Origin: Petrotoga sp. 9PW.55.5.1 | Lineage (GTDB): Bacteria > Thermotogota > Thermotogae > Petrotogales > Petrotogaceae | Direction of reading: 5' to 3' | Assembly: GCF_003265365.1 (NCBI RefSeq) | Contig: NZ_AUPM01000003.1 | Location: 1-64,000 of the forward strand | DNA length: 64,000 bases | Shown here: positions 1 through 64,000 of the stretch, piece by piece | How positions within the stretch are numbered: the stretch's first letter is position 1 | Layout: each line of letters starts with the position of its first letter | The notes under the pieces: generated by a model | What the model saw: the letters and a program-made list of their open reading frames with translations, nothing else | What the model was told of the DNA's origin: nothing | The model's database searches: none | Translations under genes and position numbers: made by a program

Positions 1-176
1 GAGAGTAGCGAGGAGGTCAAGCGAAAGCGATAACAGAAATAAGTGAAGAGATAGAAGGATCAAGGGAAGTAATAGACAACCAACTAAAACAAGCGATAGG
101 TATAAACGAAGAAGCAAAAGAGTTGAGTGAAATATCAACAGAGTTAAAAGGTTTGGTTGAGAGTTTTAAGATGTAA
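1..176 (+). pseudogene. methyl-accepting chemotaxis protein, C-terminal end (partial, apparent frameshift)
   Basis: Only the last ~55 codons lie in the window. Reading back from the TAA at 174-176 gives a helical tail with QAKAITEISEEIEGSR and ending GLVESFKM, typical of the cytoplasmic signalling helix of chemoreceptors (the family's SEEQ.K.I pattern). The first 15 bases read ESSEE in another frame, and the main frame has TAG at 6-8. SSEE-QAKAI is the expected continuous motif, so two bases at 16-17 appear extra, or one is missing. This could be a real frameshift, a sequencing error or an edge effect of the contig. It is followed by a strong terminator. Family assignment is fairly secure; the frameshift rests on five residues. 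Confidence 0.6.
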
Positions 177-196
177 AGGCAAAAAATTTGTGGCTC

Positions 197-227
197 AAAA
201 AAGCAGATTGAAAAATCTGCTTTTTTT
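197..227 (+). terminator. intrinsic terminator after the chemoreceptor gene
   Basis: Stem AGCAGATT (202-209) pairs perfectly with AATCTGCT (214-221) around a GAAA loop and is followed by seven T. The A tract before the stem extends the pairing. Confidence 0.9.
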
Positions 228-236
228 GTTTGCATG

Positions 237-245
237 TGATATAAT
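237..245 (+). promoter_or_regulatory. extended -10 promoter for the binding-protein gene
   Basis: TGATATAAT is a perfect TGN-TATAAT extended -10 element about 80 bases upstream of the start codon at 328. No good -35 is visible. It sits just downstream of the preceding terminator, so it begins a new transcription unit. Confidence 0.6.
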
Positions 246-327
246 TAATATATAGAAAAGATATTTAAATATTCTTAAATCATGGATTTAATAACTTAAT
301 TAAATTCTTATAGGAGGTGTAAGGATT

Positions 328-1569
328 ATGAAAAAATATCTTATATTTTTAGTTCTTATAACCTTTCTAGTAACGAATGTAGTTGCTGTTAAAATAAGTA
401 TAGCTGTTGAATCTATAGAAGATAGAACAGAATTATTGAATAGGCAGATAGAAGAATTTGAAAATCAGAACCCTAATATAAGTGTAGAAACTTTTTTAAT
501 TCCAAGTTATCCTGGTTCTACATATAAGTTTTATGGTACATTTGTTGTAACTAATAAAAAAGAACCAACAATATTTACTTTGGATTTTAGTTGGATTGAA
601 GAGTTTTCGCCTTTTTTATTGACTATTGAGGATGGATATGATTATTTTGAAATGAATAAATTTTTACCTCCAGTTATTGAAGCAGTGAAAGTAAATGAAG
701 AAATAAAAGCCATACCTTATTATTTAGAACCTGGATTGCTTTATTATCGTAAGGATTTGCTAGATAAGTATGGTTATAAACCTCCAAAGAGTTGGAATGA
801 ATTATATGAAATAGCGCAATATATTTCTACAATGGAAGGTATTTATGGATTTGTATGGGAAGGGGCTAGATATGAAGGTTTAACTACCTTTTTCTTAGAA
901 GTTTTATACTCTTTTGGAGGGAAAATATTTGAGGAAGATAAATTTGTTTTAAACAGTCAAGAGAATAAGAATAAAGCTATTGAGGCATTAGAACTTATGA
1001 AAAGTTTTATAGATGATGAATTATCTCCGAAAGGTGTAACAACTTATCGAGAGGAAGAGTGTAGAAATATTTTTCAAAATGGAGAAGCTGTTTTCATGAG
1101 GAACTTAAGTTATGCCTGGCATTTGGTAAATTCACCTGATTCTAATATTAAAGGAAAAGTTGGATTTGTGCCTTTACCAAAAACAAATTATGTTGAAAAT
1201 AATGTGTCTGTTTTGGAAGGTAAAGCTTTAGCAATCAATCCTAATGCTACTAAAGAAGAAATAGAAGCTGCAAAAAGCTTCATAAAATTTTTGTTAAATT
1301 CAAATAATCAAGCTCAACTTTTTGCATTTCTGAATTTTATGCCTGTAAAAAGAGAGATTTTTGATAACTCTTTAATATCTCAAACTGATTCAAATTTATT
1401 AAAATTTGAACCTATTTTAGAGAATCTAGAACTAAAGCCTAAGTCTTCAATTTATACAGAGATTTCATTTGTTATTCAGAACAATGTATATGATGCATTA
1501 ACTGGAAGAGTTTCTGTTGAAAAGGCCGTAACAGATATGATTAACCAAATAGAATTTTTGATACAATAA
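328..1569 (+). CDS. ABC transporter sugar-binding protein (family 1), orphan
   Basis: 413 residues, the usual length for MalE-like family 1 binding proteins. Residues 1-20 form a signal peptide (MKKYLIFLVLITFLVTNVVA) with no lipobox cysteine, so the protein is probably periplasmic or peripheral. Family-like segments include IPYYLEPGLLYYRKDLLDKYG (about residues 130-150), GFVWEGARYEGL and the C-terminal GKALAINPNATKEEIEAAKSFIKFLL. The start follows an ideal AGGAGGTG ribosome binding site. No permease genes lie beside it; apgM follows 52 bases downstream. It may feed the permeases at 5926-7992 or a set elsewhere. The substrate cannot be told from sequence; an alpha-glucoside or other oligosaccharide is the usual range. 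Confidence 0.85.
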   Translation: MKKYLIFLVLITFLVTNVVAVKISIAVESIEDRTELLNRQIEEFENQNPNISVETFLIPSYPGSTYKFYGTFVVTNKKEPTIFTLDFSWIEEFSPFLLTIEDGYDYFEMNKFLPPVIEAVKVNEEIKAIPYYLEPGLLYYRKDLLDKYGYKPPKSWNELYEIAQYISTMEGIYGFVWEGARYEGLTTFFLEVLYSFGGKIFEEDKFVLNSQENKNKAIEALELMKSFIDDELSPKGVTTYREEECRNIFQNGEAVFMRNLSYAWHLVNSPDSNIKGKVGFVPLPKTNYVENNVSVLEGKALAINPNATKEEIEAAKSFIKFLLNSNNQAQLFAFLNFMPVKREIFDNSLISQTDSNLLKFEPILENLELKPKSSIYTEISFVIQNNVYDALTGRVSVEKAVTDMINQIEFLIQ

Positions 1570-1621
1570 GATATTTATAATTATAATTTTTTAAAATTTA
1601 AAAAGTGGAGGTGCAAACTTC

Positions 1622-2833
1622 GTGTACAGTGTAGATAGACAACAAGTTGTAAGGAATTTAGTAACCAAAACAGAGTCTAAAATTGTTTTACTGGTAATGG
1701 ATGGAATAGGAGATTTACCGAAGGATGGGAAGACACCGTTACAAGCAGCTTATAAACCTAATATGGATGCTCTTGCAAGAGAAAGTGATTTAGGTCAAAG
1801 TGTTCCTGTTCTACCTGGCATAACTCCTGGTAGTGGCCCAGGTCATTTATCCCTTTTTGGTTATGATTCATTAAAATACAACATTGGAAGAGGTATCTTG
1901 GAAGCTTTAGGAGTTGGGGTAAAGGTTGAAAAAAGAGATGTTGTAGCAAGAGGGAATTTTGCTACCATAAAAGATGGAATACTTGTTGATAGAAGGGCAG
2001 GCAGACCTGCTAGCGAAGAATCTAAAAAAATAGTAGACCTTTTGTCTGAAAAAATTAAAAGGATTGATGATGTTGATATAACTTTCTACCCAGGCAAAGA
2101 GCATAGATTTGTTGTTAAATTTACAGGGGACAATCTTTTTGACGAGGTAGCAGATGCGGATCCTCAAAAAGAAGGGCTGCCTATGGAATGGGCCAAAGCC
2201 TTGAACCCTGATTCAGAGAAAATGGCAGATATAGTAAACAAATTAATAAAACAAATAGAAGAAGTACTAAAAGATCAACCTAAGATGAATTTTGCTTTAT
2301 TGAGAGGTTTTTCAAAGCATCCTCAGTTACCTTCTTTTGAAGAAAATTATAAATTGAAAGCCGCAGCCATCGCAACTTATCCTATGTATAAGGGTTTGGC
2401 GAAATTGGTAGGAATGGATGTTTTAGAAGCTGGACAAACAACGGAAGAAGAGGTGGAAACTCTAAAAAAGGTATGGAATGAATATGACTTTTTCTATTTC
2501 CATGTGAAAAAAACTGATTCTTATGGAGAGGATGGAAACTTTGAGGCGAAAGTAAAAGTTATAGAAGAGACGGATAAAGCAGTCAAAGAAATATTAAGTT
2601 TAAATCCTGATGTTTTAATTATAACGGGAGATCATTCTACGCCTGCTTTGCTTAAGTCTCATAGCTGGCATCCAGTACCTATATTGCTTTACTCAAAATA
2701 TGTTAGGAAAGGTCTGTCTATTTCTTACGATGAGTATGAATGTGCAAGAGGAACTTTAGGAACTATATCCGCCCTAGATATTATCCCACTTGCTTTAGCA
2801 AATGCTGGAAAGCTTGATAAATATGGAGCATGA
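1622..2833 (+). CDS. apgM: 2,3-bisphosphoglycerate-independent phosphoglycerate mutase, archaeal type
   Basis: Interconverts 3- and 2-phosphoglycerate in glycolysis and gluconeogenesis. 403 residues, normal for the ApgM branch of the alkaline phosphatase superfamily. The metal-binding start IVLLVMDGIGDLP lies near residue 21. PGSGPGHLSLFGYD (about 64-77) carries the catalytic serine region. ITGDHSTP and HSWHPVP near residues 340-355 supply the second metal site. The start is GTG, preceded by GTGGAGGTG. It probably shares a transcript with the binding protein upstream and ends at a strong two-way terminator. ApgM rather than the GpmI type is common in Thermotogota, which fits the rest of the window. 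Confidence 0.95.
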   Translation: MYSVDRQQVVRNLVTKTESKIVLLVMDGIGDLPKDGKTPLQAAYKPNMDALARESDLGQSVPVLPGITPGSGPGHLSLFGYDSLKYNIGRGILEALGVGVKVEKRDVVARGNFATIKDGILVDRRAGRPASEESKKIVDLLSEKIKRIDDVDITFYPGKEHRFVVKFTGDNLFDEVADADPQKEGLPMEWAKALNPDSEKMADIVNKLIKQIEEVLKDQPKMNFALLRGFSKHPQLPSFEENYKLKAAAIATYPMYKGLAKLVGMDVLEAGQTTEEEVETLKKVWNEYDFFYFHVKKTDSYGEDGNFEAKVKVIEETDKAVKEILSLNPDVLIITGDHSTPALLKSHSWHPVPILLYSKYVRKGLSISYDEYECARGTLGTISALDIIPLALANAGKLDKYGA

Positions 2834-2846
2834 TAAGATAAAATAG

Positions 2847-2877
2847 AAAAAGGCAGGCTTAAATGCCTGCCTTTTTT
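2847..2877. terminator. bidirectional intrinsic terminator between apgM and the GH65 gene
   Basis: AGGCAGGC (2851-2858) pairs with GCCTGCCT (2865-2872) around TTAAAT, with a T run on the right and an A run on the left. It serves apgM (+) and the sugar operon (-), whose last stop codon abuts it. Confidence 0.9.
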
Positions 2878-5173
2878 AGAATATTTTTGCATTAGAAAAA
2901 TCAAAGATGTAAGGAATACCTTTTTTTAAATTACATTCTTTAGAAAAAATACTTACTTTTAAATCTTTATCAGACATTAATTCTATTTTTTCATGAGTGA
3001 TTTTAACTTTTAATTTTGCTTTTTTCCAAAAAATGTTAAAGGACACACCATCCCATTTTTTGGGTAACCAAGGATTAAAACTCAAGGTCCCATCTTTAGC
3101 TATATTCATACCTCCAAAACCGTAAACGAGACTTTGCCATGAACCCCCAGTAGAAGCAGCGTGTAATCCGAGGCTTGTATTACCTTGATTATCTTCTAAA
3201 TCGGTCATAACTGTCTTAATGAAGTATTCGTAGGCGTTATGTGTATCACCAACTTTTAATCCCATAATAGAGTACATTGATGGGCTTAATGATGATTTGT
3301 GCATAGTTCTTTTTTCATAGTATTCATAATTAATTTTCTTAGTATTATAATCAAATTCATCTTCTAAAAGCAATAAAAGCATTACAACGTCTGCCTGTTT
3401 AACAAGTCTTGTTTTGTCGAGCTTGTTGAGTTCAACTCCTTTTGGCCATATAGGCATTTTATTTTTATCCCATTCTTTGATTAGAAAATCTTGCAAATCG
3501 AAATATCCTTCAAACTGTTCAATCAGTTCTGTTTTATCAAATTTAGGAATATAAATTTTATTTGAGATGTTTAACCAATTTAAAAAGTCATTTTCAGATA
3601 AACCTAGATATTCACATAAATTATTGTATTTAATTGGATCTTTTTCTTTTAACCATTTGGATAGTTCAAAAGCTTTAGCTAAATTCCATTTCGCCATATA
3701 ATTAGTGTAAGCATTGTTATTAACGTGTTCGTGAAATTCATCTGGTCCTATGACATTTCTTATTTCATATCTATCTTTTTCTTTGTTGTATTCTATTCTT
3801 GATTCCCAGAATTTAGCAGTTTCAAAAAATAACTCTACTCCAAATTTTTTCATAAAGTCTTCATCATTAGTAGCTCTAAAGTACTCCCAAAAAGCAAAAG
3901 GAATATCTGCAGAAATATGTATTTCTTCGTCTCCAGTCCATATTCTTACAGGATTTCCCAAATAATCCCTCCCCCATTTAGGAGTTGTTTCTAACCCATT
4001 ATAAGTAGATTCCCAAGGAAATTGAGCTCCTTTGTAACCGTTTAATTTGGCATTTTTCCTTGCCCCAGATAAAGTATTGTATCGGTACAGAAGAAGTGAT
4101 TTAGCTACTTTGGGTTGTGTATATATAAAAAATGGTAACATAAAAATTTCTGTATCCCAAAAAATATGCCCTTTGTATCCTTCACCGTGCAATCCTTTTG
4201 CTGCAATACTTACTGTATTATCTTTATCGTTTGCACAAGAAGTTAACTGAAAAACATTAAACCTTATTCCCAATTGAGCTTTTTCATCGCCCATTATTTC
4301 TATATCTATATTATCCCAAATTTTATCCCATTCTTGAAGGTGGTTTTTAAGTTCTTTTTCATATCCTACATAAGCGAAAAAATTAAGTCTTTCTTCTGCT
4401 GCTTTTTCTAGATTATCTATTTTATCTCTAGATGTAAAAGTTACACCGTATTTGTAAATTGTATAGACATTTCCTTTTTGAAGAAACACTTCATAGAGCT
4501 CTTTTACTATGTTATCAATACTTTTATAGACCCTATTTCTTAGTAAATTGTTGTTTTCTTTAACGCATTTTATACGAGATGCTTCAATAAGAGTTAACTT
4601 TTTTTCTTTTGTACAAGATTTTAGTAAAATTCCTGGTTTTAGATCATTTAATTTTAAAACATCATAGTGTTTTGCTTCACTATAAGGTTCGAAAACAGAA
4701 TTAACTGTTGACCCGTCTATCTGGTTTTCAATAATTAATTTACCATTGAAATTCTTAGGAATTATTTGATACTTTGCACCCCATATATGATGATCACTTT
4801 TGCTTACAAATCTTTCCGAAATAACTTCTAATACTTTCCCCGAGTTCAATTCAATTTCAATGTATGTTTTTAATAAGGCTTGTTTCATGTCTAAATATCT
4901 GTTAAAGCTTAAGATTTTCTGCTCATCCAAATTAATCTGTTCACCATCAATATAAAAATTAATTGAAAGAGGATCAGGGCAGTTGACCAGTTCTTCGACT
5001 TCAGAACTTGCACCATCGTATATACCTGCAATGAAATTCCCCCTCCATCCATCTTTTGAAAATTCATTGAAACCTCTTAGACCTCTATATCCATTAGCTA
5101 GTGTGAACAATGTTTCATATTTTTTGTTTTCTTTTTTGTTATATTCATTTTGTTCTATTTTCCATTGATCCAA
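2876..5173 (-). CDS. GH65 disaccharide phosphorylase (kojibiose/trehalose/maltose phosphorylase family)
   Basis: Cleaves an alpha-glucosidic disaccharide with phosphate, releasing beta-glucose-1-phosphate by inversion. 765 residues with no signal peptide, so cytoplasmic, and of normal GH65 length. Motifs: HIFWDTEIFMLPFF (about 340-353), FPWEST, NVIGPDEFHEH with the catalytic Glu (about 485-495), VKQADVVMLLL, and the phosphate-binding HKSSLSPS (about 635). STGGSWQSLVYGFGG follows near 680. The neighbouring beta-phosphoglucomutase and sugar importer complete the pathway to glucose-6-phosphate. Which disaccharide is used (kojibiose, trehalose, maltose or nigerose) cannot be decided here. It is the last gene of the LacI-controlled operon and ends at the two-way terminator. 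Confidence 0.9.
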   Translation of the reverse strand: MDQWKIEQNEYNKKENKKYETLFTLANGYRGLRGFNEFSKDGWRGNFIAGIYDGASSEVEELVNCPDPLSINFYIDGEQINLDEQKILSFNRYLDMKQALLKTYIEIELNSGKVLEVISERFVSKSDHHIWGAKYQIIPKNFNGKLIIENQIDGSTVNSVFEPYSEAKHYDVLKLNDLKPGILLKSCTKEKKLTLIEASRIKCVKENNNLLRNRVYKSIDNIVKELYEVFLQKGNVYTIYKYGVTFTSRDKIDNLEKAAEERLNFFAYVGYEKELKNHLQEWDKIWDNIDIEIMGDEKAQLGIRFNVFQLTSCANDKDNTVSIAAKGLHGEGYKGHIFWDTEIFMLPFFIYTQPKVAKSLLLYRYNTLSGARKNAKLNGYKGAQFPWESTYNGLETTPKWGRDYLGNPVRIWTGDEEIHISADIPFAFWEYFRATNDEDFMKKFGVELFFETAKFWESRIEYNKEKDRYEIRNVIGPDEFHEHVNNNAYTNYMAKWNLAKAFELSKWLKEKDPIKYNNLCEYLGLSENDFLNWLNISNKIYIPKFDKTELIEQFEGYFDLQDFLIKEWDKNKMPIWPKGVELNKLDKTRLVKQADVVMLLLLLEDEFDYNTKKINYEYYEKRTMHKSSLSPSMYSIMGLKVGDTHNAYEYFIKTVMTDLEDNQGNTSLGLHAASTGGSWQSLVYGFGGMNIAKDGTLSFNPWLPKKWDGVSFNIFWKKAKLKVKITHEKIELMSDKDLKVSIFSKECNLKKGIPYIFDFSNAKIF

Positions 5174-5251
5174 AATCTACTCCCTCCTTACGATGATAAT
5201 TAGAATATAATATATGAATTATGATTGCGAGAATTTGGTTTAATAAGAATT

Positions 5252-5897
5252 TTAAAAGTTATTAAAAAGAGCAATGTTTATATTTTGAAAATCTGGTATA
5301 ACTATATCAGCATCTTTAAGTATTTCCTTGTTCCCAACTCCAACAACTTTCATACCAGCTTTTTTTGCAGCTGCTATTCCTGCAACTGCGTCTTCAAAAA
5401 CTACAGCTTCTTCTGGAGCGATATCTAAAATCATAGCAGCTTTTATAAAAATTTCTGGATCAGGTTTAGCTTTACTTACCATATTTCCATCAACAACAGT
5501 ATCAAAAAAATCATTTAATTTTAATCTTTCCAATATAATCCTAGTATTTTTACTTGCTGATGCGACAGCAAGTTTTATCCCCTTCTTTCTCAGAGTATCT
5601 AAAAAGTTTTCTACCCCTGGAAGTATTTCTTCTTTTTTCATTTTATTTATATATTCGACATACCAACAATTTTTTTTTATCTGCTAATTTCTCTTTTTCT
5701 TCTTCATCTAGATTTAAATGTCCTATTTCCAATATAATTTCTAAACTTTTCATTCTGCTTACACCTTTAAGTCTTTCATTATCACTTTCATTAAAAGGAA
5801 TTTTTAATTCATCAGCTAATCTTTTCCAAGCAAGAAAATGATATTTAGCAGTATCGACTATAACACCATCTAAATCAAAAATACAGGCTTTTATCAC
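5252..5897 (-). pseudogene. pgmB: beta-phosphoglucomutase, interrupted by a +1 frameshift at an A9 run
   Basis: Converts beta-glucose-1-phosphate to glucose-6-phosphate and belongs with the GH65 gene. The N-terminal part (5643-5897) has the HAD nucleophile motif FDLDGVIVDTA and the cap GVSRMKSLEIIL. The C-terminal part (5252-5641) has LAVASASKNT, KAKPDPEIF and the acidic VVFEDAVAGI. The two parts are in different frames. At 5670-5678 the coding strand has nine A; with eight, translation runs through as DKKNCWYVEYINKMKKEE, exactly the expected family sequence, giving about 214 residues. Either a sequencing error, a true mutation, or an A9 tract rescued by RNA polymerase slippage. All catalytic residues are otherwise intact, so a working gene is likely. 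Confidence 0.85.
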
Positions 5898-5925
5898 AAA
5901 AGAACCCCCTCTTAACTTTTTAAAT

Positions 5926-6819
5926 TTATCCTTTCACAGCAGCAGCTCTTCCGGTTTCAACAAATTGTTTTTGGAAAGATAAAAATATTATTATCATTGG
6001 TATAGTCATTATAATGGTAGCTGCCATCATATATTGCCAAAATGTATAATAAGATGTTTTAAAGAAATTTAATCCTAAAGTTAAGGTGTACATTTCTTGG
6101 CGAGAAGTAATGATTAATGGCCATTGAAAATCATTCCATGCTCCAAGGAAAGTATATATAGCTAAAGCTCCGATGGCGGGTTTAGCATTTGGTAAAACAA
6201 TTTTAAAAAAGGTACCTCCTATACCCGCTCCATCAATCCTTGCAGCTTCTTCCATCTCCTTTGGAAAGTTCATAAAAAATTGCCTCATCAAAAAAAGTCC
6301 AAAAATGTTGGCTAGTTTAGGGAAAAACATTCCGGGGTAGGTGTTCACTAAATTCCAATTAACCATTAACGTATATTGAGGAATCATAGTAACTTGAGCA
6401 GGAACCATCATAGTTCCTAAAAAAAGAGCAAACCAAACTTCTTTTAAAGGGAACCGTAATCTTGCAAAAGCATAACCCCCTAGGGTACCGATTAATATGT
6501 TTCCGATAGTTATAAATCCAGCATATATAACAGTATTTAAAAACCATCTTGAGTACAAAGGGACAAGTTCGAATACTTTACCATAATTTTCTAAGGTTAA
6601 AGGTGCACCAAAAGCCTTAGGAGGCCATTCAAAAAGCCGTATGTTAGGAGGCCAGCTCATGACATCTGTTCCTTTAGCTACACCATTTTCATCGACATAT
6701 GTCATAGGAACAAAGGAAACAATAGCTGCCCATAAAAATGGGAATAATGATATTAAAGTATAAACAATTAAGATAATATATGAAACGATTCTAGCAATTT
6801 TCCAATTCTTATTTGACAT
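5926..6819 (-). CDS. ABC sugar transporter permease, MalG type
   Basis: Inner-membrane subunit of the sugar importer. 297 residues with about six membrane segments. The EAA loop EEAARIDGAGIGGTFFKIVLP near residue 195-215, which contacts the ATPase, is intact, and the protein ends FVETGRAAAVKG as is usual for MalG-like subunits. A periplasmic loop (about 35-80) follows the first segment. It lies directly downstream of the MalF-type gene (9 bases) and upstream of pgmB. No ATPase gene is in this operon; as in many Gram-positive and Thermotogota importers, a shared MsmK/MalK-type ATPase encoded elsewhere is likely. Confidence 0.92.
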   Translation of the reverse strand: MSNKNWKIARIVSYIILIVYTLISLFPFLWAAIVSFVPMTYVDENGVAKGTDVMSWPPNIRLFEWPPKAFGAPLTLENYGKVFELVPLYSRWFLNTVIYAGFITIGNILIGTLGGYAFARLRFPLKEVWFALFLGTMMVPAQVTMIPQYTLMVNWNLVNTYPGMFFPKLANIFGLFLMRQFFMNFPKEMEEAARIDGAGIGGTFFKIVLPNAKPAIGALAIYTFLGAWNDFQWPLIITSRQEMYTLTLGLNFFKTSYYTFWQYMMAATIIMTIPMIIIFLSFQKQFVETGRAAAVKG

Positions 6820-6828
6820 TTCATCACC

Positions 6829-7992
6829 TCAATATTCTTCTGGAATATATCTACGCTGTAAAAATGTAATAAACATAATTATTGCAAAAAGCACAAGAGC
6901 TAAAGAAGAAGCGTATCCCATATTTCCATATTCAAATGCGTTTTTATAAATATAGAAAGAAATAGTTATATTCCTCATATTTTCAATTAGAAAATAAATT
7001 TGATCAAACACTTGCATACAACCGATTGTTCCCATTACTATGACAAATAAGATCTGAGGCCTTAATAGAGGAAGAGTAATTTTCCAGAATTTTTGAGAAC
7101 TAGTGGCTCCATCTATTTCAGCAGCTTCGTATAACGAAGATGGAATATCTTGCAATCCTGCTAGGAAAGTGATCATAAAATATCCCGCAGTTGCCCAAAT
7201 ATTCATTATCATTATTGAAAATAATGCGGTATTAGGATTATTTAACCAATCGATTGGTTGATACCCTAATCCACCAAAAAGAGCAACTAAAATTCTATTT
7301 AAAATACCTGGTTTGGAATAGATTAACCAAAAAATCATCGATATAGCTGCTGAAGAGGTTATGGCAGGTAAGAAAAAAACAACTTTATAAAATTTAACCC
7401 CTTTTACTTTTAAATTTGCCGCAACAGCTAAAAGTACTGCTAAAAAAGTTTGTATTGGAACAACAATAACTGTATATATTAATGTATTCAAAAGCGATAT
7501 TCTTACGTAATCATCGTTGAACATTCTTTTGAAGTTTTCAATCCCCACAATTTGGGGTGTATATTTTCTAAACAAATTTTTCTGATCTATCATGTAAGTT
7601 GTCATGAATTCCGAATTAGTCATTGTTTCATTCAAATTACCTTCCAGAAAATCTTTAAATAGTTTTTCAGTATCAAAATATTTTAAAATAGCTTCCTTTT
7701 GTTCTTCATTTAAATTCAAACCTACATCATACTGAATAAAGGGTAATACATCAAAAAAATCTGATATCTCATTTATTGATTTTACATCAGTTTGAAACAT
7801 TCCGATATGTAGTTCAATAGCTTCTTGAGGATTTATAGGTACTTTAAATTTTTGTGTTTCTAAAGGATTAAAATTAGTAAAACTATAATAGAAAATCATT
7901 ATAATAGGATAAATAATAAACAGTAGCACTGTGATTATAACGGGGGAAGCAAATAAATAACCTGAAATTGCTTCTCGAATTTTGGGTTTCAC
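6829..7992 (-). CDS. ABC sugar transporter permease, MalF type, with a long periplasmic insertion
   Basis: 387 residues from the GTG at 7992, which has AGAGGTGATAC in front. A longer open frame to 8097 runs across a hairpin and into the upstream gene and was rejected. Membrane segment 1 spans about 14-38. Residues about 42-145 form an extra, mostly hydrophilic stretch before the usual QIVGIENFKRMF. The remaining segments follow, with the EAA loop YEAAEIDGATSSQKFWKITLP near 310. Plain MalF-like subunits have about 290-310 residues; the insertion sits where E. coli MalF carries its P2 loop, which contacts the binding protein. It works with the MalG-type subunit and the binding protein encoded beside it. 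Confidence 0.92.
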   Translation of the reverse strand: MKPKIREAISGYLFASPVIITVLLFIIYPIIMIFYYSFTNFNPLETQKFKVPINPQEAIELHIGMFQTDVKSINEISDFFDVLPFIQYDVGLNLNEEQKEAILKYFDTEKLFKDFLEGNLNETMTNSEFMTTYMIDQKNLFRKYTPQIVGIENFKRMFNDDYVRISLLNTLIYTVIVVPIQTFLAVLLAVAANLKVKGVKFYKVVFFLPAITSSAAISMIFWLIYSKPGILNRILVALFGGLGYQPIDWLNNPNTALFSIMIMNIWATAGYFMITFLAGLQDIPSSLYEAAEIDGATSSQKFWKITLPLLRPQILFVIVMGTIGCMQVFDQIYFLIENMRNITISFYIYKNAFEYGNMGYASSLALVLFAIIMFITFLQRRYIPEEY

Positions 7993-8007
7993 CGTATCAC
8001 CTCTTTC

Positions 8008-8038
8008 TAAAAATTGATGAGGGAGATCCCTCATCAAT
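8008..8038 (-). terminator. attenuating hairpin between the binding-protein and permease genes
   Basis: A perfect 12-bp inverted repeat (8013-8024 with 8027-8038, ATTGATGAGGGA arm) is followed on the minus strand by five T and then the permease ribosome binding site. It probably stops part of the transcripts or protects the upstream message, so that the binding protein is made in excess over the permeases. Confidence 0.75.
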
Positions 8039-8081
8039 ACAAAATTTATAAAAAAATTATTTTTAAAAGATGTCGATAAAA

Positions 8082-9293
8082 TTATTGCCTTACCCAAGAA
8101 TCGTAATTTTTTTCTATGTTTCTAACAGCTTCTTCTATGGTTATTCTTCCTGCGAAAAGATCGTTTAACATGGAATTCAAATAGTCGTTTGCTTTTGCGA
8201 AAATACCCGTTGGGGTGGGAACTCTCCATGGATATCCAAATTCAACCGAATTATAGAAAACTTGTTTCATAGGATCGGTGTCTTTTGCCGCTACACTTTC
8301 TCTTGAGCCTAAAACACCGGCTTTTTCTACAAATATCTCTTGTCCTTCGGTGACTAAGAATTTTAAAACTTCCCAAGCTTCGTTTTTGTTAGGAGATTGT
8401 CTGTTCATTCCCCAAGCAACAGTATAGATCATTGTCGAATCTACTACTAAATTTGGTAGTTCAACTATTCCAGTTTTTGCTTCTATATTTGGAAAACTCT
8501 CTCTAATATAACCTAATGCCCATGGTCCTGACATTACCATAGCTGTCATTTCTTTAGCGAATGCGTCTCCAAGCCATCCTGCTCCTAAAGTGGAGGGTTC
8601 ATAAGCAAGTTCATAATTTTTAACAAGATCTATATAAAACTTAAGTGCTGCAACTGCTTCAGGTTCTGTCAAAGCCGTTGATAGATCATCTTTAACTAAC
8701 CTTCCACCAAAAGAATGAATCATTGGGATTAATCTATTAAAATCTGCAGCAAGAGATAATGGAGCATCATATCCTCTTTCTTTAAGAAGAGTAGCTTTGT
8801 ATAATAAATCAAACCAAGTGTCGTTATTTGTTGGATATGGGACGTTGTATTTATCGAATATTTCTTTGTTATAAAATAATGCCAATGTTGAAAAGTCTTT
8901 CGCAATTCCATAGGTTCTGTCATTAAATGTAAAAGCATCAACTAAATTTGCATAAAAATCATCAATATCAAAGTTATCACGGCTGATATATAGATCTAAA
9001 GGTTGTAAAACGTTTGCTCTTGCTAATTCTTCAAAAACATAAACATCTACATAAAATAGATCTGGACCTTGGCCTCCTGATAATCTAGTCATGAGTGTTT
9101 GCTTATAATCTCCAGCGATTGGGTCCCATCTTACTTGAATATCTTCGTGAGTGGAGTTGAACTTCTCAACAATTTCTTTCATGGCCGCTTCTTCTGCTGG
9201 ATTACCAGGCCATCCTGTAATAGTTATAGTTACTAATGAAAATGATGAAACTACTAACAAACACAATAAAGCTACTGATAATACTTTTTTCAT
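8082..9293 (-). CDS. ABC transporter sugar-binding protein of the GH65 operon
   Basis: 403 residues. Signal peptide at 1-19 (MKKVLSVALLCLLVVSSFS), no lipobox. Family 1 binding-protein features include EKFNSTHEDIQVRWDPI, the GGQGPDLFYVDVYVFEELA segment, LALFYNKEIFDKYNVPYP and MTAMVMSGPWALGYI. GGAGGTAAAGTAGT precedes the ATG. It lies between the LacI-type regulator and the permeases, so it is the solute receptor of this importer. The substrate is probably the disaccharide, or an oligosaccharide yielding it, used by the GH65 enzyme; this is inferred from context only. Confidence 0.93.
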   Translation of the reverse strand: MKKVLSVALLCLLVVSSFSLVTITITGWPGNPAEEAAMKEIVEKFNSTHEDIQVRWDPIAGDYKQTLMTRLSGGQGPDLFYVDVYVFEELARANVLQPLDLYISRDNFDIDDFYANLVDAFTFNDRTYGIAKDFSTLALFYNKEIFDKYNVPYPTNNDTWFDLLYKATLLKERGYDAPLSLAADFNRLIPMIHSFGGRLVKDDLSTALTEPEAVAALKFYIDLVKNYELAYEPSTLGAGWLGDAFAKEMTAMVMSGPWALGYIRESFPNIEAKTGIVELPNLVVDSTMIYTVAWGMNRQSPNKNEAWEVLKFLVTEGQEIFVEKAGVLGSRESVAAKDTDPMKQVFYNSVEFGYPWRVPTPTGIFAKANDYLNSMLNDLFAGRITIEEAVRNIEKNYDSWVRQ

Positions 9294-9331
9294 ACTACTT
9301 TACCTCCCTTTATTTAGTGGTTTTAGAAATT

Positions 9332-10309
9332 TTAAAAATTAAAATTAAGCGTACTTTTTCTTTTTATTAATTTTGAAGGTACTACTAAAGAAACTGCATC
9401 CTCATTGTTTGCTAAACTATGAACCGCTTGAGCAGCACTGTAACCTATTTTTGCAATATTCTGATCAACAGTTGTTAAACCAACAAATTCGGAAAGGGGA
9501 ATATTATCATACCCAACTATCGGAATCTTTATGTCTAAACCTTGAAGAAATTTCATGGCCGAATAAGCCATTAAATCAGAAGCACAGAAAATACCATCAT
9601 AGTCAAAACCCTTTTTTAATATCGATTTTAATATTTCTACTGTTTTTTGCTCATCAAAATCTGCATATTGAACATCCACTTGTACTTTCAAATCTGATTC
9701 AGCATTTTTTACTCCAACAAGTCTTTGATCAGAAACAGGAATCCCTTTGTTACCACTGATGTATAAAATTTTTTTACATTTAATTTGACTAAGATGTTTT
9801 ATAGCCATATAAGCACCAGATACATTGTCACTATCTACAAATACAAAATTATTTTCGTTATTTCTTCCTATTACAACATATGGGAAATTTTCTTTATTTA
9901 ATAACTCAACCCTTTCATCATTTTTTCGTATATCTAACAAAATAAAACCATCCACAATTTTACTTTTAATAATATCTTTATAATATTCTAAAATATTGCC
10001 GTGTTCATGGATATCTACAATCAATTTAAGCCCTTTTTTTGAAAAAAAGTTGAGAACCCCCTTCAAGAATTTTGTAGAATAAGTATCTTCGAGAACTCGC
10101 CCACCTTTAACAGAAAAAATCACTGCATACATACCAGTTCTTTTTCTTCTTAAAGAGGTAGCAATTTTATCTGGCTTATAATCATATTTATTAATAACTT
10201 TTAAAACCTTTTCTTTTGTTTCATTACTAACATTATTGGCACCGTTTAAAACCCTAGAAACTGTAGCTACAGAAACATCTGCTATTTTAGCGATATCCTT
10301 AATTTTCAT
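9332..10309 (-). CDS. LacI-family transcriptional regulator of the disaccharide operon
   Basis: 325 residues from the ATG at 10309 (MKIKDIAKIADVSVATVSRV), which matches the usual LacI start. A GTG seven codons earlier overlaps the ribosome binding site AAGGAG and is unlikely. Residues 1-25 form the helix-turn-helix and VLNGANNVSNETKEKV the hinge region; the rest is a periplasmic-binding-type effector domain with GIFCASDLMAYSAMKFL and IPIVGYDN. It is the first gene of the operon it probably controls. The region upstream carries two palindromic operators, so it should also repress itself. The inducer is presumably the imported sugar or a product of it. Confidence 0.93.
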   Translation of the reverse strand: MKIKDIAKIADVSVATVSRVLNGANNVSNETKEKVLKVINKYDYKPDKIATSLRRKRTGMYAVIFSVKGGRVLEDTYSTKFLKGVLNFFSKKGLKLIVDIHEHGNILEYYKDIIKSKIVDGFILLDIRKNDERVELLNKENFPYVVIGRNNENNFVFVDSDNVSGAYMAIKHLSQIKCKKILYISGNKGIPVSDQRLVGVKNAESDLKVQVDVQYADFDEQKTVEILKSILKKGFDYDGIFCASDLMAYSAMKFLQGLDIKIPIVGYDNIPLSEFVGLTTVDQNIAKIGYSAAQAVHSLANNEDAVSLVVPSKLIKRKSTLNFNF

Positions 10310-10340
10310 AACTATAAATAGCTCCTTCACCAGAATATAT

Positions 10341-10356
10341 ATGTAAACGATTACAT
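10341..10356. promoter_or_regulatory. LacI-type operator O1
   Basis: ATGTAA-ACGA-TTACAT: 6-bp inverted arms around a CG centre, just downstream of the predicted operon start point, where a bound repressor would block transcription. Confidence 0.75.
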
Positions 10357-10435
10357 TTTATATTAGGAATTATATCTTTTATTAATAGGGAAATACGCAT
10401 ATTTTTATCAAAAGAAAAAATATAATTTTTTTAGA

Positions 10436-10455
10436 TTATGTAATCGATTACATAA
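10436..10455. promoter_or_regulatory. LacI-type operator O2 (perfect 20-bp palindrome)
   Basis: TTATGTAATCGATTACATAA is a perfect palindrome sharing the TGTAA..CG..TTACA core with O1. Its centre lies about 97 bp upstream of O1's, close to nine helical turns, so a looped repressor complex is plausible. Confidence 0.75.
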
Positions 10456-10641
10456 ATTATAAAATATATAAAAATAATAGTCAAATTCGATTATACCCTT
10501 TTAATAACGATTATAAAGAAATATCGTCAATTATTATGAAAAATCTTTGTTTTTCTTAGTTTTTTAATTTATAATAAATATTATATCTAGATCTGATTTT
10601 GAAATAATGATTTTAAAAGAAGAAGGAGAAATAGAGAAATT

Positions 10642-11160
10642 GTGAAAGTAAAAGAGATATCTTTAATAGCAATATTTGTATCTTTAATGGCAATTGGTTC
10701 GCAGATAATTATTCCCCTAGGCCCAATACCTTTTACCATGCAGTTAGTTGTTGTTTTTCTTTCAGGGTTTTTACTAAAGCCAAAAAATTCCTTAATTGTC
10801 CAAATTATTTACCTTTTATTAGGTGTTTTTGGAGTGCCAGTTTTTTCAGGCTTTTCAGGAGGAATGATTCATATTATTGGACCTTCAGGTGGTTTTTTAA
10901 TTTCTTTTCCTTTTTCAGCATTTGTTATAAGTTTATGTAAGTTTAGCAAAAAACTTTCAGATTTGTTTTCTGGATTTTTTGGGCTCATTATCGTTTATTT
11001 TATTGGGTGGTGTTGGCTTAGAATTTATACGACTAATTTTATTCAAGCTTTTATAGTTGGAATTTTACCATTTATTTTTTTTGATGTAATTAAATTATTT
11101 ATTTCCATTTATATCAAAAATCTTTTGTTATCAAATTTAAAAGTTTTTTCCAATTCTTAA
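10642..11160 (+). CDS. bioY: BioY-family biotin transporter (ECF S component)
   Basis: 172 residues, nearly all hydrophobic, with five to six membrane segments. The early IGSQIIIPLGPIPFTMQLVVVFLSG and the central YLLLGVFGVPVFSGFSGG-like region are characteristic of BioY. It captures biotin and works alone or with the EcfAA'T energising module, which is not in this window. GTG start with AGAAGGAG upstream. No biotin genes are adjacent, as is common for scavenging organisms. Confidence is high for the family; the substrate is by family knowledge. Confidence 0.88.
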   Translation: MKVKEISLIAIFVSLMAIGSQIIIPLGPIPFTMQLVVVFLSGFLLKPKNSLIVQIIYLLLGVFGVPVFSGFSGGMIHIIGPSGGFLISFPFSAFVISLCKFSKKLSDLFSGFFGLIIVYFIGWCWLRIYTTNFIQAFIVGILPFIFFDVIKLFISIYIKNLLLSNLKVFSNS

Positions 11161-11164
11161 AACA

Positions 11165-12226
11165 TTATTTTTTTGATAAAGTTGGTTTGTTTCTGATCCA
11201 TTTTAAGACAATTTTTTCAAAAGATCTTACAAAACGAGTCCACAATCCTTCTTTTTTTGATAAAGGTTGTACTTTTATAGTATAGAATCCTAATGAGTTG
11301 CCTAAGGCAATATCTGTAAATAGTTGATCGCCAATTACAACACCTTCTCCAGGTTTATAACCTAGAATTTTTAGCTTTTTTCTAATTTTAAATCTTAAAG
11401 GTTTCATTGAGTAGCTAAGTAAATCTATTCCTAAATTATTTAGCTCTGTAGATAAATTATTAAATCTTTTCTTTTTGCTATTACTTGCTATCAAAATGTA
11501 GAATCCCATTTCTTTAAGCTTTAAAAAAAGATCAATAACTTCAGGTTTTAAATTATTGCTATGCCATTCATTTAATGTGTTATCAAAATCAAATATTATG
11601 ATTTTGAAACCTTCGCTTTTTAGTTGTTCATAATCAGTGTCAAATATATTTCCCTTAAATTCATTTGGACTAACTAGATCGATAACTCTAAAAAACCATC
11701 CTATTGTGTAAAAAAAGACGTTGTATGCAAATTTAGTAAAGCCAGCCATAAAATGTTTGAATTTGTTTTCCAAACCATAAGTATAAGGATTTATTAATAT
11801 TGTGTATAAACCAAGTTTATTACCTGCACTAATATCTGTTATGAAAAGATCGCCAATCATTACAGTTTCAGATTCTAACGATCCTAATTCTTTCAGTACT
11901 TGTTTTAATTTTTTGGTGTTTGGTTTTTTCATGCTAGTGTGTACTTTAATCTTTCCATCAGTTATTTTCTCTATTAATTTCATTTTTTCTCTTTTAGCGT
12001 TGGTAACAATGGCTACTTTGAAACCATCATTTATTAATTTATCAAACAAGTCTAACGTTTTTTTTGGGATATTGTCGTCTCTCCATATGGTTATAGTAAA
12101 ATCATAATCCATCAAAATTGTATTAAAACCAAGTTTTTTGAGTTTTTCATAATCTACAGAATATATATCGGGACTATATTCTCTAGGGATTGGTATGTAT
12201 TTAAATAATCCCGTTATGTGGTTCAA
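11165..12226 (-). CDS. tandem-duplicated YqeG-type HAD phosphatase
   Basis: 353 residues made of two similar HAD (IIIA, YqeG-like) domains in a row, about 1-175 and 185-350. Each has the nucleophile motif (LMDYDFTIT near 38; IFDFDNTLNEW near 213), a Thr/Ser motif (IVTNAK; IASNSKK), a lysine region (MKKPNTKKLKQVLKEL; MKPLRFKIRKKLKIL) and the acidic motif (GDLFITDISAGNKLG; GDQLFTDIALGNSLG). The usual family member is a single ~170-residue domain. Both active sites look complete. TTG start with GGAGG nine bases upstream; it overlaps the preceding small gene by 26 bases. The substrate is unknown; B. subtilis YqeG is linked to ribosome assembly and phosphatidylglycerophosphate phosphatases share this fold. 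Confidence 0.85.
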   Translation of the reverse strand: MNHITGLFKYIPIPREYSPDIYSVDYEKLKKLGFNTILMDYDFTITIWRDDNIPKKTLDLFDKLINDGFKVAIVTNAKREKMKLIEKITDGKIKVHTSMKKPNTKKLKQVLKELGSLESETVMIGDLFITDISAGNKLGLYTILINPYTYGLENKFKHFMAGFTKFAYNVFFYTIGWFFRVIDLVSPNEFKGNIFDTDYEQLKSEGFKIIIFDFDNTLNEWHSNNLKPEVIDLFLKLKEMGFYILIASNSKKKRFNNLSTELNNLGIDLLSYSMKPLRFKIRKKLKILGYKPGEGVVIGDQLFTDIALGNSLGFYTIKVQPLSKKEGLWTRFVRSFEKIVLKWIRNKPTLSKK

Positions 12227-12455
12227 TACTTACAACCTCCACTTTCATATCAGATTTTTTCAAGGAGTTTAGTAGCTGGATAGATTCTTTTAAATAGCCT
12301 TTTGGCACTATTATTTTAAAGTACCCATTTTCTTGTTTTTTTCTTACGTTCATTATGTGTGCTTCAGCTTCTATTAAGTAAATCAAAAGATGAATATCCT
12401 CTTTGGCAATATCGATATAGATATCGTATTCAGGATAAATTTTATTTTCTAACAT
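12201..12455 (-). CDS. small conserved protein, DUF4911-like
   Basis: 84 residues, soluble, with an alternating alpha/beta pattern (DIYIDIAKEDIHLLIYLIEAEAHIMNVR, then YFKIIVPKGYLKESIQLLNSL). It resembles the small DUF4911 family of Thermotogota and Clostridia; this is from memory of the pattern, not a search. CAGGAGGAAC precedes the ATG. It lies between PhoH and the HAD gene with which it overlaps. Function unknown. Confidence 0.7.
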   Translation of the reverse strand: MLENKIYPEYDIYIDIAKEDIHLLIYLIEAEAHIMNVRKKQENGYFKIIVPKGYLKESIQLLNSLKKSDMKVEVVSIEPHNGII

Positions 12456-12488
12456 AAAAAGTGTTCCTCCTGTTTTAAGAGATTACTT

Positions 12489-13776
12489 TTATAATATTTC
12501 AGAAGCAACCGTTGCTAATTCTGATCTTTCTCCTTTTTTCATTGTTATATTTGCTGATAGCGAATTTTCCTTAAATTTTGAAGCGCAGTACACTAGACCA
12601 TTTGAAGAGGCATCTAAATAAGGATTATCAATTTGATAAGGATCACCAGTTAAAACTATTTTAGTTCCTTCACCTATTCTTGTTAAAATAGTTTTTACTT
12701 CAGCTGGAGTAAGATTTTGTGCCTCATCCACGATCATGAATTGATTAGGTATGGTTCTTCCTCTAATATACGAAAGAACTTCTATTTCTAATATATCCCT
12801 TTTTGCCAGGTATTCTTCTGGTTTTTTACCACTACCCTTAAAAAGCAAATCTAAATTATCGTATATAGGTTGCAACCATGGTCTCATTTTTTCTTCAATA
12901 CTTCCAGGAATATATCCAATATCTTTTCCCATGGGGATCACGGGTTTTGATATTAACAATTTATTGTACATTTTTTCTTCTAAGACACAAAAAAGACCTG
13001 CTGCTAATGCCATTAGTGTTTTTCCCGTTCCAGCTTTACCAACCAAAGTTACAAAAGGAATATCTGGATCTATGAGAGCATCTAAAGAAAAAAGTTGTTC
13101 AACGTTTCTTGGTTTTATTCCATATATCTCAGTATCAAAGTCCAATAAAATTGGTTGGAATTTCCTTTTTTTTTGAATTATATCTTAATAACAAATCGTT
13201 ATATTTTAGATAAGTGTTTGGTGAAGGTTCTTCTCTTAATTCGAATTCATTGTAGTCATACTGATCTTTATGCTCTATTATTTTATCAGGTTTTTCAAAT
13301 ATATAATAACCATCTGGTAAAAGTTTTATATCTATTTTGTCGGTTAAGTAATCTTGACTTTCTAGGCCTAAAGCATCTGCTTTGATTCTGAGATTCAAAT
13401 CTTTACTAACTATTATAGTTGGAATTTTCTCAGTTTCTTTTAAGTACACAGCATAGTATAAAATAAAATCGTCTTTTGATTCTCCTAAATAAGAAGGAAT
13501 TTTATGCTTTTCTGAATTTTTTTCCAAAGCTAATATTTTTAAAGTACCCTCGTTTGGTAATTTTATGCCTTCATGAAGAGGAGTTCCATTTCTAAAACTA
13601 TCTAAAAGTCTATTTACCTCTCTTGCAGATTTTGCTACTTTGTCGCTTCTTGTTTTCAGTTTGTCTATTTCTTCAATAACAGGAAAAGGTATTATTACGT
13701 TATTATCTTGAAAATTTAAAATGCTATTTGGATCATGAATTAGAACATTTGTATCAATCACAAAATTCTTTACCAC
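12489..13776 (-). pseudogene. PIN-PhoH ATPase (YlaK type), interrupted by a +1 frameshift at an A9 run
   Basis: A PIN nuclease-like domain (13135-13776; VIDTNVLIHDP, PVIEEIDKLK, LGESKDDFILYYAV) is followed in another frame by a PhoH-type P-loop domain (12489-13145; TLVGKAGTGKT, MIVDEAQNLTP, LTGDPYQID). Family members are one chain of about 430 residues. At 13166-13174 the coding strand has nine A. With eight, the reading frame continues SKKRKFQPILLDFDTEIYGIK, joining the domains at the expected place. No other damage is visible. The function is uncertain: proposed RNA-linked NTPase with a nuclease domain. It is transcribed with the exonuclease gene upstream (two-base gap). Confidence 0.85.
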
Positions 13777-13778
13777 AA

Positions 13779-14345
13779 TTAATCACCCCATTTTCTGATA
13801 AAACTAGTTAAAGATTCAAATGAAAAAATATGGATAAATTTTTGAAAAAGTTTTGCGGTAGCCAATGCATCATCCCATGCTCTATGGAAGTTATCAATTC
13901 CCAAATGAAATTTTCTAGAAAGATATTCGAGATTATAAGGCCCTCTTTCTAGGTAGTACTTGGAAACTTCCAAAGTATCAATATAATAATTGTCAATGGA
14001 AAACATTCCGCTTTCTTTAGCTGCTATATCCAGAAATCTTAAATCCATTTTTACATTGTGAGAAACAATTATTGAATCATCTATGTATTCTTTAAATTTT
14101 GGATAAACTTCTATTAAAGGTGGGGCTTTAGAAATATCCTCGTTATTTATTTTATGAAATCTCGATACTTCTCCAGGAATAAAAATCATAGGGTTAACTA
14201 ATGTATGAAATGCATATTTGAAGTAAATTTTTTTATCGTACATAGGGATAGCAGCTATTTCGATTATTCTGTCACCATATTCTGGTTTTAATCCAGTTGT
14301 TTCAAAATCTAAGGCTAAGAAAACTTTATTATTAACTTTAATCAT
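13779..14345 (-). CDS. DnaQ-like 3'-5' exonuclease (DEDDh)
   Basis: 188 residues from the ATG at 14345, which has GAGGGAAGA upstream; the longer frame to 14411 crosses the promoter. The three exonuclease motifs are present: LALDFETTG (Exo I), SHNVKMDLRFL (Exo II) and HRAWDDALATA (Exo III, DEDDh type). It could be a stand-alone proofreading subunit for DNA polymerase III or an RNase T/oligoribonuclease-like enzyme. In many Thermotogota the replicative polymerase is PolC with its own exonuclease domain, so a repair or RNA role is also possible. First gene of the minus-strand group ending at 11165. Confidence 0.85.
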   Translation of the reverse strand: MIKVNNKVFLALDFETTGLKPEYGDRIIEIAAIPMYDKKIYFKYAFHTLVNPMIFIPGEVSRFHKINNEDISKAPPLIEVYPKFKEYIDDSIIVSHNVKMDLRFLDIAAKESGMFSIDNYYIDTLEVSKYYLERGPYNLEYLSRKFHLGIDNFHRAWDDALATAKLFQKFIHIFSFESLTSFIRKWGD

Positions 14346-14367
14346 TGTTCTTCCCTCCATCTTTTTT

Positions 14368-14376
14368 ATTATACCA
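14368..14376 (-). promoter_or_regulatory. extended -10 promoter for the dnaQ-like/phoH group
   Basis: TGGTATAAT on the minus strand, about 23 bases upstream of the ATG at 14345. No clear -35. Confidence 0.65.
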
Positions 14377-14394
14377 CGATTAAAAAAATTAACC

Positions 14395-14424
14395 TTGATT
14401 TTTGAGGGCATTTTAAGATATAAT
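14395..14424 (+). promoter_or_regulatory. tRNA-Arg promoter
   Basis: TTGATT (14395-14400), 18 bases, TATAAT (14419-14424), 18 bases upstream of the mature tRNA 5' end. Confidence 0.65.
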
Positions 14425-14442
14425 AAGTAAAAGAGAAGATGA

Positions 14443-14519
14443 GCGTCTGTAGCTCAATTGGATAGAGCGTCGGACTTCGGATCCGAAGGTTGTGGGTTCA
14501 AATCCCACCAGATGCGCCA
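14443..14519 (+). tRNA. tRNA-Arg (anticodon TCG)
   Basis: A complete cloverleaf of 77 bases with encoded CCA. Acceptor GCGTCTG/CAGATGC with one G-T pair, D arm GCTC/GAGC, anticodon stem TCGGA/TCCGA with loop CTTCGGA (TCG at 34-36), T arm GTGGG/CCCAC with TTCAAAT. Discriminator G. It reads CGA and, by wobble, other CGN codons, which are rare here compared with AGA. Confidence 0.97.
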
Positions 14520-14528
14520 GCTGTTCTA

Positions 14529-14558
14529 TTATTGTTATCTATACAATTTAAACAATAA
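14529..14558. other. inverted repeat between tRNA-Arg and spoVS
   Basis: TTATTGTT (14529-14536) and AACAATAA (14551-14558) can form an 8-bp stem around a 14-base loop. There is no T run, so it is not a standard terminator. It may be a processing or regulatory element, or chance in AT-rich DNA. Confidence 0.3.
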
Positions 14559-14585
14559 GTAATACATCACAGGGAGGTAATACTC

Positions 14586-14858
14586 ATGGCAGAATTTGAA
14601 GTCCTCAAAGTAGCTGCTAACTCAAACCCGGTTGCTGTAGCAGGAGCTTTAGCTGCTATTATTAGAGAAAGTGGAATCGCTGAATTACAAGCAATAGGAG
14701 CCGGCGCAGTAAATCAATCAGTTAAAGCCATAGCAATAGCAAGGGGATACGTTGCCCCAAGTGGGATAGACTTAGTATGTGTACCAGCTTTTTCCGATGT
14801 CGAAATCGAAGGAGAAGAAAGAACAGCAATAAAATTTTTGGTTAAGGCAAAAGATTAA
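14586..14858 (+). CDS. spoVS: stage V sporulation protein S homologue (SpoVS/Alba-like)
   Basis: 90 residues, highly conserved family: EVLKVAANSNPVAVAGALAA, ELQAIGAGAVNQSVKAIAIARG and VCVPAFSDVEIEGEERTAIKF. The fold is related to the DNA/RNA-binding Alba proteins. In Bacillus it affects sporulation and septation, but homologues occur in non-sporulating thermophiles such as Thermotoga and Thermus. It has its own ribosome binding site (GGGAGGTAAT) and its own terminator, and its codons are richer in GC than the neighbours', which suggests strong expression. A nucleic-acid-binding role is the likely one. Confidence 0.95.
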   Translation: MAEFEVLKVAANSNPVAVAGALAAIIRESGIAELQAIGAGAVNQSVKAIAIARGYVAPSGIDLVCVPAFSDVEIEGEERTAIKFLVKAKD

Positions 14859-14879
14859 AAAGAGGCTCTGCCTCTTTTT
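14857..14879 (+). terminator. intrinsic terminator of spoVS
   Basis: A perfect 10-bp stem AAAAAGAGGC/GCCTCTTTTT around TCT, ending in T's, one base after the stop codon region. Confidence 0.9.
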
Positions 14880-14906
14880 ATTTTTTAGTTTATTTTAATT
14901 AAATTA

Positions 14907-14915
14907 TGCTATAAT
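14907..14915 (+). promoter_or_regulatory. extended -10 promoter for the zapA-murI-rapZ-lysS operon
   Basis: TGCTATAAT, TGN-TATAAT type, about 49 bases upstream of the first start codon at 14964. All ten following genes have short gaps and no terminator between them. Confidence 0.65.
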
Positions 14916-14963
14916 ATATCGGTTCGAATAAAAAAATAATTCTAAAAAAGGGGGTATCTAGGA

Positions 14964-15284
14964 ATGGATGTTTTAAGAGAATTGGAAAGTATGTTAGAGA
15001 ATCTTGTGGATAAATATACCGAACTAAAAAAGGAGAAAACAGATCTCCAAACACAGTATGACGAATTATTTAACGAGTATGAAAAAGTTAATAGTGAAAA
15101 AGAAGAATTAAGCAATTTAGTAGAAGAGTTGAAAAGGAAGAACGATGAGGTTGAAAACCACTTAAATCAAATTAAATCTACCCTAATATCAAGGTTGGGA
15201 GATGAATTTCGGGAAGAGAATTTTAACGATCAATTGTCTGCGGAGGATTCTAGTCCAGAAAATCCTAATCAAAATCAGTATTAA
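14964..15284 (+). CDS. coiled-coil protein, possible ZapB-like division factor
   Basis: 106 residues. Residues about 1-80 are an almost uninterrupted coiled coil (leucines every seven, Glu/Lys rich). The tail (81-106) is acidic and Asn/Pro rich, ending SSPENPNQNQY. No catalytic motif. It immediately precedes the ZapA-like gene, and ZapB of enterobacteria is a short coiled coil that partners ZapA, so a division role is a reasonable inference. Sequence similarity to ZapB cannot be shown for such simple sequence. GGGGGTATCT precedes the ATG. Confidence 0.65.
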   Translation: MDVLRELESMLENLVDKYTELKKEKTDLQTQYDELFNEYEKVNSEKEELSNLVEELKRKNDEVENHLNQIKSTLISRLGDEFREENFNDQLSAEDSSPENPNQNQY

Positions 15285-15313
15285 CTCTTAGATTAATTTA
15301 AGGATGAATTTAT

Positions 15314-15631
15314 ATGAAAAATTATCGTTCTGTAGAAGTAAAAATTTTAGGGAAAGATTACAAATACAAGGTTGATGAACCTGAAGAGATTATAAATGAA
15401 GTTTTACAAGATATAAAAACGGAAGTTGAATCGTATGCAAAAAAAATAGGAGGAGAAGAAGTAGATTATATTTTACTCCTAATACTTTTAAATGAAAAAT
15501 TAAATAACATTAAAACAAAGAATGAAATATCGAATATAATAGAGAAATTTGGCGATACATTGAATAGCATTCTTAAATCATCAGACGCAGAAAAAAAAGA
15601 GGGAAAAAACAACAACATAAAATGGGGGTAA
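15314..15631 (+). CDS. zapA: ZapA-like cell division protein
   Basis: 105 residues. The N-terminal VEVKILGKDYKYKVDEPEEIINEVLQDI matches the ZapA pattern (I.Gk.Y.i....e...vA..v) and the middle VDYILLLILLNEKLN the family's VLAALNLA helix. ZapA crosslinks FtsZ filaments in the cytoplasm. It lies between a coiled-coil gene and murI. The tail is short and polar. Family call is good but divergent. Confidence 0.75.
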   Translation: MKNYRSVEVKILGKDYKYKVDEPEEIINEVLQDIKTEVESYAKKIGGEEVDYILLLILLNEKLNNIKTKNEISNIIEKFGDTLNSILKSSDAEKKEGKNNNIKWG

Positions 15632-15644
15632 CTAACTTCTCATT

Positions 15645-16415
15645 ATGAAAATAGGCCTTTTTGATTCTGGAATAGGTGGACTAACTGTCTTGAAAAAAGT
15701 AATAAGGCAATACGGTAATCAAGAATACTTTTATTTAGCAGACAATTTGAATGTTCCTTATGGTTCAAAACCTATATCCTTTTTAAAAGAAAATTTAGTA
15801 AAAATTCTTAATTTTTTTAGTTCATTGAAAGTTGATATAGTTATATCAGCATGTAATACTACCGATTCCATAATAAAAATAACAAATTTTGACGTTAAAT
15901 CTAATTATAATTTTATTTATATTAGTATAATAGAAAATGCTGTTAAAAAAATAGAAAAAACTGATTCGATTCTTTTATTAGCCACTGAGAACACTATCAA
16001 TTTAGGAGCATACAAAAAGTTTCTCTTAGAAAAAGGTCTAAGTGACATAGAAGAAAAAGCTTGTCCTTTATTTGTTCCGCTTATTGAAGAAGGATATTGG
16101 AATGGTCAAATGGCTGATTCTGTGATGAGATTTTACTTACAAGATTCTAAAACAAAATACGACAAAATTATATTGGGATGTACTCATTATCCAATATTAG
16201 AAAAACAGTTAAAAAAATATACAAATAATAACATTGTTGATCCAGCAGATGGAATAACGGATTTTCTAAAAGAAAATACCCAAATAACGAAAGAAACCGG
16301 CAAAATAAAAGTGAATTATTATATAACAGGAAATGTAAAAAAGTTTCAAGACCTTTCTAAGAAATTTATGAAAGATGTTAAATATGATGCTTTTTTTGAG
16401 AAAATAAATTTATAG
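15645..16415 (+). CDS. murI: glutamate racemase
   Basis: Makes D-glutamate for peptidoglycan. 256 residues, normal length. FDSGIGGLTVL (residues 6-16), LADNLNVPYG, the first catalytic Cys in SACNTTDS (about 71-78) and the second in ILGCTHYPILE (about 180-190). ATG start, 13 bases after the ZapA-like gene. Its place between zapA and rapZ links wall precursor supply to division. Confidence 0.95.
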   Translation: MKIGLFDSGIGGLTVLKKVIRQYGNQEYFYLADNLNVPYGSKPISFLKENLVKILNFFSSLKVDIVISACNTTDSIIKITNFDVKSNYNFIYISIIENAVKKIEKTDSILLLATENTINLGAYKKFLLEKGLSDIEEKACPLFVPLIEEGYWNGQMADSVMRFYLQDSKTKYDKIILGCTHYPILEKQLKKYTNNNIVDPADGITDFLKENTQITKETGKIKVNYYITGNVKKFQDLSKKFMKDVKYDAFFEKINL

Positions 16416-16437
16416 ATACATAAGGAAGCTTGATATC

Positions 16438-17292
16438 TTGAAAGTAAAACCTATAGTTTTTTTAATAAGTGGATTATCTGGAGCGGGAAAAACTTTATTA
16501 TTAAAATCTTTAGAGGACGAGGGATATTATACGGTTGATAATATCCCTCCTCATTTAATAGAACATTTTTTAAACATTTTATGTACTAGCGATGTAAAAA
16601 AGTTAGCAATAGTAAGTGATATAAGATGGAAAGCACCTCAAAAGTTGATTGAAGTTTTTAAAAAGGTTGAAATTTTAGCTAAATGTAGTATGGAAATTCA
16701 TAAAGTATTTTTGAAAGCTGATAAGGCAGAATTGATTAATAGGTACAAAAAAACCAGAAGAAGTCACCCTTTAGGGTTGAAGTTAGAAGATGCTATAGAT
16801 GAAGAAATAAAACTCATATCAGAAATAGAAAAGTATTGTGATATAACGTTAGATACTTCCTCTACAGAACCAACAGAATTTAAGAAAAGATTTTTTGAAT
16901 TGATAAATCAAGATATTAAAAAACTTAACCTCAATATTATTAGTTTTGGATTTAAAAATGGTATTCCTCAAATATCAGATTATATATTTGATGTACGATA
17001 TTTGCCTAATCCTTTTTATTTCCCTGAAATGTATGAACTGACAGGTTTAGATGAAAAGGTAGAAGAATATTTAGAAAAGTTTGAAGACACAAATGAAACT
17101 GTTCAAAAAATAACTGAGTTGGCAAAATTTGTTCAGGATAAATATTCTGAAAGTGGCCGTATGGAAGCATATTTTGGTATAGGATGTACTGGAGGACAGC
17201 ATAGATCAGTTTATGTTGCTCAAAAAGTTTATGAAAATCTCAAAAATGAAGGAAGATTAGTAAGTATAAGCCATAGAGATATAGAAAAATAG
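16438..17292 (+). CDS. rapZ: RNase adapter / nucleotide-binding protein RapZ (YvcJ)
   Basis: 284 residues. Walker A ISGLSGAGKTLLL at about 10-22 and the C-terminal GIGCTGGQHRSVYVA near 255 are hallmarks of the family. In E. coli RapZ directs RNase E to the sRNA GlmZ; in Firmicutes YvcJ is an NTPase with a role in competence and wall metabolism. TTG start, with AAGGAAG about nine bases upstream. The order rapZ-yvcK-whiA is widely conserved in Gram-positive bacteria. Confidence 0.95.
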   Translation: MKVKPIVFLISGLSGAGKTLLLKSLEDEGYYTVDNIPPHLIEHFLNILCTSDVKKLAIVSDIRWKAPQKLIEVFKKVEILAKCSMEIHKVFLKADKAELINRYKKTRRSHPLGLKLEDAIDEEIKLISEIEKYCDITLDTSSTEPTEFKKRFFELINQDIKKLNLNIISFGFKNGIPQISDYIFDVRYLPNPFYFPEMYELTGLDEKVEEYLEKFEDTNETVQKITELAKFVQDKYSESGRMEAYFGIGCTGGQHRSVYVAQKVYENLKNEGRLVSISHRDIEK

Positions 17293-17315
17293 CAAAATGT
17301 GGGTGAAAAGGAATT

Positions 17316-18251
17316 ATGAAAAATATAGTAACAATTGGTGGTGGAACGGGATTAAGTCAAATATTAAGAGGATTAAAATGGTATAAAGATATAGACATTG
17401 TTTCTGTAGTTACAGTAACGGATGATGGAGGTAGTTCTGGAATAATAAGAGAAGATTTTAATATATTACCTCCAGGTGATTTAAGAAATAATATATTAGC
17501 TCTAGCAGAGAAAGAAACTCTTATGACAAAATTGCTTCAATATAGATTTAATGAAGGATTCTTGAAAAATCATAATCTTGGTAACATAATTCTGCTAGGA
17601 TTAATTCGGATTAATGGTAACAATTTGCCATTAGCAATAAAAACATTATCAGACGCTTTAAAAATAAAGGGGAGAGTTTATCCTTCTTCTTTAGATTCTA
17701 TAAAACTAGTCGCACAATTTGATGATGGAGAAATTGTATTTGGAGAAACTGCTATTGTTTCTAAGAATAAAAAAATAAAGAAAGTTTGGTTAGATGGGAA
17801 TTCTGAAGCTTTTGAGGAAAGTATTCTTGCGATTCAAAATGCAGATATTATAGTATTTGGTCCTGGGAGTTTGTACACAAGTATAATCCCAAACATTTTA
17901 GTTGATGGAATTAGAAACGCCGTTAATCAAAGTAAGGCAAAAAAAATATACATCTCAAATATTATGACTCAACCAGGTGAGACAACTAAATACACTTTAA
18001 AAGATCATGTGTCTGAACTCGAAAATTATTTGGGAGAAAAAATGGATTATATTATAGCTAATAAATCAAAATTTACACCTGACATTATTGAAAGGTATTA
18101 TAAAATGGGATCTGAGCCAGTATTATTAGATATGGAAGATGATGAAAGAGTATTACAAGAAGATCTAGTTTACCTCATTGACGATGAAGAACCAAAGGTT
18201 AGACACGATCCTAAAAAGACATCAGAGATGATTATGAAATGCGAGTGTTAA
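17316..18251 (+). CDS. yvcK: YvcK/CofD-like gluconeogenesis factor
   Basis: 311 residues. Opening TIGGGTGLSQILRGLK, then TDDGGSSGIIRED, PPGDLRNNILAL, HNLGNIILLGL and VFGPGSLYTSIIPN are classical for the family. YvcK binds UDP-sugars and affects cell shape and wall synthesis on gluconeogenic carbon sources in Bacillus and Mycobacterium. It overlaps the next gene, whiA, by 13 bases, indicating coupled translation. Confidence 0.95.
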   Translation: MKNIVTIGGGTGLSQILRGLKWYKDIDIVSVVTVTDDGGSSGIIREDFNILPPGDLRNNILALAEKETLMTKLLQYRFNEGFLKNHNLGNIILLGLIRINGNNLPLAIKTLSDALKIKGRVYPSSLDSIKLVAQFDDGEIVFGETAIVSKNKKIKKVWLDGNSEAFEESILAIQNADIIVFGPGSLYTSIIPNILVDGIRNAVNQSKAKKIYISNIMTQPGETTKYTLKDHVSELENYLGEKMDYIIANKSKFTPDIIERYYKMGSEPVLLDMEDDERVLQEDLVYLIDDEEPKVRHDPKKTSEMIMKCEC

Positions 18252-19156
18252 ATAGTTTTTCTGAAAATTTGAAACTGTCTTTAGTTAATACAGAATATAA
18301 TTCTCCCGAGGCGGAATTGTACGGTTTTTTTGTTGGTAGAGGGGAAATAGCTCATACAGAAAAAAACTCTATAAAAATTACCATTACTTCTTTAAACAGT
18401 TTTAAACGAGTATATAAATTATGCAAAAGTTTGTTTGGTAATAATTTAGAGGTTAAAATTGCTAACGAAAGAAGATTGAACTTGGGTGGAACGGGCACGA
18501 TATATATTGATTATCAAATTATGAAAGAACGTTTAAATCCTTATGGTTTTGAATTAAATAAGAATAAATTCCCCGCTATATTAAAAAAGGATCCATTGAT
18601 TTTTGGATCCTTTATTAAAGGTTTATTTTTATCATGTGGGTCTATTTCAGTTAAAGAATCATATCATTTAGAATTTAATTTGTCAATTTCCAACCATTTT
18701 AGAGAGGAATTTATTAAAACTTTTAATGAATTGTTAGGTGTACCTGCTAGATTTGTTAATAGAAACAAAGGATCTAAAGTTTATATAAAATCCAGAGAAG
18801 ATATACTAAACATTCTAGAGATATTAAATGCTAAAGACAAAGTAAAAGAATTAAGCAATTTAATTGAAATTAGAGATTTGCGAAGTAATGTTACTAGAAC
18901 GATAAATTTAATTTCTGCAAACTCAGAAAAAACGGCAAGAAGTTCTATAAAGCAAATTAACGATATACAAACCATAAAAGATAAGATTGGACTTGAAAGC
19001 CTTCCACATGATTTGAGAAGAATAGCTGAATTTAGGTTGGAAAACGAAGATGCAAGTATAAATTCCATGGCAGAATCGCTTTATATGAAAAAATCAACCT
19101 TATATAATAAATTAAAAAAGTTATCGAAGATTGCAGGATCTCTAGAAGGTAATTAA
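18239..19156 (+). CDS. whiA: DNA-binding protein WhiA
   Basis: 305 residues. The N-terminal part has the LAGLIDADG-like fold without catalytic residues (ELYGFFVGRGEIAHTEKN; GSFIKGLFLSCGSIS). The C-terminal helix-turn-helix includes IKQINDIQTIKDKIG, LPHDLRRIAEFRLEN and SMAESLYMKKSTLYNKLKKL. WhiA regulates sporulation septation in Streptomyces and affects division and chromosome segregation in Bacillus. The start lies inside the yvcK stop region. Confidence 0.95.
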   Translation: MRVLNSFSENLKLSLVNTEYNSPEAELYGFFVGRGEIAHTEKNSIKITITSLNSFKRVYKLCKSLFGNNLEVKIANERRLNLGGTGTIYIDYQIMKERLNPYGFELNKNKFPAILKKDPLIFGSFIKGLFLSCGSISVKESYHLEFNLSISNHFREEFIKTFNELLGVPARFVNRNKGSKVYIKSREDILNILEILNAKDKVKELSNLIEIRDLRSNVTRTINLISANSEKTARSSIKQINDIQTIKDKIGLESLPHDLRRIAEFRLENEDASINSMAESLYMKKSTLYNKLKKLSKIAGSLEGN

Positions 19157-19206
19157 CTCAAGAAAATTTTAGAAGTTAAGTTTTTAAAAGAGGGTGGTGG
19201 GTGCGT

Positions 19207-19659
19207 ATGAAATGCCCTTATTGTGGGTACGAAGAAACCAAAGTTCTTGATTCAAGACCTGTTGGGAACAATACTTCCATTAGACGAAGAAGAGAATGTT
19301 TAAAATGTCAAGGTCGTTTTACTACATATGAAAGATATGAACAAAATAATATAAGAATAATAAAAAAAGATGGCAGAAGAGAACTTTATGATAGAAAAAA
19401 GATATTAAACGGTGTAATGAAGGCGTGTGAAAAAAGACCTGTTACTAATGAACAGATAGAAGAAATTATAGATAATATAGAAGAAAAAATAAGAAAAAGT
19501 GGTAAAAGTGAGATTGCTTCTTCTGAAATCGGAGACAAAGTCATGGAACAATTAAAATTAGTAGACCAAGTTGCATATGTTAGATTTGCTTCTGTTTACA
19601 AAGAGTTTAGAGATTTAGAAAGTTTTCTATCAGCAATTAAAGAACTAAAAAAAAATTGA
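19207..19659 (+). CDS. nrdR: transcriptional repressor NrdR
   Basis: Represses ribonucleotide reductase genes according to the dATP/ATP level. 150 residues from the ATG at 19207 ([17 protein letters not shown]), the usual start; a GTG at 19201 is also open but too close to GAGGGTGG. A zinc ribbon with CPYC and CLKC (residues 2-35) precedes RRRREC and the ATP-cone ([17 protein letters not shown]). The last codons contain an A9 run, so a one-base slip would only change KKN to KKID. Confidence 0.95.
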
Positions 19660-19667
19660 TTAATACG

Positions 19668-19681
19668 TCCCATTAATGGGA
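19668..19681. promoter_or_regulatory. 14-bp palindrome overlapping the greA ribosome binding site
   Basis: TCCCATTAATGGGA is a perfect palindrome whose right end is the start of GGGAGGAGAG, the Shine-Dalgarno of greA. As a hairpin it could mask the site; as DNA it could be a protein target. Confidence 0.5.
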
Positions 19682-19695
19682 GGAGAGAATTAAAA

Positions 19696-20175
19696 GTGGC
19701 TGAGCAAGTTTATAAATTAACAAAAGAAGGTTATGAGAAGTTAAAAAGGGAAAGAGAAGAATTAAAGAAAAAGTTGATGGGTGAAATTGCGGAAAGGATA
19801 AAGGAAGCAAGAGAGTTAGGAGATCTTTCTGAAAATAGCGAATATGAAGAAGCAAAAAACGAACAAGGAATGATAGATTCTAGAATAAAAGAAATTGATT
19901 ATATATTGGATAATGCAGAAGTTATAGAAGATGATGGGAATCACGATAATACTACAGTAAGTCTGGGGAAAAAAGTAAAAATAAAAGATTATAGATTAAA
20001 TAGAGAACAAGAGTTTATGTTGGTAACTCCGCAAGAGGCAAATGTAGAAGAAAAAAAGATTAGTATAGATTCTCCTATAGGCAAAGCACTTTTGGGAAGA
20101 AGGATAGGTGAAGCTATTAATATAAAAACAGCAAGAGGAAGTACCAAAAAAATTGAAATTAAAGAAATCAGTTGA
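19696..20175 (+). CDS. greA: transcription elongation factor GreA
   Basis: 159 residues, normal. The N-terminal coiled coil ([20 protein letters not shown]) carries the acidic tip [16 protein letters not shown] (about 42-57), which stimulates transcript cleavage in stalled RNA polymerase. The C-terminal FKBP-like domain includes [22 protein letters not shown] start after GGGAGGAG. Placed before lysS as in several Thermotogota and Firmicutes. Confidence 0.97.
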
Positions 20176-20212
20176 AGAAAAATAAAAAAATTTTCAAAGT
20201 AGGAGGAGCAGT

Positions 20213-21718
20213 ATGGATCTACGAAATATTAGACTAAATCAAATTAAGCAAATGAAAGAAAAAGGATATGAAGCTTATAAGTATAAATTCCAAAAAGATT
20301 ATTCTTCCCAAAAAATTAAAGAAATTTATGACAATAAAGTAGAAGCGGGGCAGCAACTACCAGAAGAAGTATTTAATTTTGCGGGAAGAATAATGAATGT
20401 ACGGAAACATGGAAAATCCACTTTTATAGATTTAAAAGACGATTTTGGGCGAATACAAGCTTACGTTAGATTAGATCAGGTCGGGCAAGAAAGTTATGAA
20501 TTTTTTAAAGAATATGTGGATTTAGGAGATTGGCTTGGAGTAAAAGCCTATCCCTTTAAAACTAGAACAGGTGAATTAACGCTCTTAGTTTTAGACTTAG
20601 AGCTCCTTTCAAAGGCGGTTAGACCCCTTCCAGAAAAATGGCATGGTTTAAAAGATAAGGAAGTTAGATACAGGCAAAGGTATGTAGACATGATTGCCAA
20701 TGACAACGTTATTAATACCTTAAGAACACGTTTTTTAATAATCAAATATATAAGAGATTATTTAAACAGCAAAGGTTTCTTGGAAGTTGAGACACCCGTA
20801 CTTCAAAACGTCATGGGGGGTGCTAATGCAAGACCCTTTATTACCCATTTGAATGTTTATGACATTGACATGTATTTAAGAATAGCTACAGAGCTTCATT
20901 TAAAAAGATTAGTTGTTGGTGGAATGGAAAAGGTATATGAAATAGGAAAAATATTTAGAAATGAAGGGGTTTCTAACAAACACAACCCTGAATTTACAAG
21001 CATAGAATTATACCAAGCATTTGCTGATTACAACGATATGATGGAATTGACAGAAAATCTTTTATACGAAATAACAAAAAAAGTCCACGGTAAGGCACAA
21101 GTTGTATATCAAGGTGAAGAGATTGATTTTACGCCTCCCTTTAAAAGAATAAAAATGAGAGAATTTATACAAGAAAACTTAGGAATCGATATTGTTGAAG
21201 CATCAGATGAAGATTTGAAACAATTTCTAAAAGAGAGAAATGAAGAAGTTGAAATAGAAGATAGATACCATTATTTGGATAAAATATGGGATTTGGTTGA
21301 AGATAAAATTGTTCAACCTACTTTTGTAATCGATTATCCTATTGAGTTATCTCCGCTTGCTAAAAGAAAGAAAAGCGATCCCAGATTGACAGAAAGGTTT
21401 GAGCTAATTGTAAAAGGAAGCGAGTTAGCTAATGCATTTTCTGAATTAAACGATCCCCAAGATCAATTTGAAAGATTTAAAAAACAGATGGAATTAAAGG
21501 AATTAGGTGATGAAGAAGCTCAGATGATGGATCTTGATTTCATAAGATCCTTAGAATATGGACTTCCGCCAACTGGTGGCTTAGGAATAGGAATCGACAG
21601 AGTATGTATGATTTTAACTAATACACAAACTATTAGAGATATTATCCCCTTTCCAATAGTAAAGCCGATATCTTTTGAAGATGAAGAAGCTATGTTAAAA
21701 GAAGAAGATGAAGAGTAA
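20213..21718 (+). CDS. lysS: lysyl-tRNA synthetase, class II
   Basis: 501 residues. An OB-fold anticodon-binding domain (about 55-160; [21 protein letters not shown]) is followed by the class II core: [23 protein letters not shown] (motif 1), [22 protein letters not shown] (motif 2) and [14 protein letters not shown] (motif 3). Charges tRNA-Lys. ATG start after GTAGGAGGAGC. It sits between greA and ispE with gaps below 40 bases. Confidence 0.98.
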
Positions 21719-21730
21719 AAGAGGTAAAAT

Positions 21731-22495
21731 ATGTTTATCAAAGCTTTTGGAAAGGTTAATCTTTATTTGGATGTTTTAGCAAAAAGAGAAGATAATTACC
21801 ATGAAATATTAACCCTCTTTCAATCTATCCCTGATTATGATGAAATTTATTTAGAATTTTCTGAAAAAGAAATATTTGAATCAGAACCCGAGTTACAAAT
21901 CTCATGGAATAAGAATATTATAAAAAAAACGATAGATACTTTTAAAAAAGAGACTGGAATCATAGATTTTAATCTTAAAATTAAATTAATAAAAAATCTA
22001 CCAATAGGTGGAGGAATAGGGGGAGGAAGTGCAGATGCTGCTGCGGTATTAAACTTCCTCTCTCAACATTTTAATGTATCTGAAGTTGATTTATTTGAAA
22101 TTGCTGAAAAAATAGGGAGCGATGTACCTTTCCTTTTAAAAGGTGGAACAGCAATAGGAAGAGGTAAAGGGGAAATATTAGAATTTTTGCCTCCTTTAAA
22201 ATTGAATATAGAACTATTTACTATGGGAATAAGTATAGATACTAAGAAAATGTATCAAAAAATAGATAAAAATTGGGAATACTTAGTACACCAAGGAGAT
22301 CCTTATAAACTATACACTGCCTTGAAAAATAAGGACATTTTTATGATAAAAAAGAATGCATTTAATATATTTGAACAAGTTGTTTTTGATGAATATCCCC
22401 AAATTAAACAAAAAAAAGAAACACTTGAAAAAGATGGAAAAACTATTATTGCCATGATGTCTGGATCAGGTAGCACTATTTTTAGGGTGTGTTAA
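21731..22495 (+). CDS. ispE: 4-diphosphocytidyl-2-C-methyl-D-erythritol kinase
   Basis: Phosphorylates CDP-ME in the MEP route to isoprenoids. 254 residues, slightly short. GKVNLYLDVLAKREDNYHEI (8-27) and the GHMP ATP-binding loop LPIGGGIGGGSADAAAVL (about 93-110) are clear; MSGSGSTIFRVC ends the protein. It closes the operon that began at 14964 and its stop codon overlaps that of the convergent gene by two bases. Its product feeds the prenyl synthase encoded at 46486. Confidence 0.95.
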   Translation: MFIKAFGKVNLYLDVLAKREDNYHEILTLFQSIPDYDEIYLEFSEKEIFESEPELQISWNKNIIKKTIDTFKKETGIIDFNLKIKLIKNLPIGGGIGGGSADAAAVLNFLSQHFNVSEVDLFEIAEKIGSDVPFLLKGGTAIGRGKGEILEFLPPLKLNIELFTMGISIDTKKMYQKIDKNWEYLVHQGDPYKLYTALKNKDIFMIKKNAFNIFEQVVFDEYPQIKQKKETLEKDGKTIIAMMSGSGSTIFRVC

Positions 22496-22758
22496 TCAGT
22501 AATCTTTTTGTCAAGTTTATAAACAAAAGCAATAATTTCGGCAGCTATTTCATACAGCTCAGGTGGTATATTTTCATCTAAGTCTAATCCATAGAACTCT
22601 TCAACGGCCTCTTCGTTTTTTATTACTGGAATATGTTCTTTTTCAGCTATCTCCAAAATCTGTTTAGCAACTAAGTTTATTCCTTTAGCAACTACTTTTG
22701 GAGCTTCATCAACACCTTTTTTATACCTTAAAGCTACTGCCTTTTTTGAATCTGACAT
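22492..22758 (-). CDS. stand-alone FlhB C-terminal-domain homologue
   Basis: 88 residues matching only the cytoplasmic tail of FlhB/EscU export-switch proteins: KKAVALRYKKGVDEAPKVVAKG, IAEKEHIPVIKNEEAVEEFYGLDLDENIPPELY. It starts just where FlhB is cleaved (the NPTH motif itself is absent), and there are no membrane segments. Such small FlhB-like proteins exist in other bacteria and can partly replace the FlhB tail or act as unknown regulators. No flagellar gene is in the window. It abuts the threonine aldolase gene (seven bases). Confidence 0.85.
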   Translation of the reverse strand: MSDSKKAVALRYKKGVDEAPKVVAKGINLVAKQILEIAEKEHIPVIKNEEAVEEFYGLDLDENIPPELYEIAAEIIAFVYKLDKKITD

Positions 22759-22765
22759 TTTTTTA

Positions 22766-23809
22766 TCACTTCTTTAATTTTTTCTCTAAATATTCTTTCA
22801 TGGTCTCTACTATATAATCCACATCTTTTCTACTTACCCAATAATTGGTAACAAATCTAAATTCCCCGTTTTCAGAAGGATTTATTTTGATACCTTTTTT
22901 CAAAAAGAATTGCTCAATATCTTGGGTGTCAATTTTTTCGTTGATTTTAAAAAATACCATATTTATATGAATATCTTCTAAATTAACAAATATTTCAGGT
23001 ATTTGTGATAACTTTTCTCCCAAATATCTTGCATTTTCATGATCTTCCTTTAAGCGAAAACTCATCTTTTCTAAAGCAACTAATCCAGCTGCTGCCAAAA
23101 ATCCTGCTTGTCTAAGTCCACCACCCATCAATTTTCTTTTTTTCTTTGCTTTTTCTATAAACTCTTTGCTTCCTGCAACCATAGAACCTACAGGGGCACA
23201 AAGGCCTTTGGAAAGGCAAAACATAACTGAATCACAGTATTGAGTTATTTCTTTTGGATCTACTTTTAAATATGTAGCGGCATTGAAGACTCTTGCTCCG
23301 TCTAAATGCACAGGAATACTTTTTTCATGAGCAATATAATATATTTCTTTCATATTCTCAAGAGGGATCACTTTACCGTTTGAATGAGCATTTTCAAGAC
23401 ATATTAAACCAGTGGATGGATAGTGCAGATCATCTTCACCACTTCTGATTTTTTGTTTAATTTCCATTGGCGACATAACTCCTTGGTTGCTGTTTACAGT
23501 TCTAAGTTGTACCCCTGCAATTACTGCTGCTGCTCCAACTTCATGAACTACTATGTGACAGTTATCATCTAGTATAACTTCGCTGCCTCTTTCACAATGC
23601 GTGAAAATAGATAACTGATTGCCAAAAGTTCCGCTTGGAACAAAAAGAGCATCTTCTTTTCCAACGACTTTAGCTGCATAATCTTCTAATTTTTTTATAG
23701 TTGGATCTTCATCATAAACGTCATCTCCAACCTCTGCTTTATAAATTGCTTCTCTCATTTCTTGAGTAGGTTGTGTAACTGTATCGCTTCTTACATCTAT
23801 GAATCTCAA
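22766..23809 (-). CDS. ltaE: low-specificity L-threonine aldolase
   Basis: PLP enzyme that splits threonine to glycine and acetaldehyde. About 347 residues from a TTG at 23809 (next residues RFIDVRSDTVTQPT), which has AAGGGAAGG eight bases upstream; a GTG three codons earlier overlaps that site. Motifs: VGDDVYDEDPT, FVPSGTFGNQLS, ENAHSNGKVIPL, HLDGARVFNAA and the PLP lysine in SVMFCLSKGLCAPVGS (about 200-210). Could also act on allo-threonine. Followed closely by the FlhB-tail gene. Confidence 0.93.
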   Translation of the reverse strand: MRFIDVRSDTVTQPTQEMREAIYKAEVGDDVYDEDPTIKKLEDYAAKVVGKEDALFVPSGTFGNQLSIFTHCERGSEVILDDNCHIVVHEVGAAAVIAGVQLRTVNSNQGVMSPMEIKQKIRSGEDDLHYPSTGLICLENAHSNGKVIPLENMKEIYYIAHEKSIPVHLDGARVFNAATYLKVDPKEITQYCDSVMFCLSKGLCAPVGSMVAGSKEFIEKAKKKRKLMGGGLRQAGFLAAAGLVALEKMSFRLKEDHENARYLGEKLSQIPEIFVNLEDIHINMVFFKINEKIDTQDIEQFFLKKGIKINPSENGEFRFVTNYWVSRKDVDYIVETMKEYLEKKLKK

Positions 23810-23829
23810 TAAGAACACCTTCCCTTTCT

Positions 23830-24684
23830 CTAAGGAATATTTGTTTTTAATACTTTATTTTTTATGTATCTATTAATGACGTAGGAGAATGAAGTTAATA
23901 TTATTACCGTTATCATAATTATAGCTCCTAATATTTGTAAAGTGGAAAAACTCTCACCCAAAAAAACAAAAGAAAATAAAGAGGCGAACACTGGCTCACC
24001 AATAAATATTAATACAGTTGAATTTGAACCAACTATCTTTTGATATTTTAATTGTAAAAAAGTTACTAAAATGGTTGCAAATATTGAGGTATATAAAGCT
24101 GTAATCCATATAGGATAACCTAAATTCCAGTTTGCATTAAAGGATAATGGTAAATAAATGATTGAAGCAATCAAAAACTGAAAAGCAAGTAGGGAACTTT
24201 CTTCATTTTTTCTGGAAAATTTAGTAATCAAAACTATATGAAGAGCAAAAAGAACTGCTCCTATAAAAGTTAAAAAATCTCCAAAGTTAAATCCAGAAAG
24301 GCCTCCAAAAAGCATATATGATCCTAAAAGAGACAAAGGAAAGCACAACCATTGTACAAGATTTGGTTTTTCTTTCTCTATTAAAAAAGAAATTAGAGGA
24401 GTAAAAGGTATATATAAAGAGGTAATAAACCCGCTTTTAGATGCATCGGTAAAGTTTATTCCATAAGTTTGTAACAAATGAGCAAACCCTAAAACAACAC
24501 CCAGAATTGCTCCATATTTGACTGAATGTTTTCTCCAAATAACAAAAGATAAAATTGTTGCGATAGAAAATCTAATAAATAAATAAGGTAAAGTTTGGAT
24601 ATCAGTCAAAACAGCTTTGTGTAAAGGAAAAGTAGATCCCCATACAATTGTTATTAATAAAAGAGAAGAGAAAGCCTTAAACAC
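23830..24684 (-). CDS. EamA/DMT-family transporter
   Basis: 284 residues with ten predicted membrane segments in two EamA repeats. The first repeat has WGSTFPLHKAVL (15-26) and FIRFSIATILSFVIW; the second ends FIGEPVFASLFSFVFLGE, typical of the family. Members export amino acids or other metabolites; the substrate is unknown. It is upstream of threonine aldolase by 20 bases and likely co-transcribed, which hints at amino acid traffic but does not prove it. Confidence 0.88.
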   Translation of the reverse strand: MFKAFSSLLLITIVWGSTFPLHKAVLTDIQTLPYLFIRFSIATILSFVIWRKHSVKYGAILGVVLGFAHLLQTYGINFTDASKSGFITSLYIPFTPLISFLIEKEKPNLVQWLCFPLSLLGSYMLFGGLSGFNFGDFLTFIGAVLFALHIVLITKFSRKNEESSLLAFQFLIASIIYLPLSFNANWNLGYPIWITALYTSIFATILVTFLQLKYQKIVGSNSTVLIFIGEPVFASLFSFVFLGESFSTLQILGAIIMITVIILTSFSYVINRYIKNKVLKTNIP

Positions 24685-24717
24685 CCAAATTCCTCCACTA
24701 TCGATTTATAATAATCT

Positions 24718-24726
24718 ATTATACCA
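24718..24726 (-). promoter_or_regulatory. extended -10 promoter for the EamA-threonine aldolase unit
   Basis: TGGTATAAT on the minus strand, about 34 bases upstream of the start at 24684. Confidence 0.6.
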
Positions 24727-24815
24727 AATCAAATTTGACAAAATTTAATAAAATCTAAACCAACCATAATTTTTTGTAGTATAATTGATTTAAGAAAAAG
24801 TTTGATCATTTATTC

Positions 24816-25283
24816 ATGAGGAGGTTGATAGTCTTCAAATTAAAAAGTCCCACTTTTGGAGTCGTTGAATCAAATGATTTAAAAGAATTAATAAACGTGT
24901 TTGCTGAAAATAAAAAGTATAAAATATTAGTGGGGACAGACAGTCACGCAAAAAACAGTCATGTTTTATTTGCGACAGCTATTGTAATTTATAGGATAGG
25001 AAATGGTGGAACCTATTTTTATAATATTAAATACGAACAAAAACATTATGATATGTTTTCTCGGCTCATAAAAGAGGCTGAATTGAGTTTAAAGGTAGCA
25101 GAATTCTTAGAAAATTATTTGAATTTTAAAAAACCAGAAGTCCATCTTGATATTGGTTTAAATGGGAAATCAAAAGAAGTTTTTAATACAATCACTGGAT
25201 ACGTAAAAGGTTTAGGGTATGACTATAAAATAAAACCTGAATCTTTTGCTGCAACCAGTATAGCCCATTTATACACCAAATGA
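24816..25283 (+). CDS. YkuK-like RNase H-fold protein (DUF458)
   Basis: 155 residues. SPTFGVV, KILVGTDSHAKNSHVLFATAIVIY (about 36-59) and LDIGLNGKSKEVFNTITGYVKGLGY fit the DUF458/YkuK family, predicted to have an RNase H-like fold; HYDMFSRLIKEAELSL is also typical. Function unknown. The first ATG (24816) overlaps the ribosome binding site GAGGAGG, so the true start is probably a few codons later, perhaps at the TTG at 24825 or another non-ATG codon. A -10 TATAAT lies at 24780-24785. Confidence 0.8.
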   Translation: MRRLIVFKLKSPTFGVVESNDLKELINVFAENKKYKILVGTDSHAKNSHVLFATAIVIYRIGNGGTYFYNIKYEQKHYDMFSRLIKEAELSLKVAEFLENYLNFKKPEVHLDIGLNGKSKEVFNTITGYVKGLGYDYKIKPESFAATSIAHLYTK

Positions 25284-25316
25284 ACTGCATATACTTTCAC
25301 ATAATTTGATAAAAAG

Positions 25317-26252
25317 TTATTTCTTCACTGATATTACTTTGAGTTTTTTAGGTAATATCTCAAAGTGCAAGGGAGAATGTCCTAAAGATTCCCCATCCAC
25401 TTCTAAATATAATTTATCTCTCGATTCTATTTCTACGGTTTTTCCTATGAAAGTTTTAACGGCCTTGTGATTTATAAAAGAACCATCATATATTTTTTTT
25501 AAATTCTTTATTATTGAAAAAAAAGATATCTTGTCCACGGCAGTTATGTCAAATAGTCCGTCATCATAAATTGCATTGGGGGTAAACATCATTCCTCCAC
25601 CACTATATTTACCTATTCCAACGTTTAAAGTTAATAACGCTCCTTCGTATACTATTTTATCATTTACTCTAATCTGTATATATGGGTCTTTAAAAGAAAA
25701 TAAAGTTAAAAATAATATAAGAGAATAAGAAAGTTTACCAAAAAATCTTTTTTTACTTTTATTTGCTTTATATGTAACTTCTGCATCGAATCCCATTCCC
25801 GCAACATTTATAAAGTATCTAATTTTCTCACTCTTCTTTTGTGTATATGTAACTAACCCTACATCTTGAAGGATAAAATTTTCATTTTCTAACAATTTAA
25901 TAATATCTTCTAAATTTTCTGGAATGCCAACGGTTTTTCTCCAATCGTTGCCTGAACCTGTTCCTATGGCTGTAACAGCGATTTCTGTTGTATCGACAAA
26001 ATTTTGTTTCATAATAGCGTTAACTATTTCATTAACCGTTCCATCTCCTCCTACGGATAATATTTTTTTATATCCTTCCTTAATTCCATTCATTGATAAA
26101 TAAAATCCATCATAGGGTTTTTTTGTAAAAGAGTAGTCAAAGGGAATTTTACTGGATTTTATCAGAGGATAAATTTTTTCAGACCAGATTTTTCTTGTTT
26201 TACCCCCTCCTGCTTGTGGATTGATTACAAATAATACTCTATCCCTATTCAT
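25317..26252 (-). CDS. YegS/BmrU-family lipid kinase (diacylglycerol kinase catalytic domain)
   Basis: 311 residues. VNPQAGGGKTRKIW (residues 10-23), the nucleotide-binding SVGGDGTVNEIVNAI (about 62-76) and GTGSGNDWRKTVGIP (about 95-109) define the family. The C-terminal region has DDGLFDITAV and DGESLGHSPLHFEILP. It phosphorylates diacylglycerol, phosphatidylglycerol or sphingoid-like lipids; the exact lipid is unknown. Distinct from the small DgkA at the other end of the window. Its start overlaps the SPASM remnant by eight bases. Confidence 0.92.
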   Translation of the reverse strand: MNRDRVLFVINPQAGGGKTRKIWSEKIYPLIKSSKIPFDYSFTKKPYDGFYLSMNGIKEGYKKILSVGGDGTVNEIVNAIMKQNFVDTTEIAVTAIGTGSGNDWRKTVGIPENLEDIIKLLENENFILQDVGLVTYTQKKSEKIRYFINVAGMGFDAEVTYKANKSKKRFFGKLSYSLILFLTLFSFKDPYIQIRVNDKIVYEGALLTLNVGIGKYSGGGMMFTPNAIYDDGLFDITAVDKISFFSIIKNLKKIYDGSFINHKAVKTFIGKTVEIESRDKLYLEVDGESLGHSPLHFEILPKKLKVISVKK

Positions 26253-26457
26253 AAGATTGTCTCCTCAAATGGTTTTCTTTTAAATTATCAGTAACCCCTC
26301 TTATTCTTATAAAAGAATATTCAAAGAATTCTTTGTCGACTTTACAAAAATAATACTTTTCTTCTTTATATCTATATCTTTTACAACCATTTCTACATAA
26401 ATTGAACCATTCACAGTTATGACAATCATCAGGGGTCTTAAAACTGTCTTCCTCCAA
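26245..26457 (-). pseudogene. remnant of a radical SAM/SPASM protein (sulfatase-maturase-like C-terminus)
   Basis: 70 codons only: TPDDCHNCEWFNLCRNGCKRYRY then YYFCKVDKEFFEYSF. This Cys pattern (C-x2-C-x5-C-x3-C ... C) and the closing FF.y. are those of the SPASM auxiliary-cluster domain at the end of anaerobic sulfatase-maturating enzymes. The radical SAM core that should precede it is absent; in-frame stops lie right upstream and no ribosome binding site is visible before the TTG. It is therefore more likely a decayed gene end than a functional small protein, though a short Fe-S or zinc protein cannot be excluded. Confidence 0.55.
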
Positions 26458-26558
26458 ATCGACTTATGATTACAGTATGAAACCTTGTATTTATTAAAAA
26501 TTGGAGTATTGAGTTCAATTATTTACTGAAGTTAACACCGCAATAGTTTAAAAGGACA

Positions 26559-27479
26559 TCAGTTAAGGTTTTTCACAGCTCTAATAATAGATTTTTCGAC
26601 AGCTTCAGCAGCTAATTCTCCAATTATAGTTACATTACTTTCAATTTCTCCTGTTGATAAGCAAAATACAACGTCTCCATCGTACATAGTATGAACAGGT
26701 TTTATTGCTCTAGCCATACCATCGTGTGCTATTTGAGCAACCTTGTTGGCTTCTTCTTTGGTTAGTATAGCGTTTGTAGCAACTACTGATAAAGTAGTAT
26801 TTTCGCCAGCATTCGCATTGACTGCGAATTTTTTCATATATTCATAAATGTTTATGAAGTTTTTATTTTTATCTAGTGCACCAGCTATAATTTTTCCATT
26901 TTCATAAACATCTCCTGTGGAATTTACTACTGTAATTGCACCAACAACTATGCCTTTTTCTAATTCTATAGAATAACTTCCTACGCCACCTTTCATAGCA
27001 TATTGACTTCCCAAAGCTTTCCCAACCAAAGCTCCTGTTCCAACACCAATAGAACCTTCCTCAACAGGGTCAGAAGAAGCATTTTTTGCAGCTAAATAAC
27101 CTGAGTTTTTATCAGGTCTTTTTAAGGGGTCTCCTATATCAAGATCGTATATAACTGCAGCAGGAACGATAGGAACTTTAATAGAATTGGTTTGAAATCC
27201 AACTTTGTTTTCTTCAAGATACTGCATAACACCACTTGCGGCATCAAGACCAAATGCACTTCCGCCAGTTAATAAAACTGCGTGTACTTTTTGAACAAGA
27301 TTGATTGGCCTAAGCAAGTCAGTTTCTCTTGTTCCTGGAGCTGATCCTCTAACATCAACTCCTCCAACCGCTCCTTCCTCGTATAAAATCACAGTGCATC
27401 CCGTTAGGGATTGATTATCCGTATAATGCCCAACTTTTATTCCTGGAACTGCAGTTATCGTTTTATTCACATTTATCAT
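26559..27479 (-). CDS. P1-family aminopeptidase/esterase (DmpA-like, S58)
   Basis: 306 residues. GIKVGHYTDNQSLTGCTVIL, GVDVRGSAPGTRETDLL and LLTGGSAFGLDAASGVMQYL are typical of family S58, whose precursor cuts itself before a Ser/Thr; the nucleophile region is likely near ATNAILTKEEANKVA (about 238-253). Members include D-aminopeptidase and beta-peptidyl aminopeptidases. ATG at 27479 or GTG at 27470; the second has better spacing from AAAGGAA. Cytoplasmic. It follows the KamA-type gene by 25 bases. Confidence 0.9.
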   Translation of the reverse strand: MINVNKTITAVPGIKVGHYTDNQSLTGCTVILYEEGAVGGVDVRGSAPGTRETDLLRPINLVQKVHAVLLTGGSAFGLDAASGVMQYLEENKVGFQTNSIKVPIVPAAVIYDLDIGDPLKRPDKNSGYLAAKNASSDPVEEGSIGVGTGALVGKALGSQYAMKGGVGSYSIELEKGIVVGAITVVNSTGDVYENGKIIAGALDKNKNFINIYEYMKKFAVNANAGENTTLSVVATNAILTKEEANKVAQIAHDGMARAIKPVHTMYDGDVVFCLSTGEIESNVTIIGELAAEAVEKSIIRAVKNLN

Positions 27480-27504
27480 TTCCTTTCAATACAATATTTA
27501 GGAA

Positions 27505-28620
27505 TTAATTTACTTCACTATAATTAAAAATTTCAACAGGTTCTTTATAATCATCAAACCAATAAGCTTCGGGATTTCTTTTGAAAACAAAAAATTTTCT
27601 ATAATTTTCTGGATTATGTGATCTATGATATCTAAAAATAATATTGTCTTTCGTCATTGCTGAAACCTCTATTTTTCCAGTTTCATGAGACATTACAAAT
27701 CTAGGCCTTTTTGCAAGTCCTGAAATAGTTTCAAGAGCTTGTAAGAAGATTGAGTAACCTTTTTCAAGAGGTACAACGAAACCTTTATTTCCCATAACAG
27801 GTCTATTTTGAAACACATAATAAGGTGGAACACCTATAAAAGAAAGTTTTTTAAACAATTGACTTAATATTTTTGGATCATCATTTATTTTATGAAGAAG
27901 TGGTGTTTGGTTCGCAAGAATGGAGCCAGAATTTAATAGGAGGTTAATTCCTTTCACTGCTTCAGAAGTTATTTCATTTGGATGATTGAATTGAACAATA
28001 AAATACAATTTTTTCCCGTTTTTATTGTACTTTTTTATCATTTCAACAAAAGAAACATCGTTAAGAATTCTGTATGGATTAAAGGCAGGGATCTTGCTGC
28101 CGATTCTGATAATTTTTACGTGTTCAATTTTATAAATGGACTCAATAATTGACTCCAGTTTTTTTGTGGATAGCAATAAAGGGTCTCCACCTGTTAACAG
28201 AACATTTGTTATTTCTTCATGTTGTTTTATATACTCAATATCTTCTCCTATTTCTCTTGTTCTAACAACTTCCTTTCCTATATCCTTGAATAATCTTTTT
28301 CTAAAACAAAAACGGCAAAAACTACCGCAAACATCATTTACTAATAATAAGGCGGTATCTTTGTACTTATGTTGTAAACCTTTACTTATAGTATATGAAT
28401 GCTCTTTAGAGGCATCTTCAAATCCCCATTCTTCAAGTTCTTCAATATTTGGTATTATGATTCTTCTTATAGGATCGTTTTTATCTTCCCAGTTAATTAA
28501 GCTTAAATAATATTCATTAGCTCTAAATTTATATTTCTCTTCGACTTTTTTTAATCTTTCTAGTTCTTCTTTAGGCATTTTTGATATTTTCTCTAATTTA
28601 TTTATATACTCTGGATACAA
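27505..28620 (-). CDS. KamA-family radical SAM protein (lysine 2,3-aminomutase-like)
   Basis: 371 residues from the TTG at 28620, eight bases after AAAGGAAG. The cluster motif CGSFCRFCFRKRL (C-x3-C-x2-C) is near residue 100, with VLLTGGDPLLL and RIGSKIPAFNPYRI following, as in KamA. QFNHPNEITSEAVKGINLL and the PLP-region candidate MSHETGKIEVSAM are present. Lysine 2,3-aminomutase makes beta-lysine; related enzymes act on EF-P lysine or glutamate. The exact substrate cannot be set. It lies between a small membrane protein gene and a P1 peptidase. Confidence 0.88.
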   Translation of the reverse strand: MYPEYINKLEKISKMPKEELERLKKVEEKYKFRANEYYLSLINWEDKNDPIRRIIIPNIEELEEWGFEDASKEHSYTISKGLQHKYKDTALLLVNDVCGSFCRFCFRKRLFKDIGKEVVRTREIGEDIEYIKQHEEITNVLLTGGDPLLLSTKKLESIIESIYKIEHVKIIRIGSKIPAFNPYRILNDVSFVEMIKKYNKNGKKLYFIVQFNHPNEITSEAVKGINLLLNSGSILANQTPLLHKINDDPKILSQLFKKLSFIGVPPYYVFQNRPVMGNKGFVVPLEKGYSIFLQALETISGLAKRPRFVMSHETGKIEVSAMTKDNIIFRYHRSHNPENYRKFFVFKRNPEAYWFDDYKEPVEIFNYSEVN

Positions 28621-28688
28621 GATGAACACTTCCTTTCTTTTTTAGCACTTTATTCCTAATTACTATCTAAAAAATATCTTTCTTTTAA

Positions 28689-29174
28689 TTAAAGAAATTT
28701 TCTAAATAATGTTTCTATTTCATTTTTGAGTTTTTTCAATAAATAACCATAAATGTTAGAAAACAAGATATAAGCAATTATTATAATAGATAAAATCAAT
28801 TTTTGAGTTGCTATATCTGGAAGAAGTTCTCCGAAAAAGATGTACATAATATAAAAATCTATTGCCGCAAATAAAGTGATAAAAGTATGCTTTAAAATTT
28901 TTTTGTTTATGTTTATAAATGAAATAATGGGAATAAAAAAGAGTAAAAAAATCCCAATTGCTTCAATAATAAAACCTGAAATAAATATTAAGAAAAATAT
29001 AGATAATGAGAAAACCAAAGTATACCTTTGTGATAAAAAGAAATTTCCTAATGGCAGGAGTAAACTTATTACAGTGGGGGCTATTCTAAAATATCGTGAA
29101 ACAAGGTAAAGAAGGAAAAAGAAAATTACTAAAAAAGCTGTATTAATTGTAGGATTTTTAATTCTAAAATTCAT
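28689..29174 (-). CDS. integral membrane protein of unknown function
   Basis: About 161 residues from the ATG at 29174, five bases after the Cys-rich gene's stop. About five membrane segments (FLVIFFFLLYLVSRYF, ISLLLPLGNFFL, TLVFSLSIFFLIFISGFII, FITLFAAIDFYIMYIFFG, LILSIIIIAYILFSNIYGYLL). No motif recognised. It forms a tight group with the Cys-rich small protein and DUF5685 gene, so it may serve the same process. Confidence 0.65.
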   Translation of the reverse strand: MNFRIKNPTINTAFLVIFFFLLYLVSRYFRIAPTVISLLLPLGNFFLSQRYTLVFSLSIFFLIFISGFIIEAIGIFLLFFIPIISFININKKILKHTFITLFAAIDFYIMYIFFGELLPDIATQKLILSIIIIAYILFSNIYGYLLKKLKNEIETLFRKFL

Positions 29175-29179
29175 AAAAA

Positions 29180-29410
29180 TCAAAACCAGTTACAAAGATC
29201 TCCACCACCGCATTCACACAGAGTGTCTAAACATACAGTGGCACCCAAGCATTGTAAACAGTTACCACATCCACTTCTTCCATAACTATAGTTTCCTGCC
29301 CTGAAAGTATCCAACCTTTTTCTAAAATTTTCATCTTCTTTATATTTTGAAAATAGGTTTTTGAATTCGCCCTTTTTTATTTTTTCTACTATAGTTTTCT
29401 GGCTTTCCAT
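29180..29410 (-). CDS. Cys-rich small protein overlapping the DUF5685 gene
   Basis: 76 residues from the ATG at 29410, which has TTGGAGGAC upstream. Residues 1-50 are charged and helical (KTIVEKIKKGEFKNLFSKY); the last ~27 residues hold seven Cys (CGNCLQCLGATVCLDTLCEC, then GGGDLC) and end NWF. The first 71 bases lie inside the 3' end of the DUF5685 gene in another frame. Helical leader plus short Cys core resembles a RiPP precursor, but a metal-binding protein is equally possible. Function unknown; it looks tied to DUF5685 by coupled translation. Confidence 0.7.
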   Translation of the reverse strand: MESQKTIVEKIKKGEFKNLFSKYKEDENFRKRLDTFRAGNYSYGRSGCGNCLQCLGATVCLDTLCECGGGDLCNWF

Positions 29411-30230
29411 GTTTTTGTCCTCCAATTAATATTTTATTCATTTGATTCCTATGATAGATTAAAGAGAATGTAGCAAGTTTTTTAGCTAAGTGTTTATTAT
29501 AAAGAGATATGCTTTCGACATTTTCAATGAGTTCCTTAGCACAAAGATCATAAGTAAAAAGCAATCTCTCTTTTTGATCGTTTTTTAAATTTTCAATCTT
29601 TTTGGTATTAAAAGATGTAGATATAGCATTAAATTTTCCCCTTTTAATATCTTTTTTAAAGTCATAAATACTATCCATTAGATAGATTAAATAAGCAGTA
29701 ACTATCGGCATCGTTTCTGGATATTCTTGCTTAAAAAACCTTTTAAATAAAAGCTCCATAATTTTTTCGGAGGGTTTAGCATAGTCATCTATATCTAACT
29801 TATAATTTTCGATTTCTTGCTGTAATTGTATCAAATTTTGGTAAGCATCAATAAAATCAGAACTAAAATAGTCTACTAATTTTCTCTCAAATTTTATCAA
29901 TATATGTTTTGGAACATTATTTTTTTCTAATTTGTAATCTAATAGTTTGCCATAAATAATTAAAAGATTTAAATATGAATAAGGTTTCATAAAAGAATTA
30001 TTTAAAGGTTTTATTCTTTTTTTAAATCCAACATAAGGACATCTGATATCTTGAGGATGTTCAAAAGGGTTATTTAAAATCGAAAAGAATACAACCTCTT
30101 TTATAGTCGTTAATCTATGAATCTCCCCAAAATTTTCTTTTAAAGAATTACATAAACCACAATAATAATAAAGATAAGTATTTCTTTCTTCTTCGTTAGG
30201 TTTGAAATATAGAGAAATATATCCGTACAT
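29340..30230 (-). CDS. DUF5685-family protein
   Basis: 296 residues. The start MYGYISLYFKPNEEERNTYLYYYCGLCNSLKENFG, with a CxxC pair, and CPYVGFKKR further on match the DUF5685 family of Clostridia and Thermotogota, whose role is unknown. Mostly alpha-helical with no membrane segment; SIYDFKKDIKRGKFNAIS near residue 195 resembles prenyl-synthase-like helical folds but shows no proven active site. Its last 71 bases overlap the Cys-rich gene. In other bacteria members often sit beside small Cys-rich or DnaJ-like genes (from memory). Confidence 0.75.
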   Translation of the reverse strand: MYGYISLYFKPNEEERNTYLYYYCGLCNSLKENFGEIHRLTTIKEVVFFSILNNPFEHPQDIRCPYVGFKKRIKPLNNSFMKPYSYLNLLIIYGKLLDYKLEKNNVPKHILIKFERKLVDYFSSDFIDAYQNLIQLQQEIENYKLDIDDYAKPSEKIMELLFKRFFKQEYPETMPIVTAYLIYLMDSIYDFKKDIKRGKFNAISTSFNTKKIENLKNDQKERLLFTYDLCAKELIENVESISLYNKHLAKKLATFSLIYHRNQMNKILIGGQKHGKPENYSRKNKKGRIQKPIFKI

Positions 30231-30255
30231 TATTATTACCCTCGTTCAATATAAT

Positions 30256-31467
30256 TTAATAGACAACGAACGTATGATCTTTTGAGAAAACATTACCATG
30301 TGATTCCACTATAAACTGGATTTTATATCTACCAGATCTATCTAAAACTATAGATTTTGTGTTAGCTATATCAAATACTTTTGAAGTCCCTAATTCTGGA
30401 ATATAAACCCTCATAATATCGGTATTCTCATAATTATATATTAATTTATCTTCATGAAATAATTTGAATACAATTTTAGAAATCTCAAAGGCTCTTTCTC
30501 TTTTCTTAGAGTTTCTTAGTAAACCTTCAAAAATAAGTTGATCGCCTCTATTTGCAGTTGAAATAGCATAGAGTATAAGATCAAGATCTTCAATATCTTG
30601 TTCGATAGAATCCACTATGTTTATAGTAGTTACATAACTTTGGTTTAAAGGATCAAAATTGAATACTAAATAATAAGTTCCTGGGTTTAAATTATAGCCG
30701 ATTTTGAAATTTAATACGGTAGAAGATAATGGCTTAATACTCATCTTTCCATATGAAAAACTTTGTGAATAAATCTCAACATCTCTCTTTGTAATAATAA
30801 ATTCTCCATTTAATTCACTTTCAAAAATTTGATTAGTTCTATTAATTAATAGTATATCTACAGTTGGAAACTCATCAGATAGGTAAAACATCTCTTTGTT
30901 TTGAATATCTAAGAATAAATCTTGATTATATTTGAAACTTTTGTTAAGATTAATATTTTGACCGTTTATAGTAAAAGTTGCTCTAGCTTCATAAACACCT
31001 TGATTTAATGCTTTAATCTCTTTTTCTCTTAATAAATCAAAGATCAAAATAGTTTGAAATGGGTTTATCGTAGTTTCAACAATATCAGGAAAAACAAAGC
31101 TATATATTATTTCGGCATTTTCTTTATTAATTATTAAAAAAGAAAAATTTTCAATCTTAATATGAGTTTCTTTATTATTTGTATTTTGTAAAATTACCTT
31201 AATATCTAAAACATTAGGATAATAATAATCCTCTTCTGCTTGCAAATAAACGTTTATTCCTTTTATAACTACATTATAAGGCAAATCTAATCTGGAATTT
31301 TCTCTACCTATAAAAATAAAAACTATTGTTAAAAGAGATAAAAAAATGATGATATAAAAAGTCCATCGTATTATTCTCTTTTTGGGTTTTTCTTTTGTTT
31401 CTTTTTCTTTTTTCCTAAGTTCATCATATTTTTCCCATTCTTCAGGGCTTTTGGAAAAATATCTCAT
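30256..31467 (-). CDS. membrane-anchored protein with beta-rich extracytoplasmic domains
   Basis: 403 residues. A charged cytoplasmic head (1-31, SPEEWEKYDELRKKEKETKEKPKKR) precedes one membrane segment (about 32-54). The rest is a long exported part with alternating strands and two or three Ig-like units (VLDIKVILQNTNNKE; LNPGTYYLVFNFDPL; LIFEGLLRNSKKRERAF). The repeated pattern resembles BsuPI/CARDB-like domains, but no family was recognised with certainty. It lies directly after the GspE/PilB-type gene, so a role in envelope or secretion structure is possible. Confidence 0.65.
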   Translation of the reverse strand: MRYFSKSPEEWEKYDELRKKEKETKEKPKKRIIRWTFYIIIFLSLLTIVFIFIGRENSRLDLPYNVVIKGINVYLQAEEDYYYPNVLDIKVILQNTNNKETHIKIENFSFLIINKENAEIIYSFVFPDIVETTINPFQTILIFDLLREKEIKALNQGVYEARATFTINGQNINLNKSFKYNQDLFLDIQNKEMFYLSDEFPTVDILLINRTNQIFESELNGEFIITKRDVEIYSQSFSYGKMSIKPLSSTVLNFKIGYNLNPGTYYLVFNFDPLNQSYVTTINIVDSIEQDIEDLDLILYAISTANRGDQLIFEGLLRNSKKRERAFEISKIVFKLFHEDKLIYNYENTDIMRVYIPELGTSKVFDIANTKSIVLDRSGRYKIQFIVESHGNVFSKDHTFVVY

Positions 31468-31523
31468 ATTGTCTCCTTTTTAAAGTGTGAAAAAGAACAA
31501 TTTCGATTTTATATTATAGAAAT

Positions 31524-32672
31524 TCACTCAAAAGAATCAAGATTAGTGTAATATTCTTCTTCAGAGATTAAATCCCTTTCTAGAAATTTCTTAAGAGTTG
31601 ATAGAGGATCTATATAATTATTAGTATTTTTATATTTTCCTTTTAAATAATTTAGGCTTTTGTTCAAAGAAATATCTTTTTTTATACCTTGAGAAAAAAT
31701 AACCCCTTCAAAAACTGTAACAAAACCTCTTTTACCAGTGTTATAGCACTTCGAACAACCAATTCCCTTGCAAAAAGGACAATTTTTTGGTATTAATCTT
31801 TGGTTCAAAATTAGATCTAGACTTTCAGAAATATTTTTAGGTTCAATTCCAAGTGTTTGTAATCTTTGAAGAACTAAAAAGGCATTTTTGGTATGCAAGG
31901 TTGAAAAAACTAAATGGCCTGTTACTGAAGACTCAAAAAGTAGCTTAGCAAAATTTTTCTCTCTTATTTCGCCTACAACTATTAAATCAGGATCTTGTCT
32001 CAGTATATACTTAAGTATATCTGATTTGTCCTCTTCATTTTTTGATACAATTTGTATAATTCCAGGATTAATATATTCAACAGGATTTTCTATACTATGA
32101 ACTTTTTTTCCACTTTTAAAGAGATTTACCACGTACTGCATAGTAGTAGTTTTTCCACTACCAGTTGGTCCAGAAAAAATAAGAACTTTAGATTTCTGAG
32201 AAACCAATTTTTCAATATTATTAAGAATGAAAGAATCCATTTCAACATTTATCTCTTCAATATTTCTTAATTTTCTTAATACACAGCTAATTCCTTTAGA
32301 AGATTTTATGAAAGATACTCTATAATTTCTATTTTGATGGGAGAAGGAGCCATCAAGATTTTCAAAGTCCTTAACAATATCAAATCCACAATTTATAAGA
32401 AGATTATTTAGTAATATATCGTATTGATATATGCCCAATGCTTCTAACTCTATTAACTCTCCACAATATCTTGCCTTAACTATAGTTTTGTTAATTTGAG
32501 GTTCAAAATGAAAGTCCGTTATATTATCATCTTCATATTTTTTTAGAATATTTGATAAGATATTATCTTCTTCTAGAAAGCTATTGGGAGATTTGTTGTA
32601 TAAAGAATAAAAATCATAATCATAGTTCTTTTTACTTTTAAGAAATTTCTTCACTATTCTCTTCTTCAACAT
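31524..32672 (-). CDS. GspE/PilB-type secretion or pilus ATPase, short form
   Basis: Drives assembly of a type IV pilus or type II secretion pseudopilus. 382 residues without the usual N-terminal MshEN/GspE-N domain. Walker A FSGPTGSGKTTT (about 166-177), Asp box SIENPVEY, Walker B DLIVVGEIRE and His box GHLVFSTLHT are intact. A zinc tetracysteine (CPFCKGIGCSKCYNTGKRG) is near 300. The ATG at 32672 overlaps ftsZ by 35 bases; a GTG at 32654 after GAAGAAGAG is an alternative. ATPase genes just after ftsZ occur in Thermotoga, so the link is not accidental. Confidence 0.9.
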   Translation of the reverse strand: MLKKRIVKKFLKSKKNYDYDFYSLYNKSPNSFLEEDNILSNILKKYEDDNITDFHFEPQINKTIVKARYCGELIELEALGIYQYDILLNNLLINCGFDIVKDFENLDGSFSHQNRNYRVSFIKSSKGISCVLRKLRNIEEINVEMDSFILNNIEKLVSQKSKVLIFSGPTGSGKTTTMQYVVNLFKSGKKVHSIENPVEYINPGIIQIVSKNEEDKSDILKYILRQDPDLIVVGEIREKNFAKLLFESSVTGHLVFSTLHTKNAFLVLQRLQTLGIEPKNISESLDLILNQRLIPKNCPFCKGIGCSKCYNTGKRGFVTVFEGVIFSQGIKKDISLNKSLNYLKGKYKNTNNYIDPLSTLKKFLERDLISEEEYYTNLDSFE

Positions 32673-33759
32673 GTTCTTGTAAATATTTATTTAATTTAGA
32701 AATTTCTTCTGCCACGACACTTTTACCGAATTGTCTGTATAAAGCAGGTTGTTCGTATAAATCCAAATAATTCTCTTCTCCTGGGAGTTTGTCATAACCA
32801 GAAGCTATTACCGTTACCTTAATAACTTCAGGAGGTAAATCTATTGAGGTTATTCCCATCTTTAACTTAGCATCGTCTATGGCATATGACCGTAAGATTT
32901 CATTAACAATTTTAACATCTTGAGTCGTCGGATTTTTTCCTGCAATATTTACCAATGCAGCGGTGGCATTTCTTACAGGGTCTTCTAAAATTTTACTATT
33001 TAAAGCTTTTCTAATAGCTTCTTCAGCTCTTTTTTCTCCCTTTGCCATCCCTATTCCTAACATCGCAGATCCTCTAATTCTTAAAACAGAGGCTACATCT
33101 GCGAAGTCTAGATTAATCATACCGGGTTTAGTGATCAAATCAGAAATTCCAGTTATAGCTTGAAGTAATATCTCATCTGCTTTTTCAAATGCTTTATCAA
33201 TTGGAATATTTTCATCATTATCTATTAACTTATCGTTAGATATTTTAATTAGACTATCTACATATTTTTTAGTTTCTTGAAAACCTTTTAAAGCTATCCT
33301 TTCTTTAGTCGACCCTTCAAAGTGAAAAGGCATAGTAACTATCGCAACAGTTAAAATTCCCAGTTGTGTTGCTAAATCAGCAAGAACCGGTACGGCTCCT
33401 GTTCCCGTTCCTCCGCCTAAGCCGGCAGTTATAAAAAGAAGGTCAGTGTCTTTTAAGGCTTCTTTAAGTTCGTCCTGACTTTCCAATGCAGATTCCTTCC
33501 CAATGTCTGGGTCTCCTCCTGCTCCGAGTCCTCTTGTTAGTTCTTTTCCTAATTGTATTTTATTTGGGGCATCATTATTTTCCAAAACTTGCACATCAGT
33601 GTTGGCTGCTATTAGTTCAACATCGTCTATTCCTTTTTTTACCATCCTTTGAATAGCGTTGTTTCCTGCACCACCTACTCCAATGACTTTTATCTTATAG
33701 CTTGTTTTTCGTGTGAACAATTTATTTTGCTTATTGATTTCTTCGATTTCAAAGGGCAT
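32638..33759 (-). CDS. ftsZ: cell division protein FtsZ
   Basis: 373 residues from the ATG at 33759, preceded by GGAGGTGAAGAAG. GVGGAGNNAIQRM (about 28-40), the tubulin signature GGGTGTGAVPVLADLA (about 118-133) and the T7 loop region NLDFADVASVL are intact. The C-terminal tail is short and acidic (LYEQPALYRQFGKSVVAEEISKL..EEENSEEIS). Forms the division ring. Its start overlaps the ftsA stop by 11 bases. The upstream part of the longer open frame is ftsA sequence read out of frame. Confidence 0.98.
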   Translation of the reverse strand: MPFEIEEINKQNKLFTRKTSYKIKVIGVGGAGNNAIQRMVKKGIDDVELIAANTDVQVLENNDAPNKIQLGKELTRGLGAGGDPDIGKESALESQDELKEALKDTDLLFITAGLGGGTGTGAVPVLADLATQLGILTVAIVTMPFHFEGSTKERIALKGFQETKKYVDSLIKISNDKLIDNDENIPIDKAFEKADEILLQAITGISDLITKPGMINLDFADVASVLRIRGSAMLGIGMAKGEKRAEEAIRKALNSKILEDPVRNATAALVNIAGKNPTTQDVKIVNEILRSYAIDDAKLKMGITSIDLPPEVIKVTVIASGYDKLPGEENYLDLYEQPALYRQFGKSVVAEEISKLNKYLQEHVEEENSEEIS

Positions 33760-35062
33760 CTTCTTCACCTCCGGTGATTTTTCTAAAAAAAGTTTTAAAG
33801 GCACTAGAGCTTTTGCTTGTTGTTTTTTCTTTTTTATTCGAATTTGAAAGATGTTCTTTAGTGTTTTCATAATAAAGATCTTCTTCTAATAAATCAAGTC
33901 TGTATCTCTCAACAATACCAAAAACAGGTAAATAATCTGGATCTTTTCTTATTTCTTCAGGTATATTTCTAAAAGAATCTACGGAAACTAAAGAACTTTT
34001 TCTAAAATTCTCCCCCATGAGCTCTTTTATAGTGCTTTCAATATTTCTGATTTTAGATCCTCCACCAGTTATGACAATTCCACCTTGCAAAGCCCCTACC
34101 TCGAAGGTTCGTTCATACCCAATTTTAGAAAGTTCTCCATTCAATCTACTGACTATCTCTCTAAGACGGGCAAAAATAATTTTATTTAAAAGCGCTAAGG
34201 GAACATAGGAATAACCACTTCCAGTAAGCAATTGAAAATCCACTTTTTTCATTACTTTAGTATCTCGTGAACAGGAACCTTCTTCCATCAACAACCTGTG
34301 AGCTTCTCTTTCTGAAACTTTTAATATGTTAGATATATCTTTTAATACATATTTCATTCCATATGGGAAGGAATAGAACAATTTTGGAATACCGTCCTTG
34401 AATATAATTATTCTACAAGTACTGTATCCAAAGTCTAATACCGTCACTCCTACATTTCTATCATTAGGGGTAGTTACTATATAACTATTTGATAAAGTAG
34501 AGTCATATATTGGAATTTCAGAAGAATATACAACATCTTTTAGAACGTTTATTAATAAGGAAAAAGAGTTTTCTTCTACCCATACCACATTTAAAGTAGT
34601 TGTTAAAGATTTTTCAGCAAAAAAAGAAACAGGATTTTTTACAGTTTTTTCGTCGATATAGAATTTTACAAAATTGGAATCAAGGACAATTTTCCCTTCT
34701 GAGGTGTATTTTTTTATTACATTTTTCTTTATGTTTCTCAATTCTTTTTCTTTGATTTCTGTTCTTTGACTAAATTCAACGGTAAAATTTTCTTCTGTTA
34801 TATTTAATGAATTCGTAGAATATCCAACAATTATTTCGGGATTTTTTAACTTTTTTTCGTATTCTTGCCTTAAATGTTCAATAAGTGTCGATATGGATTT
34901 ACGCAGAGATTCCATATCTTGAATTTCACCATTTATAATTCCGTCAACAGGCATTTTATCCAGTGAAATAGGAGTTATACTTGAATTTTCGTCAACTTCA
35001 AAATGAATCGCTTTTAAGAAAAAGCTACCAATATCAATTGCAATTATATTTCTTTTTGACAT
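33749..35062 (-). CDS. ftsA: cell division protein FtsA
   Basis: 437 residues from the ATG at 35062. Actin-fold motifs: IAIDIGSFFLKAI (phosphate 1), VTVLDFGYSTCRIIIF (phosphate 2) and IVITGGGSKIRNIESTI (adenosine). SHS2-type inserted domain around 90-170. The expected C-terminal amphipathic membrane helix is near the end (SSAFKTFFRKITGGEEDAL). Anchors FtsZ to the membrane. The start lies one base after the FtsQ-like gene stop. Confidence 0.96.
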   Translation of the reverse strand: MSKRNIIAIDIGSFFLKAIHFEVDENSSITPISLDKMPVDGIINGEIQDMESLRKSISTLIEHLRQEYEKKLKNPEIIVGYSTNSLNITEENFTVEFSQRTEIKEKELRNIKKNVIKKYTSEGKIVLDSNFVKFYIDEKTVKNPVSFFAEKSLTTTLNVVWVEENSFSLLINVLKDVVYSSEIPIYDSTLSNSYIVTTPNDRNVGVTVLDFGYSTCRIIIFKDGIPKLFYSFPYGMKYVLKDISNILKVSEREAHRLLMEEGSCSRDTKVMKKVDFQLLTGSGYSYVPLALLNKIIFARLREIVSRLNGELSKIGYERTFEVGALQGGIVITGGGSKIRNIESTIKELMGENFRKSSLVSVDSFRNIPEEIRKDPDYLPVFGIVERYRLDLLEEDLYYENTKEHLSNSNKKEKTTSKSSSAFKTFFRKITGGEEDAL

Positions 35063-35063
35063 T

Positions 35064-35555
35064 TTAAAGCCCCCGATCATCGATATTAAAAAGCTTTTCA
35101 TTACTAATAAAATATTTCCCAGAATGTAACTGATCAAAATTCTTTATTGCTTTTAGGAAATCATTGGCATCAGGTAACCCCACATAATGGATATTTATGT
35201 TATTATAACAAATTATTTCTTTTTTTTGAAAATCCACTTTCATTACCAAACTTTCCCAATATATACTTTTTATAAAATTGAGTTCTTCATCTAAATGATT
35301 TTTTTCTTCTGAAAAGACTACTTCTATAAACTTCGGTTCAGGATAATCACTTATAAATATTATTGTATCATAAATATCATAATAATAGTATCTATTATCG
35401 TATTTTATATAATAAATACTTTGATTAATGTTTATTTTATCAACTTGACCAAAAATTTTTTGGTTGCTTGATTTATTAAATAGACCTAGTGAAAAAATGC
35501 TGTAGACGAATAAATAAAAATAAAAAAAACTCAACACGAACCGCTTGAACTCCAC
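35064..35555 (-). CDS. short FtsQ/DivIB-like division protein (proposed)
   Basis: 163 residues. One membrane segment at about 5-27 (FVLSFFYFYLFVYSIFSLG). The exported part resembles the second half of FtsQ: PEPKFIEVVF, ELNFIKSIYWESLVMKVDFQ, INIHYVGLPDANDFLKAIKNFDQL (the family's LG.....KL..L) and the closing GKYFISNEKLFNIDDRGL in place of the usual iDlR end. It sits exactly where ftsQ is found, just before ftsA-ftsZ. The POTRA domain is shortened or very divergent. The call rests on position plus a weak pattern. Confidence 0.55.
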   Translation of the reverse strand: MEFKRFVLSFFYFYLFVYSIFSLGLFNKSSNQKIFGQVDKININQSIYYIKYDNRYYYYDIYDTIIFISDYPEPKFIEVVFSEEKNHLDEELNFIKSIYWESLVMKVDFQKKEIICYNNINIHYVGLPDANDFLKAIKNFDQLHSGKYFISNEKLFNIDDRGL

Positions 35556-37480
35556 TAAATATCCAGCTCTTTCACCTTATTAGAATTTGCCTCAATAAAT
35601 TCTCTTCTTACTGCGGGGTCATAACCCATTAAGATTTCTAGCATTTCTTCAGCCATTTCTAAATCTTCCATTTTTATTTTTACTAGCTTTCTAGTATTTC
35701 TATCCATAGTTGTTTCCCTTAATTGATCGGGGTTCATTTCACCTAAACCTTTATATCTCTGAAGTCGATATTTCTTATCAGAGTTTTCTTTTCTTACTTT
35801 TTCAAGTTCTTCATCAGAATAAAGATAAAAGTGCTGTTTACCCACCTCTAATCTGTATAAAGGAGGTTGGGCAATATAAACATGTCCTTCTTCTATAAGA
35901 AGTCGCATGTATTTATGAAATAATGTTAAAACAAGAGTTCTAATGTGAGCTCCGTCTACATCCGCATCTGTCATTATTATAATTTTCCCATATCTTAATT
36001 TAGAAAGATTAAATTCCTCACCAATTCCTGTCCCTAAGGCAGTAATAATATTAGAAATTTGTTCATTTTTTAAAAGTTTCAAAAAATCGGTTTTTTCTGC
36101 ATTGAGTATTTTTCCTCTAAGTGGTAAAATAGCCTGATAGTTTCTGTCTCTAGCCTGTTTCGCATTACCCCCGGCTGAATCTCCTTCTACAATAAATAGT
36201 TCTGATTCATTTAAATCTTTTGAGGTACAATCTGCCAATTTTCCGGGTAATGTAGTACTTTCAAATATAGTTTTACGTTTAATATTCTCGCGTGCTTTCT
36301 TTGCAGCAATTCTCTTTTTATAAGATAAATATATTCTTTCAAAAATATTTTTTGCCTCTTTAATATTAGCATCGTAATATAAAGACAGTTTTTCGGAGGT
36401 AATTTGGTTTACAGCTTCTCTAGCTACTCTTGATCCAAGTCGCCCTTTTGTTTGGCCTTCAAAGACTGGATTTGGCATTTTAATATGAATTATTGACAAT
36501 AATCCTTCCCGTACATCCTCACCACTAAAATTTTCATCTTTTTCTTTTAGAACGTTATACTTTCTTGCGTATTCATTAGATAATCTTGTTAATGCTTGTT
36601 TAAATCCCGATTCATGCTCTCCTCCGTCAACGGTTCTGATATTATTAACAAAGGAAATAATATTGCTATCTTCAGAATCTGTATAAACAAATTCTATTTC
36701 AACTTGAATTTCAGATTCATTTTTACTATGCTGGTAAGAACCATATAAATAAATAGGTTCTGAAATTGGGTTCATTTTTCTGCGTTTGAGAATATAGCTT
36801 ATAAACTCTTTCAAACCACCTTGAAAATGAAATTCTTGTCTATAATCTCTTTTTTTATCCTCAAAAAATATTTTCAAATTAGGATTAAGAAAAGCAATTT
36901 CTTTTAACCGGTTTTCTATAAGTCTTGATTCAACAGTTATATCCCCATCATCAAATATTTCTTCATCAGGTAAGAATTTAACGCAGGTTCCCGACTTATT
37001 AGTTTCCCCAATAACAGTTACCTCCGTCTGCGGTATACCTTTAAGGTATTTTTGATAATAGATTTTACCATTTCTATATACTTTGACCTCCATATATTTT
37101 GATAGAGCATTTACAACGGAAGCCCCAACACCATGAAGTCCTCCACTAACTTTATAAGCTTTTTTATCGAATTTACCGCCTGCGTGAAGAGATGTCATAA
37201 CCAATTCAAGAGTGTTTTTCTTTTCCGTTGGATGTATGTCTATCGGAATTCCTCTTCCATTATCTTCAATTTCTATCGAATTATCTTCGTTGAAAGTTAC
37301 ATTTATGACATCGCAGTAACCATTGACATGTTCATCAATAGCATTGTCAATTATTTCATAAACCATATGGTTCAGGCCAGACTTTCCGGTTGATCCTATG
37401 TACATCCCTGGCCTCAATCTAACAGGTTCTAACCCTTTTAACACTTTTATATCGTATCCAGAATATTCTTTTTGAACCAT
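35555..37480 (-). CDS. gyrB: DNA gyrase subunit B
   Basis: 641 residues, normal. GHKL ATPase motifs: EIIDNAIDEHVNGYCD (about 41-56), DNGRGIPID, GGLHGVGASVVNALS. Transducer VREGLLSIIHIKMPNPVFEGQTKGRLGS. TOPRIM acids EGDSAGGNAKQARDRNYQAI (about 432) and MTDADVDGAHIRTL (about 505). C-terminal QRYKGLGEMNPDQL. It introduces or relaxes supercoils with GyrA. The pair could also be a topoisomerase IV-type ParE, but Thermotogota usually carry gyrase. Gene order dciA-gyrB resembles the origin region of Actinobacteria. Confidence 0.96.
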   Translation of the reverse strand: MVQKEYSGYDIKVLKGLEPVRLRPGMYIGSTGKSGLNHMVYEIIDNAIDEHVNGYCDVINVTFNEDNSIEIEDNGRGIPIDIHPTEKKNTLELVMTSLHAGGKFDKKAYKVSGGLHGVGASVVNALSKYMEVKVYRNGKIYYQKYLKGIPQTEVTVIGETNKSGTCVKFLPDEEIFDDGDITVESRLIENRLKEIAFLNPNLKIFFEDKKRDYRQEFHFQGGLKEFISYILKRRKMNPISEPIYLYGSYQHSKNESEIQVEIEFVYTDSEDSNIISFVNNIRTVDGGEHESGFKQALTRLSNEYARKYNVLKEKDENFSGEDVREGLLSIIHIKMPNPVFEGQTKGRLGSRVAREAVNQITSEKLSLYYDANIKEAKNIFERIYLSYKKRIAAKKARENIKRKTIFESTTLPGKLADCTSKDLNESELFIVEGDSAGGNAKQARDRNYQAILPLRGKILNAEKTDFLKLLKNEQISNIITALGTGIGEEFNLSKLRYGKIIIMTDADVDGAHIRTLVLTLFHKYMRLLIEEGHVYIAQPPLYRLEVGKQHFYLYSDEELEKVRKENSDKKYRLQRYKGLGEMNPDQLRETTMDRNTRKLVKIKMEDLEMAEEMLEILMGYDPAVRREFIEANSNKVKELDI

Positions 37481-37498
37481 TCCAACACCTCCAGCTTT

Positions 37499-37789
37499 TC
37501 AAGGGACCAGCTTGATCTTTTTCACGATCTCTATTCCATACATTTTATTGATTTTTTCAATTAAGCTTCTTTCTCTAAACAAAATTTCTTGTTTTACATA
37601 ATTGTTAGAGCAACTTAACTCTAAAATTCTCTCTTTCATTTGATAGTTTTTTATAATTACATGATTTGATAAATTCTCAGGCACACATAGTGGGAGAAAT
37701 TCCTTCAATTTTGTTAATATATATATTTTTTGATAAATCTTACTATTTTCAGATAGATTTTTTAAAACATGTTCAAAATTTTGTTCCAT
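37499..37789 (-). CDS. dciA: DciA-like replicative helicase operator (DUF721)
   Basis: 96 residues. The helical start and then ILELSCSNNYVKQEILFRERSLIEKINKMYGIEIVKKIKLV follow the DUF721 pattern (L.v.v.s..w..eL......li..iN...g..v..i). DciA loads the DnaB helicase in bacteria lacking DnaC/DnaI and is often encoded beside gyrB. Small and divergent, with only the KH-like core and no long tail. 18 bases upstream of gyrB. Confidence 0.75.
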   Translation of the reverse strand: MEQNFEHVLKNLSENSKIYQKIYILTKLKEFLPLCVPENLSNHVIIKNYQMKERILELSCSNNYVKQEILFRERSLIEKINKMYGIEIVKKIKLVP

Positions 37790-37814
37790 AACAAATCAGT
37801 TATAATTAATTATC

Positions 37815-38630
37815 TTAATCTTCAATTTTTTCGGTTATAAAATCTTTCCAGTTATCGAGTATGGCTTCAGTAACGACTCCAGGAACAGTAAAGGTGAAAT
37901 CAGGAAAGATTCTTCTAACAGGTACAATACCTCTTGAAGTATGAGTAAGAAAAACTTCTTCAGCTGACAAGACTTCCCATACTTCAACATTTTGTTTTTC
38001 TTCAATCTCCATAGATAGATCTTTAGATAACTGTATAACATCTTCTCTAGTAATACCAGGTAATACTCCAGAAGAAATATGAGGAGTAATTAAAATTCCT
38101 CCGCTTACATAAAAAATATTTGAATAAGTACCTTCAGAAACATATCCGAATTCATTTAAAATAATTGAGTCATAATAATAATCATATTTTTTATGAACAT
38201 ACTTAATTGACCCGTTCAAAGGTGTTTTAACATAATAGGGTACAATTGGAGAAAGAGGTTTTCTTTCTCTAGCAATATTTATAACTACCCCTTCTTCAAT
38301 CAAGTCATCATTTACTATCAGATTTTCAACAAAACAATAAAATGATTTATATTTAGATGTAAAAGGAGTGATATAAATTTTATAACGATATTCTTTATAA
38401 TCATGAATTTTTTTTGCCTGTTCCAAAACAGTTCTAATTTTATCAAGGGGTGGGAATTCAAGGCCCATAAAACCACATGAACGTTTAAGTCTTTCATAAT
38501 GTCGTTTTAAATTATAAGGTAGACCAGAATAAGTTCTTAAAACTTCATATACAGAATACCCATTCACAAATCCTTCGTCATCTGCATTTACTAAAGGAAA
38601 CTCAACCCATTCTTTTCCATTAAAAAACAT
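37815..38630 (-). CDS. class IV aminotransferase (branched-chain or D-amino acid type)
   Basis: 271 residues from the ATG at 38630 after AAGGGGTGG; the longer frame runs into mtaB. The fold-type IV features are present: NADDEGFVNGYSVYEVLRTY, HYERLKRSCGFMG, the likely PLP lysine in NGSIKYVHKKYDYYYDSI (about 150-160), SEGTYSNIFYV, and ISSGVLPGITREDVI. It could be IlvE, D-amino acid aminotransferase or aminodeoxychorismate lyase; the YEVLRTY and LPGITR parts favour the first two. It overlaps mtaB by 11 bases. Confidence 0.88.
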   Translation of the reverse strand: MFFNGKEWVEFPLVNADDEGFVNGYSVYEVLRTYSGLPYNLKRHYERLKRSCGFMGLEFPPLDKIRTVLEQAKKIHDYKEYRYKIYITPFTSKYKSFYCFVENLIVNDDLIEEGVVINIARERKPLSPIVPYYVKTPLNGSIKYVHKKYDYYYDSIILNEFGYVSEGTYSNIFYVSGGILITPHISSGVLPGITREDVIQLSKDLSMEIEEKQNVEVWEVLSAEEVFLTHTSRGIVPVRRIFPDFTFTVPGVVTEAILDNWKDFITEKIED

Positions 38631-39924
38631 GAGATACCACCCCTTTATTTTCTTCTGAAACAGATGAAATTTTGGTTTGAATAAATATTCCTTTTTTAAT
38701 TTCGCTATTTTCATAGGCAATATTGTGAGGAATGTAATATTCATCATAACCAAAAAATCTTTTATTTAAAGATTGTTCAACAAGTACGGTTGTTATAGAA
38801 TTAATCATTTTATTTAAATAGTTAAATTTGGATATTTCCGAGATTTCTCGAATCTTTTTTAAACGGTTTTTCTTTTCTTTTTCAGGTATTTGCTTATCCA
38901 TTTTAGCAGCTAAAGTTCCTTCTCTAACAGAGTATCTGAAACCATGTACTTTTAGTATATCAAGATTTTTTATTGAATCCAACATTATTCTAAGGTCATC
39001 TTCATTTTCACCTGGAAATCCTATAATCAAATCACAAGTAATTGAAAATTTCGGGTCATTCTTTCTTAAATTTTCTATTGATTTGTAAATCATCTTTCTA
39101 CTATAATTTCTTTTCATTAATTTTAACACTTTATCAGAAAAATGTTGAATTGATATGTGAGCATGTTTTTCAAAAATGGGATAAGCATTTAGAATATTTG
39201 ATAATTCAATATTTATATCCTCAGGATATAAAGAAGTTAATCGAATCCTAATATTTTCACCTGAAAAAGTTTCACCAATATCTTTAAGAAGATCTGATAA
39301 TTTATCTTCTTTATTAAAGCCATAATAACCCAAATTAGTGCCTGTTAAAACTATTTCCTTGTAGCCCTTAGCAATGAAACTTCTTATACTTTTTAAAATT
39401 TCTTCTTTCGGCAAACTAATTATCTTAAGTCCCCTTAAAAATCTAATTTTACAAAAAGAGCAAGAATTAATGCACCCCTCTTCAATTGGCAAAAAAACAC
39501 GAGTTCTATCGCCATATGGTTCTTTTGGTAATAAAATTTCATAATTGGTGTCATTACGCCAGAAATAGTAATCTGAAAACACACCAATTTTGTCTAAAAA
39601 AGTGTGGATATTTTTTTTCTCATGATTACCTAAAACCAAGTCAGCTCCAGCTTCGCTTAATTGATATGGATTAGAAACAGCGTAACAACCAACAGCTATT
39701 ATTTTTGAGTTTTTGTTAAGTCTTTTTATTCTTCTAATTATCTGTCTTGATTTTCTCTCTGCTTCGGAAGTTACAGCACAAGTGTTCAAAATATAAATAT
39801 CACTTTCACCGTCTTTTTCTTCGAAAGTTATCTCAAAATTACCAGAAAGTTTATCTGCAATAGCTTGAGTTTCAGCTTGATTCATTTTACATCCCAAAGT
39901 TATTAAGGAAATTTTATTCTTCAT
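38620..39924 (-). CDS. mtaB: tRNA t6A37 methylthiotransferase MtaB (MiaB-like radical SAM)
   Basis: 434 residues. The UPF0004 domain holds three cysteines (TLGCKMNQAE, LNTCAVTSEAERKSRQ, GCYAVS). The radical SAM motif EGCINSCSFCKIRFLRG (C-x3-C-x2-C) is near 155. NYSRKMIYKSIENLR and TCDLIIGFPGENEDD are typical, and a TRAM-like end follows. It adds a methylthio group to t6A37 of ANN-decoding tRNAs. GCKMN and the lack of a longer tail favour MtaB over MiaB or RimO. Confidence 0.92.
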   Translation of the reverse strand: MKNKISLITLGCKMNQAETQAIADKLSGNFEITFEEKDGESDIYILNTCAVTSEAERKSRQIIRRIKRLNKNSKIIAVGCYAVSNPYQLSEAGADLVLGNHEKKNIHTFLDKIGVFSDYYFWRNDTNYEILLPKEPYGDRTRVFLPIEEGCINSCSFCKIRFLRGLKIISLPKEEILKSIRSFIAKGYKEIVLTGTNLGYYGFNKEDKLSDLLKDIGETFSGENIRIRLTSLYPEDINIELSNILNAYPIFEKHAHISIQHFSDKVLKLMKRNYSRKMIYKSIENLRKNDPKFSITCDLIIGFPGENEDDLRIMLDSIKNLDILKVHGFRYSVREGTLAAKMDKQIPEKEKKNRLKKIREISEISKFNYLNKMINSITTVLVEQSLNKRFFGYDEYYIPHNIAYENSEIKKGIFIQTKISSVSEENKGVVSHVF

Positions 39925-40372
39925 TTTCTATCGCTCTATCTAATGATTTACTTAGAATATCGATTCTTCTAATAACTCCAACCAATTTTTCGTTGTTATC
40001 CACAACTGGCAAAATTTTCAATTTGTTTTTGATAATTATATCGGCAACATGCAAAACCGTATCGTTTTGGTACACTTTGTAAGGCTTTTTTATCATGAAT
40101 TCAGATACTGGGTGGTCTAAGATCTTACGTAATCCATGAAAAAACTGTTGACTATCAGGTATAAAAGAAGTGCTTTCCATAAGCTTTAGATATCCGGGTA
40201 GAGAAGCATCGATAATTCCAGTTTCACTTAAATAACCAACTAACGTAAAATCACTCGATACAATGGGAAGAGCTGATAAATTATGTCTTTTACATACAGT
40301 TATAAAATTTTCTACTGTTTCGTCTTCCATCAATGAAGTTAAATCTCTTTCCATTATTTCTCTTGCCTTCAA
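39914..40372 (-). CDS. CBS domain pair protein
   Basis: 152 residues, two CBS motifs only: AREIMERDLTSLMEDETVENFI...LSALPIVSSDFTLVGYLSE and VSEFMIKKPYKVYQNDTVLHVADII...LKILPVVDNNEKLVGVIRRIDIL. Such stand-alone pairs bind AMP/ATP or other nucleotides and regulate a partner. The partner is unknown; the gene lies between a sugar kinase and mtaB. It overlaps mtaB by 11 bases. Confidence 0.9.
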   Translation of the reverse strand: MKAREIMERDLTSLMEDETVENFITVCKRHNLSALPIVSSDFTLVGYLSETGIIDASLPGYLKLMESTSFIPDSQQFFHGLRKILDHPVSEFMIKKPYKVYQNDTVLHVADIIIKNKLKILPVVDNNEKLVGVIRRIDILSKSLDRAIENEE

Positions 40373-40389
40373 TAATTAACACCTCTTTG

Positions 40390-41352
40390 TTATTCTATTC
40401 TTTCTACAGTAAACCTTTTCAAACTTTTTTCTATTTGCGATAAATCACCAATCTTTTTTTCTATATAATCTGTTTTTGAAATAGCGCTTGCCATTCCAAA
40501 TTTAGCTGCTTCAAAATAGTTAAAGCCGTTTTTTATTATATAATACAAAATACCGGACATAAAAGCGTCTCCAGCTCCAAAAAGGTGAGACAATTCTATT
40601 TGTTCATCTGGTTTAAATAACCATAAACCATCATTAGTTGCAACAATATCACCAAACACTTGATAGCTCATGATAACCAACCTAGCTCCGTATTCTATTA
40701 TTTTATTAGAAACATCAATGTATTCTTCAAGACTGTCTAATTTTTTCCCAAATATTTCTGTTCTCCTTCTAAAATCAGGTTTAACCACAGTTGGACAGTT
40801 ATTAATAACTGCTTCCTCAAAATATGGGCCAATTGATTCCATATATGTTGTTTTACCTCTTTTTTTCGCTTCAGAAAGTAGATCAGAATAAACACTAACA
40901 TTTAATCCTTGTGGGATACTTCCCGATATAACCACATGTTCAGTTAAAGATAGTGAATTTTTATATCTTTTTAAGAAATGTTCATAATCATGATTTTTTA
41001 TATAAGGTCCTTTGCTATTAATTGAAGTAATTAAGTTCTTGATAGGGTCAATGATTTCGATATTTTCTCTGCTTTCCTCTTCTGAATAAACAAAATTCAT
41101 TGTAATATTCTCAAAGGAAGAAAGTTTACTTTGAATCATATTTCCTATAAAACCCCCTAGGAAACCAGTAGCAATTGATTTTAAATTTAAATCTGAAAGC
41201 ATGATTGAAACGTTAATTCCCTTTCCACCCGCCTCCATTTTGGAGTTTGAAGGGTTTTCAATCCTATATAAATTTCCAACATCAAAATTTTCTATGATAA
41301 CTTCTCTATCTAATGAAGGATTTAAAGTTACAGATAAAAAGTCATAATCCAT
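40390..41352 (-). CDS. PfkB-family sugar-phosphate kinase (1-phosphofructokinase-like)
   Basis: 320 residues from the ATG at 41352, which has AGGTGG five bases upstream. The start SVTLNPSLDREVIIENFDVGN and AGGKGINVSIMLSDL match the FruK/LacC branch. HVVISGSIPQGLN and the catalytic GAGDAFMSGILYYI (about 255-268) follow. Candidate substrates are fructose-1-phosphate and tagatose-6-phosphate. No PTS genes are visible, so the true substrate is uncertain. It opens the long minus-strand run that includes gyrB and ftsAZ. Confidence 0.88.
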   Translation of the reverse strand: MDYDFLSVTLNPSLDREVIIENFDVGNLYRIENPSNSKMEAGGKGINVSIMLSDLNLKSIATGFLGGFIGNMIQSKLSSFENITMNFVYSEEESRENIEIIDPIKNLITSINSKGPYIKNHDYEHFLKRYKNSLSLTEHVVISGSIPQGLNVSVYSDLLSEAKKRGKTTYMESIGPYFEEAVINNCPTVVKPDFRRRTEIFGKKLDSLEEYIDVSNKIIEYGARLVIMSYQVFGDIVATNDGLWLFKPDEQIELSHLFGAGDAFMSGILYYIIKNGFNYFEAAKFGMASAISKTDYIEKKIGDLSQIEKSLKRFTVERIE

Positions 41353-41385
41353 CAATTCCACCTATCCTTTTTTAGAATCAATTAT

Positions 41386-41394
41386 ATTATATCA
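41386..41394 (-). promoter_or_regulatory. extended -10 promoter for the pfkB-gyrB-ftsZ operon
   Basis: TGATATAAT on the minus strand, about 34 bases upstream of the start at 41352. It is the only clear promoter found before the ten-gene run that follows. Confidence 0.65.
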
Positions 41395-41426
41395 TAACTA
41401 ATGAATCATTAATTAACACAATAATT

Positions 41427-41458
41427 AAAAATAACGGGCAACAATACCCGTTATTTTT
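41427..41458. terminator. intrinsic terminator after the radical SAM gene
   Basis: A 12-bp perfect stem, AAAAATAACGGG with CCCGTTATTTTT, around an 8-base loop. It lies 42 bases past the stop codon of the radical SAM gene and works in that direction (T run on minus strand). Confidence 0.85.
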
Positions 41459-41499
41459 AAATTATAAATATTTTAAATAGTTTTTTGTTACAAAAAGTT

Positions 41500-42945
41500 T
41501 TAAGCTTTCTTGTCAAGGGCTAACTTTTCTTCGTTTTCTGAGTATCTTCTCATTCTCACCTTATAATTATAAACTCCTCTTTTGGAAGGATACTTTTCAG
41601 CATATCCTTCTTCAATCCATAACTTATCAGCATATTTTTTCCATTCTTCAGCGAGTTGATCTAATTCAGGAGCTAATTCATTGATTGTTCTTTCGCTTCC
41701 AGGATGTTGTGGAATAGCATTGAATTTTTTAACCATTGCTCTGAATACTTTAGGGTTGTCTATAATTGGGCACGGTCTGAATAGATTGTCAGAATATGGG
41801 ATAGTTCTCTTATATGCCTCAAAAAATGGTGACTTCAAGATGTCGATAATTCTTTTCTCTCTGATGTTATCTACTGCAAATTGTTGGAATACACAAGGTT
41901 CTGCATACCCTTTAGCATTTATATGCAAATATTTAGCTCCAGATGCTAAACAACCATTAGTCAAAAATCCATGGTTCCAAAAATCAGCAACAAATGCAAA
42001 TTTACCTCCTAACCTCAACTCTTCTAATTTGTGAAATCTTTCATATCTTTGTTCAGGTGTAGGTACGAGGTCCATCGAAGCATCAGCTCCAACGGGCATG
42101 AATTGGAAGATCCATGCGTAGCTAACGTTGTTCTCTTGTAAATAATTCCAAAAGTCATCATTCATTATGGAATCATGATTTTTACTAGTTGCTGTTACTG
42201 AAGCGCCATATATAACTCCATTTTCACTTAATAATTTCCAAGCATTTTCTATCTTTTCGAAAACTCCCTTTCCTCTTCTCCAATCTGTATCTGATTCATA
42301 ACCTTCTATAGAGATTGCTAAAGTTGCATTACCTAATTCTGCTAATCTTTTTGCATTTTCTTCATTTATTAATGTACCATTGGTATAAATTAAGAAGAAA
42401 GAATCGTTGAATTCTTCTAGAACATCAAAAAGATAGGGGTAAACAAAAGGTTCTCCTCCAGTAATTATAAAGAAATATATACCCAAATCGTTGAACTGTC
42501 GAATTACGTCAAATGTTTCTTCTTTTGATAACATGTATTTATGACCATACATTGCTGAATAACAGCCGACACATCTTAAATTACATGCATAAGTTGGCGA
42601 TAAAACTCCCAATTTTGGAAGTACTGTTTCATACTCATGCATCTTTTCTTGTCTAGTTTTTTCCCCAATCGCGAATTCATTAATTATAAGATTATTGATT
42701 ATTTTTTCCACTACTTTAGGACTTGATCTTTTAAAAAGATTCGCCCAATTAACTAGCATGGGATCATGGTTTTGAGCACCTTCAGCTAGTTTTCTTAATC
42801 CACTTTTTGCAGGTTCTTTGGAGAATTTAGATAAAGTCCATAATAATTTACTCAATTGGTCAACATCTGAATTTCTAACAACACTCGTTATTAATTTCGA
42901 ACTTTGTTTTAATAGCATATTTCTCATAGAATCCATAACTGCCAT
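41500..42945 (-). CDS. radical SAM protein of unknown function, TetR-linked
   Basis: 481 residues. A ~110-residue helical N-terminal region precedes PTYACNLRCVGCYSAMYGH (C-x3-C-x2-C, about 118-136). The core has IITGGEPFVYPYLFDVLEEF, FLIYTNGTLINEENAKRL and ISIEGYESDTDWRRGKGVF. A C-terminal region has NGCLASGAKYLHINAKGYAEPCVFQQFA and FRPCPIIDNP, a SPASM-like or related auxiliary-cluster arrangement. It probably installs or releases a modification on a peptide or small molecule. It forms a two-gene unit with the TetR regulator and ends at a strong terminator. Function unknown. Confidence 0.85.
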   Translation of the reverse strand: MAVMDSMRNMLLKQSSKLITSVVRNSDVDQLSKLLWTLSKFSKEPAKSGLRKLAEGAQNHDPMLVNWANLFKRSSPKVVEKIINNLIINEFAIGEKTRQEKMHEYETVLPKLGVLSPTYACNLRCVGCYSAMYGHKYMLSKEETFDVIRQFNDLGIYFFIITGGEPFVYPYLFDVLEEFNDSFFLIYTNGTLINEENAKRLAELGNATLAISIEGYESDTDWRRGKGVFEKIENAWKLLSENGVIYGASVTATSKNHDSIMNDDFWNYLQENNVSYAWIFQFMPVGADASMDLVPTPEQRYERFHKLEELRLGGKFAFVADFWNHGFLTNGCLASGAKYLHINAKGYAEPCVFQQFAVDNIREKRIIDILKSPFFEAYKRTIPYSDNLFRPCPIIDNPKVFRAMVKKFNAIPQHPGSERTINELAPELDQLAEEWKKYADKLWIEEGYAEKYPSKRGVYNYKVRMRRYSENEEKLALDKKA

Positions 42946-42966
42946 TAATAAACACCTCCTGATTTT

Positions 42967-43548
42967 TTATTCCGTAAAACATAAAATTAATTTCTTAAAA
43001 TTTTCTTGGACCTCTTTATCAGAAAACTCAACGCCAACAGATCTGTATATAACTAATCCGTCAAACATAGCCTGCAACATAAATGCTTTTGTTTTAGAAT
43101 TGAATATTTTTTCAAATTTATTTAAAATATTACCGTAATAATCTTTAAAAGTTTGAGTTAGAATTTCCATCATTTTATTGTCATGAGTTGAATTAATTAA
43201 AATTTCAAATAATCTAAGTAATTCGTTTGAATGAAAAGTGTTTAAAATTTCTGAATAGAGATTGGAGTATATTTCCGCACTTTTTTCAACGCAGTTGTCA
43301 TTTGAATCAGAGTTTTTGTCTTCAAAAAAATGTTGGATTTTTTCTAAAAGCGCTCCAAAAGCTGCTATAATAAGGGCATCCTTGTTTTTGAAATAATTAT
43401 ATAAAGAACCTTTTGAAAGGTTGCAAGATACAGCTACGCTTTCCATTGTTAGATTAGAGAGCCCTTTTTCACTGATAAGTTGCAGAGCTGTTTCAGCTAT
43501 ATATTTTTTCTTTTCTTTTTTATCTAACGATTTTACAGCTTTCTTCAT
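42967..43548 (-). CDS. TetR-family transcriptional regulator
   Basis: 193 residues from the ATG at 43548 (AGAGGTGAGGTT upstream). The HTH is IAETALQLISEKGLSNLTMESVAVSCNLSKGSLYNYFKNKDALI (about 16-58), with classic TetR spacing. The ligand-binding half is helical and unrecognised. It is upstream of, and transcribed with, the radical SAM gene (21-base gap). Its own promoter overlaps a symmetric operator, so it should repress itself and the enzyme. Confidence 0.93.
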   Translation of the reverse strand: MKKAVKSLDKKEKKKYIAETALQLISEKGLSNLTMESVAVSCNLSKGSLYNYFKNKDALIIAAFGALLEKIQHFFEDKNSDSNDNCVEKSAEIYSNLYSEILNTFHSNELLRLFEILINSTHDNKMMEILTQTFKDYYGNILNKFEKIFNSKTKAFMLQAMFDGLVIYRSVGVEFSDKEVQENFKKLILCFTE

Positions 43549-43565
43549 AACCTCACCTCTTTTTT

Positions 43566-43583
43566 TGACTGACTGGTCAGTCA
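43566..43583. promoter_or_regulatory. TetR operator
   Basis: TGACTGA-CTGG-TCAGTCA is a perfect 7+7 inverted repeat typical of TetR-family sites. It covers the predicted transcription start of tetR. Confidence 0.85.
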
Positions 43584-43588
43584 CTTCA

Positions 43589-43617
43589 ATTATAAAATAA
43601 TAAATCATTTATTTCAA
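43589..43617 (-). promoter_or_regulatory. tetR promoter
   Basis: On the minus strand: TTGAAA (43617 to 43612), 17 bases, TATAAT (43594 to 43589). The operator begins six bases downstream. Confidence 0.8.
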
Positions 43618-43832
43618 ATACGATAGAAATTATCGGGATTATCAACGTTCTTTTTTAAATTCTCTAAAAAACTAATTAATATTAATAAGAATATAAGTAG
43701 AGAATATTATTTGAAACAAAGTTCGATATTAACATATTAATTACATAAAAACACAACAAAACACATATAATAACAAAAGATGTTACAAAACTAATTTCGT
43801 TTCCACAAAATCTTTAAGCAGGAAATACTTTA

Positions 43833-43841
43833 TGATATAAT
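43833..43841 (+). promoter_or_regulatory. extended -10 promoter for thiI
   Basis: TGATATAAT, about 48 bases before the thiI start. The -35 is weak. Confidence 0.6.
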
Positions 43842-43888
43842 TTAAAAGTATCAAACAAAGCTTAGAATTCTAAAGAAGGTGGTTTAAG

Positions 43889-45094
43889 ATGCAACTTGTT
43901 GTAGTTAGGGTTGATGAAATAGGCTTAAAAAATAAAAACAAGATATTTTTTATGAAAAAGCTTGCTGAAAATATACGAAAAAAGTTAAATAAGCAATATT
44001 CGTTTGAAATATCAAATAATCGTATATATATAATTTCTGATTCAGAAGAAATAAATAAGAAAGAGTTGGGAAATCTTATAAAAGTATTTGGAATTCATTC
44101 CTATTCAATAGTAGAAAAAACAGATTTAGAATTAGAATCTATTAAGAAAAAAGTTCACGAAATTACTAAAAATGCTTTAAAAACAAATAATTATAAAACC
44201 TTTAAAGTTTTTGTTAATAGAGCTTATAAATCATTTCCAATTAATAGTCAGGAATTAGCGCCTTTATTAGGTGAATTTATTTTAGATAATTTTCCCTATT
44301 TAAAAGTTGATCTAAAACATCCGGAATTAAAAGTCGAAATAGATATTAGAAGAGATGGAGCATATATTTTTACAGATCGTTTTGATGGACCTTCAGGATT
44401 ACCTGTTGGTGTTTCTTCAAATGGAACTGTATTGTTATCTGGAGGAATAGACAGTCCTGTAGCTTCTATTTTAATGATGAGAAGGGGAATGGTTTTAAAC
44501 GCAGTTAATTTTTATAGTCCTCCTTTTACAGGACCAAAATCGTTAAATAAAATATTAAGAATAAGCTCTATTATTTCGGAGTATTCACCAAATAATTTTT
44601 ATCTATATATTATTCCATTAACTAAAATACAATTTCTTTTTAAAGATCTAGCTGAGAAGAGATATTCAGTTATTTTACAAAGAAGATCTATGCTTAGAAT
44701 CGCTAACAAAATATCAGAAATTACGGGAACCAAAGTTTTGGTTAGTGGAGAAAGTTTAGGGCAAGTTGCTTCTCAAACTGTAGAAAATTTATTAACTATT
44801 TCTGATGCTAGTAAGAAAGAAATTTTAAGACCTCTCATCGGTTTTACAAAAAATGAAACTATAGAGCTTTCTAAGAAGTATGGATTATATGATACATCCA
44901 TATTACCTTATGAGGATTCATGTAGTATTTTTTTGCCTCCACAGCCGGCTACTAAAGCTAATGTAAATAAAATAACCTTGATTGAAGATTCTACACCAGA
45001 AATTTCAAAATTAGAGAAAGAAGCTTTAAATGAATCAAAAAAATTTGAAATAAATAATGGTAGTATAAGAGAAATTACTGATTTTAAAAACTAA
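43889..45094 (+). CDS. thiI: tRNA 4-thiouridine synthetase ThiI (no rhodanese domain)
   Basis: 401 residues. The N-terminal ferredoxin-like and THUMP domains (about 1-165; ELAPLLGEFILDNFPYLKVDLKHPELKVEIDIR) precede the PP-loop VLLSGGIDSPVASILMMRRGM (about 178-198). It adenylates U8 of tRNA and inserts sulfur. The C-terminal rhodanese domain of the E. coli enzyme is absent, as in Bacillus and archaea, so a cysteine desulfurase must donate sulfur otherwise. First gene of a plus-strand run with plsC. Confidence 0.95.
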   Translation: MQLVVVRVDEIGLKNKNKIFFMKKLAENIRKKLNKQYSFEISNNRIYIISDSEEINKKELGNLIKVFGIHSYSIVEKTDLELESIKKKVHEITKNALKTNNYKTFKVFVNRAYKSFPINSQELAPLLGEFILDNFPYLKVDLKHPELKVEIDIRRDGAYIFTDRFDGPSGLPVGVSSNGTVLLSGGIDSPVASILMMRRGMVLNAVNFYSPPFTGPKSLNKILRISSIISEYSPNNFYLYIIPLTKIQFLFKDLAEKRYSVILQRRSMLRIANKISEITGTKVLVSGESLGQVASQTVENLLTISDASKKEILRPLIGFTKNETIELSKKYGLYDTSILPYEDSCSIFLPPQPATKANVNKITLIEDSTPEISKLEKEALNESKKFEINNGSIREITDFKN

Positions 45095-45125
45095 AAATTA
45101 TTGATAGCGGTGTAAAGGAGGAAAC

Positions 45126-45899
45126 ATGATGAGGAAGATTTGGAATATAATAAAAGCTGTTTTCTTTACTATTTGGCTATTTATAGGATTTTTTGGGGTA
45201 GTAATCATTTATGGCAGCTATGTTCTTATAAAATCTAACATATTGAAAAGAAAAAAAGGTGAAGAAGTCTCTCAAGAATATATTAGAGAAGTTGTTTCTT
45301 GGTTTGGGAAAGTAACTTTTAAATTTCTACGCAGTGATGTACAAATAGAAGGTAAAGAACATATTCCAAATGAAGGTCCATATGTTATCATTTCCAATCA
45401 TCAAAGTCTATTTGATATCCCTTTAATCCTGGGATATATATACCCATCAGCTTTTATAGCTAAAAAGGAATTAGCTAAAATACCAATACTAGGAAGATTT
45501 ATCAAAAAATTAGGGTCAATTTTAATCGACAGGAATGATGTAAAAAGTGGAGCAGCTGCTCTTAAGAAATTTGCAAAAATATCTAAGACAGGTGAAATAA
45601 TAACCCTATTTCCAGAAGGGACAAGAAGCATCGATGGTAAAGTGGGTGAATTTAAGAAAGGATCACTTTTGATTCCTTTTAGATATAACATAAAAGTTTT
45701 ACCTATATCTATCAATGGAACGATTAAAATGAGTAAAAAAGGAAGTCTTTTCATCAAGCCTTCATCTATAAAATTATTAATACATGAACCTATAGAACCC
45801 AAGAAATTTGCTAGTGAAGGTGAATTAAGAGAATATTTGAGAGAAATGATTTCAAATGGAGTGATTGATGATGAAAGTGAATCGAAGAATATGTATTAA
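45126..45899 (+). CDS. plsC: 1-acyl-sn-glycerol-3-phosphate acyltransferase
   Basis: 257 residues. One membrane segment (about 10-33) is followed by the acyltransferase blocks: ISNHQSLFDIPLI (H-x4-D), GSILIDRNDVKSG, FPEGTRSIDGKVGEFKKGS and VLPISINGTI. It makes phosphatidate from lysophosphatidate at the inner membrane. GGAGGAAACATG start; the second Met is equally possible. It lies between thiI and the bifunctional-nuclease-family gene. Confidence 0.93.
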   Translation: MMRKIWNIIKAVFFTIWLFIGFFGVVIIYGSYVLIKSNILKRKKGEEVSQEYIREVVSWFGKVTFKFLRSDVQIEGKEHIPNEGPYVIISNHQSLFDIPLILGYIYPSAFIAKKELAKIPILGRFIKKLGSILIDRNDVKSGAAALKKFAKISKTGEIITLFPEGTRSIDGKVGEFKKGSLLIPFRYNIKVLPISINGTIKMSKKGSLFIKPSSIKLLIHEPIEPKKFASEGELREYLREMISNGVIDDESESKNMY

Positions 45900-45938
45900 T
45901 ACAGTAGAAACCTAACTTCATGTAAGGAGGTTTTATCT

Positions 45939-46448
45939 ATGAAAAAAATTAGCAGAGTTACCATGGGAATGGATAAGGTTTCTAATACACCGATTATTTT
46001 TTTACAGGTTGAAAATACAAATACAGTTGTTCCTATATGGATAGGGCCATGTGAGGCTGGAGTAATAGCTTTGTTGTTAAGAAATGAAGTTTTTGAAAGG
46101 CCCTTAACTCATGATTTGATTGGTAACTCAATAAAAGAATTAGGGGCTAAACCTTTAGAGGTCTTGATTGATGAGTTTAAAAAAGATATTTATTATGCAA
46201 AACTTGTTATAGAGAAAAATGATTCACAAATAGTATATCTAGATGCTAGGCCCTCTGATTGTATAATTATTTCTTTAAAAAATAATATACCCATATTTAT
46301 TGATGAGAATATAGTTAATGAACATGGTATTGATATTTCATTTATTGAAGACGAAAATGAGGAGCATATAAAAAAAGATATTGAAAATTTCGATATAGAT
46401 GAATTAAGAAAGAGGTTTGAGGGTAAGAATAAAAAAGGAGATGATTAA
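45939..46448 (+). CDS. bifunctional nuclease family protein (DUF151)
   Basis: 169 residues. The BFN domain fills 1-135: PIIFLQVENTNTVVPIWIGPCEAGVIALLL, RPLTHDLIGNSIKELGAKPLEVLIDEF, YLDARPSDCIIISLKNNIPIFI. A charged tail follows with EHIKKDIENFDIDELRKRFEGK. The Thermotoga homologue is structurally known, and plant/bacterial relatives show DNase and RNase activity in vitro; the role in the cell is unclear. AAGGAGGTTTT precedes the ATG. Confidence 0.93.
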   Translation: MKKISRVTMGMDKVSNTPIIFLQVENTNTVVPIWIGPCEAGVIALLLRNEVFERPLTHDLIGNSIKELGAKPLEVLIDEFKKDIYYAKLVIEKNDSQIVYLDARPSDCIIISLKNNIPIFIDENIVNEHGIDISFIEDENEEHIKKDIENFDIDELRKRFEGKNKKGDD

Positions 46449-46485
46449 AAGAAATTACAAACAATAAATAGATAGAGGTGAATTG

Positions 46486-47355
46486 GTGAAGCAGATGGAA
46501 CTTGACGAATTTAAAAAAGTATTTGATAGAGAAATTGACATTTTTTTTACAAATGCTGAAGTTGAAAAAGAACTGAAAGATGCAATTTTGTACAGTATTA
46601 AAAGTGGTGGTAAGAGAATTAGGCCATGGATTATTTTTAATTTAGGGAATGCACTTTTCCTAAATGATAGCGACCTTTTAAATATTGGAATTGCGGTAGA
46701 AATTTTACATTCTTCTTCCTTGATACATGATGATTTACCTGCATTAGATAATGCTGATTTGCGAAGAGGAGCTTTGTCAAATCATAAAAAATTTGGTGAG
46801 TATTCAGCAATTTTGGCAGGTGATTACGGTTTTACTCTGCCAATAAAAATCTTTATTGAATATCTTGACGATGTAAGCACAGATAGGAAAATGCTATTGA
46901 TTAAATACTTTGTGGAAAGTACCTTAAAGTTATTCGAAGGCGAATTAAAAGATCTTGATTTTGAAAAAAAGAATATTCGAGTTACAAAAGAAGAGATATT
47001 AAATATGTATTCAAAGAAAACAGGAGCATTGTTCGGTTTTTGCTTTGCTGCTCCATTTTTACTTAGTGGAAGTATAAAAACAGGTGAAAAAATGAAAGAA
47101 ATTGGAATTAAGTTTGGAATAGCTTTTCAAATATACGATGATTTGAAAGATTTGACAGGAACAGAAAAAGAATTGGGTAAAGATATTAATAAAGATATCA
47201 ATAAAAAAACATTATTAAATTATTATAAATTTAAAGAGGCAAAAAATATAGCCGATAAATATTATGAGGAAGTTTTAAAAGAATTGTATCAAAGTGAATT
47301 AGAAGAACTTATGATAATGTTGGGAAAAATAAAAGCTATAATAGAGACAAAATAA
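46486..47355 (+). CDS. polyprenyl (farnesyl/geranylgeranyl) diphosphate synthase
   Basis: 289 residues from the GTG at 46486 (GAGGTG five bases upstream; a TTG just before is too close). SGGKRIRPWIIFNLGNAL, the first Asp-rich motif region SLIHDDLPALDNADLRRG (about 79-96), KTGALFGFCFAAP and the second motif FQIYDDLKDLTG (about 217-228). It condenses IPP with allylic diphosphates into FPP or GGPP, depending on the pocket before the first motif (HSSSLIHDD; no bulky Tyr/Phe at the -5 position). It uses products of the MEP pathway (ispE). Confidence 0.92.
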   Translation: MKQMELDEFKKVFDREIDIFFTNAEVEKELKDAILYSIKSGGKRIRPWIIFNLGNALFLNDSDLLNIGIAVEILHSSSLIHDDLPALDNADLRRGALSNHKKFGEYSAILAGDYGFTLPIKIFIEYLDDVSTDRKMLLIKYFVESTLKLFEGELKDLDFEKKNIRVTKEEILNMYSKKTGALFGFCFAAPFLLSGSIKTGEKMKEIGIKFGIAFQIYDDLKDLTGTEKELGKDINKDINKKTLLNYYKFKEAKNIADKYYEEVLKELYQSELEELMIMLGKIKAIIETK

Positions 47356-47402
47356 AAAAATCAATTGGAGGAGATATCATTAAATTTCCAAATCTCAGTT
47401 TT

Positions 47403-49762
47403 ATGAATAAATTCAAACTTATGAAAAAAAAATATAAGATAATGGTTTTAACAATAAGCCTAGTTGGATTAGTCATAATTTTATATTTTATTTTCGGTAA
47501 TTTGTCTAGACCTCAAGATCAAAACATTTCTCTTAGATTAGAGATAATTATTCCTCAGGATGCTTACTCCTCCAAAAAAGATATTGAAATTGTCCCTCTT
47601 TCTAGTGATTCACCCGAATATAATAACTTATTAAATTATAAAAATTTTTATGGAGATGTATATAAAATTTCTTTTACAGATGGAACCAAAGAATCTTCAA
47701 TACTACCTGTCACCATCAGGTATAAATTACCAATAGAAAGCTATTTCGGAGATAATTTTATTAATTTTTCTCTTGGGTATAGTACAAATGATCAAATTCC
47801 TATAGTTTCTGAATTTACTGGGGAAAGAATTGTGAAGATTGAAGATAATTATTACATAGAAGCAGAAACTTTTCATTTAAGTAAAATTAATCATATTGGG
47901 TTAGTAATTGATTCTCCAAGAGAAGCAAACTATGGGTTAAGGATTTTAAAAGAAGGATCAATGTCTATAGAACCAGATATTATACTCATCCCAGGAACAG
48001 ATATTAACTTTTTAGGAGAAATTGTTAACACAAATCAAAACATATATCCCCAAACATTTTGGTCCTCTTTGTTTCCAGAGAGAACGATATGGAATTACAA
48101 CTATCCTTTAATCAATACTAAAAGCAAAAATTATAACGATTCATATACTAATTTTGTAGAAAGGACTGGATTAAATAGTTATATAGAATTTGAAGGTAGA
48201 AGACTAGCTCAAGAACTTTCGCGTTTCCCTGACAAAAATTTCGATATAATAGCTCATGGAATCGGAGGACTAATTGCAAGATATGCCATAGAATCAAATG
48301 ATACATTAAGTAATGTAAGAAATCTTGTTCTTATTTCGACACCTAATAAAGGTACAAATTTAGCTAATCCGCTTTTTTTTAACTTGATTTTTAATAAAAA
48401 TCTGAAAATTCTGTCTTCTTATTTTAATTTAGAAGAAAGTACATTATTGAAGAGTATTTTAAATGTTAATTTCTATTTAAATCAGATTAATTCATATTAT
48501 AGAGATTTGATTCCAAATTCCAAATTTCTGGAAAATCTCAATTCTTTTGGTTTAAGAGAAGACGTGAGATATCTTGTCATAGCAGGAACGGATCCCGGTA
48601 TTAATGAAGATATTTCAGAAAATTATTTTTCAAGATTGTACCAGAATATATTCAAGGGTATGGGGATGGTATAGTTACTATTGATAGTGCCATTTTGGAG
48701 GGGGCTGATGAATTTTACTACAGTAATAAAAGTTTCAATGAGATCTATAATTCTTCGGATGTTCTTGACAAAATTGCAAGTTTTTTACAAGAAACAGTTC
48801 CTGATCTCTCAATCGAGCCATTTAAGGATGATAATTTTATTGAGTATATTTATGAAAAAGAGAATAAACTAGAGATAGATAATACAAATATTATTCAGCC
48901 CCAAATAATACAAAAATTTATGCTTCCAAGAAATTATATCGAGAATGAAATAATAACAAACATTGTTAAAATAGGTGATTTTAGAGAAGGTTCCGTAAAA
49001 ATAGTTAATTTACAGGAGACTATATATTTTAAAAGCCCGTCAGGTATATACAACAACAAACTTGAAAAAGTATTTTCAAATGATATTTTAAGTGGTTTAG
49101 AAATAAACAATATGTATTATATGACAACAATAGATGGGGTATATGTTTTAAATCAAAATGGTAGAATAGAAAAAGTAAATGAAAATTCAAGTATTTCTAA
49201 TAATCAAATCATATACTACATTCCTGATAAAGGTTTTTTAAATATTCAAAATGGTAATATTTATCTGAATGAATTACTTATGTTTAGTGGAAGCTCGTTT
49301 GTTGATTTAAAAGTTCTAGATAATGTAATTTATATAATTTTTAATGATGGAATAGTTAAATTTGATGAAGAAAAAATTGTTGAAGTTATAAACATAACTT
49401 TACTAGAAGAAATTTTTGATATGAATTTGGGAGAATTTGTAGAATTTGTTACTTATGACAACAAATTCTTTATGTTATTTTCTGACTATAAACTCGTTTA
49501 TTGGGATAGTTTAGAAAATAATTTTCAATTAGTTGGTAATGGGGATATAGGAAGATTAAAAACACAAATATTTGATGATAAGTTGTTTATATTTGGTAAA
49601 GATCATTTAACCTATATAAATTTAGAAGAAAATAATTTTCCAGGTATTTTTCAAAGAATAGAGGGCAGGTTAATTGATATATTAATTAAATCTAATGGGG
49701 AGGTATGGCTTGTATTAGGAAAAAATAATAACATTGAAGTTTTTAAAGGAGAATTGAAGTGA
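47403..49762 (+). pseudogene. lipase-like alpha/beta hydrolase protein, frameshifted and lacking the catalytic Ser
   Basis: Two frames (47403-48674 and 48680-49762) form one ~785-residue protein. Adding one T to the T5 run at 48626-48630 joins them as NYFFKIVPEYIQGYGDGIVTIDSA. A membrane anchor is at about 14-36. The hydrolase part has IILIPGTD, then DIIAHGIGGLIARYAIES where lipases have GHSxGG: Ser is replaced by Gly. LISTPNKGTNL and GDGIVTIDSA follow, and the His normally before the last helix is not evident. The C-terminal ~300 residues are beta-rich, propeller-like repeats. An ATT at 47379 with GGAGGAG five bases upstream may be the true start. It may be a pseudoenzyme or a decaying gene. 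Confidence 0.7.
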
Positions 49763-50853
49763 GAAAAATCCTGATCTTTTTTATATTGATTTTAGAAATA
49801 TCATTAATTTTTGCTGATAATTATGATTTAGCTTATCAATATTATTTGAATGGGCTAAAATATTATCAAAATGGCCAGTACCAAAGAGCGCAAGAAGATT
49901 TAGAAAAAGCGATTCAACTTTCGCCAAAACTCGAAGGTGAAAGGCCTGAAATAAAAATGTATTTAGGACTCTCCGCCTTTCAAAATAAGGATTACAAAAC
50001 AGCAGAAATTTATTTAAATCAGTTTAAAGGTAATCCATTGGTAGATCAGGCTTTGGAGATAATAAATTTTTCTTCAACAGATCAACAATATTATGGAGCA
50101 TCTGTAAAAATAGATGAAATACAATCTCAAGGCGAAAACGATGAAAGTGATAATTTTAATTTTTCCGTATTTTTATTAATCATGTTAATTATTTTTTCAA
50201 TTTCCATGTTAATAATTATTTCGGTAATATTCTGGATGAACAAGCATTATAATCAAAAAAGAGATAAAGAAAAAAATCCAATTGCGGCTATTGTTTCTGA
50301 GTCTATTGAGACCTTGAACAAAGAAAGTAAATATAAATTATTCGATCAATTTGAAAGCAAAAACATTAAATTAATTTGGGAATCTTCTGTAGCTCTTAAA
50401 AAGCTTATTGGTTTAAAAGTTATTGAAGAGAATGAAAAAAAACAAAGTGAAGAACTTTCACCAATTCCAGAAATCGAGGAAATAGAAGAATTAGAAAATA
50501 AGATAGAAAATGAAATTACTAATGAATTATCTGATTTAAACATTGAAGATATCGAAAAAATGTTAGAAAAACTTGATGATGAGAAAGAAGAAGTTATTTT
50601 TTCGGAAATTAAAAGTGAAGAACACAAAAAAGAATACTTAGAAATGCAAGATATTCTACATCCTGATTCTGAAATGAAAGATAAATATTCTACTATATTA
50701 AAAAAAGAAGAAAAACAAGTATCTAAAGAAGATGCAATAGATTTTATTGATGCTATGAATGAATTAGAATCCAAAGATATTAATCAGTCTAATCTTCAAA
50801 AGTTTTTTCACAAGTTATTTCATTATGCTAATCAAACTAAACCAAAAGATTGA
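49759..50853 (+). CDS. TPR protein with a membrane segment and acidic tail
   Basis: 364 residues. Signal sequence or anchor at 1-19, then TPR units (YDLAYQYYLNGLKYYQNGQYQRAQEDLEKAIQ and GLSAFQNKDYKTAEIYLNQF). A strong membrane segment is at about 133-156 (FSVFLLIMLIIFSISMLIII). The rest is cytoplasmic, highly charged and helical with many Glu/Lys. Partner unknown. It starts with GTG overlapping the stop of the hydrolase-like gene (GTGA), so the two are coupled and probably act together at the envelope. Confidence 0.75.
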   Translation: MRKILIFFILILEISLIFADNYDLAYQYYLNGLKYYQNGQYQRAQEDLEKAIQLSPKLEGERPEIKMYLGLSAFQNKDYKTAEIYLNQFKGNPLVDQALEIINFSSTDQQYYGASVKIDEIQSQGENDESDNFNFSVFLLIMLIIFSISMLIIISVIFWMNKHYNQKRDKEKNPIAAIVSESIETLNKESKYKLFDQFESKNIKLIWESSVALKKLIGLKVIEENEKKQSEELSPIPEIEEIEELENKIENEITNELSDLNIEDIEKMLEKLDDEKEEVIFSEIKSEEHKKEYLEMQDILHPDSEMKDKYSTILKKEEKQVSKEDAIDFIDAMNELESKDINQSNLQKFFHKLFHYANQTKPKD

Positions 50854-50878
50854 TTTTTAAAATAATTCTTGATATAAT
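50850..50878 (+). promoter_or_regulatory. tRNA-Gly promoter
   Basis: TTGATT (50850-50855), 17 bases, TATAAT (50873-50878), and TGA before it makes an extended -10. It overlaps the stop codon of the TPR gene. Confidence 0.8.
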
Positions 50879-50906
50879 ATATATAAAGTTATAGAGGTTA
50901 AAAGTT

Positions 50907-50982
50907 GCGGATGTAGCTCAGTTGGTAGAGCTTCAGCTTCCCAAGCTGGTTGTCGCGGGTTCGAGTCCCGTCATCCGCTCCA
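50907..50982 (+). tRNA. tRNA-Gly (anticodon CCC)
   Basis: A complete cloverleaf of 76 bases with encoded CCA. Acceptor GCGGATG/CATCCGC, D arm GCTC/GAGC, anticodon stem TCAGC/GCTGG with loop TTCCCAA (CCC at 34-36), T loop TTCGAGT. Discriminator T, as usual for bacterial tRNA-Gly. Confidence 0.97.
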
Positions 50983-50996
50983 TATATAAAAATGAG

Positions 50997-51020
50997 AGGA
51001 GCAGAATATGCTCTTTTTTT
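50997..51020 (+). terminator. terminator after tRNA-Gly
   Basis: GAGCA (50999-51003), loop GAATA, TGCTC (51009-51013), then seven T. A short stem extended by weak pairs. Some read-through to rsmD is likely, because no promoter is visible for rsmD. Confidence 0.7.
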
Positions 51021-51041
51021 GTTTTTTGGAGGTAGAAAAAA

Positions 51042-51590
51042 ATGAGTTTGAAAATTGAAACTGGAAAGTTCAAAAACCAAAGTATAGAAATGGTAAACAA
51101 CTCTAGAACCAGATATACTCCTGCAAAAATAAGAAGGGCGTTAATGAGCATGTTCGATTTTTCTAATGCAAACATTCTAGAATTTTTTGCCGGAAGTGGA
51201 ATAGTAAGTTTCGAAGCTCTTAGCAATGGAGCAAGAAAAGCCATTTTGATAGATATCTCTTCAAAATCTGTTTCTTCTATTTTAAAGAACGCTAAAAAGT
51301 TATCTGTTTTAAAAAATGTAAAAGTTATAAATTCTGATTTTAGAAAATCAATTTCAAAAATTTCTCAAGAAAAATTTGACTATATTTTTGCTGATCCACC
51401 ATTTAATAACAATTATGTAGAAGAGATACTAAAATTCATTAGTCATAATGGAGACATTCTTGAAGATAATGGTTTTCTAATAATAGAAAAACATAAAAAT
51501 GAACAATATGGCTATTCCTCTAAAATTATGGAAGAACCAGAGATACGTAAATATGGAGATATAGAAATACTTATTTTTAGAAAAAAATAA
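51042..51590 (+). CDS. rsmD: RsmD-like 16S rRNA guanine-N2 methyltransferase
   Basis: 182 residues. KIETGKFKNQSIEMV and TRYTPAKIRRALMSMFD align with the RsmD start. The SAM site is NILEFFAGSGIVSFEALSNGARKAILID (about 40-67) and the catalytic motif FADPPFNNNYVEEIL (about 111-125, DPPF for the usual DPPY). It methylates G966 of 16S rRNA. ATG after GGAGGTAG. The stop codon touches the terminator of the convergent small RNA. Confidence 0.9.
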   Translation: MSLKIETGKFKNQSIEMVNNSRTRYTPAKIRRALMSMFDFSNANILEFFAGSGIVSFEALSNGARKAILIDISSKSVSSILKNAKKLSVLKNVKVINSDFRKSISKISQEKFDYIFADPPFNNNYVEEILKFISHNGDILEDNGFLIIEKHKNEQYGYSSKIMEEPEIRKYGDIEILIFRKK

Positions 51591-51613
51591 AAAAAGGGCC
51601 TTTATGGGGCCCT
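51589..51613 (-). terminator. intrinsic terminator of the small RNA
   Basis: On the minus strand AGGGCC (51613 to 51608), seven-base loop, GGCCCT (51600 to 51595), then TTTTTT-A-TTTTTTT. On the plus strand no T run follows, so it serves the minus strand. Confidence 0.85.
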
Positions 51614-51682
51614 AATTTGGAAATGAATTCTTCCGGGGACAGAACACTCCAGGAGGGAGGGTAACCTACAAAAGTGTCCTGT
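51589..51682 (-). ncRNA. probable stand-alone small RNA with C-rich, Shine-Dalgarno-complementary loop
   Basis: A GC-rich island in AT-rich DNA between two convergent genes. Predicted start A at 51682, seven bases after a -10. The first ten bases ACAGGACACU pair with AGUGUUCUGU (51648 to 51639); the single irregular pair is G-U only if the minus strand is transcribed. The 24-base loop holds ACCCUCCCUCCU, complementary to strong ribosome binding sites. A second, weak hairpin (GGAA...UUCC) follows, then terminator stem AGGGCC/GGCCCU and U6-A-U7. No open frame. It does not show SRP, 6S or tmRNA signatures. Length about 94 nt. Confidence 0.7.
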
Positions 51683-51688
51683 AAAGAT

Positions 51689-51716
51689 ATTATACACTAT
51701 GAAATTTTTTTCTCAA
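51689..51716 (-). promoter_or_regulatory. promoter of the small RNA
   Basis: On the minus strand TTGAGA (51716 to 51711), 16 bases, TATAAT (51694 to 51689), a near-consensus housekeeping promoter. It lies in the gap after the alkaline phosphatase stop. Confidence 0.8.
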
Positions 51717-51763
51717 AACTGATTCATTGGCAATTATTTTCAATTAAACATAAATATAGGCAT

Positions 51764-52981
51764 TTATTCGAATTTAGAAGAAGAAATCTCAAAAATCGAA
51801 AAAATCTCGCTGTTTAATAATAACCAGCTTTCTGTTGGAATATTAGAAAAAAAAGGCGCATAATCGAGTGTATGGCCAAATGTTCCCCAATTTAATCCAC
51901 TAGCCTGGTTTTGAATATCGTAGAAAGCTTTGATTAATTCGGATTGGTAAGTAACGCTATCTTCTGAATTCTTGGTATTATAAAAAGGAGCTTCTAAATC
52001 AATTTTTAGGTTTAATGCCTTTTTAAATTCTTCATAATTATCGTAACGGTTAAAAATGTTGATCAGTTTCTCATAAGAAAAGTCATTATTGGGGATTTTA
52101 CTTGTTGAGATAAAGCCATCTCCTAAGCTCAAGCCACCTGTAGAATGATCAGCAGTGACTATTATTAAAGTATCTTCAGGTTGCTGATTTAAAAAATCTA
52201 ATGCAACTTTGGTTGCATCATCGAAATCCCATATTTCATAAATCATTGAGATAGTATCATGAGCATGGGAAGCGTGATCAATTCTACCACCTTCGATAAT
52301 AATAAAAAAAGGTTCATCTTCAAATTTTTTCAGGGCATATTCTAAAGTATCTTTTAAAGAAATTCTGTTAAAATCATCAGTTAAGAAAGGGAAATTCCCA
52401 TAATAGAGCATCACAATTTCCTTGTTTTTTGTGACTTGATCTTTTAGCTCTTCTGAGTAAGTATACCCAAATTGAGAGGCAATATTTTTGTCAAAATATG
52501 GTTTACCACCTCCAATGAAAAGGTCAAACCCGCTATTTAGTAGATCTTGTTTGATATTATCGTAATTTCTTCGGTTCACTGTAGAAGCATAAGCGCCTGC
52601 AGGAGTGGCATCAATAATAGTATTAGTAGTAATAACTCCAATTTGATATCCTAGACTTTTTAGATCATAAGTAATGGGGAATAATTTTTTCCCATTTCTG
52701 TCTATATTTATTCTGTCGTTATACGTTTTCTCTTTTGACAATATTGCTGTTATAGCTGCAGCTGAATCAGTAACTCCATTTAATGAAGAAGTGTCAACTA
52801 AAGAAAAATAAGGGATTTTAAACATATTTAGCTCTTCTTGATAAGAATATTGTTTATATAAATTTGCTAATTGCATATGAGGGATCCCCATTCCATCGGC
52901 TATGAAAAGAAATATATAGTCATAAGAATAAGTAAAAACTGTAAATAATAAAAAGATAAAAAAAATAAAAAAATTTTTCAT
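51764..52981 (-). CDS. alkaline phosphatase
   Basis: 405 residues. Signal peptide at 1-19. LFIADGMGIPHM (metal ligand Asp), the nucleophile serine in NGVTDSAAAITAIL (about 68-81), IIIEGGRIDHASHAHD and TADHSTGGLS near the end are all intact. A periplasmic or outside phosphomonoesterase that needs zinc/magnesium. ATG overlaps the stop of the HEXXH gene (ATGA). Last gene of the envelope operon. Regulation by phosphate is not evident; no clear Pho box was seen. Confidence 0.93.
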   Translation of the reverse strand: MKNFFIFFIFLLFTVFTYSYDYIFLFIADGMGIPHMQLANLYKQYSYQEELNMFKIPYFSLVDTSSLNGVTDSAAAITAILSKEKTYNDRINIDRNGKKLFPITYDLKSLGYQIGVITTNTIIDATPAGAYASTVNRRNYDNIKQDLLNSGFDLFIGGGKPYFDKNIASQFGYTYSEELKDQVTKNKEIVMLYYGNFPFLTDDFNRISLKDTLEYALKKFEDEPFFIIIEGGRIDHASHAHDTISMIYEIWDFDDATKVALDFLNQQPEDTLIIVTADHSTGGLSLGDGFISTSKIPNNDFSYEKLINIFNRYDNYEEFKKALNLKIDLEAPFYNTKNSEDSVTYQSELIKAFYDIQNQASGLNWGTFGHTLDYAPFFSNIPTESWLLLNSEIFSIFEISSSKFE

Positions 52982-53838
52982 AGAATATTTTCCTCCTTCT
53001 TAGAAATGTGCTGACTTCGTAAAATGAATTTCTCAAGTAACTCTTTGAATTCTTCGTCATTTAAATGAGTGTAGTGTTTTAATAAATATTTCTGGAAATC
53101 AAAGATTTTCTCTGTATCATAATTAAAAAATTCTAAGAATTTAAGAACATCTTCTCCATAATGTTTTGCATAAAATTCCGATTTTTTTAATTCAATTTCC
53201 TTTAAATACTCTTCGTATAAAAATTCTCGAAGATAAAGCATCGAATTAACTTCTGCCAGAGTTTCATGCCAAGTATCAATGTTAGAAGTAGTTATCTTAT
53301 AGCCAAAAAAGTAATGAGATAATTCGTGAACTAAATCTTTTTCAGAATTAATTATATACACACTCGGTAAAATTTGAAAGGATCTATCAGAGTTAAGATA
53401 TAGTATATATATTTCTTCTTGAATTTCTGAGATATTGTTTAAAAAAGTTATAGACTTATCTATCCACTTTTCTAGAAACAATTCATTATAAAAAACATTG
53501 TTATAAAGGTTTAATTCTTTGCTATTTTTATAGAAAACTGTTCCTGTTGAGGGTTTTGCTTGTTTTTGTATTAAATTGTTCCCGTTTTGAAATAAAAAAG
53601 AATGGTTTTGTACATTTAATACAGAAAGTTCTTTAAACGGTATCTCTGTATAAAAAAAGACAGTTTTCCTATAAAAACTGTCATTTTCTTCTGCAAAGAA
53701 ATTTATATTTACAGGCCCACTGGAATATATTTTTATATTGTTTTCGGTTTCATTAATAAATACAATAGGGAAAAATAAAAAAAATAACAGTACAAGCAGG
53801 AAAAAAATAAAATAAATAGATCTTTTAGCTAATTTCAA
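52978..53838 (-). CDS. membrane-anchored HEXXH (gluzincin-like) protein
   Basis: 286 residues. An N-terminal anchor (about 8-28), then an exported domain. KDLVHELSHYFFGYKITTSNIDTW holds HEXXH (about 172-176) and WHETLAEVNSMLYL follows, so His, His and a Glu 17 residues later can form a zinc site much like M1 aminopeptidases (HEXXH-x18-E). The chain is far shorter than M1 enzymes and no GAMEN motif is visible. A zinc peptidase at the outer face is likely; substrate unknown. It is coupled to alkaline phosphatase. Confidence 0.7.
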   Translation of the reverse strand: MKLAKRSIYFIFFLLVLLFFLFFPIVFINETENNIKIYSSGPVNINFFAEENDSFYRKTVFFYTEIPFKELSVLNVQNHSFLFQNGNNLIQKQAKPSTGTVFYKNSKELNLYNNVFYNELFLEKWIDKSITFLNNISEIQEEIYILYLNSDRSFQILPSVYIINSEKDLVHELSHYFFGYKITTSNIDTWHETLAEVNSMLYLREFLYEEYLKEIELKKSEFYAKHYGEDVLKFLEFFNYDTEKIFDFQKYLLKHYTHLNDEEFKELLEKFILRSQHISKKEENIL

Positions 53839-53867
53839 TAAATTAATTCATTCCTTTCTTGGTTATC

Positions 53868-54827
53868 CTAACCGATTCTTATACTTATCAAAATGTATAG
53901 TATGTACATGGATAAAAGAACCCCACCTAAACCTTTCCCAACTTTGTTGTCTTTTTTTAGAAAGATCCAAACAAGTAGAACTAATGCAAGTATGAGTCCA
54001 TAAGATGTATCAAAAGCAACAGATCTGTCAGCTTTTGCACCATTTACTAAAGCGGATATACCTAAAATAGCAGCTATATTAAAAGTATTAGAACCGATTA
54101 TATTACCCATAACTATATCATCAGAATGTTTAACCGCAGCAACTATAGCGGTGACTAATTCAGGCAATGAAGTTCCAATAGCAACTATTGTAACTCCTAT
54201 CAAAGATTCTGAAATTCCTATGTTTTTTGCAAATATAACTGCGTTATTAACGGTTAATTCACCACCTATCATAAGCATAGTTAGTCCCAATGCAGAAAAT
54301 AGAATGATCTTAGACCAAGGTTCTTCTTTTTCTTGCTTAGGCCCTTCACTTTCAAGAAGCTGCTTTCTTACTTGTTGATCGTTTTGAGCCATATAATAAA
54401 GATAAGCCATAAAAATGATTAAGAATGTAATCAATATCATGCCATCGTATCTTGTTAAAACGCTATTCCCTTCCATAACCATAGCGAAAATAACCACAGA
54501 AATTATCAATAAAAAAGGCATTTCTATATTGGCTGTGGATTTTTGAATCTTGGTAGGAGATAGTAAAAAAGAAATTCCTAATATCAATCCTATATTTGCA
54601 ACATTAGATCCTAAAACGTTTCCTATACCTACACTTGAGCCTTTAATAGAGGATGAAATAGTTACAACTAATTCTGGTGCACTTGTTCCAAAAGCAACGA
54701 CCGTTAGACCAACGAATAATTCGGATAATCCTAACTTTTTAGATAAACCGAGGGCTCCTTCTATTAATCTATCTGCACCGCGAACTAAAAGAAGAATACC
54801 TAATGCAATTAATAGAATATTGATCAA
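53868..54827 (-). CDS. calcium/sodium antiporter (CaCA family, YrbG-like)
   Basis: 319 residues, about ten membrane segments. The two inverted alpha repeats are clear: VGLTVVAFGTSAPELVVTISSS with GNVLGSNVANIGLILGIS, and IGVTIVAIGTSLPELVTAIVA with GNIIGSNTFNIAAILGIS. It exchanges Na+ (or H+) for Ca2+. The start codon is TTG at 54827 with AAGGAG 12 bases upstream, which is a little far. It follows lgt by seven bases. Confidence 0.93.
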   Translation of the reverse strand: MINILLIALGILLLVRGADRLIEGALGLSKKLGLSELFVGLTVVAFGTSAPELVVTISSSIKGSSVGIGNVLGSNVANIGLILGISFLLSPTKIQKSTANIEMPFLLIISVVIFAMVMEGNSVLTRYDGMILITFLIIFMAYLYYMAQNDQQVRKQLLESEGPKQEKEEPWSKIILFSALGLTMLMIGGELTVNNAVIFAKNIGISESLIGVTIVAIGTSLPELVTAIVAAVKHSDDIVMGNIIGSNTFNIAAILGISALVNGAKADRSVAFDTSYGLILALVLLVWIFLKKDNKVGKGLGGVLLSMYILYILISIRIG

Positions 54828-54834
54828 AAAATGT

Positions 54835-55743
54835 TCACTCCTTAATTTCGAAATTTTTTCTTTTCTTTCTCAAATAGAAAAAAAGCCCGATACCCAAGAT
54901 AATCAATATAATACTTATTAAAATAGCAACTCTGAAATTTCCTAAATAAAGGCTATCCGTTCTTAGACTTTCTATTGGGATTCTACCTATTGAATATAAA
55001 ATCAAGTATAATGCAGTAACTTCACCATAACTTTTTCTTTTATTTCTGATAAAGTAAAATAATATTAAAAAAACAACTAAATTCCAGGCTGATTCATAAA
55101 AAAAAGTTGGATGAAAGTATTCATAACTTTCGTATCCAATCATTCTATCCTGTGGGGCAATGTACATCTTCCAAGGTAAATTAGTCGGAGCGCCGTAAGC
55201 TTCGTGATTAAAAAAATTACCCCATCTTCCAATAGATTGAGCTAATGGAAGAACGAATGTAAATAGGTCTAAACCTTGAAGAAAGGTAAAAGAACAGTTT
55301 TTCTTAATTTTTGTATATAAAAATACTACCAAAAATGCAGCTAAAATAGCTCCATGAATAGCTAAACCGCCTTGCCATATTTTGAATATAGCAAAAAGAT
55401 TTCCTGAAAAATAGTCAAAGTTGAAAATCACGTAATAAAGTCTCGCTCCTAATATACCAAAGATAATTCCAAGTGAAACTGCTGTAAATAGATCGTCTTC
55501 ATCAATTTTTTCTTTTTTAGCTTCTTTTTCGGCTATAAAGGTTGCTAATAGTATTGACAAAGCGATTAATACCCCATACCAACGAATTTCAATTCTTCCT
55601 ATCTGAAGCATTATAGGACTAAAATACCATTCTCCTGAAAAACTCCTGGGTAAAATTATTAATGAAATTAGGAAAAAAGAAATAACACTAAACATTAAAA
55701 TATTGAAAAAAACTTTATCCTTTATAATATTACCTCCTCTCAT
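54835..55743 (-). CDS. lgt: prolipoprotein diacylglyceryl transferase
   Basis: 302 residues, seven membrane segments. RWYGVLIALSILLATFIAE, GARLYYVIFNF, the signature AQSIGRWGNFFNHEAYG (about 167-183) and HPTFFYESAWNLVVF are intact. It transfers diacylglycerol to the lipobox Cys of prelipoproteins. The ATG at 55743 directly follows the recG stop and overlaps GAGGAGG; the actual start could be an ATT or ATA a few codons downstream, or the ATG without a usual site. Confidence 0.95.
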   Translation of the reverse strand: MRGGNIIKDKVFFNILMFSVISFFLISLIILPRSFSGEWYFSPIMLQIGRIEIRWYGVLIALSILLATFIAEKEAKKEKIDEDDLFTAVSLGIIFGILGARLYYVIFNFDYFSGNLFAIFKIWQGGLAIHGAILAAFLVVFLYTKIKKNCSFTFLQGLDLFTFVLPLAQSIGRWGNFFNHEAYGAPTNLPWKMYIAPQDRMIGYESYEYFHPTFFYESAWNLVVFLILFYFIRNKRKSYGEVTALYLILYSIGRIPIESLRTDSLYLGNFRVAILISIILIILGIGLFFYLRKKRKNFEIKE

Positions 55744-58089
55744 TCACAGCACACTAATTAGTTGTAAAGAATCGCCATAACGGATTTTTAATTCCTTTTT
55801 TAAATTGTCAAAATTTTCAAGCTCTTTTGATTCTTCCAAAAACAGCTCTACTTTTTTTCTAGTGCCTTCAATAATAGATAAATCCTCTACTAAATTCAAA
55901 AATTTAAATTCAGGAATTCCGTGCTGCTCAACCCCAAAAAATTTTCCCGGCCCTCTCCATTTTAAGTCTATTTCTGCTACTTCAAAGCCATCTAATGTCT
56001 TAGAAAAAGAAGTTAATTTTTGTTTTACATCATCACTAATATTATCATTTACAACCAAAAAGCAGAAAGATTGTTTTTTGCTCCTTCCCACCCTGCCTCT
56101 AAGTTGATGTAATTGTGATAACCCGAATCTATCCGGATGTTCTATAACCATTACAGTTGCATCTGGTACATCTATTCCTACTTCAACAACGGATGTAGAA
56201 ACAAGGATATTGTATTCTTTTTTTATGAATTTTTCCATAATATCATTTTTTTCTGACACAGGGAGTTTACCATGTAATAATCCAACACTATAATTCATAA
56301 ATTCTTGTTTTAACTTCTCATACATATCTTGGGCATTTTTTAAATCTAAAACTTCTGATTCTTCAATTAAAGGATAAACAAAAAAAACCTGATTATTTTG
56401 TTCCAATTCTTCCTTTACAAATTCATACATATTCTTTATATTAGATTCAGCCAATAGCAAAGTCTTAATAGGTTTCCTCCCTTTAGGCATTTCATCTATA
56501 ATACTGACATCCAAATCTCCATAAAAGGTCATAGCTAAAGTACGAGGAATAGGTGTTGCAGTCATAACTAAAATATCAGGATGATTGCCTTTTTTTATTA
56601 AATCTAATCTTTGATTTACACCAAACCTATGTTGTTCATCAATAATTACCAATCCCAAATTTTTAAATTCAACATCATTTTGTATTATGGCATGTGTTCC
56701 TACAACTACGTCTATATCACCGGTTTTTAATTCTGTTTTTACAGAGTTTTTTTTGCTGTCTTTTAATTCACCTGTCAATAAAGAAACTTTCAGTCCTAAA
56801 GGTTCAAAATCTTTTGATATCCTCTTAAATTGCTGTTTAGCCAGAACAGAAGTAGGAACCATTATTGCTACTTGATAACCTGCTTCACAAACATCTATCG
56901 CTGCAAGTTCAGAAACGACTGTTTTACCCGATCCTACGTCTCCTTGTAAAAGTCTATTCATAGGGTACGGAGAATTTAAATCTTTCTTTATTTCTTCATA
57001 AGATTTTTTTTGAGCATCTGTCAAGTTAAAATTTAAACTTTCTAAAAACTTTTTGGTTAAATTACCTACAATATTTTTTGTTTGACCTTTTTTCAATTCC
57101 TTCATCTTCAATTTAACATATATCATGGCTATTTCAAATAATATTGTTTCTTCATATTTTAAAGAATATAAAGCTCTCTCTTTGTGATACATACTCAAAG
57201 GGAAATGTAGGCCTTTCATGCGTTTTTTTATGTCCAAAAGGTTAAAATCGTTTATAAATTCATTTGGTAAAAATTCTTCCATATGAAAAGTTTGTTGAAC
57301 AATTACTTTTGAAATTTTACGCATCGTTGACTGAAATAATCCAGCTGTTAATGGATACACTGGAAGGATTTCTTTCTTGAAATCTTCGTTACTAGATAAT
57401 ATTTGATAATCAGGACTTTTCATCTGTTTCATTCCATAAGATAATTCAACTTTGCCATAAAAAGCTACTTTCAAACCTTTTTTGAGATATGTTTTTATAT
57501 AATCTTGATTGAAAAAGGTTATTATCATTACTCCGGTATCATCTTCAATAGAAAAGTTGTATATAGTTAATCCTTTATTTATTCTAACTTCATCTGAGTT
57601 AATTATTTTTCCAATTACTACAGCCTTTTCATTATCTTTTGCATTAAAAATCTTTACGACTTTTCTCCTATCTTCATAATCACGAGGTTGCAAATAAAGA
57701 AAATCCCTTAAACTGTGAACACCTATCTTATTGAGAAGCAAAGATCTTTTGTTGCCAACGTACTTTATATATTTTATATCTGTGAACAAAGACATTCTTT
57801 TTTCAGGTTCTTCGGTTATTTCATCTATCAAATATTTTTCCTTAAGTATTATGAGAGATTTCTTTAATCCATCTAATCTTTGCTGCTTTCTAGATTCTGG
57901 TAAAATCTTTAAAGGTTTTATATATGCTAGGATCTTTTTTATATCCTCTAATAACTCTTTATCTTTTATTTCTTTAACGTGAGTTTTGGTAATTTTATAA
58001 AAACTTGGGAAGATATCTTCCCAAGTTTTTATTTCCTTTTCTTTAAGTAAAATAACATTTTCAAAAGAATCAATCATTTCTTCAATCAT
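55744..58089 (-). CDS. recG: ATP-dependent DNA helicase RecG
   Basis: 781 residues. The N-terminal ~100 extra residues are helical, as in Thermotoga RecG. The wedge/OB domain spans about 140-270 (AVVIGKIINSDEVRINKGLTIYNF). Helicase motifs: RLLQGDVGSGKTVVSELAAI (I), VVGTHAIIQ, VIIDEQHRFG (II), VMTATPIPRTLAM (III), VSTSVVEVGIDVPDATVMVIE and QLRGRVGRSKKQSFC (V, VI). It reverses stalled replication forks and processes Holliday junctions. It lies between a small membrane gene and lgt. Confidence 0.97.
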   Translation of the reverse strand: MIEEMIDSFENVILLKEKEIKTWEDIFPSFYKITKTHVKEIKDKELLEDIKKILAYIKPLKILPESRKQQRLDGLKKSLIILKEKYLIDEITEEPEKRMSLFTDIKYIKYVGNKRSLLLNKIGVHSLRDFLYLQPRDYEDRRKVVKIFNAKDNEKAVVIGKIINSDEVRINKGLTIYNFSIEDDTGVMIITFFNQDYIKTYLKKGLKVAFYGKVELSYGMKQMKSPDYQILSSNEDFKKEILPVYPLTAGLFQSTMRKISKVIVQQTFHMEEFLPNEFINDFNLLDIKKRMKGLHFPLSMYHKERALYSLKYEETILFEIAMIYVKLKMKELKKGQTKNIVGNLTKKFLESLNFNLTDAQKKSYEEIKKDLNSPYPMNRLLQGDVGSGKTVVSELAAIDVCEAGYQVAIMVPTSVLAKQQFKRISKDFEPLGLKVSLLTGELKDSKKNSVKTELKTGDIDVVVGTHAIIQNDVEFKNLGLVIIDEQHRFGVNQRLDLIKKGNHPDILVMTATPIPRTLAMTFYGDLDVSIIDEMPKGRKPIKTLLLAESNIKNMYEFVKEELEQNNQVFFVYPLIEESEVLDLKNAQDMYEKLKQEFMNYSVGLLHGKLPVSEKNDIMEKFIKKEYNILVSTSVVEVGIDVPDATVMVIEHPDRFGLSQLHQLRGRVGRSKKQSFCFLVVNDNISDDVKQKLTSFSKTLDGFEVAEIDLKWRGPGKFFGVEQHGIPEFKFLNLVEDLSIIEGTRKKVELFLEESKELENFDNLKKELKIRYGDSLQLISVL

Positions 58090-58104
58090 CTATAAAACGC
58101 CCAC

Positions 58105-58353
58105 CTATTTAATTTTATCTATTATTATTTTATCACTTTCTTTATAAATTTTATAACCATTAAGCTTTATTTCTTTAATATCGCCATTTTTAATAAACGG
58201 CTTAACCTTTATTATTGAAGAGTTTTCAACATAAAACTCTTTAAAACTACCTTCAAGATTTTTTCCATAATATACTACTTTAATATATATGGAAAAAACT
58301 ATCAAAAACCAACTCAAAGAAAAAAACAAAAGAAAAATCATGACTCTATTCAC
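58105..58353 (-). CDS. small membrane-anchored protein
   Basis: 82 residues with a GTG start that overlaps the last base of the upstream stop (TAGTG). One membrane segment (about 5-25) and a basic/acidic exported tail (FKEFYVENSSIIKVKPFIKNGDIKEIKLNGYKIYKESDK), beta-rich. No family recognised. Its coupling to the O-antigen-ligase-like gene suggests it works with it at the membrane. Confidence 0.6.
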   Translation of the reverse strand: MNRVMIFLLFFSLSWFLIVFSIYIKVVYYGKNLEGSFKEFYVENSSIIKVKPFIKNGDIKEIKLNGYKIYKESDKIIIDKIK

Positions 58354-60974
58354 TAATTAAGTAACCTTCTTGTAAAAAATTCATATTCACTAAAAAAGGT
58401 TTCAACACGTGATTCATAATTTAAGTATTTGGGTGAACCGATTTCTTTCATTTCTTTATAGTATTCATAAACTTCCTTGTAATTCTCAACAACGATTTCA
58501 GCAAGCTGCTTTTTTAACTCATTGTTCTGCAATAATGAATAAATCTCATTTAATAATTTTAAAGAATTATCAGGTATTCCTCTAAATTTCAAAGCCATGT
58601 AGTAATCTGCTTGTCCTTCTTTTTGAGTAATATAATCTATTCTCTTTATAATTTCTTGGAAGGGATAAATGTTCATTAATCTAGCTGTTAAAAGAAGATA
58701 TTCATGATAAACATCTTCCCACTCTGGAAATCTATTCCATCCACCAGGTAATATATATATAGCTTGTTGTTCCCAATGATGAAAGTTAAGATAAGCATCA
58801 TTTTGTAATTTTTTGACTTGTTCAATCATGTCTGAAGGAACATAATCTTTGAGTTGCTCGTATAGTATAACAATGTTGTAATAAATTCTTCCTATTAAGC
58901 GATAGGCGTTTTTTTCATTGAAAGAAATATAGGCATATTCTAATTGGTTTATTCCATCGTAAAGTGTCTGAATTTTTAGAAGGATCTCTTTTGCATCGTC
59001 ATTCAAGCTATCAGAATATATTGTTTCTACCGTATCTCTTAAGTATTTATCCGGGAATGGCATTAGATCTATCGCACCTTCGAACTCATCAACCATAAAA
59101 TTGTATCCATTAATATTTTTATTAAAAATTTTCTCCAAGTCTCCATAATTCAAAGAATTTTGTCTAATATTAGATGTAAGTAATTGTGCCATATAAAATG
59201 AGGATTTCCCGAAATTAGGGTTATAATTTAGAGATTTTTCAAAATAATTAAAGGCATTATCATACTTTTGTTTTGCTTGACTAGAATAATCTATTTTGAG
59301 ATTTTCATATCTATTTATTTCAGATTGTATCTGATCGATTTGTCTACTGATGTTTTGAAAATTTTCACTTCCAGGTGTGTAATTAAAAAGTTGATTTTGA
59401 AGAATGTTTTTTTGAGATTCAAGTTGTCTTATTATGTTTGGTATTTGAATATCTGAAGCATTTAACAATGAAACCATGGCATTATATTCACTGTTACCTT
59501 TGACAAAAAAAGCTTCTGAACCACTTTCTTTTATTTTGTAAAAAGAGGACCAAATCCCTATGATTATTAAAGGTATAATAATAAAATAACCTTTATTGAT
59601 TTTAAACTGCTTCACTTTAGGATTAAATTGTTGAGATACAGCGCTCGATAATATGAAAACGCTTAAAATAAGGTTTGGATGCATATGAAATGCAAATTCA
59701 GTAAAAGCATGTACAACCATCACAACAGCACTCCATCCAAGTAAGGGAAATAAAATAGTTTTATTATCATCTTTTTCATTTCTTAATGTTCTAAAAAAGA
59801 TAATTACTAAACTCAAAAGCATTAATATTATCGATAAAAAACCAATTATTCCTGTTTCTCCTAAAGCTTGAAGATAGTCATTATGTGCTCGTTTAAAGTT
59901 ATTCCAAGCATAAAGAAATCTCTCAGGATTCTTAGCTTGAACTTCTGCTAAATAATGGACCGCATATACAGGATAAGTGTTTATCCCACTTCCGAAGATT
60001 AAATGATTCCTATGATTTTCATCTTTAAATTGCTCAACAGCAGATAACCAAGATAAAGTTCTTTCATCCCAAGATGAAACTGACGCCATAGCTGCAAAAC
60101 GATCGCTAGCCAATACTTCTCCGCCTCTATTGAAAGGGGTTTCAAAATTAAATACTACAAATAAAAAGGTTAGAACCGATAGAACTAATACAAACCATAA
60201 TTTAAATTCTTTGGTTTTTATGTAAGACTTCAAACTTTCTTTTTTACGAGAAAGTGCAAAACAAATTAAGAAAAATCCCAATCCCAAAAAAGTGGCTAAG
60301 TATATCGAGCGCGTTTGGGCTAGTAAAATAACCCAAAACATAATGAAAACATTTGTAAGAGAATAAATTCTTACATAATTATTGGTATTTTTTCTTAAAG
60401 TAAAATAAATTGAAATTGGTAACAATTGTGCCAAATAATCTGAAACGAAGTTTGGATTACCAATGGTTGTTCTTAAAGCGATTCTTTGAGAAGGATCTCC
60501 ATATTTTCCAAAAAATAAATCAAAACCCAGGAATTTATTTAAAAGCCCATCGAAAGCAATAATTGTACCTGTTATCATGAAAACGAAAAGTCCATATTCA
60601 ATAAATTTGAAATCTCTCCCAAAACGCGTTGTTACAAGATATGAAAAAGTCACTATCAATACTATGTAAAGTGCAACAGATAATGAGGAAGGGAAATAAT
60701 GCTTATTTTCTATATAAACCGATATTAAAGATAAAAAAGAAGCAATACTAAAAAATGTCAGGAAAATGTGAGACGAAGTATAATTAACAAAGATTGTTTT
60801 TTGAGAATACTTGATTAGATAATAAAATAATATTATTACTATAAATAAAGCAAAAACCAGATGTTTTTGAGTAGAATATTCGTAAACAAGGTTTGGAATC
60901 ATTAAAAAAGGGATTAGAGCAAATAAGGCAAGAAAAATAAATATATCTTTTGGAATTTTTGAATTTGCTTCCAC
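58353..60974 (-). CDS. O-antigen ligase/polymerase-like membrane protein with long periplasmic tail
   Basis: 873 residues. About 12-13 membrane segments in 1-470. The Wzy_C motif region is present: SWDERTLSWLSAVEQFKDENH, IFGSGINTYPVYA and WNNFKRAHNDYLQALGETGIIGFLSI (about 335-395). The C-terminal ~400 residues are soluble and helical, with TPR-like units (AKQKYDNAFNYFEKSLNYNPNFGKSSFYMAQLL) and a coiled coil around 510-560. It probably polymerises or attaches surface polysaccharide at the outer face of the inner membrane. The substrate is unknown. Starts with GTG after TTAGGAGG. Confidence 0.85.
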   Translation of the reverse strand: MEANSKIPKDIFIFLALFALIPFLMIPNLVYEYSTQKHLVFALFIVIILFYYLIKYSQKTIFVNYTSSHIFLTFFSIASFLSLISVYIENKHYFPSSLSVALYIVLIVTFSYLVTTRFGRDFKFIEYGLFVFMITGTIIAFDGLLNKFLGFDLFFGKYGDPSQRIALRTTIGNPNFVSDYLAQLLPISIYFTLRKNTNNYVRIYSLTNVFIMFWVILLAQTRSIYLATFLGLGFFLICFALSRKKESLKSYIKTKEFKLWFVLVLSVLTFLFVVFNFETPFNRGGEVLASDRFAAMASVSSWDERTLSWLSAVEQFKDENHRNHLIFGSGINTYPVYAVHYLAEVQAKNPERFLYAWNNFKRAHNDYLQALGETGIIGFLSIILMLLSLVIIFFRTLRNEKDDNKTILFPLLGWSAVVMVVHAFTEFAFHMHPNLILSVFILSSAVSQQFNPKVKQFKINKGYFIIIPLIIIGIWSSFYKIKESGSEAFFVKGNSEYNAMVSLLNASDIQIPNIIRQLESQKNILQNQLFNYTPGSENFQNISRQIDQIQSEINRYENLKIDYSSQAKQKYDNAFNYFEKSLNYNPNFGKSSFYMAQLLTSNIRQNSLNYGDLEKIFNKNINGYNFMVDEFEGAIDLMPFPDKYLRDTVETIYSDSLNDDAKEILLKIQTLYDGINQLEYAYISFNEKNAYRLIGRIYYNIVILYEQLKDYVPSDMIEQVKKLQNDAYLNFHHWEQQAIYILPGGWNRFPEWEDVYHEYLLLTARLMNIYPFQEIIKRIDYITQKEGQADYYMALKFRGIPDNSLKLLNEIYSLLQNNELKKQLAEIVVENYKEVYEYYKEMKEIGSPKYLNYESRVETFFSEYEFFTRRLLN

Positions 60975-60998
60975 TAATTTTCCTCCTAACGCCTTAGA

Positions 60999-62376
60999 TT
61001 ATTTTAGATCAAAAAACTCTATAACTGCATTTTTAATAATTTCAGCAAACATATCAACATAACTCTCATCTTTAAACTTTTTAACAACATTAGGATTACT
61101 TATAAACTCCATCTCTAATAAAACAGCGGGACTTCTAGTATAGGCTAAAACAGCAAATTCTGCAGTATGTACCCCTCTAAATTTAATACCATTGACATTA
61201 AGATGAGTTCCTAAAATATTTGCGAAATTTTCACTTTCGTTCAGACTATTTTCTTTGTCATTAACCCATGTTTCGATTAAGTTCTTATCCTTATTAAAAT
61301 CCAAATTTTCTCTGTAAGCTATTCTTCTAGCATAAGCACTTTCTGAGAAGTCAAAATAAAATACTTCTGATCCATATACCGTTGAATCAGAAGGGAAATC
61401 ATTCATATGCAAACTTATGAATAAATCCGCTCCTTTTTCATTAGAAAAAACGGCTCTATCATGTAAATCGATATATCTGTCTTCTGTTCTAGTTAAAAAA
61501 ACATTTATACTATATGGTTCAAGCAGTTGTTTCGTTCTTTTAGCTACTGCTAAAGTTATGTCTTTTTCAAAAGTACTATTTATACCAACTGCTCCAGGGT
61601 CTATTCCACCATGTCCAGGGTCTATAACTAAAACAGGTAAAGTTACTGTATTTTCAAAAGAAAGATCCAAAATTATCCGATTTTCTTCGATAATTTCATT
61701 TATATCTGCAGAGTTATTTAATTTTATTTGTATCCACACCTCAGTAGGTGAATAATGATAAGCTTTTATATAATTAATTTTGTTATTATACTCTTCATAA
61801 TAATAAGAATCAGGGATCTCAGCACCTTTTATTTTAATTAGGTAACCTGATTTATTAACTAGAGGATAGATCCCAACATCTTCCATAGAGGACGAAAGTT
61901 CTACCATGATTCGGGCATTTGTTTTTTGGATAATGGTTCTTATTGAGGTAATTTTGGCGAGGGGCAAATTTAAATAAACATTATTATTATTGGAAATTAA
62001 CTCAAGGTTCAGGAGTTTAGCAATTAGTTCTGGTGTTAAGTAAGCTTCTTTATCGATTATTTTTAAATCATTTGGATTAAAATGAACTGATTCAGAACTA
62101 TTTATTATTGCTAAACTATTTTCGGGGAAGATAAACAAACTCCATTTATTGCTTTTCACATATATTAATGTTTCGTTATATACATCCAAAGATCTTCCAC
62201 TTTTTTCAGAAATTATCTTTAAATTTATATACATATTCCCATTTTCTTCAAAATAATAAGATGGGTCTACTTCTCTCCATTGAAAATATAAACCTTTTGA
62301 AAAGGTTGTTAAAGAAATGAAAATGAAAAAAAATGTCAAAAAATAATTTGAAAAAATTAGAATAGTTACTTCTCAT
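60999..62376 (-). CDS. N-acetylmuramoyl-L-alanine amidase (Amidase_3), start region frameshifted
   Basis: Cuts the peptide from MurNAc in peptidoglycan. The main frame (60999-62339, 446 residues) lacks a good start. An ATG at 62376 with GGAGGGGG four bases upstream overlaps the cheB stop by 11 bases; removing one T from the T6 run at 62338-62343 joins it to the main frame, giving a proper signal peptide (MRSNYSNFFKLF, then LTFFFIFISLTTFSKG). Exported N-terminal substrate-binding repeats (about 30-220), then VIDPGHGGIDPGAVG (zinc His), TRTEDRYIDLHDRA, ISLHMND and AVLLEMEFISNP with the catalytic Glu. Confidence 0.9.
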
Positions 62377-63439
62377 TTTTCCCCCTCCAATTTGATGAAG
62401 ACAATATTTCGATAACTTTGTCAGCAATTTCATAATTTGGTAAAATATAATCTGCGTATCCTTCTTGAGCCACAATTTTTGGCATTCCATAAACCACACA
62501 TGTTTCTTTAGACTCAGAAATCACTTTACCACCGTAATGTTTTACTTTGAAAGCACCTTTGGCTCCATCTCTTCCCATTCCCGTGAGTATAATGGCCAAA
62601 GAATTGTTTCTAAAGACTTCAGCTGCCATATCGAAGGTAAAATCAGCCGAAGGCCTAACGTTATTTACTTTTTCACTTTTATCAAGAAAAAGATTCACTT
62701 TATGATCATTTTGTTTTAAACCTAAATGAAAATCTCCAGGAGCAATATAAACAGTATTTTCTTGTAAAAATTCTCCGTCCTCCGCTTCTTTTACTTTTAA
62801 ATTTGAAATTTTATCCAGTCTTAATGCTAAAGAAGTTGTGAAACCTGCGGGCATATGTTGAACAACAATTAATGGAACGTTTATATTTTCAGGTAATTGA
62901 GGTATTATTGCATCTAAAGAACGAGGTCCTCCTGTAGAACTAGCTATTAAAACAACCTTTTTTCCAAAAATGTTTGCCTTGGTTTTTTTTCCTGTTTTTC
63001 TGAATTCAGCGAAATGAATACTTTTAAGTTTTTCAACTGGGACTATCATGCTGCCTCGTATTTTTTTTAACAAATCATCTTGAACATCTCTTATAGTCCA
63101 AGAAGTGCTCCCAGCTGGTTTTTCAATAAAATCAAAAGCACCTTTTTCCAAACATTCTATTGTAATAGAAGCTTCTTTTGATGTTAAACTACTAACCATA
63201 ATAACTCTTGTTGGAGATTTTGACATTATTTCAGTCAATGCTTGAAGACCATTCTTTTTAGGCATTTCTATATCAAGTGTAATAACGTCAGGTTTTAAAG
63301 CAATAGCTTTTTCAACTGCTTCATTACCATCCTTAGCCAAGGCAATAACTTTCATATCCGGTTCTTTGTCTATTATATCTTTTAATACCATTCTCATGAA
63401 AGGAGAATCATCTACTACTAAAACTTTTATCAGTTCCAA
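62366..63439 (-). CDS. cheB: chemotaxis response regulator methylesterase CheB
   Basis: 357 residues. Receiver domain (1-120): VLVVDDSPFMRMVLKDI, phosphorylated Asp in DVITLDIEMPKKNG (about 54-67), Lys in FIEKPAG. Linker, then the esterase: IASSTGGPRSLDAIIPQLP (nucleophile Ser), VVQHMPAGFTTSLALRL (His) and LTGMGRDGAKGAF (Asp). It removes methyl groups from chemoreceptors such as the one ending at 176. TTG start eight bases after AGGAGGT. No cheR or cheA is nearby. Confidence 0.96.
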   Translation of the reverse strand: MELIKVLVVDDSPFMRMVLKDIIDKEPDMKVIALAKDGNEAVEKAIALKPDVITLDIEMPKKNGLQALTEIMSKSPTRVIMVSSLTSKEASITIECLEKGAFDFIEKPAGSTSWTIRDVQDDLLKKIRGSMIVPVEKLKSIHFAEFRKTGKKTKANIFGKKVVLIASSTGGPRSLDAIIPQLPENINVPLIVVQHMPAGFTTSLALRLDKISNLKVKEAEDGEFLQENTVYIAPGDFHLGLKQNDHKVNLFLDKSEKVNNVRPSADFTFDMAAEVFRNNSLAIILTGMGRDGAKGAFKVKHYGGKVISESKETCVVYGMPKIVAQEGYADYILPNYEIADKVIEILSSSNWRGKNEK

Positions 63440-63464
63440 AAAAGTTACCTCCTCATATTTCAGC

Positions 63465-63911
63465 CTATTTTCTTTTAAATATAAATCCTGATAAGTTTAT
63501 AAACAAGAGGAATATAACCCCTAGAATTATACCATACTTTGCAGGCATATTGAAAAAGGCTCTTCCAAAGATGATAGTTCCAATGCTGGCTGCAAAAATT
63601 GAAGCTATAAGAACAGCAGCTGCGGAAACGTCTTTTATAATTTTTATCGAAGAACTGTAAAAAGGGTGAAGAAAGTCAATTAATTTTTCTATAACAGTAT
63701 TTACTGTTTCCATAATTAAAACAGCCATCACAGTTAATACAAGAATTATAAACTCTTGATCTGATAAATTGGCAAATAAAGCAGCTATTAAAACAATTAA
63801 ACCTATTAAACTTTGTATTCTAAAATTTCGCTGAGTTTTATATATCTCAGCCAGACCTTGGAAAGCGTAAGAAAAGCTTTGCTTTAAAGTTCTATTTTCT
63901 TTTTTATTCAT
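63465..63911 (-). CDS. dgkA: diacylglycerol/undecaprenol kinase, DgkA type
   Basis: 148 residues. The family start (TLKQSFSYAFQGLAEIYKTQRNFRIQ) and three membrane segments precede the signature METVNTVIEKLIDFL and IKDVSAAAVLIASI. Gram-positive-type members phosphorylate undecaprenol rather than diacylglycerol; which applies here is unknown. A fourth hydrophobic segment at the C-terminus (YGIILGVIFLLFINLSGFIF) is extra compared with the shortest family members. It opens the visible part of the envelope operon. Confidence 0.93.
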   Translation of the reverse strand: MNKKENRTLKQSFSYAFQGLAEIYKTQRNFRIQSLIGLIVLIAALFANLSDQEFIILVLTVMAVLIMETVNTVIEKLIDFLHPFYSSSIKIIKDVSAAAVLIASIFAASIGTIIFGRAFFNMPAKYGIILGVIFLLFINLSGFIFKRK

Positions 63912-64000
63912 AACCTTTTCCTAGCTTTTTGTAAATTTTGGAGCGTTTTAAAGGATAATGTTTTTTGAAAAGAGAGTAACCTATTTTTATAGCTTTTTCG
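63904..64000 (-). CDS. C-terminal end of an upstream gene (partial, unidentified)
   Basis: The window ends inside another minus-strand gene that runs into dgkA. Two frames are open to the window edge: one ends KKLGKGYE with TAA at 63906-63904, the other ends KARKRL with TGA at 63910-63908 (an ATGA overlap with dgkA). Both are Lys-rich and too short to identify. Confidence 0.35.
   Translation of the reverse strand, partial: EKAIKIGYSLFKKHYPLKRSKIYKKLGKGYE

Follow-up and report, generated by a model that had tools for sequence, protein, structure and literature searches.

The minus strand of the window, the 64,000-nt stretch of Petrotoga sp. 9PW.55.5.1 DNA analysed here, carries a locus that is strongly supported as a stand-alone small RNA (sRNA) gene. 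This reading, already put forward in a preliminary description of the DNA, is borne out by the conservation of promoter, start point, stem, loop and terminator in 12 genomes from six genus groups. We consider it probable, at roughly 60%, that the RNA acts in trans and that its seed turns down arginine-lysine and glutamate synthesis by pairing with Shine-Dalgarno (SD) sequences. Transcription of the gene would start at its own sigma-70-type promoter and stop at an intrinsic terminator, two steps for which conservation provides strong support. A stem of 10–12 bp would display an invariant C-rich loop, 5′-GGUUACCCUCCCUCCU-3′, as the seed, which is predicted to pair with SD regions extending into GAGGGU. 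Homocitrate synthase, other genes of the arginine-lysine cluster and glutamate synthase (gltB) are the main predicted targets, and pairing would hinder binding of the 30S subunit or ribosome, so that amino-acid synthesis would be turned down under some condition. Hfq, encoded in all 21 genomes of the family, may bind the U-rich tail.

Read along the minus strand from 51716 to 51581, the locus consists of TTGAGA-16-TATAAT, six bases, ACAGGACACUUU...GGUUACCCUCCCUCCU...GGAGUGUUCUGUCCCCGGAA, a variable segment and AGGGCCCCAUAAAGGCCCU-U6-A-U7; every element of the originally reported gene outline, from the promoter through stem and loop to the GC stem and U6-A-U7, lies where it had been placed. All features of the RNA gene given below are on this strand. 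The −35 hexamer TTGAGA (51711–51716) and the −10 hexamer TATAAT (51689–51694), separated by a spacer of 16 nt, form the top one of seven promoter-like sites in the surrounding 1.3 kb with 11 of 12 matches, and the same 1.3 kb contains three terminator-like sites versus 0.7 expected. TATAAT is present in 12/12 genomes, and the −35 hexamer reads TTGAGA in genus groups g1, g3 and g7 and TTGAAA or TTGTAA in g5, g2 and g4. The purine (A or G) which opens the stem follows TATAAT after exactly 6 nt in all 12 genomes; this fixed gap places the predicted start point at the first base of the stem, A51682. Promoter spacing and terminator together suggest a conserved RNA of about 94 nt (51589–51682). Its terminator consists of the hairpin AGGGCCCCAUAAAGGCCCU (51595–51613) and a tail read from the sequence as U6-A-U7 (51581–51594). 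The terminator stems of the different genomes read GGGCC, GGUCC, GGCCCG, AGGCC or AGCCC, with hairpin and T-run constant, and this preservation of form despite sequence change argues for selection on termination. Inspection of the minus-strand sequence revealed no ATG within the small RNA and no plausible reading frame, in agreement with the initial proposal. Conservation across g1, g3 and g7 also covers the region of the −35/−10 spacer (51695–51716), which there has a AAAAATTTCATGATG-like sequence; in genomes G007 and G009 the spacer carries the palindrome GAAAAATTTTTC, possibly an operator.

Folding of the minus-strand RNA yielded −32.5 kcal/mol (z = −3.7 versus dinucleotide shuffles, of which 1/200 was as good), and the plus-strand fold was weaker (z = −1.6; 14/200 shuffles as good). 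The long stem, supported by folding and pair counts, is formed by a 5′ arm ACAGGACACUUU (51671–51682) and a 3′ arm GGAGUGUUCUGU (51639–51650); it comprises 12 bp, has the start base (A or G) as +1 and is the minimum-energy structure still at 60–65 °C. The stem begins at the start point as first described; the last two of its 12 pairs are weak G-U pairs, and the loop, given there as 24 bases, is better stated as about 20–24 unpaired nucleotides. The G-U wobble that had been taken to favour the minus strand was confirmed in the window copy (G51678-U51643), and relatives show A-U/G-U and C-G/U-G exchanges at four further stem positions which remain paired only on this strand. One A-U to U-A change was found in the stem of G006. 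Two-sided covariation was seen at a single stem pair, no better than in column shuffles and too sparse to be significant alone.

The loop GGUUACCCUCCCUCCU (51651–51666), the complement of the SD-type sequence AGGAGGGAGGGUAACC, contains a 12-nt C-rich run, ACCCTCCCTCCT, at 51662–51651. It is near-invariant across the 12 genomes and differs only in G006 and G008; the consensus GGU(U/A)ACCCUCCCUC(C/U)U varies only by the U/A-type and C/U differences. The box CUGUCCCCGGAA is nearly or fully invariant as well, and the unpaired box CCCCGGAA (51631–51638), which may be another site for pairing or one for a protein, is identical in 12/12 genomes.

A DNA search of 61 genomes identified the element in every one of the six genomes of g1, the genus group of the window, where the five other copies share 93–94% identity, and in g2, g3, g4, g5 and g7 of the same family with 79–92% identity over the aligned parts. 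The 53-nt core of the RNA was turned into a covariance model, designated R1, which detected a single copy in 12 of the 21 family genomes (66–82 bits, E 1e-14 to 3e-11), and these copies span the six genus groups g1, g2, g3, g4, g5 and g7. Within g6 (seven genomes) and g8 (two genomes) no copy was found, only noise even at E ≤ 10. Among 103 genomes of the phylum, R1 gave no real match beyond the Petrotogaceae; the runners-up of 20–23 bits, in f2, f3 and f5 genomes, look like stretches of protein genes and were rejected as signs of a wider spread. When 84,980 GTDB species were scanned for the pattern, one relative, titled Thermotogota bacterium, came up that falls within the family, along with four other matches that look like chance, being without comparable promoter, stem or terminator. 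A candidate second copy in the window genome, a perfect 12-mer on contig C58, turned out to be the target-like leader of homocitrate synthase and not a paralogue. Conservation in close relatives had been set beforehand as a test of the gene; stem and loop are kept, so the objection of missing conservation fails.

The strongest predicted target is the NifV-type homocitrate synthase (TIGR02660 above cut-off), encoded within the arginine-lysine cluster. Within the window genome, the full 12-mer AGGAGGGAGGGU is confined to two places, the strand opposite the RNA itself and the leader of this gene. Each of the six g1 genomes and G011 (g7) carries it at the SD of homocitrate synthase; the g3 site, AGGAGGGUGGGU, has one uncompensated mismatch. 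Pairing of the loop at this SD extends over 12–13 bp in seven genomes of two genera, with predicted duplex energies of −21 to −22 kcal/mol at 55 °C, compared to −17 to −18 kcal/mol for g3. We ranked 298 starts of genome G002, sampled as every fifth 20-kb stretch (one per 100 kb). Among these starts, that of homocitrate synthase has the strongest loop pairing (−21.5 kcal/mol at 55 °C; rank 1 of 298), and no other of the 25 combinations of stretch and strand was as enriched as its own (p = 0.0006). Enrichment of the cluster was obtained with p = 0.0001, and with p = 0.0004 once corrected for SD strength. The enriched strand carries argJ, argB, argD, carA, carB, argH, argC, homocitrate synthase and homoaconitase, argH and argC being named from sequence. 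When the test was initially run with a miscalled start for homocitrate synthase, the enrichment seen for the cluster was matched by 7 of 100 shuffled loops. The cluster was chosen for study since the motif pointed there; as the site motif served to find the target genes, the evidence consists in their ranks and not in their discovery.

The gltB leader provides the second main predicted site. It reads AGGAGGGAGGGUUAAAAUG in three and GUGAGGGAGGGUUAAAAUG in two g1 genomes and allows pairing of up to 12 bp. In G002, gltB ranked second by loop and first by the whole core, with a whole-core pairing of −30.8 versus −12.9 ± 3.2 for shuffled leaders. As a general target, glnA was left weak: its SD in g1 is GGGAGGG(A/G), and it ranked only 32nd by loop in G002.

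In the leader of homocitrate synthase (L021:4881–4928, contig C58 of the window genome G000; homologues L122–L129), the SD, AAAGGAGGG(A/U)GGGU, is followed by a hairpin of 8–12 bp whose stem sequence varies by genome with the pairing kept, and the start codon lies about 35–45 nt after the SD, with no other SD near it. Apparently, the ribosome binding site is split by this hairpin. A tentative extension of the preferred reading, which we regard as possible though rather doubtful, is that the sRNA coordinates the flow of nitrogen into arginine, lysine and glutamate as a family-specific regulator, with ‘extended Shine-Dalgarno’ sites of 12–13 nt kept in the target leaders; pairing would then control the hairpin-split ribosome binding site of homocitrate synthase. 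The same leader design, AAAGGAGGGAGGGUGC with a downstream hairpin, precedes an alanine-racemase-like gene of G007 (C1:257690, minus strand; L093/L175). The glnA leader of G008 (L207) includes CGGGGACAG, the complement of CUGUCCCCG of the RNA, together with a terminator-like hairpin ACAAAGCCGAUGC...UAUCGGCUUUGU and the SD AGGAGGGA, and is possibly an attenuator or a target of the second box. Between argD and argG of the window genome (L021:960–1010), a 10-codon open frame, MPKNNRKGNA, is preceded by the SD GAGGGAGGGUUAAAAUG; the stretch preceding argG in G002 is without this frame.

Three genera that keep the RNA and its loop, g2, g4 and g5, have no homocitrate synthase, and gltB was detected in no more than five genomes, all of g1. 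Neither gene can therefore explain the invariance of the loop throughout the family, and other targets or another partner must exist in g2, g4 and g5. This absence of the best predicted target would be expected of a real sRNA that serves as a decoy or sponge, its invariant loop and CCCCGGAA box being bound by a protein or by the ribosome; SD pairing would then be incidental to the C-rich sequence. Such a role would also fit the two separate segments that are near letter-for-letter invariant across genera, beyond what a multi-target seed usually needs, and the complement of the 3′ box, which showed no excess in the sampled sequence. We nevertheless judge it unlikely, because the loop is complementary to extended SDs, amino-acid genes form a coherent set among the top-ranked starts, and repeated GGA loops of the CsrA-binding kind were not seen.

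The specificity of the predicted pairing has to be weighed against the SD core that the loop inevitably matches. At least 6 nt complementary to the loop were found at 31/105 starts of the window genome and 107/298 starts of G002, compared to only 3/105 and 9/298 at control positions inside genes. This complementarity at 30–36% of starts arises mainly from the AGGAGG core; since the loop holds this core, some match to starts is unavoidable, and permuted C-rich loops sometimes match equally many. Genome-wide, the 12-mer complement with up to two mismatches was not in excess of a reversed control (66 vs 71). One could accordingly picture a broad, unspecific SD blocker acting on hundreds of mRNAs through the common core, and both the third of starts with such matches and the correlation between loop and anti-SD energies (r = 0.45) agree with it. 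We hold this to be improbable, because at least 8 nt are reached at only 3/105 and 10/298 starts, whereas homocitrate synthase and gltB reach 12–13. The broad translational repressor of the preliminary description hence stays plausible in its SD pairing, which the target analysis partly supports by prediction, but its predicted range narrows to arginine-lysine and glutamate synthesis.

The RNA gene is preceded on the same strand by an alkaline phosphatase gene (51764–52981; PF00245, E 8e-46), its constant upstream neighbour in 12/12 RNA-bearing genomes. A close ortholog of this phosphatase is missing in all nine genomes without the RNA, a joint presence that could reflect shared descent rather than function. 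In G005 (C8, L069), the phosphatase gene beside the RNA seems to be split in two by a frame break, with the RNA intact. On the other side, rsmD (51042–51590, plus strand; TIGR00095 above cut-off) is the convergent neighbour in g1, g3 and g7. The gap between convergent genes, as originally described, therefore holds for the window but not for g2, g4 and g5 (G006, G008 and G009), where the downstream gene is co-directional and carries an O-antigen ligase domain, as seen in a Pfam run on the G009 gene. This variation of the downstream neighbour between genera indicates that the RNA is neither an rsmD antisense RNA nor a shared terminator; antisense control of rsmD was ruled out since rsmD does not adjoin the RNA in three genera. 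RapZ, also remarked upon as encoded in the window, plays no part.

The constant order of phosphatase gene and RNA would equally be expected if the element were not a gene in its own right but the 3′ end of the phosphatase mRNA, either a terminator element or a processed 3′ UTR. This explanation is very improbable: a conserved consensus promoter with the fixed 6-nt spacing lies between gene and RNA in each of the 12 genomes, and a terminator does not need an invariant loop. A chance arrangement or an unrecognised housekeeping RNA has next to no likelihood, since conservation across genomes refutes a chance fold and Rfam gave no useful match.

Although Hfq is encoded, almost no regulatory sRNAs have been described in Thermotogota (PMC9029176, PMC3636130). 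For Thermotoga maritima, 13 putative ncRNAs without definable structure were reported (PMC3636130), and a survey of 2022 counted one sRNA family for Thermotogae (PMC9029176). The earlier statement that no such RNA was described in this phylum is consistent with both reports and with the limitation of R1 to Petrotogaceae. If our reading is correct, sRNA control by SD pairing, known best from Firmicutes, extends to a deep-branching thermophile, whether by descent or independently. The concrete predicted targets allow a direct test in cultured species.

A comparison with the Rfam covariance models (4227 families) gave nothing at gathering score, and RsaE was absent even from the list of weak matches at E ≤ 10. 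A match to a known housekeeping RNA, named beforehand as an argument against the gene, was likewise not found, and a known RNA family was ruled out on this result. Judged by its sequence, the RNA is a genuine sRNA family unregistered in Rfam, a new family of a known kind. It shares with trans-acting SD-pairing sRNAs an own promoter and intrinsic terminator with no reading frame, as far as sequence can tell, and a conserved unpaired seed complementary to the ribosome binding sites of unlinked genes. Membership of the RsaE or csRNA family is not supported, given the missing Rfam match, the single copy, the position of the anti-SD within the first loop and the lack of CAU. RsaE/RoxS of Staphylococcus and Bacillus is a short sRNA whose C-rich regions pair with the SDs of metabolic mRNAs (PMC8216469). 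The Petrotogaceae RNA also has a C-rich unpaired region complementary to SDs, the loop ACCCUCCCUCCU, but this region is one C-rich run of 12 nt in a single loop, which the 10–12 bp stem at the opening of the RNA closes, and the RNA belongs to another phylum. FsrA and CsfG of Bacillus, C-rich sRNAs named together with RoxS (PMC8216469), have the C-rich regions and general design alone in common with it, with no sequence match. The csRNAs of streptococci are short structured sRNAs with the anti-SD, usually accompanied by a CAU anti-start, in an unpaired region between two stem-loops (PMC3091779). They occur as several per genome under the control of CiaR, in contrast to the one copy per genome found here, and the Petrotogaceae anti-SD lies inside the first stem-loop, the loop being without CAU. 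An anti-SD sequence exposed in an unpaired region is nonetheless common to both, and the likeness of the RNA to RsaE and the csRNAs is one of mechanism.
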